From NCBI RefSeq assembly GCF_032118995.1, contig NC_092665.1, positions 3,446,001-3,510,000 of the forward strand: 64,000 bases of DNA, read 5' to 3'. This document shows, piece by piece, positions 1-64,000 of this stretch. The notes under the pieces were generated by a model, which was not told where the DNA came from, did no database searches, and saw only the letters and a program-made list of their open reading frames with translations. The position numbers and the translations under genes are program-made. Position 1 is the first letter of the stretch, and every line of letters starts with the position of its first letter. The stretch comes from Asterias amurensis. Taxonomy: Eukaryota > Echinodermata > Asteroidea > Forcipulatida > Asteriidae.

Positions 1-569
1 ACGTACTTTGTGCTATCATCGGCCATTTTGGGATTCGGAGTTGGGTTTTATCAGACCATTGTTTTGGTAGTAGTGCGTGACTTTGTAGGAGTGGATAACT
101 TCGGATCCGCAGTTGGGATGATTTCTCTATTGAGCGGTGTAGCTGGCTTGCTTGGTCCTGTACTGGCAGGTAAGTAATACAGACAAAGGCATACACTCTG
201 GTGAAATTTCAACCACTTACTGCAAACACTGATCGTATCTGACCCTTTCCGAAACGACTGGATTTGGCTTTAGATTCGGCTCAGGCTAGCTTGGCCCCGC
301 GGTTGTTTTGAAAATATTGCGCATGCTTTGCATTCAAGCCTGAAGCCGAACCCTAAACCGTAGCCGTGGTTTCGAAAAAGGCATATTATAAATCGCCGTT
401 CTTTTTCCCTTCATTTTTCACAGGCGCCCTCTACGATGTGAATGGGAGCTACTTCGTCCTTTTTGCTATCTTCGGTGGATTATTTTTCCTGGGATTCCTA
501 CCGACACTCTTGTTTCCTTATCTGAAGAGGATTGAGCCCGGAATAGCCGATGACACCGTGGGCAAATAA
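1..569 (+). CDS. Monocarboxylate-transporter-like MFS protein, C-terminal part (partial at left edge)
   Basis: Two exons are visible: 1-169, open at the left edge, and 424-569, ending in TAA. They join in phase across a GTAAGT...TTTTCACAG intron to give 104 residues. The protein piece holds the end of an MFS carrier: a membrane segment around VGFYQTIVLVVVRDF, the stretch FGSAVGMISLLSGVAGLLGP, then LAGALYDVNGSY and a last membrane helix ending FPYLKRIEPG. The order GLLGP-LAGALYD-GSY is typical of the last helices of SLC16 (monocarboxylate and related) transporters, which move small organic acids across the plasma membrane. The substrate cannot be told from this part. The tail after the last helix is short. 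A polyadenylation signal lies about 190 bases downstream. The family call is fairly secure; the subfamily is open. Confidence 0.85.
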
Positions 570-755
570 AATCTCATTTCAAACACAAACCACTTGTCTG
601 TATTAAAACCATTGACTGTGTGTGGGTCAGTGCTGTAAGACATCAATGGCTTTGGACTATTCGATATCCGTGTTCCACAATCTGCACTATATGTGTATCT
701 TTAGAGCTAAATAGACCTGATAACGATAGGAGTAAACAAATGTAACAGCCCATGT

Positions 756-761
756 AATAAA
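756..761 (+). terminator. Polyadenylation signal AATAAA of the MCT-like gene
   Basis: A canonical AATAAA hexamer lies 187 bases after the stop codon, before any repeat sequence begins. It is the first such hexamer downstream, so it is the likely 3' end signal. No cleavage site can be confirmed from sequence alone. Confidence 0.5.
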
Positions 762-939
762 AAATGACTACCACGGAAGACTCATCAAAGTGTGTGTGTG
801 GGGGGGGGGGGCTTAAAATTCACACTAAATCCAACATCTTTCATCCAACAATCCATAAAAACCAAGTCAAAGAAGTGGAGATGGGCAGGTCACCTACAAG
901 GAGGTATGACAGTTTATAGGTGGGCATCAAAACAACCAA

Positions 940-1081
940 TGGGAGACTTCTGGGACGCTTGGTGGCAGCAGATTTACCAGGTAAAATCCATTGTTCTCGG
1001 TAAAGTGCGCATGCTCAGAATTACGTAAACAATGGAAATTTACCAGTTAAGTCTGCTGCCACCTAGCGTTCCAAAGTCCCC
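940..1081. mobile_element. 140-bp palindromic MITE (GGGAGACTT family), copy 1
   Basis: The two ends are inverted repeats of about 45 bp. The left end reads GGGAGACTTCTGGGACGCTT and continues with GGTGGCAGCAGA; the right end is its complement, with ACCTAGCGTTCCAAAGTCCC. The element has no coding capacity. A second full copy lies at 6647-6790 in the opposite orientation, and end fragments lie near 17410-17465 and 28555-28600, so it is a dispersed family. Superfamily is unclear. Confidence 0.8.
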
Positions 1082-1326
1082 GTAAACCGGACAAAAAAGA
1101 GGGTGACAAAACAGAAGATAAAATAAGGGGTATTGTATGGGCAACAAACAGCTCGTGATATAGTGAAATGGGGGATTTGTGAAGAGGCTTTCCTCCTGCA
1201 GTGGAGAGAAAGAGGCTAGACAAAACTGACCACTCCATTCTTGTTTAATGACACATAGCGCATGAGCACTAACATTTTAGTTGGCAAGAGTAGGGGACAT
1301 CGTGCTGCGTTGTAAGCGGCATATGG

Positions 1327-1488
1327 TAGACTTGATTCAAGTCCCGTTCTCGTGCGAGAGGTCCCTAAATAATAGTGTATGCCAACCCGCGAAGGTTCGG
1401 GGACTAGCCGCGCAAAATTTTATTGGCGTCAGGCGACGGGACTGACAATAAAAAGACTCTCACGGGATGGGGGCTTGAGTCAAGTCTA
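1327..1488. mobile_element. Short TIR element (TAGACTTGATTCAAGTCC ends)
   Basis: TAGACTTGATTCAAGTCC at the left is matched by the complement ending GGCTTGAGTCAAGTCTA at the right. About 160 bp lie between the outer ends, with no open frame of note. A second copy of the left end, including the GCGAGAGGTCCCTA-type extension, begins at 1545 in direct orientation, so either the element is duplicated or a second copy is truncated there. Confidence 0.65.
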
Positions 1489-1544
1489 GGCTAATGGCGG
1501 CTTGACGCAGGCGCGACTGTGCGTCTGCTGAGTGCAACTCTCAG

Positions 1545-1588
1545 TAGACTTGATTCAAGTCTCATGCTCGTGTGAGAGGTCCCTATAG
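1545..1588. mobile_element. Partial second copy of the TAGACTTGA element
   Basis: About 44 bases match 1327-1370 with a few changes (TAGACTTGATTCAAGTC, then GTGAGAGGTCCCTA). Only this end is present before the sequence changes. Confidence 0.55.
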
Positions 1589-1774
1589 CATGCATATCAC
1601 CCCCAACTTACTATAAAACAACACGTAGCATATACACACAGTGCGCGCTCGCGGTCAAAATATGGTCGTTTGCAAACCAATAGGGTTAGTACGCACGCGT
1701 GAAAGTAATTAACACAATGGAAAGGGTCTTTATAATAGGCCATTTTCGTCCCCACTTCCTACCTTCGGAGAGTA

Positions 1775-1935
1775 ACTATAAATATAAGAAGGAGACTTGC
1801 GGGTATAACCATGGTGAAATATCTCTTTTGAGGGAGTGTTGCCTCCGAAAAGAGCCGTTGTGGTCTCGATGTTTCGAACAGTGTACTCTGCTCGTCTTCA
1901 GGAGACGCTTGTTTTCTATACCTTCGGAGTTCATC
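1775..1935 (-). mobile_element. Copy A of a repeat with hammerhead-like core and histone-type stem-loop
   Basis: Read on the minus strand, the element has GTCTC, then CTGAAGA, an imperfect hairpin (GAGCAG, six-base loop, CTGTTC), GAAAC, ATC and GAGAC, which pairs back with GTCTC. That is the order of a type I hammerhead ribozyme with a minimal stem III. About 15 bases on follows AACGGCTCTTTTCGGAGGC (1841-1859), close to the histone mRNA 3' stem-loop, then a purine-rich CAAAAGAGA. A TTAA-flanked MITE begins at 1936 and cuts it off. Homologous copies lie at 31543-31640, 31928-32212 and 36057-36420. The homology between copies is seen directly; ribozyme or processing activity is inferred. Confidence 0.6.
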
Positions 1936-2316
1936 TTAAAGGTAGTGGACACTATTGGTAATTGTCAAAGACTAGCCTTAACAGTTGGTGTATCTCAACA
2001 TATGCATAAAATAACAAAGCTGTGAAAATTTGAGCTCAATCGGTCATCAAAGTTGTGAGATAAGAAGAAAACACCCTTGTCACACGAAGTTGTGTGCGCT
2101 TTGTAGATGGTTGATTTCGAGACCTCAAGTTCTAAACTTGAGGTCTCGAAATCAAATTTGTGGAAAATTACTTCTTTCTCCAAAACTATGGCACCTCAGA
2201 GGGAGCGGTTTCTCACAATGTTTTATACCACCAACTTCTCCCCATTACTTGTCACCAAGAAAGGTTTTATGCGAATAGTTATTTTGAGTAATTACCAATA
2301 GTGTCCACTGCCTTAA
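1936..2316. mobile_element. TTAA-flanked MITE, family 1 (AGGCAGTGGACAC ends), full length
   Basis: The element starts TTAAAGGTAGTGGACACTAT and ends with the complement, ATAGTGTCCACTGCCTTAA. It carries a central hairpin in which two copies of TTTCGAGACCTCAAGTT face each other near 2117-2150. TTAA at both ends matches the target preference of piggyBac-type transposases. It has no transposase. The internal stretch CTGTGAAAATTTGAGCTCAA is shared with family 2 and with fragments at 2926 and 3870. It sits in the gap between the two transporter genes. Confidence 0.85.
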
Positions 2317-2571
2317 ATATTTTATTTTTTGTAGCCCCTTATATCAAGAGTGGCTTTTATTCTTGACTTGTGCAAACTTTGATATTTTTTTAACAAAATA
2401 AATACGTCAAATCGAATTACCTACCCGCATATCCAGTCATTATTCAGATTTCTATACACGTCCGATTTCAATTATATCAATTGATGCGAGAAGAGATCCT
2501 GGAGAGGCCACAAGGTGGAGTGATGTTGTAATTTCATTGGTACCCGCTGAGTTGTTCTGTATACGCCTCTC

Positions 2572-2929
2572 TTAAAGCCATTATACACTTTCGGTAAACA
2601 GTATTGTCCAAGGCCCACACTTCGTGTATCACAACTTCTATAAATAACAAACCTGTGAAAATTTAGTCTCAATCGGTCATCGGAGTCGGGAGAAGATAAC
2701 GGGAAAACCCACCCTTGTTTCCGCACGTTTCGCCGTGTCATGACATGTGTTTAAAATAAATCCGTAATTGATATTGTTTTAATGTTTTCTCAAAAAGTAA
2801 AGCATTTCATGGATTAATAATTATTTCAAGATAAGTCTTTCACCATTACCTTCTGAAAGCCCTGTAAGTTATTTGTAAATATGTGAGTTTTTAATTTTTG
2901 TCTGTACCGAAAGAGTCAAATGGCTTTAA
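2572..2929. mobile_element. TTAA-flanked MITE, family 2 (AAGCCATT...AATGGCTT ends), copy 1
   Basis: It starts TTAAAGCCATTATACACTTT with CGGTAAACAG following, and ends TACCGAAAGAGTCAAATGGC followed by TTTAA. The outer inverted repeats are about 25 bp. Two closely related copies lie at 19914-20281 and 24346-24749. TTAA is found at both ends of every copy. It has no coding capacity. Confidence 0.85.
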
Positions 2930-3112
2930 AGGCAGTGTACACGTTTGGCAAAGACCAGTGTTCTCACTTCGTGTATCCCATCATTAACATAAAACAACGA
3001 GCCTGTGAAAGTTTAGGCTCAATCGGTCATCGAAGTTGCCAGAAAATGATGAAAGAAAAAACACCCTGTTTGGACGAATGTGTGTGCTTTCAGATAAAGA
3101 ATAAAAGACTTT
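2926..3112. mobile_element. Family 1-like TTAA MITE fragment abutting the previous element
   Basis: It begins AAAGGCAGTGTACACGTTTG immediately after the TTAA that ends the preceding element, so one TTAA serves both. It contains the family's internal CTGTGAAAGTTTAGGCTCAA block and fades out after about 185 bp without a matching right end. Confidence 0.7.
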
Positions 3113-3870
3113 AATGTTTTAGTGAGAAATTACCTCATGAAACAATCCAATCATGTTTCATGTGTCTTTTTATTTTATTTTTGAACATTTTTAATGCCTT
3201 CCTGGCAGGCTGGCTACTACACGGCTCACAATGTAAAAGTTATTATTTTGTGTCATAATTTCCATATAAATATATGGGAATATAAAATATAACAGCCTAG
3301 TAAGTTTTGAGATGGGTCAATACTGTATTCATTATTTTATTATATTGATCACAAATCAGACGAAACAATCGCCATACGATTGAATGTTTTTACACATCGT
3401 GCCTATACACATGAAGACCATGCTCCGTGGCTCTTTTGTGAAAACGCAATGTCAAAGGTCACAATAATGGTCGACACAGACGCCCTTTTCTCACCGTTAT
3501 ACAAGCCTGAATAATATTAGAGTTTATGACCAAGTCCGTATGCCTATTAAACATCTTTCATTTTCTCAACACATAACTGTGCAGTAATACAAAATATAGT
3601 ATGTCTGCATCTATCTCTTTCTGATTTAAATATTTTCATTTTGACCTACCCGCACAAAGTAACTATTATTCAAATCTGCGTGGATCACCTTTTAAGTTGC
3701 TGGTACCATACGCGGTGTATACGACTAAGATTTGAAGGTACAACAAATTATACCAATATGTTGTGACTTTATAAGCAGAGAGGAGCAGAGGCTGGATTGA
3801 AGTGTCGAGGTGAGTTTTAGTTTTTGAGAGAATAAATTTATTTATATCTGCTTGTGTTTACTATATGTTT
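3113..3870. other. AT-rich intergenic stretch, nothing recognised
   Basis: There are no open frames with coding character, no inverted ends and no tandem order. It separates a MITE cluster from the tandem repeat block upstream of the SLC46-like gene. Confidence 0.5.
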
Positions 3871-4255
3871 AAAGGGAAGGTACACGTTTGGTAATTTCAT
3901 AAAATAACAAGCCTGTGAAAATTTGAGCTAAATTGGTCACCGAAGTGGCAAGAAAATAATGATAGTGCACTCTCATGCCAACTGGCTGTTTCCACAAAAT
4001 ACCACAGTAGACTGTGGAGACTAAGTTCACAGCACACAAGCCACCATTAGTGCACTATCCTGCCCAATTACTGGCTCTTTTCACAAAATACCACATGAGA
4101 TTGTGGAGACTAGTTCACAGTACACAAACCACTATAAGTGCACTCTCATGCCAACTGGCTGTTTCCACAAAATACCAGAGTAGACTGTGGAGACTATTAA
4201 GTTCACAGTACAAAGCCACTATTAGATCTTTCCACAAAATACCACGGGAAGCTAT
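3870..4255 (+). repeat. MITE fragment followed by an 85-88 bp tandem repeat, about 3.5 copies
   Basis: A fragment of the TTAA family (AAGGTACACGTTTGGTAATT, then CTGTGAAAATTTGAGC) runs to about 3960. It leads straight into a tandem array whose units start at GTGCAC near 3965, 4050 and 4138. Units share CCAACTGGCTGTTTCCACAA and TGTGGAGACTA, followed by TTCACAG. The last unit is shortened. The array ends about 410 bp before the SLC46-like start codon. Confidence 0.75.
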
Positions 4256-4318
4256 CATACACATAGTGCTATGAAAAGACATTGGGGTTTCCTGATATAT
4301 AACACCTCTGATAAAAAA

Positions 4319-4511
4319 CGGGTCAGAATTTACCCGGATTCCGTATCCGATGGGGCCTGACTAGTTGCCGGATCAAAATGACCCGGACAATATTGGGCTG
4401 ACTAAGGGGATTTAAAGTCGGTTTCTGAGTCAGATTGACCTATTCCGGGTCGATCATTTTGACACGAATCTCGGTTCAACCTGACCCAGAAATGGGTCAA
4501 TCTGACCCGAG
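4319..4511. mobile_element. Small palindromic element rich in GGGTCA/TGACCC
   Basis: The left side GGGTCAGAATTTACCCGG faces GGGTCAATCTGACCCGAGG at the right, and ATCAAAATGACCCGG faces CCGGGTCGATCATTTTGA inside. The outer right flank reads ACACTGACAACC on the minus strand. I take it as a foldback MITE; the family is not recognised. It lies about 160 bp before the SLC46-like start codon, so it is in or near that promoter. Confidence 0.55.
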
Positions 4512-4668
4512 GGTTGTCAGTGTATAGTTTTAGTGAACAGTGCTACAGCCTATAGCCAGTGCCGTGTATATTTATTGAAAACTACTTTGGATTTTGTCCT
4601 TTTTTTCTTCCAGACTTGATGGTATTTGTTCCACCTAAAACGGGTAGAGTGCTTCATTGACTTAAAAC

Positions 4669-7600
4669 ATGGACCAGGCATCAAATCCTTCAAGACGGTT
4701 CGCCACACCATCACTAGCCGTTTATATCTACGCGTTTGTCGTGGGAGCTCAGCTAGGAGCGATGGGTCCAGCATCACTTCAAGCAATTGAGTTTTTGGTC
4801 TCATTTGAGCTGGGGTATGAAGGCAAGAATAAAACATCGGGTGGGCCGTGCTCCGGCGAGCAAGCCAACACCACTGGGAGTGACGAGGCCAACGCGTTAA
4901 TTCAAGAACAGACATCTTCTGTTGCCTTCGTTGGTGCCATGCTAAGTGGCCTACCAGCGCTGTTAGTTGTTATTGTGCTTTCGACGTGGAGTGATGGCGC
5001 CCGTAGTTACAAACAGCTACGATTTGTGGCCGTTTTACCATGCATTGGAATGACCCTTTATATGGCCGTTTATGTTGTCGTTTTGGCATTAAGACTATCG
5101 CCGTGGTTAACTCTTCTAGCATCCACTTTTATGGCGCTTGGAGGAGGGGTCTTTCTCCAATATGCGATGATGACAAAGTATTTAATTTACGTAAATGCGG
5201 AAAGAGAGCGAGCAGTGTACATTATTTATCTGCAAATTTTGAGCTTCTCTGCGCAGGGGTTTTCACAGCTTGGCACCGGATATTTAATAGAGGGCGCTGG
5301 CTTCATAACTCCGTTCGTCATCCTCTTTATCATTTGTTTTGGAACTACTGTCTTTGTTGCTATTTATCCACCGATAATAGAGGTAAGAACTTGGTAGTAT
5401 TTGGAACTTATAGTAATTTAAGTTAATGTTACAAGCTGGGCCCAGTTTCACAAATCCTGTTAACCAATTAACTTGCTAAGCACAGCGGAATCTCCATAGT
5501 AGTTAGTCGTCAGTCAAAGCTGAATTTTAAAAAGCGTTTTCATACAGTATAAATTTTTGAAGATTCTGAAGATTCAAGGTGCACGCGGCGGCGCCCATGG
5601 CCACATGTCACACACGAAAAAAGACCAGCGCGTGATGTCTGGGATCGTGCTTGACATCTGGGGGTGTGCCGCGTGCACCCTGACGAAAGGCTAACTAACA
5701 ACAGGAACAAGTTGCCAGCCAACACTTCATAATTTTAGTTTACTACACCGTTGCGACTGGTACCTCATTTAATAGCAAAGAACATCTCTAGGCAATATTT
5801 TCTGCTAAACGGCTTTCACGAAATTGGGCCCGGGTCAGATAAAACACACCCTATGAATTTAGGTGACACGTCTGGTACACGGGGGGTGGCTATTAAAGTC
5901 AAGTTGATCACAAACATTGCGCCTCTGCTGCTCGTGCTTGTAACATTGGATTTGCCGGGTGCAAGGGCTGAAAGAAGTTGGGTCAGAAGAGGGCGCTTTC
6001 ACTCAGACAAAAAAAAAGAATTTAACCCAATCCGCACACTGGCATCGTTAAAAGATTTAAGTGCTATAAGTACACAAAAATTGCTTAGCGCAAACAAAGT
6101 TAAGCTTAGCAAATATAGGTTACAGCCAGAATACAACATATTGCTGTATAAACAGGTACTCCCGTCATTTCTTGCTTAGCCAAAAAAATTGCCTAGCGAT
6201 ATTTACTGAAATCGACCCTTGGTCTCTTTATCCACGCAGGAAAAGCCCACCACAGACGATCAACCCAAACGAGGAGCCGTTCTCACAATGTGTAAGGATA
6301 TTCTCGCAGTGTTCAGGGATCCTGATACTGGAGAATGCAACACCATTCTTGCGTTGTACTGTATAAGCCTTCTCATTTACACGATGCTGACCATCTACTT
6401 CTTAATCTCGGTGCAAATCTATGTGTTGGGAACGCCCTTCTGTTGGTCACCATCTCTAATTGGTTACTTTGGTGTAGCGAAACTAGTGTCATGTTCCACA
6501 GGTAAGTAAATAAATGTAATACTCGAAACCTTTTTATTTTATTTATCAAGACTAGTCGAAACGTTGAGAACTCACTGTGGTAGTGCAGGTAATAACGATC
6601 CTAAGTAATAGTCCAAGACGACTTTCTACCAAATATATACTATGAATGGGAGACTTTGGGACGCTAGGTGGCAGCAGACTTACCAGGTAAATTTCCATTG
6701 TTTACGTAGTTCTGAGCGTGCGCACATGACCGAGAACAATGGATTTTACCTGGTAAGTCTGCTGCCACCAAGCGTCCCAAAAGTCTCCCATTGGCTTAGC
6801 CTATAACTCATACTAAAAAAAGAAAGATAATGTTGTAATTGAGATAAAATAATTTTAAAGCAAAGGTGGGTGTGTGATGGGAACTACGTGCGCAGTCAAG
6901 GTGCCAGCAACTATAGGGCAAGCTTGAGCGGCGACCACTTTTCAACCACTAGTCAATGTTCCATGGTGATGATCTATGCATGATATATAACTTGGTACCA
7001 TGAAAAATCGCCAAATTTCTTTTTTCTTTTATGCATGAATTTTCAAGAGGTCATGCACTAGACTTGTGGACAAGTCGTTAATGGTCCCACGCGGTGAGAT
7101 AGTCGAGTTCCCCGGTGCTATGGCGATATCACTGCTCTCGCGCGAACTGTTGGTTGCCGACTTCTACTCCCACGGGACCGTAGTCGTGACAGCAGTTGTA
7201 GAATACCGCGGGAATTGCGGGGAGAGTCGGAACACTATCACCGCGACAGACATTGAACGACTTGTCCACAAGTCTAGTCACGCACCTACATCATGAACTG
7301 CTTCTAGAAACAAATTCGGTCGGTGAATTTTTCGTCAGAATTTTTTTTCCGAACCCCTGTTCACAGCAATAAGGCATGAACTGAGGTAAGAGAAAAGCCT
7401 CGATGACATGCTTGGTAGGTACCCCTTGCATTTGGCGGCCATCTTATGTGCACGGGCGTGAAAGGCTAGCATAAACCAAGATTCATACACACAGCGCGTA
7501 CACTTTTTCAGGGTCGACCCCAATCTGCCCGCGGTACGTTCGAAAAGCTTTGACGTCGTTCTAGGGGCTCACCCCAGTCAGCCCCAAGTGCCCTGCTTGT

Positions 7601-9869
7601 GGAACGGGTCACTTGGGGGCTGGCTCGAGGTGCACGCATGACGTCCACGTCACCACGAGAGGGCGAGCGATCGTTCGATTAGCTCTTGTCAGGGGCACAC
7701 CCGAATGAGCACCCAAAGATGGTGGTCAGTGACGTCATGTCAATCCCTCTACAGTACATGTATTTGCATTTATTTATTATCTTTGTTTCAGGTCTGTTGG
7801 TTGGAGCCAAGGTCCTGAAGAGATATTTTGACGACGACATGATAATCCAGATCGGTATCTTGTCGATGCTGATCAGCACTGTTATACCGATCTATGCTCG
7901 GACGGATGCCGGATTATTTTTACGTAAGTTTAATGTGTGCTACCCCGCGCGGTGCTCACTCGGTCGGGTGAGCCCCTGGTATTAAGAGCTCAACGAACGA
8001 TCACTCACCCTCTCGTGGTGACGTCTGCACCTCCCAGCCCCCAAGTGACCCACTCCACAAGCAAGGCACTTGGGGCTGACCCGGGTGAGCCCCTGGATTG
8101 ACGACAAAGCTCCGAACGTACCGGGGCAGTCTGGGGGTAGACCCGGGGAAGCTAATCGAACGCACCCAATAAGTGACTTTGTACCCGCACAAGTACCAAT
8201 TTACTCCGCTCCCGGGTAAATAGTTCTAAGCAATGACCAAGCCACAATATTTCGAGTCCAATGAATTTCAGATTAAACTTTTGTAAAACTGCGTTCAGTA
8301 AAGAATTTAAAAACATTGTGAAATGTACACCAGACATCAAAGTAGATTCAACATTCGAATGAGGTTTAATAATCTTAATAATCATTGTTTCCCTCCAGTT
8401 GCTCTTTTTGGCTGTTTTCGTATTTTACCGGGTGCAGTCATGACAGCCAGTGTGTCCAAGTATGCAAAGAAACAACATTTCGGTGAGTGTTCAAGTTTTA
8501 TGATACCGTGTCAGAATAGCAAAATTCACAATTTTACACATGCATGTTCGGCTAATTATCACAAACAATTTGAAAAAAAACAAGGTACAAAATCAGAGTT
8601 TTAATTGCATCCAGATTGTTGTTACCGACTCCCTTTCTTACGTTATAAATATTATTGGTTCAAGAATATTAACGTAATAGTGTGCGAAAGGGGGGGGGGG
8701 GGTCAGGTAGACTTTATGGTAGACTTTTGAGAGCGCCCCACTATAGCTGGTAGTTTTGGACTAACGATATTAATTTTGTTTGTTATACCATACACAGATG
8801 TGTGTAAGCACTGTATACATGTACTGTGAAAAAAATATCACAGCCACGTTACTCGGGTGGGATTCGAACCAATGACCCTTGCAATTCTAGAGCAGTGTCT
8901 TACCAACTAGACTAGAGTTTTCCCGATAGCTAGAGGCAGTTCGAATCCTATGTTTTGGCAGCGGGTACCACAACAATAATATAAGAGATGTTAAATTTGC
9001 ATAGGGGTAAAGAATATGAATTTTGGTTTTTACCCATACACCGATGTGTGTTAATAGCACTGTATACTCAGTACTTTCCCCGAATCCTGTAAAAATATCA
9101 TGTATATATCAGTAACAAGAAAAGAGGCAGTCGCCCATTGCAAGGCAGCCCACCATCACCTAATAGGAGGGTTAGGGTTGAACTATTATGCACAATGTAT
9201 GTATTTGCTTAGTTTTGACAGACATTCGAATATAATTAACTTCTCGAACTTCAAAGCAACTTTGGTAAACCATATCTGTGTGGAAATTATTCTATTTTTT
9301 AGGGAGCTTGTTTGGCGTGACTATGGCCATAGAAAGTCTGGCAAGTTCATTGGCTCCCGTTATATTCGGCTCGATCTACACAATGACTGTTGCTGATGAT
9401 CCGCAGTTTATTTTTAAACTAATGGCTGGCCTCGCGGTGATACCATCCACTCTCATCATGTAAGTAGAACGGAACCCTTGCATTGGCAACCATCTTGGAT
9501 AAAATTTGTATGCTGTTCTACATTTAAGATGGTGGTCAATGACGTCATGCGCAATTCATCTTTTAAACATCGTCATATAAATCCCCTGGCGTAAGAAAGC
9601 ATCTCTTTTCCATCACTTTGGGAGTCAGTTCTGTATAAACATTTCAACTCTCAAGATGACACACGTAGTGTGCACGGAGTCTACATGTACGCCAGAAAAA
9701 CCAAAGGTGAAGGGTCGCAAACAAACAGATATTATAATGAACTTCACCATTATCTCAAATTATTTTATTTTCTAGGTGCATACAATGCTGGAACATGACT
9801 TCGGGTGTGGCCAACTACACCGAGTACAAAGAGGGCGCCCTACTAGCTAGCTCGGGTCCAAACAAATAA
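4669..9869 (+). CDS. SLC46-like MFS transporter, complete, six coding exons
   Basis: Exons: 4669-5382, 6240-6501, 7792-7923, 8399-8482, 9303-9459, 9776-9869. All joins are GT-AG and keep phase, giving 480 residues, the usual size for SLC46. The first exon encodes the N-terminal half: helix 1 (LAVYIYAFVVGAQLGAMGP), a luminal or outer loop with cysteine and N-glycosylation sites (NKTS, NTTG), and the loop 2-3 motif WSDGARSYKQLRF, which stands where MFS proteins carry D-x-G-R-R. Later exons carry LLVGAKVLKRYF, a TM9-10 region, and SLFGVTMAIESLASSLAPVI with GSIY, which is the best SLC46 match. Known SLC46 members carry folate or muropeptide-like substrates with protons at plasma or lysosomal membranes. 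The substrate here is unknown. Exon 4 numbering aside, the third coding exon (7792-7923) sits between two inverted repeat arms. Confidence 0.88.
5437..5832. mobile_element. GGGCCCAATTTC-ended element in SLC46-like intron 1, with a nested palindrome
   Basis: The ends are TGGGCCCAGTTTCAC and GAAATTGGGCCCG. Inside, 5578-5680 is a second palindrome with GGTGCACGCGGC facing GCCGCGTGCACC, which looks like a later insertion. The outer ends match the family at 27061-27296 and 28238-28400. Confidence 0.65.
6647..6790. mobile_element. 140-bp palindromic MITE (GGGAGACTT family), copy 2
   Basis: This is a full copy in SLC46-like intron 2, reverse in orientation to the copy at 940-1081. Its ends are TGGGAGACTTTGGGACGCTA and the complement. 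The left half GGTGGCAGCAGACTTACCAG pairs with CTGGTAAGTCTGCTGCCACC at the right. Confidence 0.85.
7057..7278. mobile_element. TIR element with ACTAGACTTGTGGACAAGTC ends
   Basis: The left end ACTAGACTTGTGGACAAGTC is repeated in inverse at the right (GACTTGTCCACAAGTCTAGT). The inner parts also pair loosely (GGTCCCACGCGG with CCGCGGGA-type sequence), and the element is GC-richer than the intron around it. It has no coding capacity beyond a chance frame. Confidence 0.8.
7511..7704 (+). repeat. Left inverted arm beside SLC46-like exon 3
   Basis: This arm (starting GGGTCGACCCC, with AGTCAGCCCCAAGTGCC and GTCACTTGGGGGCTGG inside) is the inverse of 7962-8143 over almost its whole length, by eye about 85 percent identical. 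The 257-bp loop between them contains the coding exon 7792-7923 and both its splice sites. Confidence 0.85.
7962..8143 (-). repeat. Right inverted arm beside SLC46-like exon 3
   Basis: This is the partner of 7511-7704. Just outside it, GGGGAAGCTAATCGAACGCA (from about 8145) resembles the ends of the MITE at 59743-60032, so the arms probably began as two insertions of one GC-rich family in opposite orientation. Confidence 0.85.
8793..9097 (-). mobile_element. tRNA-derived SINE, antisense, in SLC46-like intron 4
   Basis: On the minus strand the block 8862-8937 looks like a tRNA: CTAGTTGGTAAGAC near the start (box A-like) and GGTTCGAATCCC near the end (box B). The body contains ACCCATACACCGATGTGTGT and TACTCAGTACTTTCCC, which recur at 29120-29240 and 33262-33366 without the tRNA part. 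Two body segments lie in tandem here, so the copy is rearranged. Confidence 0.7.
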
Positions 9870-11984
9870 GGGCACCCGGCGTGTATGCGCTAGTCATCAC
9901 CGACAAAGTAGAGAAATGTACCACGATTCAAGTTTCAGGGACCTTTTGGGGCCCCCTGGATTTTCAGACTGCAAGGAGATTCCAAGATTGAACATTATCT
10001 TCAGAGCTAGAGAAGTGGATCAGAGAAAAGGTTTTCCAATATGAAGAGTAGCTTGTCATTTTCTCCACCATGCAGGCAGGCACAACCAAAATGATAATTT
10101 AGAAACATTGCGCTGTGACACCATGTAGATAAATCTCATTAGAGCGAGTGACTGATTTTAGACTCAACATATCATCACACTGAAATTTCTCCTCACTGAA
10201 ATGGTGATAATGACGAGGGCATGAAGCCCAGATTTTCCATCTTTGAGAGGGCACATCCGTTTTCATGCGCCTACAGGAAACTTTGAGGCACCAAGGCCAA
10301 AGAGGTCATCCATGGCATTAATTTCTAGTTTGTCACTCGTAGCTTATCGTATCCTCTAAAATCAGACTCCGCAGAAACATAATGTACACCGAGTACATGA
10401 AACCCAATTAACTCTTTTGTAATTTTTAGCTTTCAACTTTTTATTCTTTTTATCAATCAAATCCCTCTTGGATACGTTGATATTTATTTCACATTTTGTA
10501 ACAAAATATGTACACAAATTGTTATGGTAGAGTAAAAGTAAAATGTAAAAGAAAAAACAAAATTAAAACTTCATGTTAATTAAAATAAAATATAACAAAG
10601 ACATCAGTTTACAATAATTATGTAAGAAGACGTTTTTAAATATCTGGTAATAGTATCGAAGTTTTCAAAGAAATTCACTATCTTTTTAAAAAGATATACC
10701 TCAACTCGATGTAAAACACACTTAAAATAAATTTGTTATCTGGCAAAAGCACACAAGGATGCAACTGAAGTTATACCAGGGTTTTCACAAACATGATTGT
10801 AAATATTCTGCCTGGCGTGGGATGCAAAGGCCATTCAGGTTTAATAGGTTTCACAATAAAATTATAAAATACTAGCAAATCCATTTTCATAGATTTGTTC
10901 ATCCCTAGATCGATAATGGTCAACTATAATTGAGCGTCCCGCCCAACTAGAGTATGGCAAGTTCCAACTACAAAAATGGCCATCCCAACTATAGTTGGGT
11001 CAGTTCCAACTCCAAAATTAACATACCCAACTGGAGTTCAGCTTTCCCCAAATAGAATTGGGCTGCTTAACTTGAGTCAGACCTTGAGTAAACTATAACC
11101 CTTTAATATGTACAATCGAGGTACTGAGTAATTGAGTTTAATATTTAACCCGATACTTGAGCAAAGTGACATGCTTGGCTTCCTCAAAACAATCCCAAAC
11201 GCCGTTGTTTTTAAATCGGAAATATTTCTACTTGCTTCCAGCGTAAAAGATTACACATCTTTATAAGCAAAAGCAACATGGCAGCACTTTAAGAATATTC
11301 TTTCTTAAAAAAATCTTGGGTTTGTTCCATTGCAGGGTCTTCACAGGATTGAATATTGACATAGGGAGGGGATGAGACTCAGTCGAAAGTTGTTCTCTTT
11401 CCTGAAAAACCACCACCTAAAAACAAAAACAAAAGAAAATTGGGGGAAAAATGGTTAGTTTTACATTACATTTATATTCTTGGTTTATCTTTTATTATTA
11501 CAGCCGTGTTTGAACAAAACAGACGGGTTTTTACACTCATCAATCACACATATATGGTAGGTTCTGCATAAGTTTTTGTATTCAAATTCAAGGTGAGAGA
11601 CTAGCCAACAAACCAACAAAAAGTACGAAATTTTTATGCTTTTTTGTGAGTGTCCTTTTAGAAATGACAATTATTTCACATTTTAACAACCCCTGGAGTG
11701 AAACAGTCAACTGGGGTTTCACTAGGAACAGCACTGAAGTAGCTCAAAGATCATCGTCTCTCTATGTCTAAAGATATTTCAGCTATTTTTTCAACATGAG
11801 ACATGAAAAACAGTCTGAATTCAGATACAAGTTTAAGTCTCTGCAGATCCAAGTATATTGGAAAGAATGTAATGATTGGAAATATTAGGTTGCCATAGAC
11901 AAGTTAGATTTAACAACGTTGCATGAACATTGCCAGTCATAAGGTATTGAAAAAGAAAACCATAAAAAGACTATCCTATATTCA
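9870..11984. other. Tail-to-tail 3' UTR region of the SLC46-like and nucleolin genes
   Basis: The two genes converge here. A plus-strand AATAAA lies at about 10584 and another near 10725. Several TTTATT hexamers would serve nucleolin on the minus strand. The stretch 10930-11060 contains repeated CCCAACTATAGTTGGG-like palindromes. I see no coding exons. Confidence 0.5.
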
Positions 11985-14900
11985 TTACTGGTACATACCT
12001 CCACGTCCGCCACCACCACGACCTCCACGGAAACCACCTCCGCGTCCACCACCACCGCGACCTCCACGGAATCCACCACCACGTCCGCCACCACCACGAC
12101 CTCCACGGAATCCTCCTCCTCGGCCACCACCAAAACCACCACCACGTCCACCTGGGATAAATTGAAACAAACAAAATATAATAAATGAGATGAAAATTGA
12201 ACACCTGTCGTGGGTCCTAGCGGCAGGTTTATTTATAGTTGTTAAAAGTGGTTGAATAATCAACAAAAACCAAATTGGGATACAGACATATACTGATCAA
12301 TGTTAACCCAATTTTTTAAAATCATAACTCATGCACATTTAAGTGGAATTAAATGCGCGTTTCTCAACTTTAATCTACATCTTTCTAACTAAAGGATAAA
12401 ACAAGCGGTAGTGCTGTCACTTTAAGACTAACTATTTGCATACACAAAATAACTACAGGAGGTAGTACAACTAGAAGATTTGGCAACACCTTTTTTACAG
12501 AAACCGATTATTAATAAACTTTAAAATCTCTTGATTCTAGTGTTATCACAGAAGAAAAGTGGCATAAGATAGGCCTACATCTTTATTATAAACATGGATA
12601 TATGTACCCTTCATAACAGTACACAAATAGAAGCAAGTTTGACAAAAAGCAGTAAATAGTGAGTGTTCATTGTAGCACACAATGTTTATATGCTATGATC
12701 AGTCACAAAGTGGCAACAAAATAGCACAAGGATGAATAGATGATTGGAAAATACTTCAAACAAAAGCAGATATGACAATACAATTGAAGTCTTTGTAACA
12801 TTTCATTTTACACAACAATCAAGAAGATATTCAACATACTCAACATAAAAAACTGTTTGTTTTCAGCAAACTTTCTTCAGAACCGGGGAGAGTTAAAAGT
12901 TCTGTTATCTCATACATACAACAAATCAAAATTAATATACCTCAGTTTTGAAAACAATGGTATTTAATGATAGATTCACTTGTTCAAATTCAAGAAGCTT
13001 CCGAGGTGCATCTTGAATAATATTTTAAACCCAAAGGTCTCAGAAGTCGTCTTACCTCTTGGTGATCCGAAGCTTGTTCTAGCTCTAGCGTAGTCAATGG
13101 CTAGACTGTAACCACCTAGGTCTGATCCATTCAGTTTCTCCATGGCAGCAGCTGCAGCACCCTCAGAGGCATATTCTGCGTATGCAAACCTATTGAAACA
13201 AAACAATCAAATAATTTAATATGTTGTGGAAACTATCAAGTTATGGTTTTTTTTTTACTTTTGTGAGAACTGTTTTAAGGTCAAAACCAACAATAATTCA
13301 TAGGTCAGAAGTCAAGTTGCTGTTCCAATACTAGACCAACCGGTAAGTCACAGAAGCTCACACTCGCGATTTCATAATAATATTATTGACAACAGTAAGT
13401 ATCTACAAGGACAACCAACATCAAAATTCAAAAAATCCGTCAACACCTTAAAACTTTTAACCATTTGGGTTTTGAGTATTTTGATTGATTTGCTACTGTG
13501 GGTCCAAACCACACACTCTTAGCACGAGAGCAGCTGTCGATTTAACCAAACTCTTCCATAGACATAATACGCATTGAACCCATTCTAAGTTTAGAACGAG
13601 TTACTCATCCTAACTGGAGATCGTGAAATCGGCTGCAGGCATACCAAACTAATCATCAATGCTTTAGCAATAAGTAATACATTCACATTAAAGGGTAGTT
13701 ACTCATCCTAACTGGAGATAGGAAAAATCCTAGCATTTTCGTGATTCGGCTGGAGGCATACCAAACTTATCATCAATGCTTTAGCAATAAGTACCTTCAC
13801 AATAAAGGGTTGATTTACGACATTCTAATCAACAATCTGGGGTTTTGGTTTAAGGTTCTTACCCTTTAGGCGTGTTGGTGTCTCTGTCCATTGGCATTCT
13901 CACAGAATCAGCACCAGGGAAGTGAGATTCCAATTGACCCAGTTGAGTTTCGGACGACATTCCTCGGATATAAAGCGTCTTCCTGTCTTTGTCTCCTAGA
14001 AATAAATGAACAAATAAATCAAAAATTATCTGCATTTATATGTTGCAAAAACCGCCTACAAAGTTACTCAAGTTTCTGAGTTGTGATTATAAAAATGACC
14101 TTTAATTAGGTGAACTCCCTTGTAAAAAAAAAAGTAAAAAAAAAAAAACTTAAGATATTTTTACCTCCATCACCACCAGATCGTTTCTTGCTGAGGGCGT
14201 AGTCCAGATTCAAGAAGGAGCTCTTCAGCTGTGAGCCTTGGAACTTCTCAAAAGCTTCCTTTGCTGAATCTTGTGAGTCAAAGTCGGCATAGGCATAACT
14301 GTAAAAAGAAGCACGCAGCACCATCAGTGTCAAATTCAGATATATTTTTTTAACCAAATTAATTGTGGCAACAGTAACCGCTCAGATTTTAGTGTCCACA
14401 GTGTGCCCTTGGGAGTTCTCAGTGACCGAACATCAGGCCAGTCATGCCATTTCATGTATTTGTCAGCTTTTCATAATATTCCAACCATCAGTCAATATTT
14501 CAGCAAGTCGGACTATTTAGGGAGACATTTTTGACTGGTCCCAAATGGGTTCAAACAGTCATTTGGCCAGAGGGACAATAAGCTAAATATGCTGTAAGTG
14601 AATAGCTGGACAATGTTGGTTTGGGTTTGAGAGAGAGGGGGTGGGGGGGCATGAGCGACCCTTACTGGTAACTTACTCTGCCTTTCCAGAACCATCTCGT
14701 CTGTTTGGTCTTCTTACTTCAACAGCTTCCATGAGTAGCTTAATATCACCTTCAGAGACATCATCTGTCAATCCCTTAATGTAAAGGGTAGTTGACGGCT
14801 GGGTAGGTCCACGATCTAATTGAAATGAACAAATAACCATGATTTACTAAAGGTTTCACAAATTTCATGCCTTGCAGGAATTTAATCAGGGCATCATTAC

Positions 14901-17900
14901 AGCTAAACCCTTTTGGAAACCATGGCTCTGGCTTAGTTCAGTCAGCCATCTTGAAAAATGTATGTTTTTTGCAGCAGCTTGAAACGGACACGACATAGCC
15001 CAAGCTGAAACAAAAGCCCAAGACCATGGTATAAAAACCCGAGTGAGGACACTTGTCCGAACTTAAACCGGCTTTAGTTAGTTTTTAATCCTTAAAAAGT
15101 CCCAGGACTAGTCCTAATAAGGACTTTCTTTGTGAAATCAACCCCAGGCATACCAATGTGACTCAAGTTACACCAGAGGATTTACAATAGACCTTTATCA
15201 CAGTGTGGCCATTTTGATTTTACTCCATCTATTTCAAACTCATTGTTAACCAAACCAAGGACGGACAAGATAATAGTCTAGTGCCATGTTAGCGCAATGA
15301 ATGTCAACAGTCTTTACTTTAATGGAAACGGAGAATATGACCACGATGGTGATGGCGCGAGTAAGGTCCATTGAGCAACTTCTACCAAGATTGCAAAATT
15401 TGTGTTCTATGATTGCTTACCTCCACCAGCTCCACCTCTCTGGTTCTTGCTCTTATCACCGACGTAATCCAAGATGACATTCCATCCATCGACCTCAGCC
15501 CCCTGCATCTCAGACATTGCTTTCTCAACCCCGGACTCGTCAGCAAACTCAAGGTAGGCATAACTGCATCAAGAGAAAAAAAAACCTAACCATTATTCAC
15601 ATTTTAAGTTTCATGAAATGTAAATCTTCCTCTTTAAATTCAGACTGCATGGTGTGTACAAAGATATTATTTTAAGTTATTCTTTGGCTTTTGGAGACTC
15701 GGAACAACGCATCGAGGTGCATCGTCTAATATTCGACCGGCCTGCTTCATAGCTTTGCTAACTACTATAAACACAGCCATGCATTACAGATGCAAGTTTA
15801 AGTCCCGAATCTTGCCCCAAAGAGGCAGTTGTTAACAATGTAGTTCATCATTTACAGTCAGCCTGAACATGCGCTTGAAATTGGCCAGGCATACCAAACT
15901 TTTATAATCAGAGACAATAGACGGATTGCATACGTCATTCACCATCATCTTTGATGAAACACGCACGCATGAGAGGCTATCATCAGCTGACAATTGTGCG
16001 CAGCAGTTACATGAGCGATCGATGAAGATATGTGCAATCCATCTATAGAAAGAACATTTAAAAAAAATAATGACCAATATTTAATGACGCACCCTCCTGG
16101 TCTGCCCTCCCTGGTCGGCATGCGCACTTCCCTGCAGCCGAACTTTGTTTTCAAAGTATCCTCAGTGGTGTCGAAGCATAGTCCCTTCACAAAGAGAGTT
16201 CTGTTGTTGGAATCATTTCGGCCTCCTATAATTTCAGAAAAAAACGTGCCTGTTAAAAGTAAAATTTTTAAAATGCAGTTTTCATTTAATCTTTTTTCTT
16301 AGATAGCTTGGTTTTAGAACTACACCAATGAAAAATGGTAGCAAGTCTGGCATCTGATACAAAGTACACAAATCTTTATGGCTAGATCACGGCACTCCAC
16401 AACTTTAAGTATCCTTTTTTATTCTTGAGTTCTTGGTTCATTCCTCAGACTCTCTTCACCCCCTGGGGAGCAGACAACCACAATTTGCTTCCAAAACAAT
16501 ACAGTCTCAACCTTTTCAGGGGTCCATTTCACTTTGCAATAACATCCATCGGAGGTGTCTTTCTATAGAACACAAGTGTCATGTCAAAAAAGTACTTGGT
16601 AATATCAAGATAAAAACAACCATAGAAGATGACTTGAGTAAGGTGATTGGAATTCTAGCATTAGGTCAATCCTGAAGGATTTCTTACCAGTGCTTTGAGT
16701 ATTATTTCTGGGGGTCTTCTCTCCTCTATCCTTTCCACGCTCAAGACGGAGAGCATTTCCGTTCAGTTCTTGGTGATTCAATTCCATGGCCTGCTTGAAA
16801 GCTTTGTTGGAGTGGACATCGACATAACCGAACCTGAGAGCAAAACAGAACCAAAGTATTCATCAAAATATAGTGTTGTAAGAGTGATAGACTATGTCCA
16901 AATTGGTGACTTAAGCTACGACTGTTGCCAAGAATTTACTTTGAAGCACGACGTCAAGCAATCCAGCCTTATCTATATATTTGTAAAAAAAACGTTATAG
17001 ACATAAGAACTTGTAAAAATTGTGAAAATGACGAGCCAAACTTAACAAAAGCACATTGTAAATCAAGTTTCATGTGGCATTTTTGTGTTGAGGGCACCAG
17101 CAAATCAGATTTTTTTTTGGCATAAGATGATCTTTGTCCAATTTGTAAGGGAGAGTGTTCAGCGATTATCAGACCAAATGCCTTCAACAAATCAGCAAAG
17201 TGACTGTCTGAATGGAACAGTAACTGTTAGTGATATGGTGAAAATGTCATCACTTAATCACAAAAAAAAAGACCAAGCCCAAATCGACCCTCTACGTAGA
17301 TTTCAAACGCAACATTCCACATCTTGCTTCTTCTTACTTGTTCAATGAGTGAATTTTGGGATGCTACTTTTAAATCCATCATTCTCATGGTCACATGCTT
17401 GGAATAAAACAATGGAAATTTTGATGGCAAGTCTGCTGCCACCTGGCTATGTTATAAAGTCTCTCGTTGCACAACAAGCCTAAGGCCATGCTTTGTTTAC
17501 ATGCAACGTAGTCAAAGAAAAGTGCCCATTCGAGATGGTTGAGAAATGATTGCTCTAGGACAATTCAACTGAATGCAACAGCCTCAAAATAATCAAAGAA
17601 ATGATTTGAGATGTTCATTTTGGTACACTTACGGTTTGTTTGGGATGACTCTAGCATTGAAGACCTCAACACCTTGGGCGGAGAAGAATTCCTCAAGCTC
17701 GTCACTTGAAGTGCCATTAACGATACCACCGATAAAGATGGAAATGATCTCTGTAAAATCAATCAAATCAAAGTTCAGATTAGAAAATAGCAGCTGCTTG
17801 AGTTTTCAAAAACTTAATATACACATTTATCTTCAGAAATAATACCAGCAACTAAATATAATACAATTTGTCTACAAACTATCTCAATTAAAGGGGATAG

Positions 17901-20900
17901 ATGCAAATTAATTCAAACAAATTTTTGTCAAGAAGTGCGAACACGATGTTACGTACTTACACAATATAAGTGTAGACAAACAAACAAAAGAATTGACAAG
18001 TTTAAATAACTATCAACGAGAGAAAAGAGTGAGAAGCAAGATCAACGCAAAGCACACTGTAATAGACAATGGGTTTATTGTCCTCGGAGAGCAATTGTTC
18101 TCTTACCTGATTCAACCTCCTCAGCCTGTGATTTCTTTGTCACCTTAGCTTCTCCACCAGCCTGCTTCTTCTTCTTCATGGGAGGAGCATCATCTTCTGA
18201 AATAAAAAATTAAGACAAATATTAAATCCATCTCATCATTTCAAATTCTCTGACACGAGTTAAAAAGTTTTAAGGATCCAACTGCGTCAACCCTCAACAG
18301 GGGTCATCAGTTACACTTGCGATAGACAAACTAGTCCATCGAGAGATACTGTTAATAATTATTGCGTTATTATTAACTTACCTTCTTCTTCTTCGCTATC
18401 TTCTTCATCACTGTCTTCCTCTTCATCACTGTCTTCCTCTTCTTCTACCTCAGCCTTCTTAGCTGCTTTCTTTGCTCCTTTAGCCTTTTCAACAAGAAAA
18501 AAGAAGTATGAATCAAAGGATGTCCTGAAACCGTTTCATCACCCGTGGAATTAAAATTATATACTCCAAGGAGCTTTCGGAACCAGTACCTTATGTACTT
18601 AGAAAGTTAGACACGAGGGCCAGACTTATCCAATTTGGAGAAAATTACAGCATCTTTATTTTGGTAATTTCAAAAGACTTAATTCAGTCAAAAGTCGGAA
18701 CAATCTCATCCTTGACTGCAACTTAAACTCTAATCATGAGTTAAAGATTTTTTTTCCCCCAGATTGAATAGCATCTTAGACTTTATACATACCGGTGCCT
18801 TGGTTTCTTCTTCCTCCTCATCACTGTCCTCTTCATCATCTTCGTCGCTATCATCTTCATCATCTTCGTCCATCTCTACTTGTTTAGGTTTGGCTGCTGC
18901 CTTGGCTCCCTTCTTAACTGGCACTTCCACCTCCTCTTCACTATCATCCTCCTCTTCATCACTATCTTCCTCATCATCTTCATCGGAGTCCTCTTCTGGT
19001 GCAGCAGCCTTGGTGGCTTTTGCTGGGGCTACTTCTTCCTCCTCGCTATCGTCCTCATCACTATCCTCTTCATCACTGTCCTCTTCAACTTCAACCTGTG
19101 AAAAATGAGGGGATTTTATTCAAGGTGTGACCGGGCATGGGGTTACTAAAAAGAAGGAATACTTCATCAAGTCCAAGGTCTGACCCACATGTTGAGCTGA
19201 ATTAATCAAGTAGGAAGAAGATCTGAACATCTGACGAAACAGTTCCGAGGCTCGTGATTAACACCAGAGATCTGCCTCGAGACGGGCGTGTATATTGATT
19301 CACCTTTGACCTACCCTATGTCACTGCCAGTATCAAATGATATCATTGTTTCAAATGGAATCACTGGATATAGCAGCAGGGACCCGTCTTCATCCTTGAA
19401 GACAGTGGCCGGAGGGCCAAAGAGAGCAAGGGTCTTGACCAGACTTACCTTTGGTGGTGGGGCCTTCTTAGCTGGGGTCTTCTTAGCCGGTGTCTTCTTG
19501 GCAGGAGTTTTCTTAGCAGGTGTCTTCTTGGTGGCTTTGACCTGTGGGACAACCTCCATCGGTTCCTCCTCCTCACTGCTCTCCTCTTCGGAGGATTCCT
19601 GTTTCAACAAAATACAAGTCAAATTATTTAACACTTTAAAGCCGACAGTGACCTTCCACTCGGGTTAAGAATGCAACAGCATACCTAGAGTAACACAGAG
19701 GCTATCCTGGTGGTGCCACCACCCCCCCCCCTGCATGTTTCCCATAAACTTTGTCCTTACCCTTTCAAAGATAAAATTCCACCATGCTAATGCTAAGGTC
19801 ACGTCATGATTTGCGATTTCCATGCCCAAGTATCTACAGTCGATTCTTGCTTTAACAGACACAAGCTGTGTACGGTTATCATGTCAGGCATGGACACTTT
19901 CATGGGCTACCTTTTAAGGCCATTGGACCCTTTTGGTTCAGAAAAAAAAAAAAAAGTTCACAGATTTACAAATAACTTACAGGGTTTACAGAAGGCAATG
20001 GTAAAAGACTTCTCTTGAAATATTATTCCATGAAATGCTTTACTTTTTGAGAAAACAGCAAAACAATATAAATTCTCGTTTACGAGAATTACGGATTCAT
20101 TTTAAACACATGTCATGACACGGCGAAACGCGCGGAATTAAGGGTGGGTTTTTCCGTTGTTTTCTCCCGACTCCGATGACCGATTGAGCCTAAATTTTCA
20201 CAGGTTTGTTATTTGATATAGAAGTTGAGGTACACTTAGTGTGGGCCTTGGACAACACTGTTTACCGAAAAATGGCTTTAACAATGAATGTGCCGCTTTT
20301 AAGAACAATTCTTGGGCGCATTTCTTACCTGTTTCTTCACAGGCTTCACCTTGGCTTCTTTCTTGCCCTTCTTGACACTACTGTTAAGGAGAACAAAAAA
20401 CTTCAATTAACTTTTTTATATTAATTTATTCCGATTAGTTTCTAAATTAATACATTCAGACCATGAATAAAGGTCAGATCTGCCAACATCTACATTATTT
20501 AGTAGGGGAATGTTGTAGAACAATTGGGGGAATAAACAGAATGCCGTTTTAAATTAGAGAGATTAATCATATTTTGTTCATCAGGACATGATCTCAGTAG
20601 AATTGGTAAAATAATTGGCTGCTCTGCTCTGGAATTGAGTAACAGAACACTTCAAAGGGCACAAAGGCAATCGTCTCTGTAGCTTTGGCACTGTACCTAG
20701 TATTGATGTGGGAAATTTGTATGAAGACTTTCATTATAAAAGTTTCATCTTTGTTCAAGTAAAAACACATAAAAAAATAACCGTTGTCTAAAAACGTGTT
20801 TAGGTCATTGAGGTCAAGGAGAAAATCTTACGTTGGAGTTGCAACTTGGGCCTTTCCCTGTCAAAGACAAACAAAAAAAGAAAAGATATTCCATAATAAA

Positions 20901-23424
20901 ACACAAGTTTTAAAACTCAAATTATCATTTGCATAAAAAGAAAAAGGCAATAATCATTGTTTATCAGAGCAACTTCAAACACATGACAACTTTACGATAC
21001 CAATTGTACTTTATTCCGGTTATTTTTTCATACACGTTAAAAAAAAAGTGCAAAAACATTCAGGGAATGCTACCTAGTGCATATATTTTTTACAAAATGA
21101 TATCTGTGGGGTAAAATTAAAAACAAACACTTAATTGTTAGTATGGGATAAGGTTGTTGAAGATTTTGATTTAATACAGAGAATCTTCAAATTTTAAGTT
21201 CTCAACACTCATGAAACATGTAGATTGATAACAAGGAATTTCAATATGGTTCAGGGTTCGACCTCACCTAGGGCTCAGACTGACCTCAAAATAATCAAGC
21301 ACCAGATTGTTCACCGTTGCCGTAGTAACAACAATCTTTTTTTTGTTAATATTGAATTTTGTTAACGTTAATGTTGAATTTTTTTTAACAATTGTAATTA
21401 ATTTTTATCTCTTGTTGGTATTTGTCAATTTTTTTACTCTAAGCAGCTTGACAGCAATTCAGCCTTCGGCTGCCATGGTTTCAGTTTTAATAAATCATTT
21501 CAAATCAAGTTAATCAAATGATTTGATAAGACAATTTCGTATAATTGGTAACTCATCTAAGACAAATCTGAGAGTTAAGTGACGTCGACCCCCGATAACT
21601 CAACATTCTGTCACAATGTACATTTGCTAATCACTTACACCACGATCAAGCTTTCCCCTGACCAAGCCATGACTACGTCGTCAGGAACACAGGGTACCAG
21701 TCGATATATGATGTCAGCAACTCACGACAGAAGCAACCACCACTGGTAACCGGTAGCACTCAAGTGTGATTCTTAGCACCTCTTTTTTATAGCCAAATAA
21801 CTTGGTCATCTGAGAGGCCATTGTGAATGATACGTATTGAGATACAGATTTCACCAAAAATATTGCAAGTTTTGTGCTCTACATACAAATAGATTGATTC
21901 TCTTGTTTATCTGTTCAAATTTCTTCAAAATGTTGTTCCTGGGCCTGTCGAGTCGAGAACAACGCTTTCTGAAAGCAGTGCTAGGTCAAAATGTTCAGCG
22001 GTGTAAAATTGTAGGTCCATGTTTAGATTTTTATTTGGTTCTCAACTTAACATGAAACATCAATTAAAGCACGCGTCTTAAATCCAATTGATTTTTTAAC
22101 AGTATGAAAATACTTGTGGCCAAGTAAAAATTCAGAATTTTTTTTATATGTTTTATTCCGATTCTTGCAGATTAACAAAACTAACAACATGTCTGGTGGT
22201 CTGTACCTTTTTAAGAATAAACATTTTGGAGGTGCTGATGGTTTGTGCAAAAGTAAGAAATTTGCCGCAAAATTTTCAATAAAACTACCACAAAATGGGT
22301 ACAATTTTTATGCCTCTTTTTCACAAACAGGTTTTGCCAACCTGTGTTATGTTTCTTAGGAATCCGAACAGGCCAACCTCGATCTCCGCACATCTTAGTG
22401 TTTATTCCCACCTCTCTTCGTCCAACATTGTGGGATTTGTAATACGCCCAACACTTTTTATTCGGCTCCGGACCACAGGTTTTCCGCCGTCCATACTTCG
22501 AATATCCTCCGCACATCAGTTCGGAATATCGAGGCACTACCCGACCGAGCTCAGTTTTTTGGAAGGTACCGCACAACATCGTTTAACTTAATTATCTACT
22601 CAAGCTACATTTATTTTTAACAATTAGTCAAAGGGAACTCTTTTACAAATAGTATCTATATGATCCAACTTTAGCAAAAAAATTTAAGAAATAATCAAGC
22701 CGAAATAAAAACTAATAAATAAAATTGATTCTAGTTTTTTATCATGTTCACGGACCTTTTGGGAAAGAGAATCTAGGGAAGGCAAGCCTGTTCTGAAAAT
22801 AAACAAAACTTTGTAAAATTTTCTCAAAAAAAGAAAACTGAAAAACTTCACAATTTTAATTTCCAAAATGCAAAAATGGACAAGGCTACTCATAAAAATT
22901 TAAGGAAATAACACATTTATCCTTTTGGGGACAAACCATGGCCTAGCTTTAGATTATTGCTAAGCTGTGGCACTTCATGGATTAAGGTAAAATTGAATTG
23001 TTCGATTCGTCCATGGTGATGATGTGGAAATGGGCCCACAAAATTTTTGGTTTTTCAGAAGAAGAAAAAAAAAACAAGTAAATTTCACTTTCTGACAAAC
23101 AATAAATAATATTCTTAAAATAAATCACAAAATAGAACATCTAAAAACGAATTTAAGTTTGTAGTACAAAATTATTTCAAGTTATTGAGAAAAGTTGATA
23201 AATTGTTTGGACCACGTGGAAATCTGGACGCGCACGTGGCATGAGTGGGCGCACCACACAACGTGTGGAGGACGACAGGCAGGACGGCCAGCTGCATCGC
23301 CTCATTCGGTGGACCCATTTATTGAAAGAATTCCTCTTTCACATGGTCAAAATGGTCATGAAAACTGCCTTTGAAACTATCCACCATCAATACTTACCTT
23401 TGACTTGGACTGCTTAACTGCCAT
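11985..23424 (-). CDS. NCL: Nucleolin, complete, 16 coding exons
   Basis: Exons on the minus strand: 23424-23398, 20857-20832, 20380-20329, 19598-19449, 19095-18793, 18484-18382, 18196-18107, 17750-17633, 16833-16688, 16225-16093, 15563-15421, 14815-14677, 14298-14165, 13995-13863, 13189-13056, 12151-11985. All joins keep phase; 665 residues. Order: MAVKQSKSK start, lysine-rich head, TPAKK x4 (about 60-80), acidic D/E-S tracts (about 86-221), basic KKKK patch (about 228), then RRM1 (251-338), RRM2 (339-430), RRM3 (431-521), RRM4 (522-610) and an RGG/FGG tail ending RGGMYQ. RNP motifs such as IFIGGI, LFVKGL, LYIKGL, LYIRGM and YAYLEF, YAYADF, FAYAEY are intact. Nucleolin acts in the nucleolus in rDNA chromatin and pre-rRNA processing. 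Every RRM is split just before RNP1, as in vertebrate nucleolin. Most acidic and TPAKK segments lie in their own exons. Confidence 0.95.
13600..13809 (-). repeat. Duplicated block in the nucleolin RRM4 intron
   Basis: Two direct copies, 13600-13695 and 13698-13809, share GTTACTCATCCTAACTGGAG, GGCATACCAAACT and ATCATCAATGCTTTAGCAAT. On the minus strand each contains an ACTTAT...ATAAGT hairpin with an inner TGC-TAAA-GCA stem. This intron splits RRM4 and corresponds by position to the vertebrate nucleolin intron that hosts snoRNA U23. No clean box C/D pair or ACA tail is visible, so the snoRNA reading is only a possibility. Confidence 0.6.
19914..20281. mobile_element. TTAA-flanked MITE, family 2, copy 2 (nucleolin intron 3)
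   Basis: It runs from TTAAGGCCATTGGACCCTTT to AATGGCTTTAA, with a poly-A run, TAAATTCTCGTTTACGAGAA (a small palindrome) and TGTCATGACACGGCGAAACG inside. It closely matches the copy at 24346-24749, suggesting fairly recent activity of the family. Confidence 0.85.
20858..23397. other. Nucleolin intron 1, 2.5 kb
   Basis: This is AT-rich DNA between the 9-codon first exon and the second exon. It holds a GC-richer island at about 22360-22580 with a 122-codon minus-strand frame (22579-22211). Cysteines recur there as LCGTF, MCGG, TCGPEPNKKC and MCGDRGW. I do not recognise the sequence. No other features stand out. Confidence 0.4.
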
Positions 23425-24101
23425 TTTTGTTTTATGAAAATTTCTTGCTACAAAAATCGTCTGAAATTGTTAGGCCCGGAGAGTTTAGTTAGCACGTCTT
23501 TGCTCAGGAGTTGTTCGAAGCGAAAAGGCCGAGGAAATGCAGAGAAATTATCACGCACGTGCAAAACGGTAAAATAGTCTGGCTAACTACCCTGTTTACC
23601 ACGGTTTGAGATACAGAGTTTTATGCAGAGGCGGATACAAGATATTTAAATCCCAGCATCATCAGTTTTTTATTTGCTTGACACTATTTAGGAATAAATA
23701 ATTATTATTTTAAAATCAAAAAGTATTATTTGTACAATTTGAGTCAATAAAATGTTTTATTTATACACTAAAAATTCATTTTTGAAATTATCATGCATAC
23801 ACATTATTTTTTTAAATTGTACAAAATAAAAGAGTGATTTATTTTAGTAATAGCTGTTACATGTTTACTTTTTTATTTTAAAGTGTTTTACCCACCTCTT
23901 GAGCTTTGAACAGTCGTCGGTTTTGGCCACGAGCCAAAGGAACTTGCAAACTACGCATGCGTTGTTTATCCCATTGCGAATGGCAACAAGAAAAGACTTC
24001 TGCAGTTTTTTACGAACGTGGATGAAAATTCCTTTTGGGAAGAGCTAAATATTTATTCCAAGTAAACTATTCTTGTGAAAGTTGTCAAAACATAACCCAA
24101 G
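23425..24101. promoter_or_regulatory. Head-to-head promoter region of nucleolin and ZMYND12
   Basis: The two start codons face away from each other across 677 bp, so the region must hold both promoters and both 5' leaders. I see no TATA box at a convincing position. A GC-richer patch (TTATCACGCACGTGCAAAAC, about 23550-23570) contains an E-box-like CACGTG; nucleolin genes are classical Myc targets, but a role here is inference. Confidence 0.5.
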
Positions 24102-27100
24102 ATGACGCTGAACCCTTTGGCTAATCCTAAAGGAGTCAAACTTCTTTGCGAACTGTGCCAAAAGCCAGCGTTTGTTCAGTGCACGAAATGTAGAGTGACA
24201 TTTTACTGGTGAGTGGAAAAGTAAAAAGTTTTTAACCAAATCCTTTGATGACGATTTGTTGTTCTTTTTTACCAAAATAACACATATATTTTTTGAAAAA
24301 AATACCAGTAAACTGGTTAGCCAGTCTCTGTAGTTTTATTTTGACTTAAAGCCATTGGACCCTTTCGGTACAGAAAAAAAAAAAAAAGTTCACAGATTTA
24401 CAAATAATTTACAGGGTTTACAGAAGGTAATGGTGAAAGACTTCTCTTGAAATATTAGTCCATGAAATGCTTTACTTTTTGAGAAAACGGTAAAACAATA
24501 TAAATTCTCGTTAACGAGAATTACGGATTTGTTATAAATACATGTCATGACACGGCGAAACGCGCGAAAACAGGAGTGGGTTTTCCCGTTATTTTCTCCC
24601 GACTCCGATGTCCGATTGAGCCTAAATTTCCACAGGAATGTTATTTTATATATAAGTTGTGATACACGAAGTGTGGGACTTGGACAATACTGTTTACCGA
24701 AAGTGTATAATGGACAATACTGTTTACCGAAAGTGTATAATGGCTTTAATTTATTTATTGTTTTTTGTTATTTTGTTTTGTAATGTAATATTAAAACAAC
24801 ACAGTCAACACTTCAAATACCCTCATTTTTATTTCTCAATACAATTACAATTATTTATCAATGAGTTGCCAACTTCCGTCTTCAATTTCTGTGTTCATTC
24901 TTTCCAATTATTTATATTTTAGTGGTGTGGAGCACCAGCAAGCAGACTGGGTCGGAATCCACGAGAAGATTTGCCAGCTCCTCATTCCCCTCCGGACTCC
25001 ACATCTATCTTTTCTCTCGTCTGAAGAACAACGCAAGAAGAGGGAGCAGGACCTAGTTCATAGACAGGTTGGACCCAAAGTCTTTTAAAGACAGGAGTTG
25101 CGATAATCATACTAACCCTCTATCCTCCCGACCGCTAGTTGGTTACGGGAGGATGTAGGGTTACGATTATCACGACTATACCTAAAAGTTTGACCCAGTT
25201 ACTGGAGCATTGTACTCCTTTTTGCAAAATTTGTCATAAAATCGGTCTTACTACTACCTATCCGAGTACTAGTAAAAGTACTAGTTAGCTATATGACAAA
25301 TTTTGAAAAAGGAGTTCAGCGCCCCAGCAACTGGGTCTAACCTAAAGTAGCATTGAATTTGAAATAATATACACATGTAAGAAAAGATACAAAATCTTCT
25401 CTGCTCATACCGTCAACAGGATTCAGGAAAGGAAACGTCAATATGGCTTCAATTTCAACACCTTTTATTTATTTACATTTTATTTTTAAATTAACATAAG
25501 AACTGTATGAGCTAAAGGAGAGTTTCAATTGGTTTGAGGTAATACATTTCAATAAAGATAAATTGTTTAGTTTTTTTCGTGTGAAACTACTGTCTTGTAT
25601 GCAGTAACAAAAGATTCTCTGTGGATTTAAATTCAGCTGTTTTTTTATTACTCACCAGAGGAACATGATTGACCTGACCAGGACCACAGGTCAGAAACTT
25701 CTCTTTGAAGGTAAACATGAGCAAGCTGTCCCGGCAGCCATGCAGTCTCTGCGCTTCAGTATTGACGTCCATGGATTGGATAGCATCGAACTGGTACCCT
25801 CATATCTCATCCTAGCCGAGGCAAGCATTGGTAAGCACAATTCCAAAATTTACTTGCAGGGGACCAATCATCTGGTGGAACTCACTCCCCGGCAACATCA
25901 TCACCTCCCTGTCAGTTGAGATTTTCAGGGGAGTGGTGACTGCTCACCTATATAAGCAGCAACGAGTCTTATTTTACTTGCACCTTGTACAAACGCACCC
26001 CATGAACTGCTCATGAACAAGTAGTCCCTCGGCTTTACCGCCTGTCTTATGGACCCTACCGAGTATACAAGTAGAAGTCGAAGTCAATGTTGGAGTTCTC
26101 AAGGCAGTCTTCAGACGGCATTGGTCTCGGCCTCGGCCTTGCTATGTTATGACTCTCACCCTCAGAGACGGAGGACTGGGCCTCGAAGGTTGTGGACTCG
26201 ACTACAATCCTGGAACCAACCACAGCAATGTGGATGTCATTAAGCACACACTGCGTCGCAGTATTTTCTGCTTAACAGCTTTATGAAATTGGGTCCCTGT
26301 TGATCAACTTTGGGAGGTCGCCTAAGAGTTATTTACACATGAGGTCCATGTCATCTTCACCCACAAACTAGTTACTTGGGGGTGTCGTGGCCGAGCGGAT
26401 AAGAGCATCAAGCTCAAGTTCTGGTGGTTCATCGGGATGTGGGTTCAAATCCCGGTCGGGACACTTGTGTCCTTGAGCAAGACACTTATTCATTGCTTCT
26501 CGCCACCCAGGGGTAAAATGGGTACCTGTGAGGGCAGAGATGTTTTTATGTGAATGACTAGCTTGGAGCGCGGTAACTCGCAGCACCTTTGGGCTGTGGT
26601 AAAGTGCTATATCAAAGTCGAAAATATTATTATTATTACTTCCTATCTTGCACAAAGTTGTAAATCTTACTTCATTTTGTTATCAGCTGAACAGGATTAA
26701 ATTCCTTTTGATTTTGCACCAAGGTTTACACAAGCTATCCCAAGGAGAGGAGTACCTGGCTCAGGCCCAGTGGACGGTCCTCAAGACACCAGACTGCAGC
26801 TCGGCAATCAAGTCTAAGCTTGCACGTAATCTTGGCTTGCTGTATGCAGCGCAGGGCAACTATGAGGAGTCTCTGAGACACTTAGCCGATGATGTAAGTG
26901 TTAACAGTAATAATAGTTATACAATACTAATGCAGGCCTGTGTGCTTCGTTTTTTTAAAAGGGCAAGGGCACCAAGGCTTTTTCTCCTTGCTATCATGCA
27001 CCCTATGAGGAAATTGTAAATATCTACTGGAGCATTTCAAGGGCACCAAGGCAAAGACCAGGGCCCAATTTCATGGCTCTGCTTACCGCCGAATTCTGCG

Positions 27101-29459
27101 TTTACGATCACGATTCCCCGCTTACGTGCAAGCGCCAAATTTCTGCGCTAGCCTGGTAAGCATAGAATACCTAGGAATGTGGAGAACGCACATTCGCTGC
27201 TAGCCCTTGAAATACGCTTGCCGTAAGCACAGAATTCCCTGCTTCCCTAAGCACCGATTCTGTGCTTACGGTAAGCAGAGCCATGAAATTGGGCCCAGGA
27301 GGCATGAAGGCAATCACCTGCGTTGCCTTCGTGAAGTATCAAGCCTGCTAACGATAACGCACAGTTCTGATTTAGCAGGCCTGGAATTTCATCTTTGAGA
27401 GGGTTAGGCCAGTTTCATATTTGGCACATCCATTAGAGAACTTTTAAAGTCTTAGGAAAACTTCTGAAGGGGCACCAAGGCCAAGGTAAAAGAGTTCATG
27501 ACCTCTGTGGCCTCCATGCCTAATATAGAACTTCATCTTCACCTGATGGGCATCACAAAGGTCTCATTATTTTTATGACAGAGATGCAGAGCTATGTTTG
27601 AAACATGAGACTCACAGCATATAAAGCACCTTGTTAGTGTTGCAGTGTTGAATCATTCATTTGCTTACATTAGGCACCACAAGGCATCATTCATTTGCTT
27701 ACAGTAAGTGCCACAAGGTAAGCTACTTGCCTTTTCCTATGCTTCTGCTAGCAGTGCTATGCAATGGAAAGTTGCGCAGTAAGCGTACAACAACTAGCTG
27801 CTAAGCAGCTCTATGAAACTGGCCCCTTGTGTTTCAACATTACAACTATTAACCTTGTGTAACATTTTTTTTTTTCTCCATCAGATCTTCCATGCCTCTG
27901 AAGAATTTGGGACCGATGATATTCGAACATCCGGCGGATACTTCCACATGGCTAATGTCTTCTTCCGTCAGAACCACATGGACGTTGCGGACTCGCTATA
28001 CACAAGAGTGACTGCCATTTGGCACAGTCATCTCTTGCGGATTGTGACGGCTAGAACGAGAAAGAGTGACGCCCAAAGTGGAATGTCATCCGCTGTCGTA
28101 GAGTTAGAAGAACGCGTTGTTGAATCACTCGGTAATACAAAGTTTTAATTGTTCTTCATACATACAAGGCTTGTAGGCCTACACAGTGTATTTCCATTGT
28201 TTCAAACTCACGTTGTGGTCTTAGAATTTGGTGCTCTGGGCCTAATTTCATAGAGCTGCTTTAACAGAAAATACTGACTAGAAAAATCAAGCAAGGTACC
28301 AGCCACCAATAGTACAAGTGAGATGTTTTTTTTGGCTGGTAACCTTATTCTGGTAACCATAATTTTGTTTTGCTTAACAGCTTTCTGATGAAATTGGGCT
28401 CTGACTATGGCTCCCTCATTAATTTCTAAAAGCATTAACTTTCAGTGCTAGCATTCAATTAAGCGGAATGCCCCTGAGCTTTGAGCCAAATCCTAAGCAT
28501 TGGTTTTGAAAACAGCCATCGTTCTCAGCATGGACACATTTTCAATGGATCTACCTGGTTAGTCTGCTGCCATAAAGTGTCCACAAAAGTCTCCAAGGTC
28601 ATTGAACTCTCTCCAAAACGGAAGTCACAGTTTGGCAGTTGTGCAATAAAAGTAATAATTTTAAACTATTTTATTTGTTAGATGAGGCTCAAGAAGCAGA
28701 AGCCAAACAAGTGTTACACTCCATCCATGACATCAGAGAGCAGGTGACCAATCAGGATGCAGCTGCCATGGCAACCGTTGGCCACGCCCTTGCTATGCTG
28801 TATTACTTACTGGACGACATTCACAAGGTAACGGTTTATTTAAGGCATTGCTCCACCCCATACCTCAATCTACTTTGAAACTCTAAAATAATCCTATTTG
28901 CATTTTTCATTCCTGCATTACCAAGCAAATCTTATTTCAGTATCTTTCTTCATTCCATGCTACAATCATATAAGTTTTGGGATTAGTTATTATTATGGAA
29001 GTGTTAGAAATGTGCTATAGTAAGTGTCAGTTTAAAAAAAAAAACACAAAGGAAACTGACTGGGTAAATTTTGAATAATTTGTACAAACTGAAAATTGAC
29101 AAGAGAAATATAAATGCAATAGATGGAAATTTGCATCAGGGATAAAGAAAAGAATTGTACACCAATGTGTGAAAGCACTGTTTACTCAGTAATTTCCCGA
29201 GCTCAGTGAAAAAATAATCACAGGCATATACAGTGTAAATGGTTACATATTATTCAGTTAAAGAATGATTAGTAGAAAAGTTAAAATTTTCTTCATTGTC
29301 TTTAAATTTTAGGCAACAGAGCTAGGGCAGAAGGCACAAACTTCAAGTGAGTCACGGGAGCATAAAGATGATGAACTTGCTGCTTGCATTAACGAGTTCA
29401 ACAGCGCCCTTAATCAGCTACCGAATAAAATGAACCTCATGCCGGCAGAATATAGCTAG
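24102..29459 (+). CDS. ZMYND12: ZMYND12 (MYND zinc finger and TPR-like repeat protein), complete, seven exons
   Basis: Exons: 24102-24208, 24923-25067, 25659-25830, 26724-26893, 27885-28131, 28682-28827, 29313-29459. They join in phase to 377 residues, near the size of the human protein. The MYND finger is complete: C16xxC19, C27xxC30, C36, H40, H49, C53, followed by QLLIPLRT as in vertebrates. Later matches to the human protein include LLFEGKHEQAVPAAMQSLRF, AQWTVLKTPDCS, FGTDDIRTSGGYFHMAN and DEAQEAEAKQVL. The helical body resembles tetratricopeptide repeats. Known ZMYND12 proteins work in ciliary and flagellar axonemes with TTC29. The exon 2 donor is the weak CAG|GTTGGA. Polyadenylation signal AATAAA is at 30282-30287. 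Confidence 0.93.
24346..24749. mobile_element. TTAA-flanked MITE, family 2, copy 3 (ZMYND12 intron 1)
   Basis: The ends are TTAAAGCCATTGGACCCTTT and TAATGGCTTTAA. Near the right end a 30-bp unit starting TGGACAATACTGTTTACCGA (24681 and 24711) is tandemly doubled, which makes this copy about 35 bp longer than the one in nucleolin intron 3. Confidence 0.85.
25087..25177. mobile_element. Short hairpin element in ZMYND12 intron 2
   Basis: AGTTGCGATAATCATACTAA with CCCTCTATCCTCCCG faces CGGGAGGATGTAGGGTTACG with ATTATCACGACT across a short loop. It is a small foldback unit about 90 bp long. Confidence 0.65.
25192..25341. mobile_element. GACCCAGTTACTGG-ended MITE in ZMYND12 intron 2
   Basis: The ends TTGACCCAGTTACTGG and CCAGCAACTGGGTCTAA are inverted. 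Inner arms TACTCCTTTTTGCAAAATTT and AAATTTTGAAAAAGGAGT also pair. A related, shorter element is at 62994-63083. Confidence 0.75.
26377..26635 (+). mobile_element. tRNA-derived SINE with 6-bp target duplication (ZMYND12 intron 3)
   Basis: The head is tRNA-like: GTCGTGGCCGAGCGGATAAG (box A) and GGGTTCAAATCCCGGTCGGG (box B), as in tRNA-Leu or -Ser. A body follows with TGTCCTTGAGCAAGACACTT, ending in a short ATT-repeat tail. TTACTT stands on both sides, a plausible target duplication. It is a SINE and not a tRNA gene because the 3' half does not close an acceptor stem and the body and tail follow directly. Confidence 0.85.
27061..27296. mobile_element. GGGCCCAATTTCAT palindromic MITE (ZMYND12 intron 4)
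   Basis: The ends are GGGCCCAATTTCATGGCTCT and the exact complement, extended by GCTTACCG on both sides. Internal repeats of CGCTTAC/GTAAGC type continue the palindrome. A degenerate relative follows at 27412-27822 with GGCCAGTTTCATA and AGCTCTATGAAACTGGCCCC. Confidence 0.85.
28238..28400. mobile_element. GGGCC-TAATTTCATAGAGCTGC element (ZMYND12 intron 5)
   Basis: The ends CTGGGCCTAATTTCATAGAG and CTGATGAAATTGGGCTCTG are inverted, with GTACCAGCCA facing TGGCTGGTAAC inside. It is a diverged member of the family at 27061. Confidence 0.65.
28555..28600. mobile_element. End fragment of the GGGAGACTT MITE family
   Basis: The fragment contains TGGTTAGTCTGCTGCCATAA, with AAAAGTCTCCA following, and matches the right end of the copy at 6647-6790. 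A similar fragment is at about 17410-17465 in a nucleolin intron. Confidence 0.5.
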
Positions 29460-29534
29460 TGCGATGTTGTCCGCCCCAACCCCCTGAATTAGTTTTGTTC
29501 CCAGCCCCAAACGAAGACCGCAAGAAATAATGCA

Positions 29535-29905
29535 TTATTGCGTCCAATAATGAAGACGGGTTTTTCAGGCATAAGTGGGGATGATAAATAGCCCACCCTA
29601 TAAAAATAATGGAAGAGTCCTTCCTACTTCTTACTATAAAAATGCAACTTGAAGTGACTAAACAGTGATTCCGTCCAATAATGCAGACAGGTTTTGCAGG
29701 CATAAGTGGGGAAGATAAACAGCCCCCCCCCCTATAAAAATAATGGAAGAGTCCTTCCTACTTCTTACTATAAAAATGCAACTTGAAGTGACTAAACAGT
29801 GATTCCGTCCAATAATGCAGACAGGTTTTGCAGGCATAAGTGGGGAAGATAAACAGCCCCCCCCCCCTATACAAATAATGGAAGAGTCCTTCCTTCTATT
29901 TACTT
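29535..29905 (+). repeat. 134-bp minisatellite in the ZMYND12 3' UTR, about 2.8 copies
   Basis: Units start at GATTCCGTCC (29667, 29801) and share GCATAAGTGGGGAAGATAAA, a run of 8-10 C, and ATGGAAGAGTCCTTCCTACT. The first unit is the most diverged. The array lies between the stop codon and the polyadenylation signal, so it should be transcribed. Confidence 0.85.
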
Positions 29906-30281
29906 TGTCAAAGTCCCTATCCCAGACCTCGCACCTGTCTGTCCCACTCGCCAATACAATGAAACTTATAACTCCATTATTTTTATTTTTTGAAACACTT
30001 CATCGTACAACTGTTTTTCTAAACTAGAAATTCTGAATATGCACAAAATATATTTGACCATTTCATATTAATTTTATTCTCTCAGACCTGGTGTTGATAA
30101 TTTATTTACAAAATCAATTTAAACTTGACAATTAGTGTTGTGTTACCGTTTTAATGTGCCTATTGTTTTTATTGTATAGATTGTAAATAACCATTTTTTA
30201 CTTCTATAATACTATTTTGTGTTCAGATTGATCTATTTATTGAATAATATGTTTCATTCAAGTTATGTTAATGGGACAATA

Positions 30282-30287
30282 AATAAA
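30282..30287 (+). terminator. Polyadenylation signal AATAAA of ZMYND12
   Basis: The hexamer lies about 820 bases after the stop codon and beyond the 134-bp tandem array. Earlier AT-rich sequence lacks an equally clean hexamer. Confidence 0.5.
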
Positions 30288-30299
30288 GATCAATAATTA

Positions 30300-31540
30300 A
30301 AAAGTATTAAAACTAACTATTTTGCCACAAAATTCGAAGATTGTTTGAAACAATAAAGTAATGATTCTTTCATTTGTAAAATACGGATTCGTTTCACTGG
30401 TGTATTGCTGTTCCTGTGTAAAAAAGTTAAACATAGGCTTAGTTTCAAGTATGTTTTGGCCGCACAAAAAGGCATTAGTTCTTTTCCATCTCTGCGAACG
30501 CAATGCCAACAGCCGATCGAAGGTTAGAAATGTTCACAAGCCGCAAGAGGGCGCTATTTCAGAAGCAAGCGCGTGCACCTTTTTTTCGGGCCAAAAGAAA
30601 AACGCGATCACGTCTTGACTCCCAAGTCGTCGCGGGCGCTTGTCCTTTTGAACTTTTTATCTTTGTGGGCAAGGAAGTGGAAGCAGTGCGATTAAAACCC
30701 TTTCAATTCGTACCTTGATTAAAACTGGTTGTAATTCCAAATTGATTGGAAACCTTTACACATGTTCTAGTGACTAGGGCCCTTTTCAAAACCACGGCCT
30801 CCTGCTTCATCAGATTCCGCTGAGGCACTCATTCCGTTTCCAGATGGGATGAAAGCGCAATGCCCGGCTGTAAGAAGTCAAGGCATATGAAATAATTTAA
30901 TCATTATAATATAAGTCAGGTAGCATTGTCATCCTTACTTCAATCCATCAAGGCTAGTCAATAGACAGGACTTGTCGCGAATTTCAGAATAAAACCGTAT
31001 GCCTGCACCACTTATCCCTAATTTCTCATTTTAATGTTAGGCCCGCCTCAGAGGTAGTTTGTACACAGTTTTCCATGGGAGGGGGGGGGGGACACAGATC
31101 GATCCATGGGGACAGAATCTCCTGCCACATCGGTCTTATAAGTGTTTTACGACTTCAAACTGATGATCACACTAAGTCATAATGGTGTAATTATCCACTA
31201 GACTTGACATGAATTACAATTTTGTTTACATGCAATTATGCATGAGCAATAGGCATTCTATAAAAAAAACATTTCAATTTTCTTTGTGACCTACAAACGT
31301 ACGGCCACTATAATGGTCTACGTTCCCCATCACAGCAACCATTCAAATAATTTTAATTAACCCTGAAGCATTACCGATTTGGAACCGCTTCCCCTTGACG
31401 CTGTTCGGTCGGCTTAAATTGTAGACTTATGGCTATATTGCTATGGGTGTTGCTAAAAGCACAGCCTATGCTATAAATCCAGTGACATCCATAGAGATTC
31501 GTTTTGTCCTGCGTGTGTTTTTATATTATGTTATAAACCA
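30300..31540. other. Intergenic stretch, nothing recognised
   Basis: There is no gene-like frame. A run of 11 G lies at about 31080-31091. No inverted or tandem structure was seen. Confidence 0.5.
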
Positions 31541-31542
31541 CA

Positions 31543-31640
31543 GGGGGAAAACTGATGAACACACTGACCGAAACGTCGAGCAGTACAAACCGGCTCTTAT
31601 CAGAGGCACCACTACTACTTGTACCATGTCACCGCAAACC
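31543..31640 (+). mobile_element. Copy C of the hammerhead-like/histone stem-loop repeat
   Basis: It contains an intact CTGATGA, then GACCGAAACGTCGAGC, and at 31592-31607 GGCTCTTATCAGAGGC followed by ACC. The tail ACCATGTCACCGCAAACC matches the tails of copies A and B. The helix II hairpin present in copies A and B is mostly missing. Confidence 0.55.
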
Positions 31641-31927
31641 TTACTCAGTTTTTTTTTCCCACTGTGTGCATAAGTATGATTGACACTGACGGGAAAAGAA
31701 AATACAATAAATTGATAAGAGACCCATCACAAATCATCAATAATAATACTGAGTGCATCTCCGTCAAAGATAGTATATCGTTTTCAATTATGATTGCATA
31801 ATTGTTTGTTTAGTGACCACCATGAATATCATTGTGCTTTATTCCAACTTCATTATTTTTCTTCAAATACTTAAATATATAACTAAAACAAAGTGTACTT
31901 ACTAAGTGCGTCTTCGTCACTTGCTTT

Positions 31928-32212
31928 CTTAAACAATATTTGAAACTTTGCATGGTGGAGATAAGATATAGAAGAGTTTGCGGTAACACCATGTAATAAC
32001 AATCTCTAAGTGAGTTGGGGTGGTTCTGAAAAGAACCGTTGGGTTTAACTCGACGTTTCGATCAGTATGCTCTGATCGTCTTCGTCAGAGCATACTGATC
32101 GAAACGTCGAGTTAACCCAACGGTTCTTTTCAGAACCACCCCAACTCACTTAGAGATTGTTATTACATGGTGTTACCGCAAACTCTTCTATATCTATATC
32201 TTAAACAATATT
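31928..32212. mobile_element. Copy B: near-perfect palindrome of two hammerhead-like/histone stem-loop units
   Basis: The element is bracketed by 13-bp direct repeats CTTAAACAATATT (31928-31940 and 32200-32212). Its arms of about 110 bp meet tail to tail around 32083. Each arm read outward carries GATCAG-loop-CTGATC, GAAACGTCGAG, then AACGGTTCTTTTCAGAACCA with CCC after it (stem-loop at 32122-32137, and on the minus strand at 32037-32022), and ACATGGTGTTACCGC. The arms differ at very few positions, so the palindrome is young or kept uniform. Confidence 0.8.
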
Positions 32213-32317
32213 CCAATCACTTAATGTGTTACAGGTCGAACCGTATTTTTATTTTAACAGACGATTATACTTTGCTACTTCAAATAAATTAGACACGGGC
32301 ATTCTTTGACTCTTTGA

Positions 32318-32516
32318 AATTTTTGACTCCCATAAATGGCCGAACGTGTTTGTCGACGAGGTTAAACGAAAACCACGCAATTTCGAGGCATATTTGTGTA
32401 GATCATTGTATTCTACTTTTACAACATCTTTCTTACCATACCGATTTTATAACAAACGGTTACAGAACGCTTTTCAAAGACCAACTCGACCGATCCAAGG
32501 CAACGTGTTCCTTTAA
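32318..32516. mobile_element. Half copy of the TTAA palindromic MITE, family 3
   Basis: It matches the right half of the element at 36922-37310, from GACTCCCATAAATGGCCGA to GGCAACGTGTTCCTTTAA, and starts at the palindrome centre. Only one outer end, with its TTAA, is present. Confidence 0.8.
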
Positions 32517-33930
32517 ATTGACAAGTTCCCATGACCAGAACAAACAATATTGTGCTTTTACATGATTGAGCTCACAATGACTATTGACTATACTTTCTGA
32601 TCAATTTGACAAATGAACCGGTACACCACAATTAAAGCTAAGTGCATTTTTCGTCGACATTGTTACTTTTTGGCAACCAAATAAAATCCACTGTATTGAT
32701 TGAAATTGATTGAGACCGTGCTCTCTACATAGAATATTATTCATAGTTCGCTGAATTATACCCTTCGTCGTTTTTCTTTTACTGTATATTGCATCGACTA
32801 TAAATGCTTCAGAAGTTTTATCTCCCATTATAGGCAAACACTAATTTTATCTAAAGGTTACTGAACAATTTACAACAAAGATTACTTTCAAATCACACTT
32901 TAGACGTATAGACTAAGGAGAATGTTTTCAAAGTTCGATGAATGTATATCCGTCGTGTTATTTTGACTGTACGTTAATGCATCGACTAAAAGCTTCTTAA
33001 ATTTCGTCTCCCATAATAATCCGAAGGTTGCAACTCCAACAAAGATTACTTTCAAATCAACTTAAGACTAGACTAAACAAGACTAAAATGGATAATAATT
33101 ATGTTTTCAAATTTCGATGAATGTCCGCTGAATGTTCGCTGATATCGTCGTATTTTTACTGTAAATTATTGTATGCATCGACTAAAAACTTCTTATGTTT
33201 CGTCTCCCATAAGAAAACAATATTCTGAAGGTTACTTTTAAACAATGACAACAAAGATTACAATAGATGTTAAATTTGCATCGGGGATAAAGAATATTAC
33301 TTTTTGGTTTTTACCCATACACCGATGTGTGTTAGCACTGTATACTCAGTACTTTCCCGAGTCCTGTTTTTTAACAAAGATTACCTTCAAATTTTATATT
33401 ATAGACTTGAAGTACTAGACATACAAATTCACATAAATATATTTCATTAATTGCAGTAAAATATATGCGGCATTATGTGGCTGATAAATAATGTGTCCAA
33501 CTTTGGCAATTATTTTCAAAAAGACAAGGGTCGATTTTACTAAGATGGTCCCAACTTATGGACTAGCTCATTGAAGTTATTAAAAACTTGAGGCTATTCT
33601 AAGTAGAGACGAGCATAGAGCATGGACCAGAACTCGTCCTAACTCGTCGAAATAGGAGTCTGTTTTATCTCTTTACGAAATTCAACTCCATTAAACACAT
33701 ACTCTGAAATAACAAACTTTTGAAATTTTGAGCTCAATCGATCGCCTTATGCAGATGAGACGCGGACAAAGTTTCGCATAGAGCACAGAATCTAGACATG
33801 GTGAGATCTAAATCAGAGAAACAGAGCGCCCGCTATGCGTTCGTTCATTACAAGCGTGTACAGTTTTTGCCGTGCATAATCGGAACGTTGGTTGTGTGTG
33901 ACCGCGCAACACCAATGGTCTTGGAACCAA
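32517..33930. other. AT-rich intergenic stretch with a degenerate local repeat and a SINE fragment
   Basis: Around 32760-33250 a unit recurs three times at loose spacing, with GCATCGACTA, AAA(T/G)CTTCT and CGTCTCCCAT in order, so it is an old tandem repeat. The stretch 33262-33366 is a SINE body fragment (ACCCATACACCGATGTGTGT). No gene was found. Confidence 0.5.
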
Positions 33931-33936
33931 GACTAA

Positions 33937-34066
33937 GGCCGTGTCCGAAACGACGACTTCGGCTACAGCTATACGTCTAGATCAGCGCGTCTACCAGTGT
34001 TGAAGAATGGCAGACGCGCGCGATCTAGCCGTAGCTGTAGCCTAAGTCGCCGTTTCGGACACGGCC
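33937..34066. mobile_element. 130-bp Harbinger-like MITE with TAA target duplication
   Basis: The ends GGCCGTGTCCGAAACGACGA and TCGCCGTTTCGGACACGGCC are inverted, with GGCTACAGCTA facing TAGCTGTAGCC inside. TAA flanks both sides (33934-33936 and 34067-34069), as expected for PIF/Harbinger. It sits within the sequence downstream of the GPCR. Confidence 0.8.
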
Positions 34067-34267
34067 TAAGTTTCGCACAGACGTGAACAAAGTTTTTACT
34101 CGAGTTTTTACCCAGAACTTATAGCAATACATTACAAGTTTTAAACGAAATGTTTGTATCGTAAAAGTTCACAATCATGGTTTACACAACTGTTTTACTT
34201 TTGAACACACATACTCGACGCCCATGTAAGCGTTTATGCTAAAAATTGTTGTGAGCATTAACAAAAG

Positions 34268-34282
34268 TGTCCACTGCCTTTA
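34268..34282. mobile_element. TTAA MITE family 1 end abutting the GPCR stop codon
   Basis: GTGTCCACTGCCTTTAA is the family 1 terminus, with the TTAA at 34279-34282. The GPCR stop codon (TAA on the minus strand, 34282-34280) lies inside that TTAA. Degenerate family 1 sequence (AACTTTTGAAATTTTGAGCT, near 33715) continues downstream, so the receptor's 3' UTR is largely MITE-derived. The far end is not clear. Confidence 0.65.
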
Positions 34283-36062
34283 ACGAGCGTTGCAAGTAAC
34301 CACACGTTTCAACGCCTTACGAAAGTCAGATTTCATCGTGTAAAGAAACGGATTGAACGCACTGTTAAAATGCGACAAAAACACACAGAAGTTTATCACA
34401 TTCTGGGGAATGTTGTACACACCAAAATATATGAGGGCATCAATGAGAAAGATTGGAACCCAACTTGCAAAGAAAAACAACATGAGAAACGCAAAGAACA
34501 GAGCCGTACGCCATTCGCGTTTAATGCGTCGAAATTCGTTAGCTTTCTGGTCCTGCGAACTTTGGTTCTCTCTAGTGACGTCATTAGTCGACGGCTGTTG
34601 CGTGCGTTGAATACGACCCTCCCTGTCTGGGTTCGACGACAGTTGCGTGCTGCGGAGACGGTTGCCTATGTCATGAACCGCTCTCATTTGTTTAAGCTAT
34701 AGGTAAAACCAGAGAGAATGGTGGTTTCAAATCGATATCACTTTAATAGTAATGGTTAACTGATTGATTTCCTTTGTCAGTACTTATGAAGGGCCACTAA
34801 TTGGTAAAGAGTATTTCATTCATTCTCTGTCTATATAAATAAAGCAATCATTGAAATTGATAGCTGGGTTGTGGGACCATAATTATACAAAGGACGGTGT
34901 ATGTAAACTACACTAATGGTAATTACTCAAAACAATTATTAGCATAAAACATTGGTATTGAGTAATGGGGAGAGGTTGGTAGTAAAAAAACATTTTGAAA
35001 AACGGCTCCCTCTGAAAGGGAGTAGTTTTCGAGAAAGAAATTGTTTTCCACGAATTTGATTTCGAGACCTCAGATTTAGAATTTGAGGTCTCGAAATAAT
35101 CAAGCACCGAAAGCACACAACTTCGTGTGATAAGGGTGTCTTTTCTTTCATTATTATCTCGCAACTTCGATGACCGATTGAGCTCAAATTTTTACAGGTT
35201 TGTTATTGTATGTATAATTATGTTGCAGATACAGCAAGTGAGAAGACTGGAACGATTAGTGGATGAGCTTTCGTATGCGACAACTATATACATGTACGGG
35301 TACCCACAGATGCAATGAAGGGGACAAGATGACCAAGGACATTCTATACAATACAGTTAAGTTACTAATGAATGAAATGAACAATAAACGCAATGGAGCA
35401 AGTTCAACCAACAAACTTTTTTCAAGCTGACTCACCTGTTTTCTTATGATGAGGTAGATTTGGATGTACGCAAAACACATCAGGAAAAATGGCGCCAAGA
35501 TGGCCGCGAAGAAAAGAAATGTCATGTACTGTAGGCTGACAACTTCTAGAAAGTAGCATTGAGGCTGGGAAGGGGGTCCGTTGTGCCAACCAGCCAGCAT
35601 GGGAACTATGAACAAGAAAGCAACAAACCAGGCTAGGAGTGCGCCCGCTACGGCGCGTGACTTTGTGACAACCACGCAGTAACGTAACGGCCTGCTTATG
35701 GAGTAATACCTGTCCAATGTCATTGCCAAAAGAGAAAACACCGACGCCACATCGATCATAACTAATATAGAGAGTAGAAAGAGACAAGCTGGGAAAGATC
35801 GAGGAATTCCTTGTAAGGCGATCAGGATGATTGGAATAGCAATAGCTCCCATGCAGAAATCACTCACAGCGAGCGAAATCAAGTAAATGTTGGAGAGCGT
35901 GTTGCGTAATCGAGGCTCCAGTAAGTAAATTGTGATCACGGTTAAATTGCCGAATATTGCAAAGACAGCGAATACAATCTCGATGACGTAGTAAGATATC
36001 TCAGTTGTCTCAGAGTCAGTGACGTCATCGGCTGCATGAGTGAAGTTTTGCAATGTCGACAT
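34280..36062 (-). CDS. Adenosine-receptor-like class A GPCR, two exons
   Basis: Exons on the minus strand: 36062-35436 and 34696-34280, joined in phase by CAG|GTGAGT and CTATAG to give 347 residues. I start at ATG 36062 (MSTLQNFTH); the frame is open further up but has no ATG. Features: an N-glycosylation site NFT at residue 6, TM1 with IFGN, TM2 LISLAVSDF, a cysteine in PACLF, DRYYSISRPLRY after TM3, FFLMCFAYIQIYLIIRKQ-LKQM entering loop 3, a basic and glutamine-rich loop 3, TM6 FFFASWVP, and TM7 LSHFNSAFNPFLY. The short loop 2, the RKQLKQM join and the TM7 LSH-NSA-NPF pattern resemble adenosine receptors most. The ligand remains unproven. The intron at the loop 3 start holds a TTAA MITE. 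CWxP is SWVP here. Confidence 0.85.
34900..35240. mobile_element. TTAA MITE family 1 copy, reverse, in the GPCR intron
   Basis: It matches 1936-2316 in reverse for about 320 bp, including the central hairpin ATTTCGAGACCTCAGATTTA facing GAGGTCTCGAAAT and the block GACCGATTGAGCTCAAATTT. The outermost inverted ends have decayed. Confidence 0.8.
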
Positions 36063-36420
36063 GATGACGATGAGTAGAGCAAGGTGTCGAAACGTCGAAA
36101 CCAATTAAGAACTCAATCCGCGATGACGATGAGTAGAGCAAGGTGTCGAAACGTCGAAACCAATTAAGAACTCAATCCGCAGTATGGTGAATTGTTAATA
36201 ACGCCGAAACATTAAAAGCTAAAAACCCCGGCTGATTTGCTTTACTTTCCGCCCACAGATAGTTAAAAAGCAGAACAGCTCTTTTCAGACTTGAGAAATC
36301 CGAAAATCTCCTCCGTGGGTATAGGAGATACAAAACAACAGTTCTCTAAAGAACAAAATCTACCTGGCAAGCTGAGATACACACAATGGTGTTACCGCTA
36401 GAGCCCAATATTTATTGATA
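36057..36420 (+). mobile_element. Copy D of the hammerhead-like/histone stem-loop repeat, at the GPCR 5' end
   Basis: It begins ATGATGACGATGAGTAGAGC, then GTGTCGAAACGTCGAAACC, with CAGCTCTTTTCAGACTT at 36276-36292 and ATGGTGTTACCGC at about 36394. The first 59 bp are tandemly doubled (36063-36121 and 36122-36180). The GPCR start codon lies on the opposite strand at the very edge, so the receptor leader comes from this repeat. It is the most diverged of the four copies. Confidence 0.55.
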
Positions 36421-36921
36421 CCTCACCATTAAATGCCTAAAATCCCATATTGAAATTGTTATAATTAAAAGTCAAAGTACGCCTGCCAGACCGTCATCAG
36501 GTTTTCGTACATGAGACACGTTTTGCACACAAAGTTGTTCTTTAATGGATGACGATTTAGTCCATGGTGGGTTTTATTCTGCTAGATTCTTTGGTCTTGT
36601 CAATAAACAATTCGACTTCGAGTTAATGAATCACTGTTTATTTTTTTAAGCACGAGCCGTTCATGGCAACTATAGTGATGTATTTACAGTAGTCCCTTGT
36701 GACATCTTAATTAAAATCAGCCCGCAGAGTTGAGTTGCTCTAGAAAGGAATCAGAGGAACAAAGATGTTATAATTATTTTGACATTAATATTTTTGTTTC
36801 TGGATGGGCTAACTACTGTTGATAACTACTCACTTTGATGAATACATATTTTTTGTTGAATTTCAAGGCTTGAGAACAAGGCCAGAGAACAAGGCCATCA
36901 TATTGTACATTCAAGTGAATT

Positions 36922-37310
36922 TTAAGGAACACGTTGCCTTGGTTGAATCGGACGAGTTGGTCTATAAAAATCGTTTGAAACCGTTTGTTATGAAGTGCAT
37001 ATGGTTAGAAGGACGTTTTAAAAGTAGAATACAACGATCCACACAAATATGCCTCAAAATTGCGTGGTTTTCCTTTGACCTCGTCGACAAACACGGTCGG
37101 CCATTTATGGGAGTCAAATTTTTGACTCCCATGGCCGACCGTGTTAGTTCGCAAAGTAAAACGAAAACCACGCAATTTCGAGGCATATTTGTGTAGATCA
37201 TTGTATTCTACTTTTACAACATCTTTCTAACCATATGCATTTTATAACAAACGGTTACAAACGCTTTTCAAAGACCAACTCGACCGATACAAGGCAACGT
37301 GTTCCTTTAA
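36922..37310. mobile_element. TTAA-flanked fully palindromic MITE, family 3
   Basis: The two halves of about 190 bp are inverse copies: TTAAGGAACACGTTGCCTTG at the left and CAAGGCAACGTGTTCCTTTAA-type sequence at the right. TGCGTGGTTTTCCTTTGACC faces GTAAAACGAAAACCACGCA, and the centre is GACTCCCAT facing ATGGGAGTC. TTAA is at both ends. A half copy is at 32318-32516. Confidence 0.9.
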
Positions 37311-37559
37311 ATACTAATATTGCGGGGGAAAACAGTACCACAGGATAAGTAACACACAGTCGATATAGCATTTGATTCCATGTATGCTTGGAGTATTCAT
37401 ATTAATTTCAAGCAACAGCTAAAAATGTTCTATTTTCAACAATAACTATTTTCATACAATTTCTGATGATTTTGTCGCTACATAATTTTGTTTTCGATTG
37501 ATTGATTGATTGGTTTGTATGAGAAGGCAAATTAAACTAGAAATTGAGAGTTTGTGTAC

Positions 37560-38505
37560 AAACTCAGGGTGTTCGGGTGAATGGTCAAATGAGGTCACGT
37601 TGTGTACAACATTTGTAGAACATTACAAGAGGTTTCATGTAGTGAAAGAATCTTGTACGTAGCGTTTGTGGTTCTCAAGATATGAATTTTTCAATTATTT
37701 ACCGTTTATTTAACGTAATGACGTCATCAATGACGTCATCATTCCAAAAAAGTTGCGGGTTCATCTACTCATGAAGGTTCATGTTTATGATAAGTTTCAA
37801 GTTCATAGTAGTTTAACATTTTGTTCAAAATCGCACGAAGAAAGATGAGGCGAATCCCAGCGTAGTGGAATTTGAATTACGCGCGCCTTCAACGGAGTCT
37901 GCATGTGTATACACAACCCGTAATGCCCACAGCCACGCAGTGCTGTTTTGTCGTAGAGCATGGATACAATGTAGGCCTACATGAACTACACGCACACACA
38001 CCCGCATACCCACAATACAATAGTAGCATTCACATACATGAATGGCGATACTATCTGGTTTCTACACGTAATGAATGGAGGTCAACACAAACGCGCGCTT
38101 TTACGACCATAAGGCAAAATTCAACTGGCATTATGTTTGTGCAAAAGTTTGAGCAGGATAACTGATCTTCAAACTGATATTCAAATTTTGCGAATATGAT
38201 ATATAGTTCTTGAGATATGAACTTTTGAAATTTTGAACTTCCGGTTTCAACCGGAAGTAAAAGTCACATGAGGTCACGTTGTGCACGACTTTTGTAGCTA
38301 ATTACAAGACCTTTTATATGCACCAAATATCTTGTGTGTGGCATTTGTAGTTCTCAAGATATGAACTCTCCAATTTTTAGCGTTTTTTTGAACGTAATGA
38401 CGTCATCAATGACGTCATCAATGACGCCATTGTGTGGCATTTGTAGTTCTCAAGATATGAACTCTCCAATTTTTAGCATTTTTTTGAACGTAATGACGTC
38501 ATCAT
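37560..38505. repeat. Dispersed repeat, copy 1 (CRE-like palindromes)
   Basis: This block is almost identical to 56165-57060 over at least 690 bp. It contains an internal repeat of a shorter module: GAGGTCACGTTGTG, then TTCTCAAGATATGAA, then doubled TGACGTCA palindromes spaced by TCAA, seen near 37720, 38398 and 38496. AACTTCCGGTTTCAACCGGAAG (split here: AACTTCCGG and CCGGAAG around TTTCAA) adds another palindrome at about 38240. The last module (38336-38505) is tandemly doubled. No protein is recognised. Confidence 0.85.
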
Positions 38506-39775
38506 ATATGCGCACACGTATACAATATCGTGAAACAATTCGCGAATATGTGCGCACACTATGCAATGTCGTGAAACAATTCGCGAATATGTGCGCACAC
38601 GTATGCAATGTCGTGAAACAAATCGCGAATATGTGCGCACACGTATGCAATTTCGTGAACCAAATCGTGAATATGTGCGCACACGAGTGCGATTTGTTTT
38701 GCAATGTCGTGAATTTTATTGCATACCATGTTGCATACCATTAGGATGATGTCATAGTTGTGGATAATTTGTTACCGATCTAGGGAGTACTGTGGCGCTA
38801 CAGCAGGCTCCCTCTGTAAAGCATGTGTATACCCAGGAACTTGGCACCAGGTCAAGGACGACCACACGCCTCGCTTGCCTCACAACAAAGACTACTGCTG
38901 CAATGACTACCGCTTATCTCACTGTTGGAAAGAAACCCCCCAGATCACATTTTATTCAAAGGTATGCAACATGGTATGCAATAAAATTCACGACAACGAC
39001 ATCGCAAATAATATTCGCAGACGTGTGCGCACATATTCGCGAATTGTTTCACGACATTGCATACGTGTGCGCACATATTCGCGAATTGTTTCACGACATT
39101 GCATACGTGTGCGCACATATTTGCGAATTGTTTCACGACATTGCATACGTGTGCGCACATATTCGCGAATTGTTTCACGACATTGCATTCGTGTGCGCAC
39201 ATATTTGCGAATTGTTTCACGACATTGCATACGTATGCGCACACGTTTGTGATATGCGATGTCCCTTCAGGGCCACCATATTGTTGTGAGGCAAGCGAGG
39301 CGTGTGGTCGTCCTTGACCTGGTGCCAAGTTCCTGGGTATACACATGCTTTACAGAAGGAGCCTGCTGTAGCGCCACAGTACTCCCTAGATCGGTAACAA
39401 ATTATCCACAACTATGACATCATCCTAATGGTATGCAACATGGTATGCAATAAAATTCACGACATTGCAAAACAAATCGCACTCGTGTGCGCACATATTC
39501 ACGATTTGGTACACGAAATTGCATATGTGTGCGCACATATTCGCGATTTGTTTCACGACATTGCATACGTGTGCGCACATATTCGCGATTTGTTTCACGA
39601 CATTGCATACGTGTGCGCACATATTCGCGAATTGTTTCACGACATTGCATACGTGTGCGCACATATTTGCGAATTGTTTCACGATATTGTATACGTGTGC
39701 GCATATATTCGCGATTTGTTTCACGACATTGCATACGTGTGCGCACACGTTTGCGTTATGCGATGTCCATTCGGG
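38505..39775. repeat. 42-bp satellite in a large inverted array
   Basis: The unit reads GCGAATATGTGCGCACACGT, ATGCAATGTCGTGAAACAAT, TC. About five units run in one direction at 38511-38710. A non-satellite spacer (38745-38890) with GATCTAGGGAGTACTGTGGC follows, then about seven units in the opposite direction (39000-39250), the same spacer inverted (39270-39420), and eight more units (39430-39760). Because 42 is a multiple of three and the unit lacks stops in most frames, long open frames appear on both strands; I do not take them as genes. Confidence 0.9.
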
Positions 39776-40880
39776 GCCACCATAGTTTGGTTATGCCACA
39801 AAATTGGCGTGCAAGATTTCCCCTCCATAAGATTCCCATATGTGTGTGTACAAAAATGCTCTCCCCTTGTGACATTGTAGTAGGCCACTGTTGAGTGACT
39901 TGACTGCCTGGCCTGCTGTATGGCTCTCCACACATAGTAAACACAAGTTTGTTACTCTTCTAGTATTTTCTGGAAGGATCCAGTGCCCGGAATGGATCAA
40001 TGACCGCTGTTAGAGTGTCAGTCCAAGGCAGATGTTTATTGTCCATGCAGTCTGGGGAGGATCAAGCACCCTGTGGAAGGATCAATGACCCCCCCCCCCC
40101 CCCCCCCCTCCCCACAACAACAACCTCACCCCAAGAAAAAAAAACATGCAGTTTAACCTGGATGGGTATGTTGACAAAATATTTATCCACATAAAAGCTT
40201 TAAAAATGCAATACAGAGTGCCAAAAATAACATTGGGCATTAAAAAACAGTGTGACTCACAGTGTGGCAACGATATGCTGTGCATTTTGCTAATCCTTCG
40301 GAGGGTTAAGAAATTTGGAATTTGAAAGAAGTTTTGGTTGAGATAGGCTAAGCAAGTTTCATACACTTTGAGAGTAGATTAGCTTTTTCAATTTGAAATT
40401 GATTTGAATACAAACATGGCCCAGAGTGGGTCTACACATTATTTGCAGATTATTGGTTATTTGTTTTTATACAAAGCACAAAATGAGGTATGTAGCCCAC
40501 TTCCAGTCTATGTGTCAGTGATATAAAGTGAATGATTTCTTTTGGTAAATTTTTCAGTCGTATTCAAATCAGGGTATGGTTTGTTTGACTGCTTTTCAAT
40601 TTTTTGGTAAACTAAGATCTTTTCCGAACAATGTTATTTTAGTGTGTGCTTGAAACAAGTGCTGATGATCACATGACTTTCAAGATTTTAACAGCATTGT
40701 CTAGATTTTTGCCTGTCTTTTTTTTCAGTGAAAAGTAATTTTTTTTAAAATGTCTTCAGTAATGTGATCAGAGGTATTTATTATAGGTTCCCTGTGAGTG
40801 ATATTTAGGTTTTTGCCCGGCATTTTCTGTGAAAAGCATTTTTTTTTCAAAATGTGTTCAATATGAGCTTTATGAAGTGA
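39776..40880. other. Intergenic, no gene; C-rich run
   Basis: A run of about 20 C lies at 40089-40109, followed by CCACAACAACAACC. The rest is AT-rich and featureless. A minor 64-codon frame begins at ATG 40884, just past this stretch, and could be an old upstream part of the Helentron, but I do not recognise it. Confidence 0.5.
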
Positions 40881-41743
40881 AAAATGTCTTTAGGCCCAGA
40901 AATAACTGTTTCTACAAATCAAAGTTTAGAAGTTAATGCTTTTTCGAAAAAATTGGCCGGTATTGTGCCCCTGGTTGATCGTCCTTTCAATCTTGGTCAC
41001 ATCCCCCGTCTAAAAAATAATGGTACTATATGTATTCATGGAGGAGTATTTCCTGATGTGTTTTGCAAAAAAGTGTAGGGTCGTTTTTCATGTCTGGCCA
41101 TGCCAGTCAAGTAACTGAGCAGTCATTGTTAGTTTCTTGAAGGAATTCAAGACGGCTGACTCACTAAAAAGGGACAAGGGGAATCATGCCAGTTTTGTGT
41201 TCAGAAAACAAACTTGATTTTAAGACTTTGGAGTAATGATTGGGAGCACACTTTAATTATTCTGTTCATCACGAGAACTAGCGCCCTCTTTGTGTGGAGT
41301 GGAAAAGAAGGTCGAATTAGTCTGGTGGACATTGCAACTTGTGAACGCCATGTGTGTGTTATGATACGGGACAGAGGCATCAGACTACTGCAGTAAAAAC
41401 GACAAGTAAGGGAGTTGCGGTTGTAGATATAATTTTCTTGTGAATTTTTTGTTATGACAAAAGTACTTTTGAAATGTGTTTGACATGAATATTTTGTAAA
41501 TGGTAAAACTACATAATGAGTGGTCTGAATGTCATGAATGTTGTATAGGTCTTTTTGAAAAGTGTTGTAATTGTAGTATTGTACGTGTGGAGTGTCGCGC
41601 ATCGTTGCCAACACAGTAACACACTGCATTGCTGGTAGTGTTGCGTAGAGCTCAGCCCCAGGTGCGAACAAAAACTTCATCAAGGTCATCTAAAATTTGG
41701 TGTCAATACTGGAAAACAGTGTGTTACAAATACCTTGAGTGCT

Positions 41744-42525
41744 ATGATGTACAGTTGTAATAAAGAATTGGGACAGTGGACAAGCAATGACATGGACTTG
41801 ATATTGAACACTGGCGATGAATTGTATGGTCTTTTATCTAAAAGTTCCACAATCAATGATGACTATTTGTTAGTGAATTACCCAATGAATTGATTTTATT
41901 TAACAAAAGCTATACAATGATCTATCATGAATCAGTAAGTGGGATGTTTGAAGATGATGGAACTTTGTCAGAATTCAACATGATCAGTCTAGATAAAGCT
42001 CTTGAGGAGAGATTGCAGAGATACGATGCATGTTTCATTTGTTTTAATGGAAACACATTTGGTGTGATTGCACGAAATGGAATGTTTTATATTTTTGATT
42101 CACATTCTAGAAATTGCACTGGCTGTCAAGATCAAGAAGGAAAGAGTTTGATGAAATGTGCACCAACTTGGCAAGATGTTTACAGGTATTGTACTCAATT
42201 GGGGCAATCAATGAATTTATCTAATAATGAACAATTCGAAATTACTGGAGTTACCCTGTGTCAAGACAATAATGCTTCTTCAGGTGTCAATGAAAATTGT
42301 GAACTCAAAGACAGTGTTCATGACTGTAGTAATTTGTCAAGTAGAAGTGATATAGAAGAGAACAATCCTCCTCCCCCTTTTATAAATTGTCTTTTCAACT
42401 ATTTCCCTTTTCTAAAATATCCCTCAGAGCCTCAGGTTTCGTGTAGTTTGTCAGGTTTTATGCCGTTAGCCAAATTACGCGATCTAAAATCATTTCCCCT
42501 TCATCCCCCCAAACATTTTTCATAA
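41744..42525 (+). pseudogene. Helentron OTU/cysteine-protease-like ORF, frameshifted
   Basis: The first part, from ATG 41744, reads WTSNDMDLILNTGDELYGLL and continues to NDDYLLVN. After about 41880 the same protein type continues in another frame as ELPNELILFNKSYTMIYHES, then FGVIARNGMFYIFDSHSRNC. The combination of D-x-x-L-x-x-G-D-x-L-Y, LVN-LP and FDSHSRN is what I know from OTU-like or C76-type peptidase ORFs that travel with Helitrons and PIF1-type elements. The C-terminal third (after about 42300) is low in similarity. One single-base shift separates the frames. This would be a deubiquitinase-like accessory protein; its role in transposition is unknown. Confidence 0.7.
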
Positions 42526-43598
42526 TGGCCAAAACTTAGCTTCGTATATTTTTTATTTTTCTTCCTTTCGTGCCGAGTATGTACAATGTCTAGATCTTAC
42601 ATAACTAGTCGTCACACTCATTCTATGCACACTAAGAACAGTGATACTCTTTTTCTCAACGGTTTGTGTCTTTGAGGTTTAGTATAACGTGAGGTATATA
42701 TAGGGCAGTTAGACTTTAGGTCTTACTTATCAAAACAATAATGTGTAACATACTAATACATGTTGTGTGTAACAGTACCATTAACATACACCATGGAGGT
42801 TAGGCATATTTATTGTAGGTCAGTGTGGAGTACACTATTTTGCACAGAGGGGTACACAAGTTTGAGGAGCTTCATTTTTGCAATTGACCATGCACATCTG
42901 AAAGTATCTGAAGAACCAGTAATGATGGACGGGAGGGTAAACTCGGTTACAACTGCTCAAGGACCCATTACAGTAAACATTTCATAAAAGAGTCAGAATA
43001 TACTCCAGAAGATATGGTGTTACAATATAATTGTTGTCCCATTGCACCATTTTCCGTCCCGTCGCACTAAATTTCTGTCCCGTCATGAAAATTTTAAAGT
43101 GTCCTGTATAAACCTGGGGTCCAAAAATATGAAAACACATAAGTTGTTAATCTTCAACACCTCAAAAAATGATACTTTGCAAAGTTTCATTCATATCCAT
43201 TTACTTTATCATAGTAAAAATTTAAAAAAATTATGTCAAAACGCGACGGGACGGAATGCGGACTTGTTTAAAACAAACCCTAGGCAATTCACTGAGAATT
43301 TGAAAAAACCTTAATGCTTAAATCAGTTCCTAAGAACAAGCCAAACAGACTGATCACAAAAAGTTTGATTTGACTAGCTTTGTTTATATCAGAATCAATT
43401 GTGTTAAAATTCCGTCCCGTCGCACTCAGATTGCGCCATTTTTGTCTTTCACGGTGTATATCTTGGAAATAAGACGAGATTCAGCGAAAAAAAATTGCCC
43501 CTAAAAACTCCAATATCTATATGGCTCACACAAAGAAAAAAATAATCAATTCAATGTACAACAAAAAGTTGATTATTTCCAGTTTTGGTTGACAGGTT
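42526..43598. other. Helentron internal non-coding stretch with a TATA-like site and a foreign-looking block
   Basis: GAGGTATATATAGGGCAG at about 42690 could be a TATA box for the downstream Rep-Hel frame. The block 43055-43425 starts near GTCCCGTCGCAC and ends with the same motif (CCGTCCCGTCGCACT, about 43412-43426), with an inverted CGACGGGACGG at 43243. It looks like a small insertion or repeat unit. No host gene was found. Confidence 0.4.
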
Positions 43599-43610
43599 TT
43601 GGATCTGACC

Positions 43611-44150
43611 CATCAAAAGCAAGTATCATACAGATGCACAGTACAGGTACAATTTAATAAGCAACATCAAAAGCAAGTAACATACAGATGCACAGTACAG
43701 GTACAATTTAATAAGCAACATCAAAAGCAAGTAACATACAGATGCACAGTACAGGTACAATTTAATAAGCAACATCAAAAGCAAGTATCATACAGATGCA
43801 CAGTACAGGTACAATTTAATAAGCAACATCAAAAGCAAGTACCATACAGATGCACAGTACAGGTACAATTTAATAAGCAACATCAAAAGCAAGTATCATA
43901 CAAATGTACAGTACAGGCATAATTTGATAAAGAACATTAAACAGAAGTATCACAATAATGCACAGTACAGGTACAATTTAATAAGCAACATCAAAAGCAA
44001 GTACCATACAGATGCACAGTACAGGTACAATTTAATAAGCAACATCAAAAGCAAGTATCATACAAATGTACAGTATAGGCATAATTTGATAAAGAACATT
44101 AAACAGAAGTATCACAATAATGCACAGTACAGGTACAATGTGATAAATGA
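43611..44150 (+). repeat. Ten tandem 54-bp units encoding an 18-residue motif in the Helentron N-terminal region
   Basis: Units begin with CAT(C/T)AAA at 43611, 43665, 43719, 43773, 43827, 43881, 43935, 43989, 44043 and 44097, exactly 54 bp apart. In the frame that leads into the Rep ORF they encode NIKSKYHTDAQYRYNLIS, then variants with KQKYHNN and KRKYHGN. The first five units are nearly identical at the DNA level and some have stops in this frame, so the array has expanded by DNA duplication. K-Y-x-x-x-x-Q-Y-R repeats of this kind precede the Rep domain in several invertebrate Helitrons. Confidence 0.85.
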
Positions 44151-44217
44151 CATTAAAAGAAAATATCATGGAAATGCAATTTTCAAGAAGAAAGTGAAGG
44201 ATTCCATCGTACATAAC

Positions 44218-45464
44218 TGTCACGGAGTGATATAAGTTTTTTAAAGAATTACTTAAGTTTCCTCAGTTTGCTGGCCGTTATGTATAATACAGGAAGAAAC
44301 AAGGTTTTAAATAGTTATGGCCAAAGCGCCGCAATCATGACTTGGCATTTTCTTTTCATTGTGTTGAAGTTCTGTAAAGGTAAGTAAACTTTTGGGGCAG
44401 TTTAAAGGTTCTGATTGGCCAAGAAGGCATCAGACCAATAGTTCTTTTATGTTAAAGGTTTGGCATGCGTGCAAGTCACGAGATCTTACAGCGGGAAGTT
44501 ATTTTGTGTTAATTTAGGGGGAACAGAAATTTAGGTGTGTCACTTTGCATTTTGAGATTCCCGAGGAGAGGACTCTGTCAGCCTCGACGATCGAGTTATT
44601 GAGAACTCCTGTATTTTGCTTATGGGTTATTGAGAGCCCTAAGTATACAGTCATCCAGCCTTAGTTGCTGAGTTTTTGCAAAAGCAGTTTATTCTGGCGA
44701 GTGAGACACACCGAAATTTTGTTGAAGAGATCCGCCACTGTAGAAACCAGGATCGACAAATCGACCTGTAAGTAGCTATTGATAATGTTATTTATTTCAA
44801 AGAGATTGTGTTAATGAAATTCAGTTTTGTTGTATTTAATTGTGGAACTTCTTCTCAATAGAACTGTGATTTACTTTGATTTAATTGTTCGAGGAAGTCG
44901 TGAAAAGAAAGTTTTGTACATAGCATTGATTTGAATTTATGCGTTAAAGATGGAAGTGCGTTGTCGAACTTCCGTAAAGAAAACATTGATCATAAGTTGA
45001 TAATGTGTTATTTTACTTTAAGTTTTGTAAATGTAGATTTGGGTTTATTTGCTTATTGCAGGGTTTTTCCTGCAAGGGTTAAAACACCACACTTGAAGTT
45101 GATGTGCTAAACTGAGGGCTAACAGAAGGCCGGGCAGAGATACGACCCAGTGCCAAAGACTAATCTAAACTTAAAGAATACTCGAAAGACGTGATGGGAG
45201 TGATGTTAAACTAAGAACCGAAAGAGACACACAGAGAGAGCAAGAGAAAATTGTAATATTAACCGGCAACCATTATTGAAAGTCATTGATAGGACAACGT
45301 TTATTTTATTAATTTTGTGAAGACACACTTAATGTAAATTGTAAATAAATCTGTATATTTTCTTGTAAATACAAACTTGTTTCCCTTGCCTTCAATTCTC
45401 TGTTTGCCCAACAACTACCGAAGGTCATGGCCGCCGAGGTCGGGGAAAGACTCGGGGCATGACA
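44218..45464. mobile_element. Solo LTR (LTR retrotransposon fossil) inside the Helentron
   Basis: The element is 1247 bp, starts TGTCACGG and ends GGGGCATGACA, with the TG...CA ends of LTRs. The 5-bp direct repeat ATAAC flanks it at 44213-44217 and 45465-45469, which fits an integrase-made duplication. AATAAA lies near its right end (about 45345). No internal coding region or second LTR is present, so it is the solo product of recombination between LTRs. Ty3/gypsy or BEL origin cannot be decided. It is younger than the Helentron copy it interrupts. Confidence 0.85.
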
Positions 45465-45469
45465 ATAAC

Positions 45470-47352
45470 AGATTGGTTGTTAAGGAGAAGAGACAACATA
45501 TTAATAAAGTTATCCACAACTTTCAAGAAAAAATGATCTCAGGACCAGAATATGTCTGTGCTGTTTGCCTGAAATTACTGTACAGGAATCAAGTCTTAAA
45601 GTGTAACAAAGAGAGATATAGGCACTCAAAATACATATCTGAAAAGTATTTGCATAGGTGTACTGAGGAATGTCATTCAAAAGAATGTTCACTGTCTAAA
45701 TGTAGATCATGCCTATGGATTTGTTATACTTGTCATAGGAAGTTACGTGCAAACACAATACCAGCCGAGGCAAGTGCTAATAACTTAACTCTGTCAGAAA
45801 TTCCAGAAAAAATGAAACAACTAAATACTCTTGAACAACATTTAATTGCTAGAAGTATTGCATTTATGAAGATAATTAATCTTCCTAAAGGTGGACAGAA
45901 TGGAATAATTGGACCTTGTGTGTGTGTTCCATCTAACACTGTAGAATGTGTACAATCATTGCCAAGGACTCAAAATGAGAATGAAATAATACGCATTAAA
46001 CTGAAAAGGAAGTTGTCATATAAAGGCTACTATGAATACAAATTTGTCAATAAGTCTCATGTTGAAGAAGCTTTACATTATCTTAAAGCAAATAATAAAT
46101 GGTACAATGATATTGACATTAAGGAAGACTGGATAAATCCTGTACCAGATGAACCTCCAAACAAAGAGGCTGAAGAACTGACTGAGAAAGATGAATGTAG
46201 TGATGAAGAAGAAGAAAGTGATGAAGATAGGTTATGTGGAATCCAGCTTGATACTTGTATGCAACCAGCAGATATTGGCCAGGAAATATTGGATCAGTAT
46301 TTTGAGGATGTATTTTGTGTAGCTCCATGTGAAGGCAATAATCCAGTCAGAGTATTGATGGAAGAAGGAAATGAAGCCAAATGCTTTCCTACATTATTTC
46401 CAACAGGTAGTCCAATATTCGGTGATAAGCGGAATATTAGAATAACACTGTGTAGATATTTTGTCAATAGATTGATGAATGTTGATAACAGATTTTCAAA
46501 GAATGTAGATTATATTTTCTATGCTCAGTATTTGTCTGAGATTCATCAAGTATTATCAAGTGTGTCTATTGCACTACGGAAAAGTTGCGTAAAAACAAGA
46601 GAAGGACATAAATTAACTGCATCAATGTTAAATAACAAGGATAAATTAAGGAATATGTTGAAGAGCGATTATGGATACAAGTTCTTGAAACCCATCAGAG
46701 GCACTAGTCCATATTGGCAATCAACACAGAGAGATCTCTATGCTATGATAAGACAGCTTGGTATACCAACATGGTTCTGCTCATTTTCGTCTGCTGATAT
46801 GAGATGGCCTGAAGTCATAAATACATTATTAAAGAAACAAGGTGACTGTAGAACAATAGAAGAATTAGATTGGAATGACAAATGCATGTTACTTAAAAGT
46901 AATCCTGTAACTGTAGCAAGAATTTTTGATCGAAGATTTCATGTGTTTTTGAAGGAGGTTATTATGTCAGAAGCCCAGCCAATTGGTAAAGTTATTGACT
47001 ATTTCTATAGAATTGAGTTTCAATTACGTGGCAGTCCACACACTCATTGCTTATTCTGGATTGAGAATGCACCAAAATTAGATACTGATAAAGATGAAGA
47101 AGTTATCAAATTTATTGATAAATATGTATCGTGTAAAATGCCATCAGAAGAAGAAGACATTAAACTAAATGAAATCTTGTCACATGTACAAATGCACAGC
47201 CGGAAACATTCCAAAAGCTGTAAAAAAAAAAAGGAACAGAATGCAGATTTTACTTTCCAAGACCTGCATCTGAAAGAACATTTATTGTCAGACCGGAATC
47301 AGATGATGGAAACAAAACAGACAAAGCAAGTGCAAAAGAAAAATCCGATCAT
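45470..47352 (+). pseudogene. Helentron Rep domain, first part of the Rep-Hel ORF
   Basis: The frame follows straight on from the tandem repeats once the LTR and its 5-bp duplication are discounted, so the LTR landed inside the reading frame. It starts with a cysteine-rich zinc-finger-like region (CAVCLKLLYRNQVLKC, then CTEECHSKECSLSKCRSC and CYTC). The helitron-like N domain follows with FPTLFPTGSP, and the HUH motif lies in RGSPHTHCLFWI at about 47027-47060. The frame is lost at an 11-base A run (47222-47232), after which the protein continues in another frame. Rep nicks and joins single-stranded DNA. Confidence 0.85.
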
Positions 47353-47685
47353 GCAATAGAAATGTTAAAAAATGTTTACGAAGCGGTGAAGAATGAAGAC
47401 AACCAGCACAAGTCTACTCATGAGATCTTTACAGATATTGGAATAACTCAAAAAGAATTTGAAGAGGCCAATATTATTGTGACAAAAAAAATTAGTGTTG
47501 TGTTAAAGCGTAATCCACAAGATGTCTGGGTCAATCAATATAATCCACATTTGTCACGTGCATGGAATGCTAATCTAGATATTCAGTACATTACTGATAT
47601 TTATGGCTGTGTTGGATACATTGCTGCATATATCTCTAAGGCAGAACGTGAGATGGGAATGTTGCTCAATCAAGCACAAAAATAG
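47233..47685 (+). pseudogene. Helentron Rep, C-terminal part with the catalytic tyrosine region
   Basis: After the A run the frame reads CRFYFPRPASERTF and runs on through DVWVNQYNPHLSRAWNANLD to DIYGCVGYIAAYISKAEREM, the region that carries the catalytic tyrosine(s) of Helitron Rep. An in-frame TAG at 47683-47685 ends it; the next open segment continues in the same frame. So the polyprotein has one frameshift and one stop here. Confidence 0.85.
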
Positions 47686-47700
47686 TCTGTAAAAGGAAAC

Positions 47701-50664
47701 TTGGATGCCAGGCAAAGTATGAAACAGATTGGACAAGTCTATTTGCAAAATAGAGAGATTTCAGCTCAAGAAGCTTGTTTTCGTGTGTGTAATTTGCGAT
47801 TGAAAGAAGGTTCAAGGAAAGTGGAGTTCATACCGATTGGAGAGAATCCTGTGAAAATGAGTATGCCACTCAGATTGATTCAAAATATACAAGATGAGGA
47901 GGATGAGAATGTATGGATGTCCAGCAAGATTGACAAATACAAAGCAAGACCCAAATTACATGAATTTGACACAATGTGTTTGGCAACATTTTGCTCAGAA
48001 TATCGGATTTTATGTAGTACTGAAGCAATGAAGATTTATAAACGGGGGAAAATGGCTATATATAAGCATGTTCACAGATTGCAAAATAGTTTAGGAGTCA
48101 TACAGAAGCGCACAAGAACTGGTAATGCTGTTATAAAGTACCCAAGATTCTCTCAAATCAAATATCCAGAAAAGTACTTCCATAGTATTTTACAACTTTT
48201 CCTACCCTATCGTGTGGATTCACATTTAAAGCCGTCACAGTTTGAAACATTTGAAGAATTTTACAAGAATGGATGTGTTAAACTTGATTGTGATGTTATG
48301 TGTGTAAAAACAATTAATGACAATAATCAAAGTAAATTTGAGGCTAACATTGAGTCCATGCAAGATGTTGAAGAGTATTTAGGCAAGTTTGGTCCTCAGG
48401 AAGATGCATGGGCTTTAATCTGTCCAGAGACCGAAGCACAAAGACTTGAATGTCAAAGTGACAAGGCTGGAGGAAGTCAAGATAGTGAAGATGAATTTGC
48501 AATACCTGATTTGAAGTCTAATAAGAAAGATGACATAGGATACTGTATAGAACCCCATACTGCTCACATACCTAGAAAGGAAGCTCAGAGTCTAATGAGA
48601 ATAATGAATGATGAACAAAGTAAAGTATTCTATACGATAAGACAATGGTGTACTGATAAAGTCAATGGTAAAAATCCCAAACCTTTTCACATATTTGTAA
48701 CTGGAGGAGCTGGCACAGGAAAATCCCATGTCATAAAATGTATTTATAATGAGTCTGTACGATTACTGCAAAGAATGAATCATAATCCTGATGATATTTC
48801 TGTCTTGTTGACTGCCCCTACAGGAGTTGCTGCATTTAACATTAACGGATCCACACTGCACAGTGCTTTGTCAATAACAACTGATATTTCACTACCGTAT
48901 AAACCACTAGGTGAACAAAAACTAAGTACACTGCGCACTAAATTGGCAACCCTACAAATTTTGATTATTGATGAAATATCAGTGGTTGATCACAAAATGA
49001 TGTGTTACATACATGGACGGTTGAGGCAGTTAAAGCAAACCAGGACTCAGTGTGCATTTGCGAATGTTAGTATTCTTGCAGTTGGTGATTTTTATCAACT
49101 ACCACCAGTAAAAGGGAAATCGTTACATCATAATACTGTAGAGGCAAGCTTATGGCATGATAATTTCATAATGTTTGAATTAAAAGTAATTATGAGGCAG
49201 AAAGATGACTTGAAATTCACACAAGTTTTAAACAAGTTGCGAGTGAAACGAAAAGAGGATAAGTTGTCAGATGAAGACAAAGCGATGTTAAAGGCATGTG
49301 AAACTGGAGAGGACATGAATGATGCACTTCACATCTATCCTACTAATAAACAAGTTAATAAGTACAATTTGCAAATAATGCATCAAAGGTGTCCAGAGTC
49401 CATGTATATTGAGGCTAAGGATTATGAAAAAGATGGAAGTGGTCAACTGAAACAGAGAGATAAGCCATTGCAATCAGAACGGTCTTTGTGTAGGTCATTA
49501 TGGATTGGTGTTGGTGCCAGAGTTATGTTAACACGAAACTTAGATGTATCTGATGGACTTGTCAATGGAGCATTTGGAACTGTTGTGGGAATAGAAATGT
49601 TACAAGATGAATCTGGACCCAAATGTATCAAAGTAGTCTTTGATAACAAGAGTGTTGGAGCGAAACACAGAAGGCAGTCAGTATGTTTAGATAATCTTGA
49701 TACCATTTCTATTAACATTGAGGAAGAAAATATTGGTAAAAAGTGCATCCGTAAACAATTCCCATTGAAACTGGCATGGGCTTGTACAGCACATAAGTGT
49801 CAAGGAATGACAACAAATAAAGCTGTCGTGTGTCTAGCAAAAACATTTTCAGCAGGGCAAGCATATGTAAGTCTGAGCCGTGTGACATCATTGAGTGGTC
49901 TCATTATTGAGGATTTGGATGAGAGGTATATATATTGTGATGAATCAGTTGCACAGTGTTTGAGTGATATGCCTGAATTGAGTTTAGTTGACAAGAGGTA
50001 TCCAGAAAAGAGTACCACCATCATATTGCATAATATTCAAGGTTTAAAGAATCACTTTATGGATTTTAAAGGGCATCCAGAAATACAAGAATCAGATTTT
50101 ATCTGCCTTACAGAAACATGGATTAATGTGGATGAAGAAATTGTGGAATTGATTTTAGATGATTTCAAATGCTACCATCAGATGAGATCAACATCATATG
50201 ATAATTACATGCGAGTACTACAACAACAAAGTCATGGAGGAGTTTCAGTCTATGGCAAGAAAACCAGAAGTTTTAGTCGCTTGAATATTACATGTCCAAA
50301 TATAGAATATGTTGCTTTCCATATTGTTTCAAATGTATCAGTAATAGTGGTAGTGATATACCGACCCCCATCTTACAGGATAAATGATTTTGTCACGAAT
50401 GTTTCTTACTTAATAACTGAAATTCATAAGATGAGCCATAGAAGTATAATCATGGGAGATTTGAATGAGAACCTTTTGGATAATCGATCACATAGTATTG
50501 AGAAGTTAATGCAAGAGCAAGGATATAAACAATGTGTACAAGATGCAACCACAGAGAATGGTACATTACTGGATCATGTGTATGTCAGAGGTTTGGAGGG
50601 TATAGTTACAACTGTCATACCAACATATTATAGTGATCATGAAGCTGTAAAAATTTTGTTTTAG
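47701..50664 (+). CDS. Helentron PIF1-type helicase plus AP-type endonuclease, 987 codons open
   Basis: This is a single long open frame. After a Rep-helicase linker, the PIF1 domain (about residues 290-760) has Walker A GGAGTGKSH, Walker B LIIDEISVVD, GDFYQLPPV, a conserved arginine loop (LKVIMRQKD), HKCQGMT and YVSLSRVTSL. Residues from about 770 form an endonuclease/exonuclease/phosphatase fold: LHNIQGLKNHF, CLTETWI, VVVIYRPPS, IIMGDLNENLLD, LLDHVYVRG and YYSDHEAVKI, all the usual catalytic blocks. The frame has no internal ATG-proximal start of its own; it is the downstream part of the Rep-Hel polyprotein. The helicase unwinds DNA for rolling-circle transposition. Intact motifs suggest recent activity. 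Confidence 0.92.
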   Translation: MDARQSMKQIGQVYLQNREISAQEACFRVCNLRLKEGSRKVEFIPIGENPVKMSMPLRLIQNIQDEEDENVWMSSKIDKYKARPKLHEFDTMCLATFCSEYRILCSTEAMKIYKRGKMAIYKHVHRLQNSLGVIQKRTRTGNAVIKYPRFSQIKYPEKYFHSILQLFLPYRVDSHLKPSQFETFEEFYKNGCVKLDCDVMCVKTINDNNQSKFEANIESMQDVEEYLGKFGPQEDAWALICPETEAQRLECQSDKAGGSQDSEDEFAIPDLKSNKKDDIGYCIEPHTAHIPRKEAQSLMRIMNDEQSKVFYTIRQWCTDKVNGKNPKPFHIFVTGGAGTGKSHVIKCIYNESVRLLQRMNHNPDDISVLLTAPTGVAAFNINGSTLHSALSITTDISLPYKPLGEQKLSTLRTKLATLQILIIDEISVVDHKMMCYIHGRLRQLKQTRTQCAFANVSILAVGDFYQLPPVKGKSLHHNTVEASLWHDNFIMFELKVIMRQKDDLKFTQVLNKLRVKRKEDKLSDEDKAMLKACETGEDMNDALHIYPTNKQVNKYNLQIMHQRCPESMYIEAKDYEKDGSGQLKQRDKPLQSERSLCRSLWIGVGARVMLTRNLDVSDGLVNGAFGTVVGIEMLQDESGPKCIKVVFDNKSVGAKHRRQSVCLDNLDTISINIEEENIGKKCIRKQFPLKLAWACTAHKCQGMTTNKAVVCLAKTFSAGQAYVSLSRVTSLSGLIIEDLDERYIYCDESVAQCLSDMPELSLVDKRYPEKSTTIILHNIQGLKNHFMDFKGHPEIQESDFICLTETWINVDEEIVELILDDFKCYHQMRSTSYDNYMRVLQQQSHGGVSVYGKKTRSFSRLNITCPNIEYVAFHIVSNVSVIVVVIYRPPSYRINDFVTNVSYLITEIHKMSHRSIIMGDLNENLLDNRSHSIEKLMQEQGYKQCVQDATTENGTLLDHVYVRGLEGIVTTVIPTYYSDHEAVKILF

Positions 50665-51650
50665 TAAAATGTAAAGAAACTACTGTATCAGGGTTAACAT
50701 GGAGAAACACTTGATTATTTATTTATTGACCAAACCAACAGTGGACAAGCCGCCAATTACAGGGATGGATGAAAGAAACAAATATAAATATACATTATAT
50801 TCAAGAACACGAGTACGTAAAAGTAGAATTACTGTATAAGAAGAAACAAGAAATGAGACTGAAAGTTAAACAATAACAAAAACAAACACAATTAAATAGA
50901 TAAACATACGAAGAACTCAAAATTTGACAAGAAAAAAAGAATTTAAAAGAGGCTAAAGAAAATGTGGCAAGTCTTCGAATTGGACAGACTTTTGTACAGA
51001 AATAAACAGTCCTTGACAACTCTGTGATGTCTGACGGGTGGAAGTCTGCAAATTTCACTTAAGTCACTTAAGAACAAGTCACATAATTCCTCCACAGGCA
51101 TGGTACTCTTCAGCTGATCAGCTGAATTTCTCTTATTTTCTTTGGGAACATTGCCATAGAAAACTGAAAAACACTGTACAAAGTTATCTGCAGTTGGTCA
51201 TAGAATAACTTAAGAAAACAAAAGTTTTAAGCATAATAAAAGAGAGATAAAATTAAAGAAACATGGCGAAGAAAAAAAAGGGGGTTTGAGATGCTTGTAT
51301 TTTGTCATTTTAAATATTCTATTGAAAAAGTTGATAAACAATGACACACTATTATATTTAGTTTGCAACAAATCGTGAACAGTTTGCACACATTTAACAG
51401 TTTGTTTGTGGATGTTTATGTACTTTACTACTTAATGATGTCAATCAATAAGTCAATTTGTAACGTGTTTTATGATCTTCCAGCATTAAACCAGTCGATG
51501 ATGCTGAGCAATACAACATCTTGAAGTATGCAGTAATCAAGTCAGCAGTGTTTGATTGAAAGAAGCATTCCCTAGTTGTTGTCAGCTAATTAAGGATGAC
51601 CTGTGACTTGCCATCAATATGATATCTTGGACCAGAGAAAAGTCACCTCC
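50665..51650. other. Sequence downstream of the Helentron ORF, nothing clear
   Basis: It is AT-rich and probably includes the Helentron 3' end. I could not identify a terminal hairpin with confidence. No gene was found. Confidence 0.4.
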
Positions 51651-51652
51651 AA

Positions 51653-52135
51653 AGGGTGACCTTCCAACTGCAAGATGTCCACAGGGCTGTGGGCTATCTT
51701 CATCAGCTGATGTCATATACCCCTGACATCATCAAGCCAGTGATGTTGGGCTTGAAGAAGTCTCTACCCTGATGAGCTGCCATCAGCCAGCAGAGGGTGA
51801 TACGTGTATCCTCAATATGAAGTCATGGACTGCAGACAGTCATGACTGTACAGGGTGACCTTTCAACTGCAAGACAACTGCAGGGCTGAGGGGCTATCTT
51901 TATCTCAGCTGATGTCATATATCCCTAAAATCAAGCTAGTGATGTTGGCCTTGGAGAAGTCTCTACCCTGATGAGCTGCCATCAGCCAGCAGAGGGTGAT
52001 AGGACATGCGTGTATCCTCAATATGAAGTCATGGACTGGAGACAGTCATCACTGTACAGAGTGACCTTCCAACTGCAAGACGACGGCAGGGCTGTGGGCT
52101 ATCTTCATCAGCTGATGTCATGTACCTTGGGGTAA
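51653..52135 (+). repeat. Tandem repeat of about 200 bp, 2.4 copies
   Basis: Units start at AGGGTGACCTTCCAACTGCA near 51653, 51853 and 52058. They share CATCAGCTGATGTCATATA, AGTCTCTACCCTGATGAGCT and AGCCAGCAGAGGGTGATA. The third copy breaks off after CAGCTGATGTCATGTACC. No coding capacity was seen. Confidence 0.85.
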
Positions 52136-53450
52136 GCGTTTAAAAATAAATTGACTGTTTCTTGAAGGTGTCCATTTAGCATTAAAGTTTTATGAGGTTC
52201 TAACTAAAGCTTACAATCAGCAGAGATTGTACATATGTATTATTTGTCCTGTACAATATTTCCATCTGAATTTATCGAGATTTGAAGGAAATTGTATCTC
52301 AAGAACACAACAAATGAATCACCATTTTCATGGCAATAAACAAAATCAAGTATGATATCAACATGTTGAAACATCAAACATTCAGACTTTAAGGATAGTT
52401 TAAACAAAAAGGGAAGTAAAATGTTTAGCTAGTTATAAGATTTAATAGACTGTTTCTTTTTCCACAAATGACCAACCTTAAACTGCATACACAAAGGAGC
52501 TGATGTATGAACTCATAACGACAGCCGAGTCTCACAGTAGCATTGACAATGTGCAAAATCAAGACCCCTAAACTTTGCCACAGATTTATGTTGCCAAATC
52601 AAAATATGCACTAGCTTGTCTAACCACTCAATGAAGCCGACATGTGAGGAAAGAAAAACAATCTGTAAATATTTGTGCATAAATCGACCATATGTTGCAT
52701 CTTTGCCTTCGATGACCCCTAAACTTGCTCATATTTATACAAATTCTAATTAACATAAGCGAGAAATTCCAGCATGAATACAGAGTTGTGAACAATGTTT
52801 TCAAGACTTTTTAAATGTCATTTCATTCTACTTCAGAATGATTATTTGTCGATGTATGTGGGCATTAGTCACAGATTCACTCATAATTGAATGTAGAAGT
52901 GCTGCTGTCAGTAAGCAATGTATAAAAATTTAATGTTAATTGATCTTCTTTTCATTTCCTTATATTTTCATATTTAGACTAAAATTAGTGGAAATGATGC
53001 GCTACAACCAAGAGTTTCTACACAGCTGAGCTCTTTCAGCGATGTCTACCTACATATACATCTATCACAGATCATGTGTAGAATAACTTTCATGAAGCTA
53101 CTGATGAGTTTGATTACATCAGATCATCTTGTGTTTAGGTGTCAACATGCATCATACACCATTAATGTGCTTCAATAAGACTTGTCTGCTGTGATTTAAG
53201 ACATTTCCAACAACTTGGATCTCAAGTACTTTCAGCTTAATGACAGATACTCATAAAATTGAGAGACACATAGAAGAACTTCTTTGGTATTCACAGTCAG
53301 TGGACCTGCAGTAAATTTTACAAATTTTTGTAACAGCTTGAAACATCCTAACTCCTTCATAGCCTAACAAAGAACTATTTGTGTGTTACAAAATTGCGGT
53401 TGTGCTTGTGCCAAATAATGACTGAGCCAAACGATAAATTTATGTTTTGT
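52136..53450. other. Intergenic, nothing recognised
   Basis: AT-rich, without inverted ends, tandem order or gene-like frames. Confidence 0.5.
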
Positions 53451-54145
53451 ACTTTATACTCAAGTTTTGGTACCTGAGTCTGATGACAATGTCAGTCTCA
53501 ATCTTGCGACTCATGACAGTGGTTGTGGTCTCAGCAAAACATTGATTGGATGAATCAGTTAGCACATATAACTCAAGTTCTGATACCCAACTCAGGATGT
53601 GGGTTTAAGTCCTGCTTCTTCTCATGATAGTTCTGGCAATCATGGTCATAAAAACCCTGCATGTATAAATACGCTTCATACCTAAATTATGGTGCTGGAG
53701 TCATTAGATCGTAGTTTCAAATCGTGATTTAGGTAATTGGATGTAGGTTCAAATTCTACTACTTATGCTGTGTTCGAGGCTAAACATACTCAATGGGTAA
53801 AAATGGTTCGCACATCTGTCAAGTTCTAGTATCAGACTGGAGACAGGGTGGTTGAATATATTGGCCTATGTACTCAAGTTGTGGTGCCTGAGTCATCAGA
53901 ATGTGTGTACAACTGCTACTACTTATACCCATTGTGGTGATTATGGTCTTGATCAAATGTACTGAATGTGTGATTATAGTTAACATGTCCGACTCAAGTT
54001 CTCGGACCTGAATGTGGGTTTATGACAGTCATGATGATTTTGCTGTTTAGCAAAAACACTGAATGGATGATTTTAGTTAACACATATGACCCAACTTGTA
54101 ACCCAAGTCATACAGATATGGGTGGAAATGATCCTGTCATGATGA
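53450..54145 (+). repeat. Degenerate tandem array of about 120-bp units with box-B-like motifs
   Basis: The block recurs five or six times: ACTCAAGTT(C/G)T, two to three words, (C/G)CTGAGTCAT, then GATGTGGGTTTAAGTCCTGC or GGATGTAGGTTCAAATTCTA. GGTTCAAATTC-like sequence suggests that the unit derives from a tRNA-type SINE head. Copies are strongly diverged, so the array is old. Confidence 0.5.
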
Positions 54146-54180
54146 GGATGTTCTGCAATTTTGACACATTTACATTATAC

Positions 54181-54320
54181 AATTGTTGCCTGCTGTGGTG
54201 TGGTCCATGCTGTTTTGGACACCCGAGGGGGCAGATGGCACCCGAGGTGCCAGCTGAGAGTGCCATCAGCCCCTGAGGGTGCCCAAAACAGCATGGACCA
54301 TACCACAGCAGACAACAATT
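54181..54320. mobile_element. 140-bp hairpin MITE (AATTGTTGCCTGCTGTGG ends)
   Basis: AATTGTTGCCTGCTGTGGTG faces ACCACAGCAGACAACAATT; GTCCATGCTGTTTTGGACAC faces GCCCAAAACAGCATGGAC; and GATGGCACCCGAGGTGCC is itself a small palindrome near the centre. It has no coding capacity. Confidence 0.8.
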
Positions 54321-54324
54321 GTTT

Positions 54325-55540
54325 TGTAATACCCTGTCTTAGATTTTAGGACTAAAAGAGGCCATAATAAATAATTTTAACAATTAGTTTGCAAATGACA
54401 ATTCTTCAAAAGAGTGCGTGGTATTCTTATTTTTCATCAAAATGTACAGTAGTGTCTGCTTCCACGTAGGTAATGAACCACAATGATGAACCTCGGAACA
54501 CGTCACTTCGGGAGACATGCTGATTTGTTTTATGATCATGTGAATGGTTCTCGTCCAATGAAATTTCACAATCTGATACCGTGGTATAACAAGCATAATT
54601 CTATGAAATAAAAGTTTTGAAATACAGTGTTTACATTTTTATTCAGTAAATGGCTGATCAACTGGGTGATTGCACTCTTGAGGCTTTAAGTTCTTTTTTC
54701 TAAAATGTGCAGGGTTTTTATACTATCCAATAGAATAAATGGACTATTGTTGACAGATGGGGATATTGCATGTAATAGTATTAGATCTTTGTACTCTCAA
54801 AATATGGTATATTATTTTTGCCCTTCACACAGTACCACAATTAAATTAACAAGGTGTAAAAAAAAGGTTGTCTTATACATTTTTACTATGAATCTAATCT
54901 GCTGTCTTCCTATAATTAAACAAATTACAGGCAGTTTGAAGTAAATCTGTGTGGTGGATATTCTGTGGATATCAGTAAAACAGAATTAAGAAAAGTCAAT
55001 TTGTTGTGTCTAATTTAACTTTAGTTTGAATTATGTCACAAATGTAATAAAATAATGTTTATACAGAAAGTTAGCCATTGGTGGTTGCTCCCTACTTATT
55101 GGTTACTTGTATAGTATTTTGATTTGTCTGGTACTCCATACTACTTAGCATTTCCCCACAACATATTGGGAGATAAACCACAGAATTTGGTTACATGGAT
55201 TTTTTTCTCTCTCAATATCTGTATTTTGCAACTACTGTAATGAACCATTATAGGTTGAAGGCTCGATGTGTCTAATAGACAAACTAATTTAAATGGTGAG
55301 ACCTTATTATTTTTAAGTGAGTCATATGAATCTTTCCCAGACGTCACTATGGGGGCCTCTCTATTTCTGAAGACGGTTCCTTGACATGTAAGAACATAAT
55401 ACAAAAGTCCCCGTTATAGATGGGTGTTGGAAAGCTTTAAAAGAGATCGATGGTCATTTCCTATTGAGTGCTTAATTTTCCTGTGGTTGTCCGTGAACAG
55501 GCAATTGATTTGGATGAAGTAGGCCTTATCGGACAATTGA
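54325..55540. other. Intergenic, nothing recognised
   Basis: Only short chance frames were seen, with no repeat structure. Confidence 0.45.
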
Positions 55541-56030
55541 ATATTGAACCGAATGGAGACACTAAACATCAAACTTAGCGTCTTGTGGCTCACCGCTAAA
55601 TAATTGTTAACCAAATTAACATTTTTGCTAACCCGCCACTACGACGGTATAGAGGTAAACACAACACCACAAAAAAGCTCGAATACCGGTGCTGTCGACG
55701 TGAAGGTACCAACGTTGATGGCGCCCTTCTCTTTTTACCTCCGTGCATTGAGATTTCGACGCAAACATATTTGTTTAATTTGATTTCCTATCCCTTAAAC
55801 TATTGAACAATGGAGACACTAAACATCAAACTTAACGTGGCTCACCGCTAAATAATTGTTAACCAAATTAACATTTTTGCTAACCCGCCACTACGACGGT
55901 ATAGAGGTAAACACAACACCACAAAAAGGCTCGAATACCGGTGCTGTCGACGTGAAGGTACCAACGTTGATGGCGCCCTTCTCTTTTTACCTCCGTGCAT
56001 TGAGATTTCGACGCAAACAATTTTGTTTCT
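55541..56030 (+). repeat. Tandem duplication, about 257-bp period, two copies
   Basis: The copies run 55541-55778 and 55799-56030. They share TGGAGACACTAAACATCAAA, CTCACCGCTAAATAATTGTT, CCGCCACTACGACGGTATAG and GATGGCGCCCTTCTCTTTTT. The second copy lacks about 5 bp near its start and has one extra base in AAAAGGCTC. High identity suggests a recent event. Confidence 0.85.
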
Positions 56031-56164
56031 CTTATTGAAGTCCATCAATGACGAATCTTCACGGTCCAAGAGGATCCTAGCAAATCTTGTTTCAAACCTT
56101 TTGAGAAGTACTACAATTTTGCACAATTTCATTAGATCTCACACCTGCGTGAATGTGTAAATTT

Positions 56165-57060
56165 TCAACTTCCGGTTTCGACCAGAAGCAAAGGTCAAAT
56201 GGGGTCACGTTGTGCATAGGTTTTGTAGTTCATTACACGACCTTTCATACGCATTAATGATCTTGTATGTAGCATTTGAGGTTCTCAAGATATGAATTTT
56301 CTAGTGTTTAACGTGTTTCTGAGCATAATGACGTCATCAATGACGTCATCATTCCAAAAAAGTTGCGGGTTCATCTACTCATGAAGGTTCATGTTTATGA
56401 TAAGTTTCAAGTTCATAGTAGTTTAACATTTTGTTCAAAATCGCACGAAGAAAGATGAGGCGAATCCCAGCGTAGTGGAATTTGAATTACGCGCGCCTTC
56501 AACGGAGTCTGCATGTGTAATACACAACCCGTAATGCCCACAGCCACGCAGTGCTGTTTTGTCGTAGAGCATGGATACAATGTAGGCCTACCAGAACTAC
56601 ACGCACACACACCCACACACCCACAATACAATAGTAGCATTCACATACATGAATGGCGATACTATCTGGTTTCTACACGTAATGAATGGAGGTCAACACA
56701 AACGCGCGCTTTTACGACCAGAAGGCAAAATTCAACTGGCATTATGTTTGTGCAAAAGTTTGAGCAGGATAACTGATCTTCAAACTGATATTCAAATTTT
56801 GCGAATATGATATATAGTTCTTGAGATAAGAACTTTTGAAACTTTGAACTTCCGGTTTCAACCGGAAGTAAAAGTCACATGAGGTCACGTTGTGCACGAC
56901 TTTTGTAGCTAATTACAAGACCTTTTATATGCACCAAATATCTTGTGTGTGGCATTTGTAGTTCTCAAGATATGAACTCTCCAATTTTTAGCGTTTTTTT
57001 GAACGTAATGACGTCATCAATGACGTCATCATTCCAAAAATGTTGCTGTTTCGTCTACTC
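56165..57060. repeat. Dispersed repeat, copy 2 (CRE-like palindromes)
   Basis: Near-identical to 37560-38420. The stretch from CGTCATCATTCCAAAAAAGT through ACATACATGAATGGCGATAC to the doubled TGACGTCA motif can be aligned with only scattered changes. The copy is interrupted at 57080 by the CACTG element, and its continuation (GTAAGTTTCAGGTTCATA) resumes at 58205. Confidence 0.85.
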
Positions 57061-57079
57061 ATTAAGATTAATATATATG

Positions 57080-58202
57080 CACTGCAAAAACGTTGGTCAA
57101 ATCATTTGTTGGGCAAAGTAACTTCAACAATTATTGGTCGATAATTGCCCAACAAAACCAGTAGTTGGTGTTGTTGGGCAAACATTTTGTTTGCCAATTT
57201 TTTGTTTAAAAAGCGGAATAAAAGTTGGGCAAGTGTTGGGCAAATAATTCGTAATCTGAATTTATCATAACTGTTGGTTACACTTTTGCTTATTTATTGG
57301 GCAACTTTTTTGGTAATTTTAATTAATTTTGATTGTTGGTTAAAATAATGCACATTAGTTGGTCAAAATCATCCAATCATGCGCACTACGATCAAAGAGT
57401 TGCCCAAAAGTTGGGTATGGTATAAAAAACATAACGATATTTTCCAACATGGCGAGTGGAGGAGTGGCTGTGACGAGCGGGGTTGTCCAGTAGATATAGA
57501 TCCAATTTGAAGGTTAGTTTTTAACTAAATATGAAGTTGTGTTTTCTATTCAGTCGTACATAGTCGTGACAGTTGCAGAGGGAGCAACACAGTGACACAA
57601 GTTGAATTAGTTTCAGTTTTTTGTTTCAGTTTTATCATGCCATTATGTGCAATGCCGGTTGTGGCATGTATGCGTGTGCTTGCGCTGCAACTGTCACGAC
57701 CGTGTACAACAACTGAACAGGCAACAAACTGTATTTAGTTGAAAACTAACCTTCCAAAGCATCTACAAACCACTGAGCACCCTCTCGATTTTGAGAGAGA
57801 TGTCGAGGTCACAGCTCACTACCGTTTGCCAACGTGGAAAAGATATTTTCTATGCCTGGTTGTATGACGTATCACAGGAGAAACTGTAAATCAAAGGGTT
57901 AAATATATTCACCATTTGTTGGATAACACCGAAAAGGGTTAAATCATTAATAAAATCATCGCCCAATAAGTGTGTTATTGATAATGTATTAAATACCCAG
58001 AAAATGGGTAAACAAAATATTACCCAACTGTTGGTTAGCAAAATATACCCAACTATTGATAAGGAAATATTACCCAATTATTTGGCAATCAGAGTGCCCA
58101 ACTTTGATGGGTAATATTTTGCCCAAAAGTTGGAGGAGTTCACTATTCGCCCTTAATTGGGTAAAAAGTTGGGCATTTTTTTAACCCAATTTTTTTACAG
58201 TG
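57080..58202. mobile_element. CACTG-ended DNA transposon, non-autonomous, 1123 bp
   Basis: The ends are CACTGCAAAAACGTTGGTCA and the complement-type AACCCAATTTTTTTACAGTG. Many subterminal TTGGGCA/TGCCCAA motifs follow within 300 bp of each end. TG flanks both sides (57078-57079 and 58203-58204). Comparison with the paralogous empty site near 37790 supports a 2-bp duplication. Inside, 57510-57590 and 57690-57757 are inverted (GAAGGTTAGTTTTTAACTAA facing TTAGTTGAAAACTAACCTTC). It has no transposase. It resembles CACTA/CMC-like ends, but the superfamily is open. Confidence 0.8.
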
Positions 58203-58269
58203 TGGTAAGTTTCAGGTTCATACAAGCTTTAGTTTTTGCGAAAATCGCGCGAGAACGTTCGAGGAGAAG

Positions 58270-58530
58270 AACACGCAGAAAAAAAAAAAAAAAAAAAACA
58301 GAACAATAACAATAGTTGTTCGGCTGGTGGCCGAACACCTAAAAAAAACAGAACAATAACAATAGTTGTTCGGCTGGTGGCCGAACACCTAAAAAAAAAC
58401 AAAAAAAAAAAACAGAACAATAACATTAGTTGTTCGGCTGGTGGCCAAACACCTAAAAAAAAAAAAAAAACAAAAAAAACAGAACAATAACAATAGTTGT
58501 TCGGCTTTCTGGCCGAACACCTAAAAAACG
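58270..58530. repeat. Tandem array of about 60-bp hairpin units with poly-A, four copies
   Basis: Each unit is a run of A, then CAGAACAATAACAATAGTTG, then the hairpin GTTCGGC-TGGTG-GCCGAAC followed by ACCTA. The last unit has a variant loop (TTTCTG) with the stem kept. The variable A runs account for the length differences. Confidence 0.85.
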
Positions 58531-58539
58531 TCTGAACTT

Positions 58540-59740
58540 AACATAATAATTATACACCTATATACATATACAAACATTTTGTAAAGCACCTTTACGTCAA
58601 GATCAACGCGCTGAAAAGAGCAAAACCAATGGAACTTTCTTTCTTGAAATCGGCGAGTCTTATCGTCAAGTTTACTCCAGCTCAATTCTTTCATCTAAAA
58701 CTATGACATGAATAATAAAATACTCACAATTGATCTTTCGGAAGACAAGTCGAAGTGAAATCTTCAAAATGTTGTTTTATGGAACACACGCGAGATGAAC
58801 GAGACTTTACGTTGAACTGAACCAAGCGTTGAACTGGTGTACTAGTCGAATGTGAACTGAACGAAATCACTGCGCGTATTATATAGCCCATGCCAACAAA
58901 AGACTCGGTTTTTGTTATTGTTTGAAGACACATAGAATTCTTAACCCTTGGGGGCATCATCAGATTGCGCTGAGAGCTTTTTTGTAAATACGCTTTTATA
59001 ATTACATTTTTTTTCCGTGGTTATTTTTCCCCTTGTAAGTTTTGTTGTTTTATCTTTTCGAAGTCTTGTGGGTTTTTTGTTTTGTTTTTACAACAACAAG
59101 ATCAACAAATTATTGTTTGTCTTTTTGTCTTTATCAGTTTGTTTGTATTATTTTCTTTGTTATTTTATTTCCCTTGTCTGTCATAGTTTATTCTATTGCA
59201 TAATTTAATGTAGGCATATGCTTTTAAAATATATTTTAAATATATTTTTACATCACAAAGAGAAAACGATTTAAAGATAGTCTTGTTATTTTATAGCATC
59301 TTGTGATTTAGGAAGTGCACCCTAATTCAAAAGAAGTGATCAAAATCAAATAGGGACTGGAGTCTGCAGTTTTATTTTTGCTCAACCTTTTGTGTCTCCT
59401 TATTCTGTGCCAGAAGGATTGGTTTTGGAGGAAATAAAACAAAACAAATTGTATTATGGTTTGTCTGGTTTCCGATGAAAACAAAAATGCAATCTGGAAA
59501 AGTACGGGGAGTTTCGCCTGACAATAGACTTGGTTACAAGTCTGTGATTGTGGCTGAAACAGCGCCCTCTCTCAGATTAACCTCCATCATTGGCCTATCG
59601 CGAGTGCGTCGGTACAGCAAATCTGCGGGAGAGTTCTGCGTGGCTGGCTGTTGCAGAGAAATAACCTTAGTCTCAGATTTGAAATCAAGTCTAGGCTGAC
59701 AATGACACGAAAACCGTAAAGCTCAACTTCAGAAAAGTTA
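58540..59740. other. Intergenic, nothing recognised
   Basis: T-rich around 58980-59220. A short frame near 59475-59699 has no recognisable features. Confidence 0.45.
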
Positions 59741-59742
59741 GT

Positions 59743-60032
59743 GGGTGCGTTCGTTAATAGCTTCCCCGGGTCGACCCAGGTGTGGGGCGTTTTTTTTTTC
59801 TAGGCCGAACGTGTGCAGATAACAATTATTATATTTAAACGTGTGCAGATATTGTTATATTTATATTCATATTTAAATTTATATTTATACATATTTTTTA
59901 ACGATTCCTGTAAGTGGCGGCTTTCCGCTGTTGGATGTCAATTAATAAATAAAAAAATACCCACGTTCGTCCTGGGAAAAAAAAACGCCACACACCGGGG
60001 GGTCGACCCAGGGAAGCTAAACGAACGCACCC
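59743..60032. mobile_element. GGGTGCGTTCGTT-ended MITE, 290 bp
   Basis: The ends are GGGTGCGTTCGTTAATAGCT with TCCCCGGGTCGACCC, and the complement GGGTCGACCCAGGGAAGCTA with AACGAACGCACCC. Inner arms GGCGTTTTTTTTT and AAAAAAAAACGCC also pair. The same terminal motif lies next to the inverted arms at 8145-8168. Confidence 0.85.
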
Positions 60033-60608
60033 ATTGGTGTGAATTTTGTCGAAAGCATACTTAGCAAGCTGAGTCGTGTCATCTCCAGTGATTCCCCAAT
60101 CTCTGTAATAATAGTGACAATTCAATGTTTTTTTTTCTTCTTATGGTTTGTTCCTAATTGAGTTCCACATAGGATCAGTCCTTGAAGTTTAAGAATAGAG
60201 CAAAAGAAGAAAGACTTAAAGCTGGTTTATTTTTCAACGTTTTTATTTTGGCTTGTAATCTCGTGATCTGATGACGTACACGCACAGCATGCCACAAAAG
60301 ATTTAGTCCTAGCATAGAGAAAGGACAATTCTCTTTGGTCCTAGTAAGAGGTGTTCCGGGCTGTTGGAAACCCTAATTAGTGAACAAAAACCTCATTTTT
60401 ATGCGGGCGTGAACTAATTTGCAAGATAGGGCATGGTCTTGCTGACCAAATTGAGTTCACTTCCATCAGAGAATTCCCAAGACACTTTAGAAGATGCTTT
60501 TTGTGGACTCTTTTTGTGCCCCTGGATACAAAATAGATTTAAGCATGACTGTAACAATAGGCCTAGAACTGTGCTCTCAGCAGACATGGACATCAATAGG
60601 CGACAATT

Positions 60609-60677
60609 TATTTATTCCTTTATTTATTTAATTATATTTATTTATTGATTTATTGATTTACTCAATTACTTTTTCAT

Positions 60678-60708
<31 letters not shown>

Positions 60709-60840
60709 CTTATTTCTTTCTTTCTTTAATTAATTCTTTCTTTCTCTCCCCCTCTCCCTCCCTCCCTCCCTCCTTCCTCCCTTCCTTTATTTCTTTCTTT
60801 ATCTACCTATCTATCTATCTATCTATCTATCTATTCAGTC
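60609..60840 (+). repeat. Compound microsatellite (TTTA, CTTT, CCCT, TATC units)
   Basis: Consecutive simple repeats: TTTA/TTTAT up to about 60710, CTTT and CCCTCC about 60715-60790, then ATCT about 60803-60835. No function is implied. Confidence 0.9.
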
Positions 60841-61773
60841 ATTCATGTATTAATGTAAGTATTTATTATTTATCTATTCTGTTTTTCTTTTTAAATAACT
60901 TGTTTAAATAGATTCAATTGTTGTCGAGTTTGTTAGCAGCTCTTAATCTATCAAATATCTATCTAGTCCTTCAAATTTTTTAATAGTTTTACTCAAAGTA
61001 TATATTTTTATTTGTTTATTTATAGTATCTAAGTGTTTATCATAGTGATTTTTTTATTCAACTCTATTCGAGGATTGGATAAGCAGGCTTTTGAGTCATA
61101 GTGTAGTAGTACGCTTTTGTTTATCCTGGCCGTCTTAGAATGGATTGTTGTCCATTCCTCTTCCTTCCTCCACATCCCGTACCTGTCATGTACCGTTTTG
61201 TCTAATCCCGCTCCTCTAGTTACCCTGTATTTAAGTTACCTTTTTTGAAGTCTTATTATCCTTGTTTTACTTGTATGTATTTGTTTTTGACACTGGCCGA
61301 ATATATAATAATAATAATAATAATAATAATGACATGGACATCAATTATTGAAAGACGTGCGGCCCCTTGTGCCCCTGCCCCCCCCCCCCCCCCCAAATTA
61401 CGTCTGATTGTGTGAGCAAGAACAGCAACTTCAAGCAATCTTGGACTCACAATTTACCAGACCACCAATATTAATAATGGCTTTATTTTGCACATTAATT
61501 TTATTCAATCTAGTAAGAGTGTTTACACAAAGTCCTCCTTCGTTCTTTCGAGGAGCGAGGGAAAAAGACAGTGTTCTTATCCATTATAACATCCCTCTGA
61601 ACCGACCCTCCGGCCCTCCGGACCGCCCTCCACCGGCAAGTCCGTCAAGATCGCAAGAGGATTTGCAATGCTAGGCATTTTATAATAAATCTATTACCAA
61701 CTTTTGCCCCCCCCCCCACCCCAAGTCACACACCCGGAGGTGCTAGCCCCTCCACCACCATATCTCAATCGTG

Positions 61774-61806
<33 letters not shown>

Positions 61807-62244
61807 CACATTACACAACATCACACTGCTTGTGCACTTAAGAAGCCATTATAGTTTACCAGTGAACAGGGCACCAGTGCACCATGTAGTTTTGTAATGA
61901 GCGAGCAAGTATTTACTATCATGCAGTTGGTGATTAAAAACTATACCCTCTGATATTTCCAATTTCTCTTAAAACGAGATGTACTTTTGGAAATAAATGT
62001 GTATCAATTGTTCGACCTTCAAATTTCTAGTAACAAAAATGGTAAAAATCAACTAAATTAACTAAAATATTATTACTACTATTTGACATCATATACACGT
62101 TTTGAAAAACACAAAACATAGGCGATTCAATGCAGAAGTTGTATAACGTAAACGAATATGAATGCACACAAATTATAAAGTTTAACGTTGATAGTGCTGG
62201 TGATTTATCATTTATGAACAATTTTTAAGTAAATTTGAACAAGA
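60841..62244. other. Upstream region of SDHB with homopolymer and TAA runs
   Basis: It contains (TAA)n at about 61307-61330, a run of about 15 C ending near 61394 and a G run of more than 30 at about 61770-61802. A 66-codon frame from ATG 61479 with one hydrophobic segment (MALFCTLILFNLVRVF) and a proline-rich tail ending SRSQEDLQC is present but unrecognised. The SDHB promoter must lie just left of 62245; no TATA box is evident. Confidence 0.45.
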
Positions 62245-63613
62245 ATGGCGTCTTTGTGTTTTGGTAAAAGCTTTCAGCTTGCTTCTAGACAGGCTGCTCT
62301 GCTATCATTTCAGGTAAGTTTATGTAATTTCTTGCATTTTTGTTTTGCCGGTCAGTTGTTTTGTTTGCAATAATAATAAGATTAAGAATAATCACGTAGG
62401 CCACCTGGGAAGGAAAACTGGTTCGAATAATTATGGAATATAATTGTTCGAAAACAAAGTTATTACCAATTAGTAATATCTTTATAAAAGGATAATTTCC
62501 CGCACGTTGCCACCAATTTATCCGCCCTTAATTAACTCCAAAACCACTGATTATTTTTCTTACCTGAGATTGAGAATGAGAAGGGTTACCGCATATTATA
62601 ATCATGATAATATAGGCCTACATCCAGAAAAAAAGAAGAGAAAAATAACGTAACAGTTTGTAAACATATTTTTATTATATTTATGTTGTTCAAGTTGTTT
62701 TGCGAACTTGACAATTTGACATGCATGAATTTTTAGTTGTAAAATGATGAAGTACCTGATAATAATAATGACTGTTTTGTTTTTGGTGGTGTGCCCTATT
62801 TTTAGTATAGTATTAATTTATATTATATGAATAACAATTAACAAAATAACACTCTTCTTCTGGATGCTGGCACAGGCTAGGTACTATAGTTACTATAAAC
62901 TAATAAGGAAACTTATTTAAAAAGCTGGGGATCGTATTTATTACCTGTTTTATGTGTACTTGATTCGCCCACAATACACTTAAAATACAATTAGACCCAG
63001 TAACTAGGCTGGGGTGCTGTACTCTTTTTGAATTTTTCGAAATTTGTCATCGGTCGTAGTGCCCCACTTACTGGGTCTATATCTATAATACAATCAATTT
63101 CATTGATTTCATCTTTTTTTTCAGGCAACACGCTCAGCTCAAGTTGCAGCAGCCACCAAAGCAGAAGAACGGCTAAAGAAATTCAGTATTTACAGATGGG
63201 TAAGTTAGTATTTACAGCTGTGAGATGGGTACCACATTTCTACTCCTAGAACTATGAGGTTGCTTCCGCTATCGTCTCCCTGAACTCATAGTTCTAGGAG
63301 TACCGCATTTTCAAGTCCCTAAAAACAGTCACTTTGCATGTTCAAATGCTTGTCTGTCAGGAGATTCTGTGGACTCGAGTCTGTCATCCCCTTCCCCCTC
63401 AGAGATAGGTAACTATTTACATAAAAAAAGAATCAACACATTTTAGCGCAGAGCTCACTCCCTAAAAAAGTAGTGGCTTATAACTGTATTTGGAGGAGTA
63501 TTTTTATTGCAAGACAAATTTGAGTTAATAAATATATTGGTTTGTTTTCCACAGGACCCTGATAAGGCTGGCGACAAGCCAAGAATGCAAACATATGAAG
63601 TAGATCTTAATAC
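62245..63613 (+). CDS. SDHB: Succinate dehydrogenase iron-sulfur subunit, first three exons (partial at right edge)
   Basis: Exons: 62245-62313, 63125-63199, 63555-63613, all with GT-AG junctions and in phase. They give 67 complete codons plus two bases. The N-terminus (MASLCFGKSFQLASRQAALL) is basic, hydroxylated and lacks acidic residues, as expected of a mitochondrial targeting peptide. It is followed by [20 protein letters not shown] and QTYEVDLN, almost identical to the start of the mature SDHB ferredoxin domain in animals. The next exon should encode CGPMVLDALIKIKNE, which is not in the window, so intron 3 runs to the edge. SDHB carries three iron-sulfur clusters in complex II. Confidence 0.95.
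62994..63083. mobile_element. Short GACCCAGTAACT-ended MITE in SDHB intron 1
   Basis: The left end AGACCCAGTAACTAGGCTGG faces TGCCCCACTTACTGGGTCTA at the right. It is about 90 bp. It shares ends and the TGTACTC/AATTTGTCAT words with the element at 25192-25341. Confidence 0.75.
63240..63301. repeat. Hairpin in SDHB intron 2
   Basis: CTCCTAGAACTATGAGG faces CTGAACTCATAGTTCTAGGAG-type sequence (arms 17 bp) across a 22-base loop. It is probably a small foldback insertion; it lies about 40 bases after the exon 2 donor site. Confidence 0.7.
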
Positions 63614-63737
63614 GTGAGTATAATTTCTTAAGACAAATACTGTTTGTTGTTTATGTTACCTAATTATATTGCCAGTTAATTGGTTTTTCTTAGTTTTAAA
63701 GTTCACCTTATTTTAGCTTTTATCTGATATCATTAAG

Positions 63738-64000
63738 ATGGTCCAAAACTATAGTTGGGACAGGATATTTGAGATCCTCCAATCTTCAGTCAGGATTGTT
63801 CTAAGGGGCGAATTCAAAATTAAACAATCGGTAACTCGGGGTAAATCTTCATTTCCCCCCGGGGTTTTACAAGGCAAAAGGAAGTCGGACCATAATGAGC
63901 TCATTATCTACAGGTCAATGAACATCGCTCTTGGGGCCACGGAGAGCCAAGTTTACTTCATTGATATCGCCGCCGGCCGCCCCGCGGTTTGGCAGAGGCT
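63738..64000 (+). CDS. Uncharacterised open frame in SDHB intron 3, open at right edge
   Basis: From ATG 63738 the frame stays open to the window edge, 87 codons: MVQNYSWDRIFEIL, then IVLRGEFKIKQS, KRKSDHNELIIYRSMNIALG and ESQVYFIDIAAGRPAVWQR. I do not recognise it. The last 90 bases are clearly GC-richer than the intron. It might be part of an inserted element or a chance frame; no splice sites fit it into SDHB. Confidence 0.25.
   Translation, partial: MVQNYSWDRIFEILQSSVRIVLRGEFKIKQSVTRGKSSFPPGVLQGKRKSDHNELIIYRSMNIALGATESQVYFIDIAAGRPAVWQR

Follow-up and report, generated by a model that had tools for sequence, protein, structure and literature searches.

A histone-type 3'-end signal recurs in Penelope-like elements and other transposon families of the Asterias amurensis genome

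A signal of the kind that forms histone mRNA 3' ends was found in the terminal units of a Penelope-like element (PLE), in MULE-type transposons and in other repeated families of Asterias amurensis. In contrast to the signal of histone genes, it is repeated genome-wide and does not lie beside a histone ORF. We analyzed a stretch of 64,000 nt (the window) and searched the genome of 491.5 Mb in 23 contigs, one of which (16,427 bases) is evidently mitochondrial; an ND2-like frame reads open under the invertebrate as well as the echinoderm code. The results suggest that jumping genes borrow a host pathway tied to DNA replication. Judging from sequence, the most likely reading, at about even odds, is that the transposon signal represents repeated use of host histone 3'-end processing, with the PLE palindrome in the window as the product of a single retrotransposition. 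A fuller proposal is tentative and on balance slightly doubtful: several unrelated kinds of transposon (PLE, MULE and two more families) would independently have taken over histone-type 3'-end formation, with their mRNAs made, exported and kept only during DNA replication and the signal in the PLE terminal repeat working like the retroviral R region. The first-pass annotation of this DNA had proposed that a mobile RNA ending like a histone mRNA would avoid polyadenylation and be tied to S phase. The observation is confirmed, the signal is histone-type and the functional interpretation is partly supported; the annotation overlooked the Penelope-like nature of the repeat and the fuller histone signal borne by unrelated transposons.

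A palindromic insertion with a histone-type stem-loop in each arm

The sequence AACGGTTCTTTTCAGAACCA occurs once in each arm of a palindrome (32021-32040 on the minus strand and 32119-32138 on the plus strand), followed directly by CCCC, and was found in 0 of 100 shuffles; the hairpin with CCC after it, as first described, is exact in both arms. The arms are 82 nt long, 100% complementary and 68 nt apart. Sequence and fold give each a 6-bp stem, a 4-nt UUUC loop and adenines flanking both sides. The Rfam model RF00032 (Histone3) matches both arms at 36.3 bits (gathering threshold 34, E 6.7e-7). Further support for a histone-type stem-loop is provided by a model trained solely on histone genes of this genome (the host-histone model R1, built from 14 histone 3' ends in alignment A2). 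The stem-loop resembles that of RF00032 histone 3' UTRs in the 6-bp stem, the two basal G-C pairs, the 4-nt loop and the AAC/ACC flanks.

A 14-bp direct repeat stands at both edges of the palindrome, which is therefore one insertion, 31927-32212; the ends assigned earlier, 31928-32212, agree within one base with this target-site duplication (TSD). The stem-loop is not beside a histone ORF and sits in a transposon unit flanked by the TSD, between a hammerhead-like fold and a presumed ORF start. The purine-rich motif placed by the annotation about 12 bases downstream corresponds to TTAGAGAT, which starts 12 nt past the stem in both arms. The features in the window are as follows.

31927-31940, no strand: target-site duplication, left copy, TCTTAAACAATATT, 14 bp
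32199-32212, no strand: target-site duplication, right copy, 14 bp
31938-32083, minus strand: PLE-A terminal unit forming the left arm (positions 6-150 of the unit), long form that includes the tail, 94% to the unit
About 31938-31965, minus strand: tail of the left arm, part of the long form
32085-32194, plus strand: PLE-A terminal unit forming the right arm (positions 14-123 of the unit), short form that lacks the tail, 94% to the unit
32022-32037, minus strand: histone-type stem-loop, left arm (RF00032 match 31998-32042, 36.3 bits; host-histone model 27.6 bits)
32122-32137, plus strand: histone-type stem-loop, right arm (RF00032 match 32117-32161, 36.3 bits; host-histone model 27.6 bits)
32002-32009, minus strand: degenerate histone downstream element TTAGAGAT, left arm, by comparison with host histone genes
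32150-32157, plus strand: degenerate histone downstream element TTAGAGAT, right arm, by the same comparison
32049-32083, minus strand, approximate limits: hammerhead-like fold, left arm, from the family-unit fold; stem II covaries; no Rfam hammerhead match
31976-31994, minus strand: presumed ORF start ACATGGTGTTACCGCAAAC, left arm, by analogy with PMC3846280
32165-32183, plus strand: presumed ORF start ACATGGTGTTACCGCAAAC, right arm, by the same analogy
1769-1904, minus strand: PLE-C unit, stem-loop with one broken pair, downstream element CAAAAGAGAT; 85% to PLE-C, host-histone model 34.4 bits
31557-31645, plus strand: degraded PLE-B unit, histone-type stem-loop broken; 77% to PLE-B, RF00032 17.6 bits, below cut-off

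Across the 64 kb, the host-histone model placed the PLE copies of the window in its top four ranks, consistent with histone-type processing: 1812-1861 on the minus strand, within the PLE-C unit, is the best match at 34.4 bits, followed by both arms of the palindrome (27.6) and 31587-31626 on the plus strand (18.1), with the next match at 12.3 bits. The plus-strand copy at 31557-31645 has a broken stem pair and no downstream element. A motif had also been reported for a 'copy A', presumably the unit at 1769-1904, the sole other copy found in the window with CAAAAGAGA; the motif is there and the stem has one broken pair.

The repeat has the anatomy of a Penelope-like element

The 17-base core of the hairpin, GTTCTTTTCAGAACCAC, is present in 3,023 genomic copies (1,511+1,512; reversed control 0+0). 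Loci L001-L060 define a 158-nt unit. Scoring 40 of 1,387 first-look candidates gave 52 matches, the best of them at 100% and the 40 longest at 97-100% identity, indicating that the PLE-A family is recent. The same identities and the TSDs bear out the proposal that the repeat is mobile. Of the 46 solitary units extending beyond position 100, 34 terminate within 154-158 and 12 within 111-128, a count in which the long class is favoured by the choice of L031-L060 for full length and from which seven overlapping or duplicate loci had been removed beforehand. In 16 of 19 inverted pairs, one arm stops within 121-127 and its partner within 145-158; the exceptions are two degraded pairs in L004 and the pair in L053, which has outer arms reaching 158 and 126 and an extra piece in between. 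Second arms of PLE-C end at 141-149 in 17 of 20. A TSD of 9-14 bp flanks 10 of the 19 inverted pairs, and one of at least 9 bp was found for 39 of the 81 PLE-A copies tested, namely 20 inverted-pair arms, one long copy (L041, starting about 309 nt upstream) and 18 others. Taken together, the TSDs, the two classes of 3' end and the inverted pairs constitute the anatomy of Penelope-like elements.

Sixteen of these 18 other copies begin at -10 to +8, where a TATA-like box would put the RNA 5' end. A TATA-like word stands 35 nt ahead of the unit in six loci; four of them have TACTTAAG, and L055 and L056 have a variant. Beyond the start of the unit, L049, L043, L031 and L041/L055 carry a further 36, 50, 84 and 139 nt or more of upstream sequence. 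Read from an ATG at unit position 96, PLE-A has 9 codons before the short end and 21 before the long one; in PLE-B and PLE-C the ATG is at position 92, downstream of the signal. The right arm of the palindrome ends about 30 nt earlier than the tail-bearing arm, as internal reverse transcription primed by both DNA strands would predict. Regular asymmetry, one arm with a tail and one without, was also seen in L036, L038, L016, L024, L051, L055 and other inverted pairs. Such asymmetry points to separate internal priming sites for the two target strands.

The units resemble the PLEs of Adineta vaga and Anolis in that inverted terminal units stand head to head in one short TSD, with an optional tail of ~30 nt on one unit, a TATA-like box and two internal start positions. 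In Adineta vaga Penelope, as PMC3846280 describes it, direct and inverted pLTRs lie within one 9-bp TSD, a 31-bp tail is optional on one pLTR, the inverted pLTR is 37 bp shorter, the opening 12 codons fall within the pLTR (22 where the tail is present), and the initiator is 20 bp from a TATA box. For Anolis Poseidon PAc, PMC11167929 reports that reverse transcription starts at two internal sites, which define the tail, and that both strands are cut and extended; the same work saw no strand difference in start site, whereas the arms here differ regularly. The units described here also differ by the histone-type hairpin and downstream element, and the word 'histone' is absent from the main text of PMC3846280 and PMC11167929.

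The genome holds 114 GIY-YIG places, including several open frames of 800-951 aa. By eye, among the matches listed, no GIY-YIG ORF end coincided with a PLE unit place and no autonomous element could be tied to the units. Two unit places lie within a few kb of GIY-YIG among the matches listed: one at C6:15846292 (plus strand), 3.4 kb from a minus-strand frame, and one at C1:8065607 (minus strand), ~0.4 kb upstream of a weak match on the same strand (E 0.25). A 25-base piece gave zero exact matches in viral contigs.

Other identities of the palindrome were tried and rejected. A chance hairpin is ruled out by the 100 shuffles, the RF00032 score and the genomic copy number against the reversed control. 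Sub-threshold Rfam microRNA matches over the palindrome are what any long inverted repeat gives, and a MITE or foldback DNA transposon does not fit TSDs that vary from 9 to 14 bp, 3' ends in two classes and copies that extend upstream.

Hairpin and downstream element in three PLE subfamilies

In alignment A1 (54 chosen sequences from PLE-A, PLE-B and PLE-C), all three subfamilies begin with the hammerhead-like fold, followed by the hairpin, an AGAGAT-like element and an ACATGGT-like start. Pairing holds in 96.3% of hairpin cells, and 20 of 53 rows show a two-sided change of one pair, from C-G to U-A. The observed number of two-sided-change cells and the score were not reached in any of 500 shuffles; measures that count pairs or pair types were not above 500 shuffles. 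The covariation is one pair, probably one event. The annotation had read the two stem sides as changed together, and covariation had been proposed as a check: it is found between subfamilies in this single pair. All six stem pairs are intact in 16 of 19 PLE-B, 8 of 13 PLE-C and 18 of 22 PLE-A rows (gaps counted as broken), proportions biased upward because RF00032 score had selected most PLE-B and PLE-C rows, and presence of the exact hairpin had selected L001-L030.

PLE-A differs from the histone signal in its third stem pair, which is U-A, and in its degenerate downstream element, TTAGAGAT as opposed to AAAAGAGAT in PLE-B and PLE-C. Loss of CAAAA from the element in PLE-A, which was the family with the highest count, argues against histone-type processing, and the U7-type element claimed for the palindrome is found with this part in the related subfamilies and without it in the family of the window. 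Two older A-like copies (L028, L049) carry CTCAAAAGAGAT or CTCAAAAAGAGAT and young PLE-A carries CATTAGAGAT, so that a change of the element seems to have occurred within the youngest family. AGAGA lies 15 nt past the stem in PLE-B, 14 in PLE-C, 14 in the window and 14-16 in four host genes (one copy each). Compared with host histone genes, in which the distance is 14-16 nt, the AAAGAGA element stands 14-15 nt past the stem in PLE-B, PLE-C and the MULE family F1. In the best case, PLE-C is 95% identical to a host H2A 3' end over 39 nt, in favour of histone-type processing.

In the minimum-energy fold of the 5' part of each subfamily unit, stem I is 3 bp, stem II 7 bp and the strands 7 nt long. 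Five of six tested stem II pairs are changed on both sides, with some cells counting one change many times. The predicted fold resembles PLE and retrozyme hammerhead ribozymes in the CUC/GAG stem I, the 7-bp stem II and the GAAAC-GUC strand. The core motif of the hammerhead is CUGANGA; where it would stand, the PLE-A and PLE-B units have CAGAAGA. Rfam hammerhead models gave no match at E up to 10 in window positions 31400-32400 and seven PLE-B/PLE-C loci.

The signal in MULE-type transposons and other repeated families

An RF00032 search of the genome produced 111,810 first-look candidates, the 75 best of which were scored; 74 were above cut-off. Sixty of these 75 were assigned, 51 by examination of the sequence and nine from the C9 array by BLAST comparison: 22 are histone, 16 PLE-B, 5 PLE-C, 1 PLE-A, 8 MULE-type, 4 family F2 and 3 family F3, with L111 unplaced. 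The other 15 belong by position to the C9 and C12 histone arrays. At least 37 of the 75 best-scored Histone3 matches are transposon-like, and Rfam Histone3 matches in this genome are not readable as histone genes. Consistent with histone-type processing, the combination of a GGCTCT hairpin with AAAGAGA occurs at 103+125 genomic places (control 0); among ten matches examined, a single PLE-C form recurs identically in seven, two more differ slightly from it and one is PLE-B-like.

Family F1, found on C3, C4 (two loci), C7, C10, C15 and C17 among the 75 best RF00032 matches, has a MULE domain (PF10551, E 5.1e-10, above cut-off) and open frames of 460-489 aa in L065-L068. Its stem starts 35 nt past the transposase stop and is followed by TTCAAAAAGAGAT. 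This position, shortly behind the stop codon, is where a functional end would lie. Between F1 and F2 the sole common DNA at E 1e-8 is the signal, 47-51 nt at 87-94%, and in the distant MULE relative L096 the coding DNA is 64% identical (114/177) and the signal 93% (40/43); both comparisons favour histone-type processing. AATAAA-like words downstream of the MULE signal count against histone-type processing. MULE-type ORFs with a stem-loop and downstream element soon after the stop were observed at L064-L069, L063 and L096 (C3, C4, C7, C8, C10, C15, C17).

F2 (L061, L073, L076 and L119) is a repeated ORF family with a histone-type end signal. A Pfam search of F2 gave no match and all four loci are on C10; it was rejected as a dispersed DDE-like transposon and may be a local gene family. 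The F3 loci, L097-L099, lie on C4 (two, 17.05 Mb) and C14 (one, 2.32 Mb). In these, the stem-loop and downstream element stand about 11 nt past a possible stop codon, and the downstream DNA of two of them could, by eye, encode a tyrosine-recombinase-like stretch.

Scores against the host-histone model for 61 chosen sources were 66 for F3, 63 for L096, 56-61 for F2 and 53-57 for F1. PLE-C scored 44-59 in copies selected by RF00032 and in partner arms in L100/L115, and 21-39 in other copies; PLE-B scored 30-53 (window copy 18) and young PLE-A 31 bits. The histone genes, mostly the model's own training set, scored 50-72. A histone array at C9:17.75-17.92 Mb, with stem-loop matches mostly 5.42 kb apart, can serve as an internal reference.

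Possible use of histone 3'-end processing

The stem-loop and downstream element would together be the signal by which the host processes histone pre-mRNA 3' ends, either captured from it or an imitation close to it. Binding of SLBP involves the stem-loop and its flanking adenines (PMC10388802), and U7 pairs with the histone downstream element with the help of SLBP (PMC1924863). An SLBP RNA-binding domain is encoded in the genome, consistent with histone-type processing. An RF00066 search of the genome for U7 snRNA gave no match, which does not show absence; an Sm-site pattern was found at 48+39 places (reversed control 74+93), without enrichment, and none of 20 listed places examined fits U7. 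The negative U7 search counts against the proposed reading, as do the single covarying pair, the score of only 31 bits for PLE-A on the host-histone model, the GIY-YIG ORF ends that do not coincide with listed unit places and the negative Rfam hammerhead search.

In the proposed pLTR module, a TATA-like box would be followed in turn by the RNA 5' end, the hammerhead-like fold, the stem-loop, the downstream element, the ORF start and the tail, with reverse-transcription start sites at the ORF start. The palindrome would be two pLTRs head to head, both strands of the cut target having primed internal reverse transcription. Genomic copies extend beyond the histone cleavage point, which counts against histone-type processing and means that the RNA that was copied was not cut at that point. 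In a complete element, however, the signal would also follow the ORF, in the 3' pLTR, and there SLBP, the U7 snRNP and CPSF73 may cut the transcript to yield an mRNA that lacks poly(A) and is favoured during S phase. The retroviral R region holds a poly(A) signal whose 5' copy is passed over, and the signal copy near the PLE RNA 5' end would be passed over likewise. With processing placed in the 3' pLTR, the apparent conflict with copies that pass the hairpin is removed; copies do not show the position of an RNA end. The proposed analogy with R lies in a 3'-processing signal in the terminal repeat whose 3' copy is used and whose promoter-near copy is ignored; it differs in that histone-type cleavage would replace polyadenylation and that reverse transcription begins internally. 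The window family would be a derivative that has kept the hairpin and not the full downstream element; with its U-A pair and degraded element it may be processed weakly or may only bind SLBP.

The hairpin lies just upstream of the internal start sites, and insertion of the Anolis PLE needs an RNA stretch at the pLTR-ORF junction (PMC11167929). The hairpin could accordingly be a PLE-internal recognition element for the element's own reverse transcriptase, with convergent histone likeness and no involvement of histone factors, and its persistence in young PLE-A, where the downstream element decayed, fits this. We nevertheless regard such a role as unlikely, as it leaves unexplained the downstream element in PLE-B and PLE-C, the close match to the host H2A end and the same signal after the MULE transposase stop. 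That last position, the place of a working end, also speaks against a signal passively captured from histone genes and carried without use. Passive capture would require several captures (PLE, MULE F1, F2 and F3), and distant MULE relatives keep the signal better than coding DNA; it would account for the high identity to host histone ends and for the decay of single copies evident in the stem counts above, and we consider it distinctly improbable. Very little credence is given to the idea that the hairpin is conserved because it codes for the N-terminal end of the PLE protein. All three units do give similar peptides across the hairpin in frame 2, and the Anolis PLE ORF begins at hammerhead stem II (PMC11167929), but a stop breaks this frame in PLE-A, the MULE signal is left unexplained, and the 9/21 codons from the ATG after the signal in PLE-A come near the 12/22 of the rotifer PLE (PMC3846280).

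If histone-type processing of these elements is true, transposons with a histone-type mRNA end would be an exception, their expression would be tied to S phase, and SLBP and U7 would have in them a set of natural substrates other than histone mRNAs. It would further account for TE transcripts that escape RNA-seq based on poly(A) selection. Among the matches listed from open-licence literature (title and abstract opening), none concerned a histone-type end of a transposon.

Other repeats in the window

An imperfect inverted repeat of ~296 bp at 59740-60035 is MITE-like, and MIR7533 matches both of its strands far below cut-off. A tandem repeat at 29537-29904 has a unit of about 131-135 nt in about 2.7 copies.
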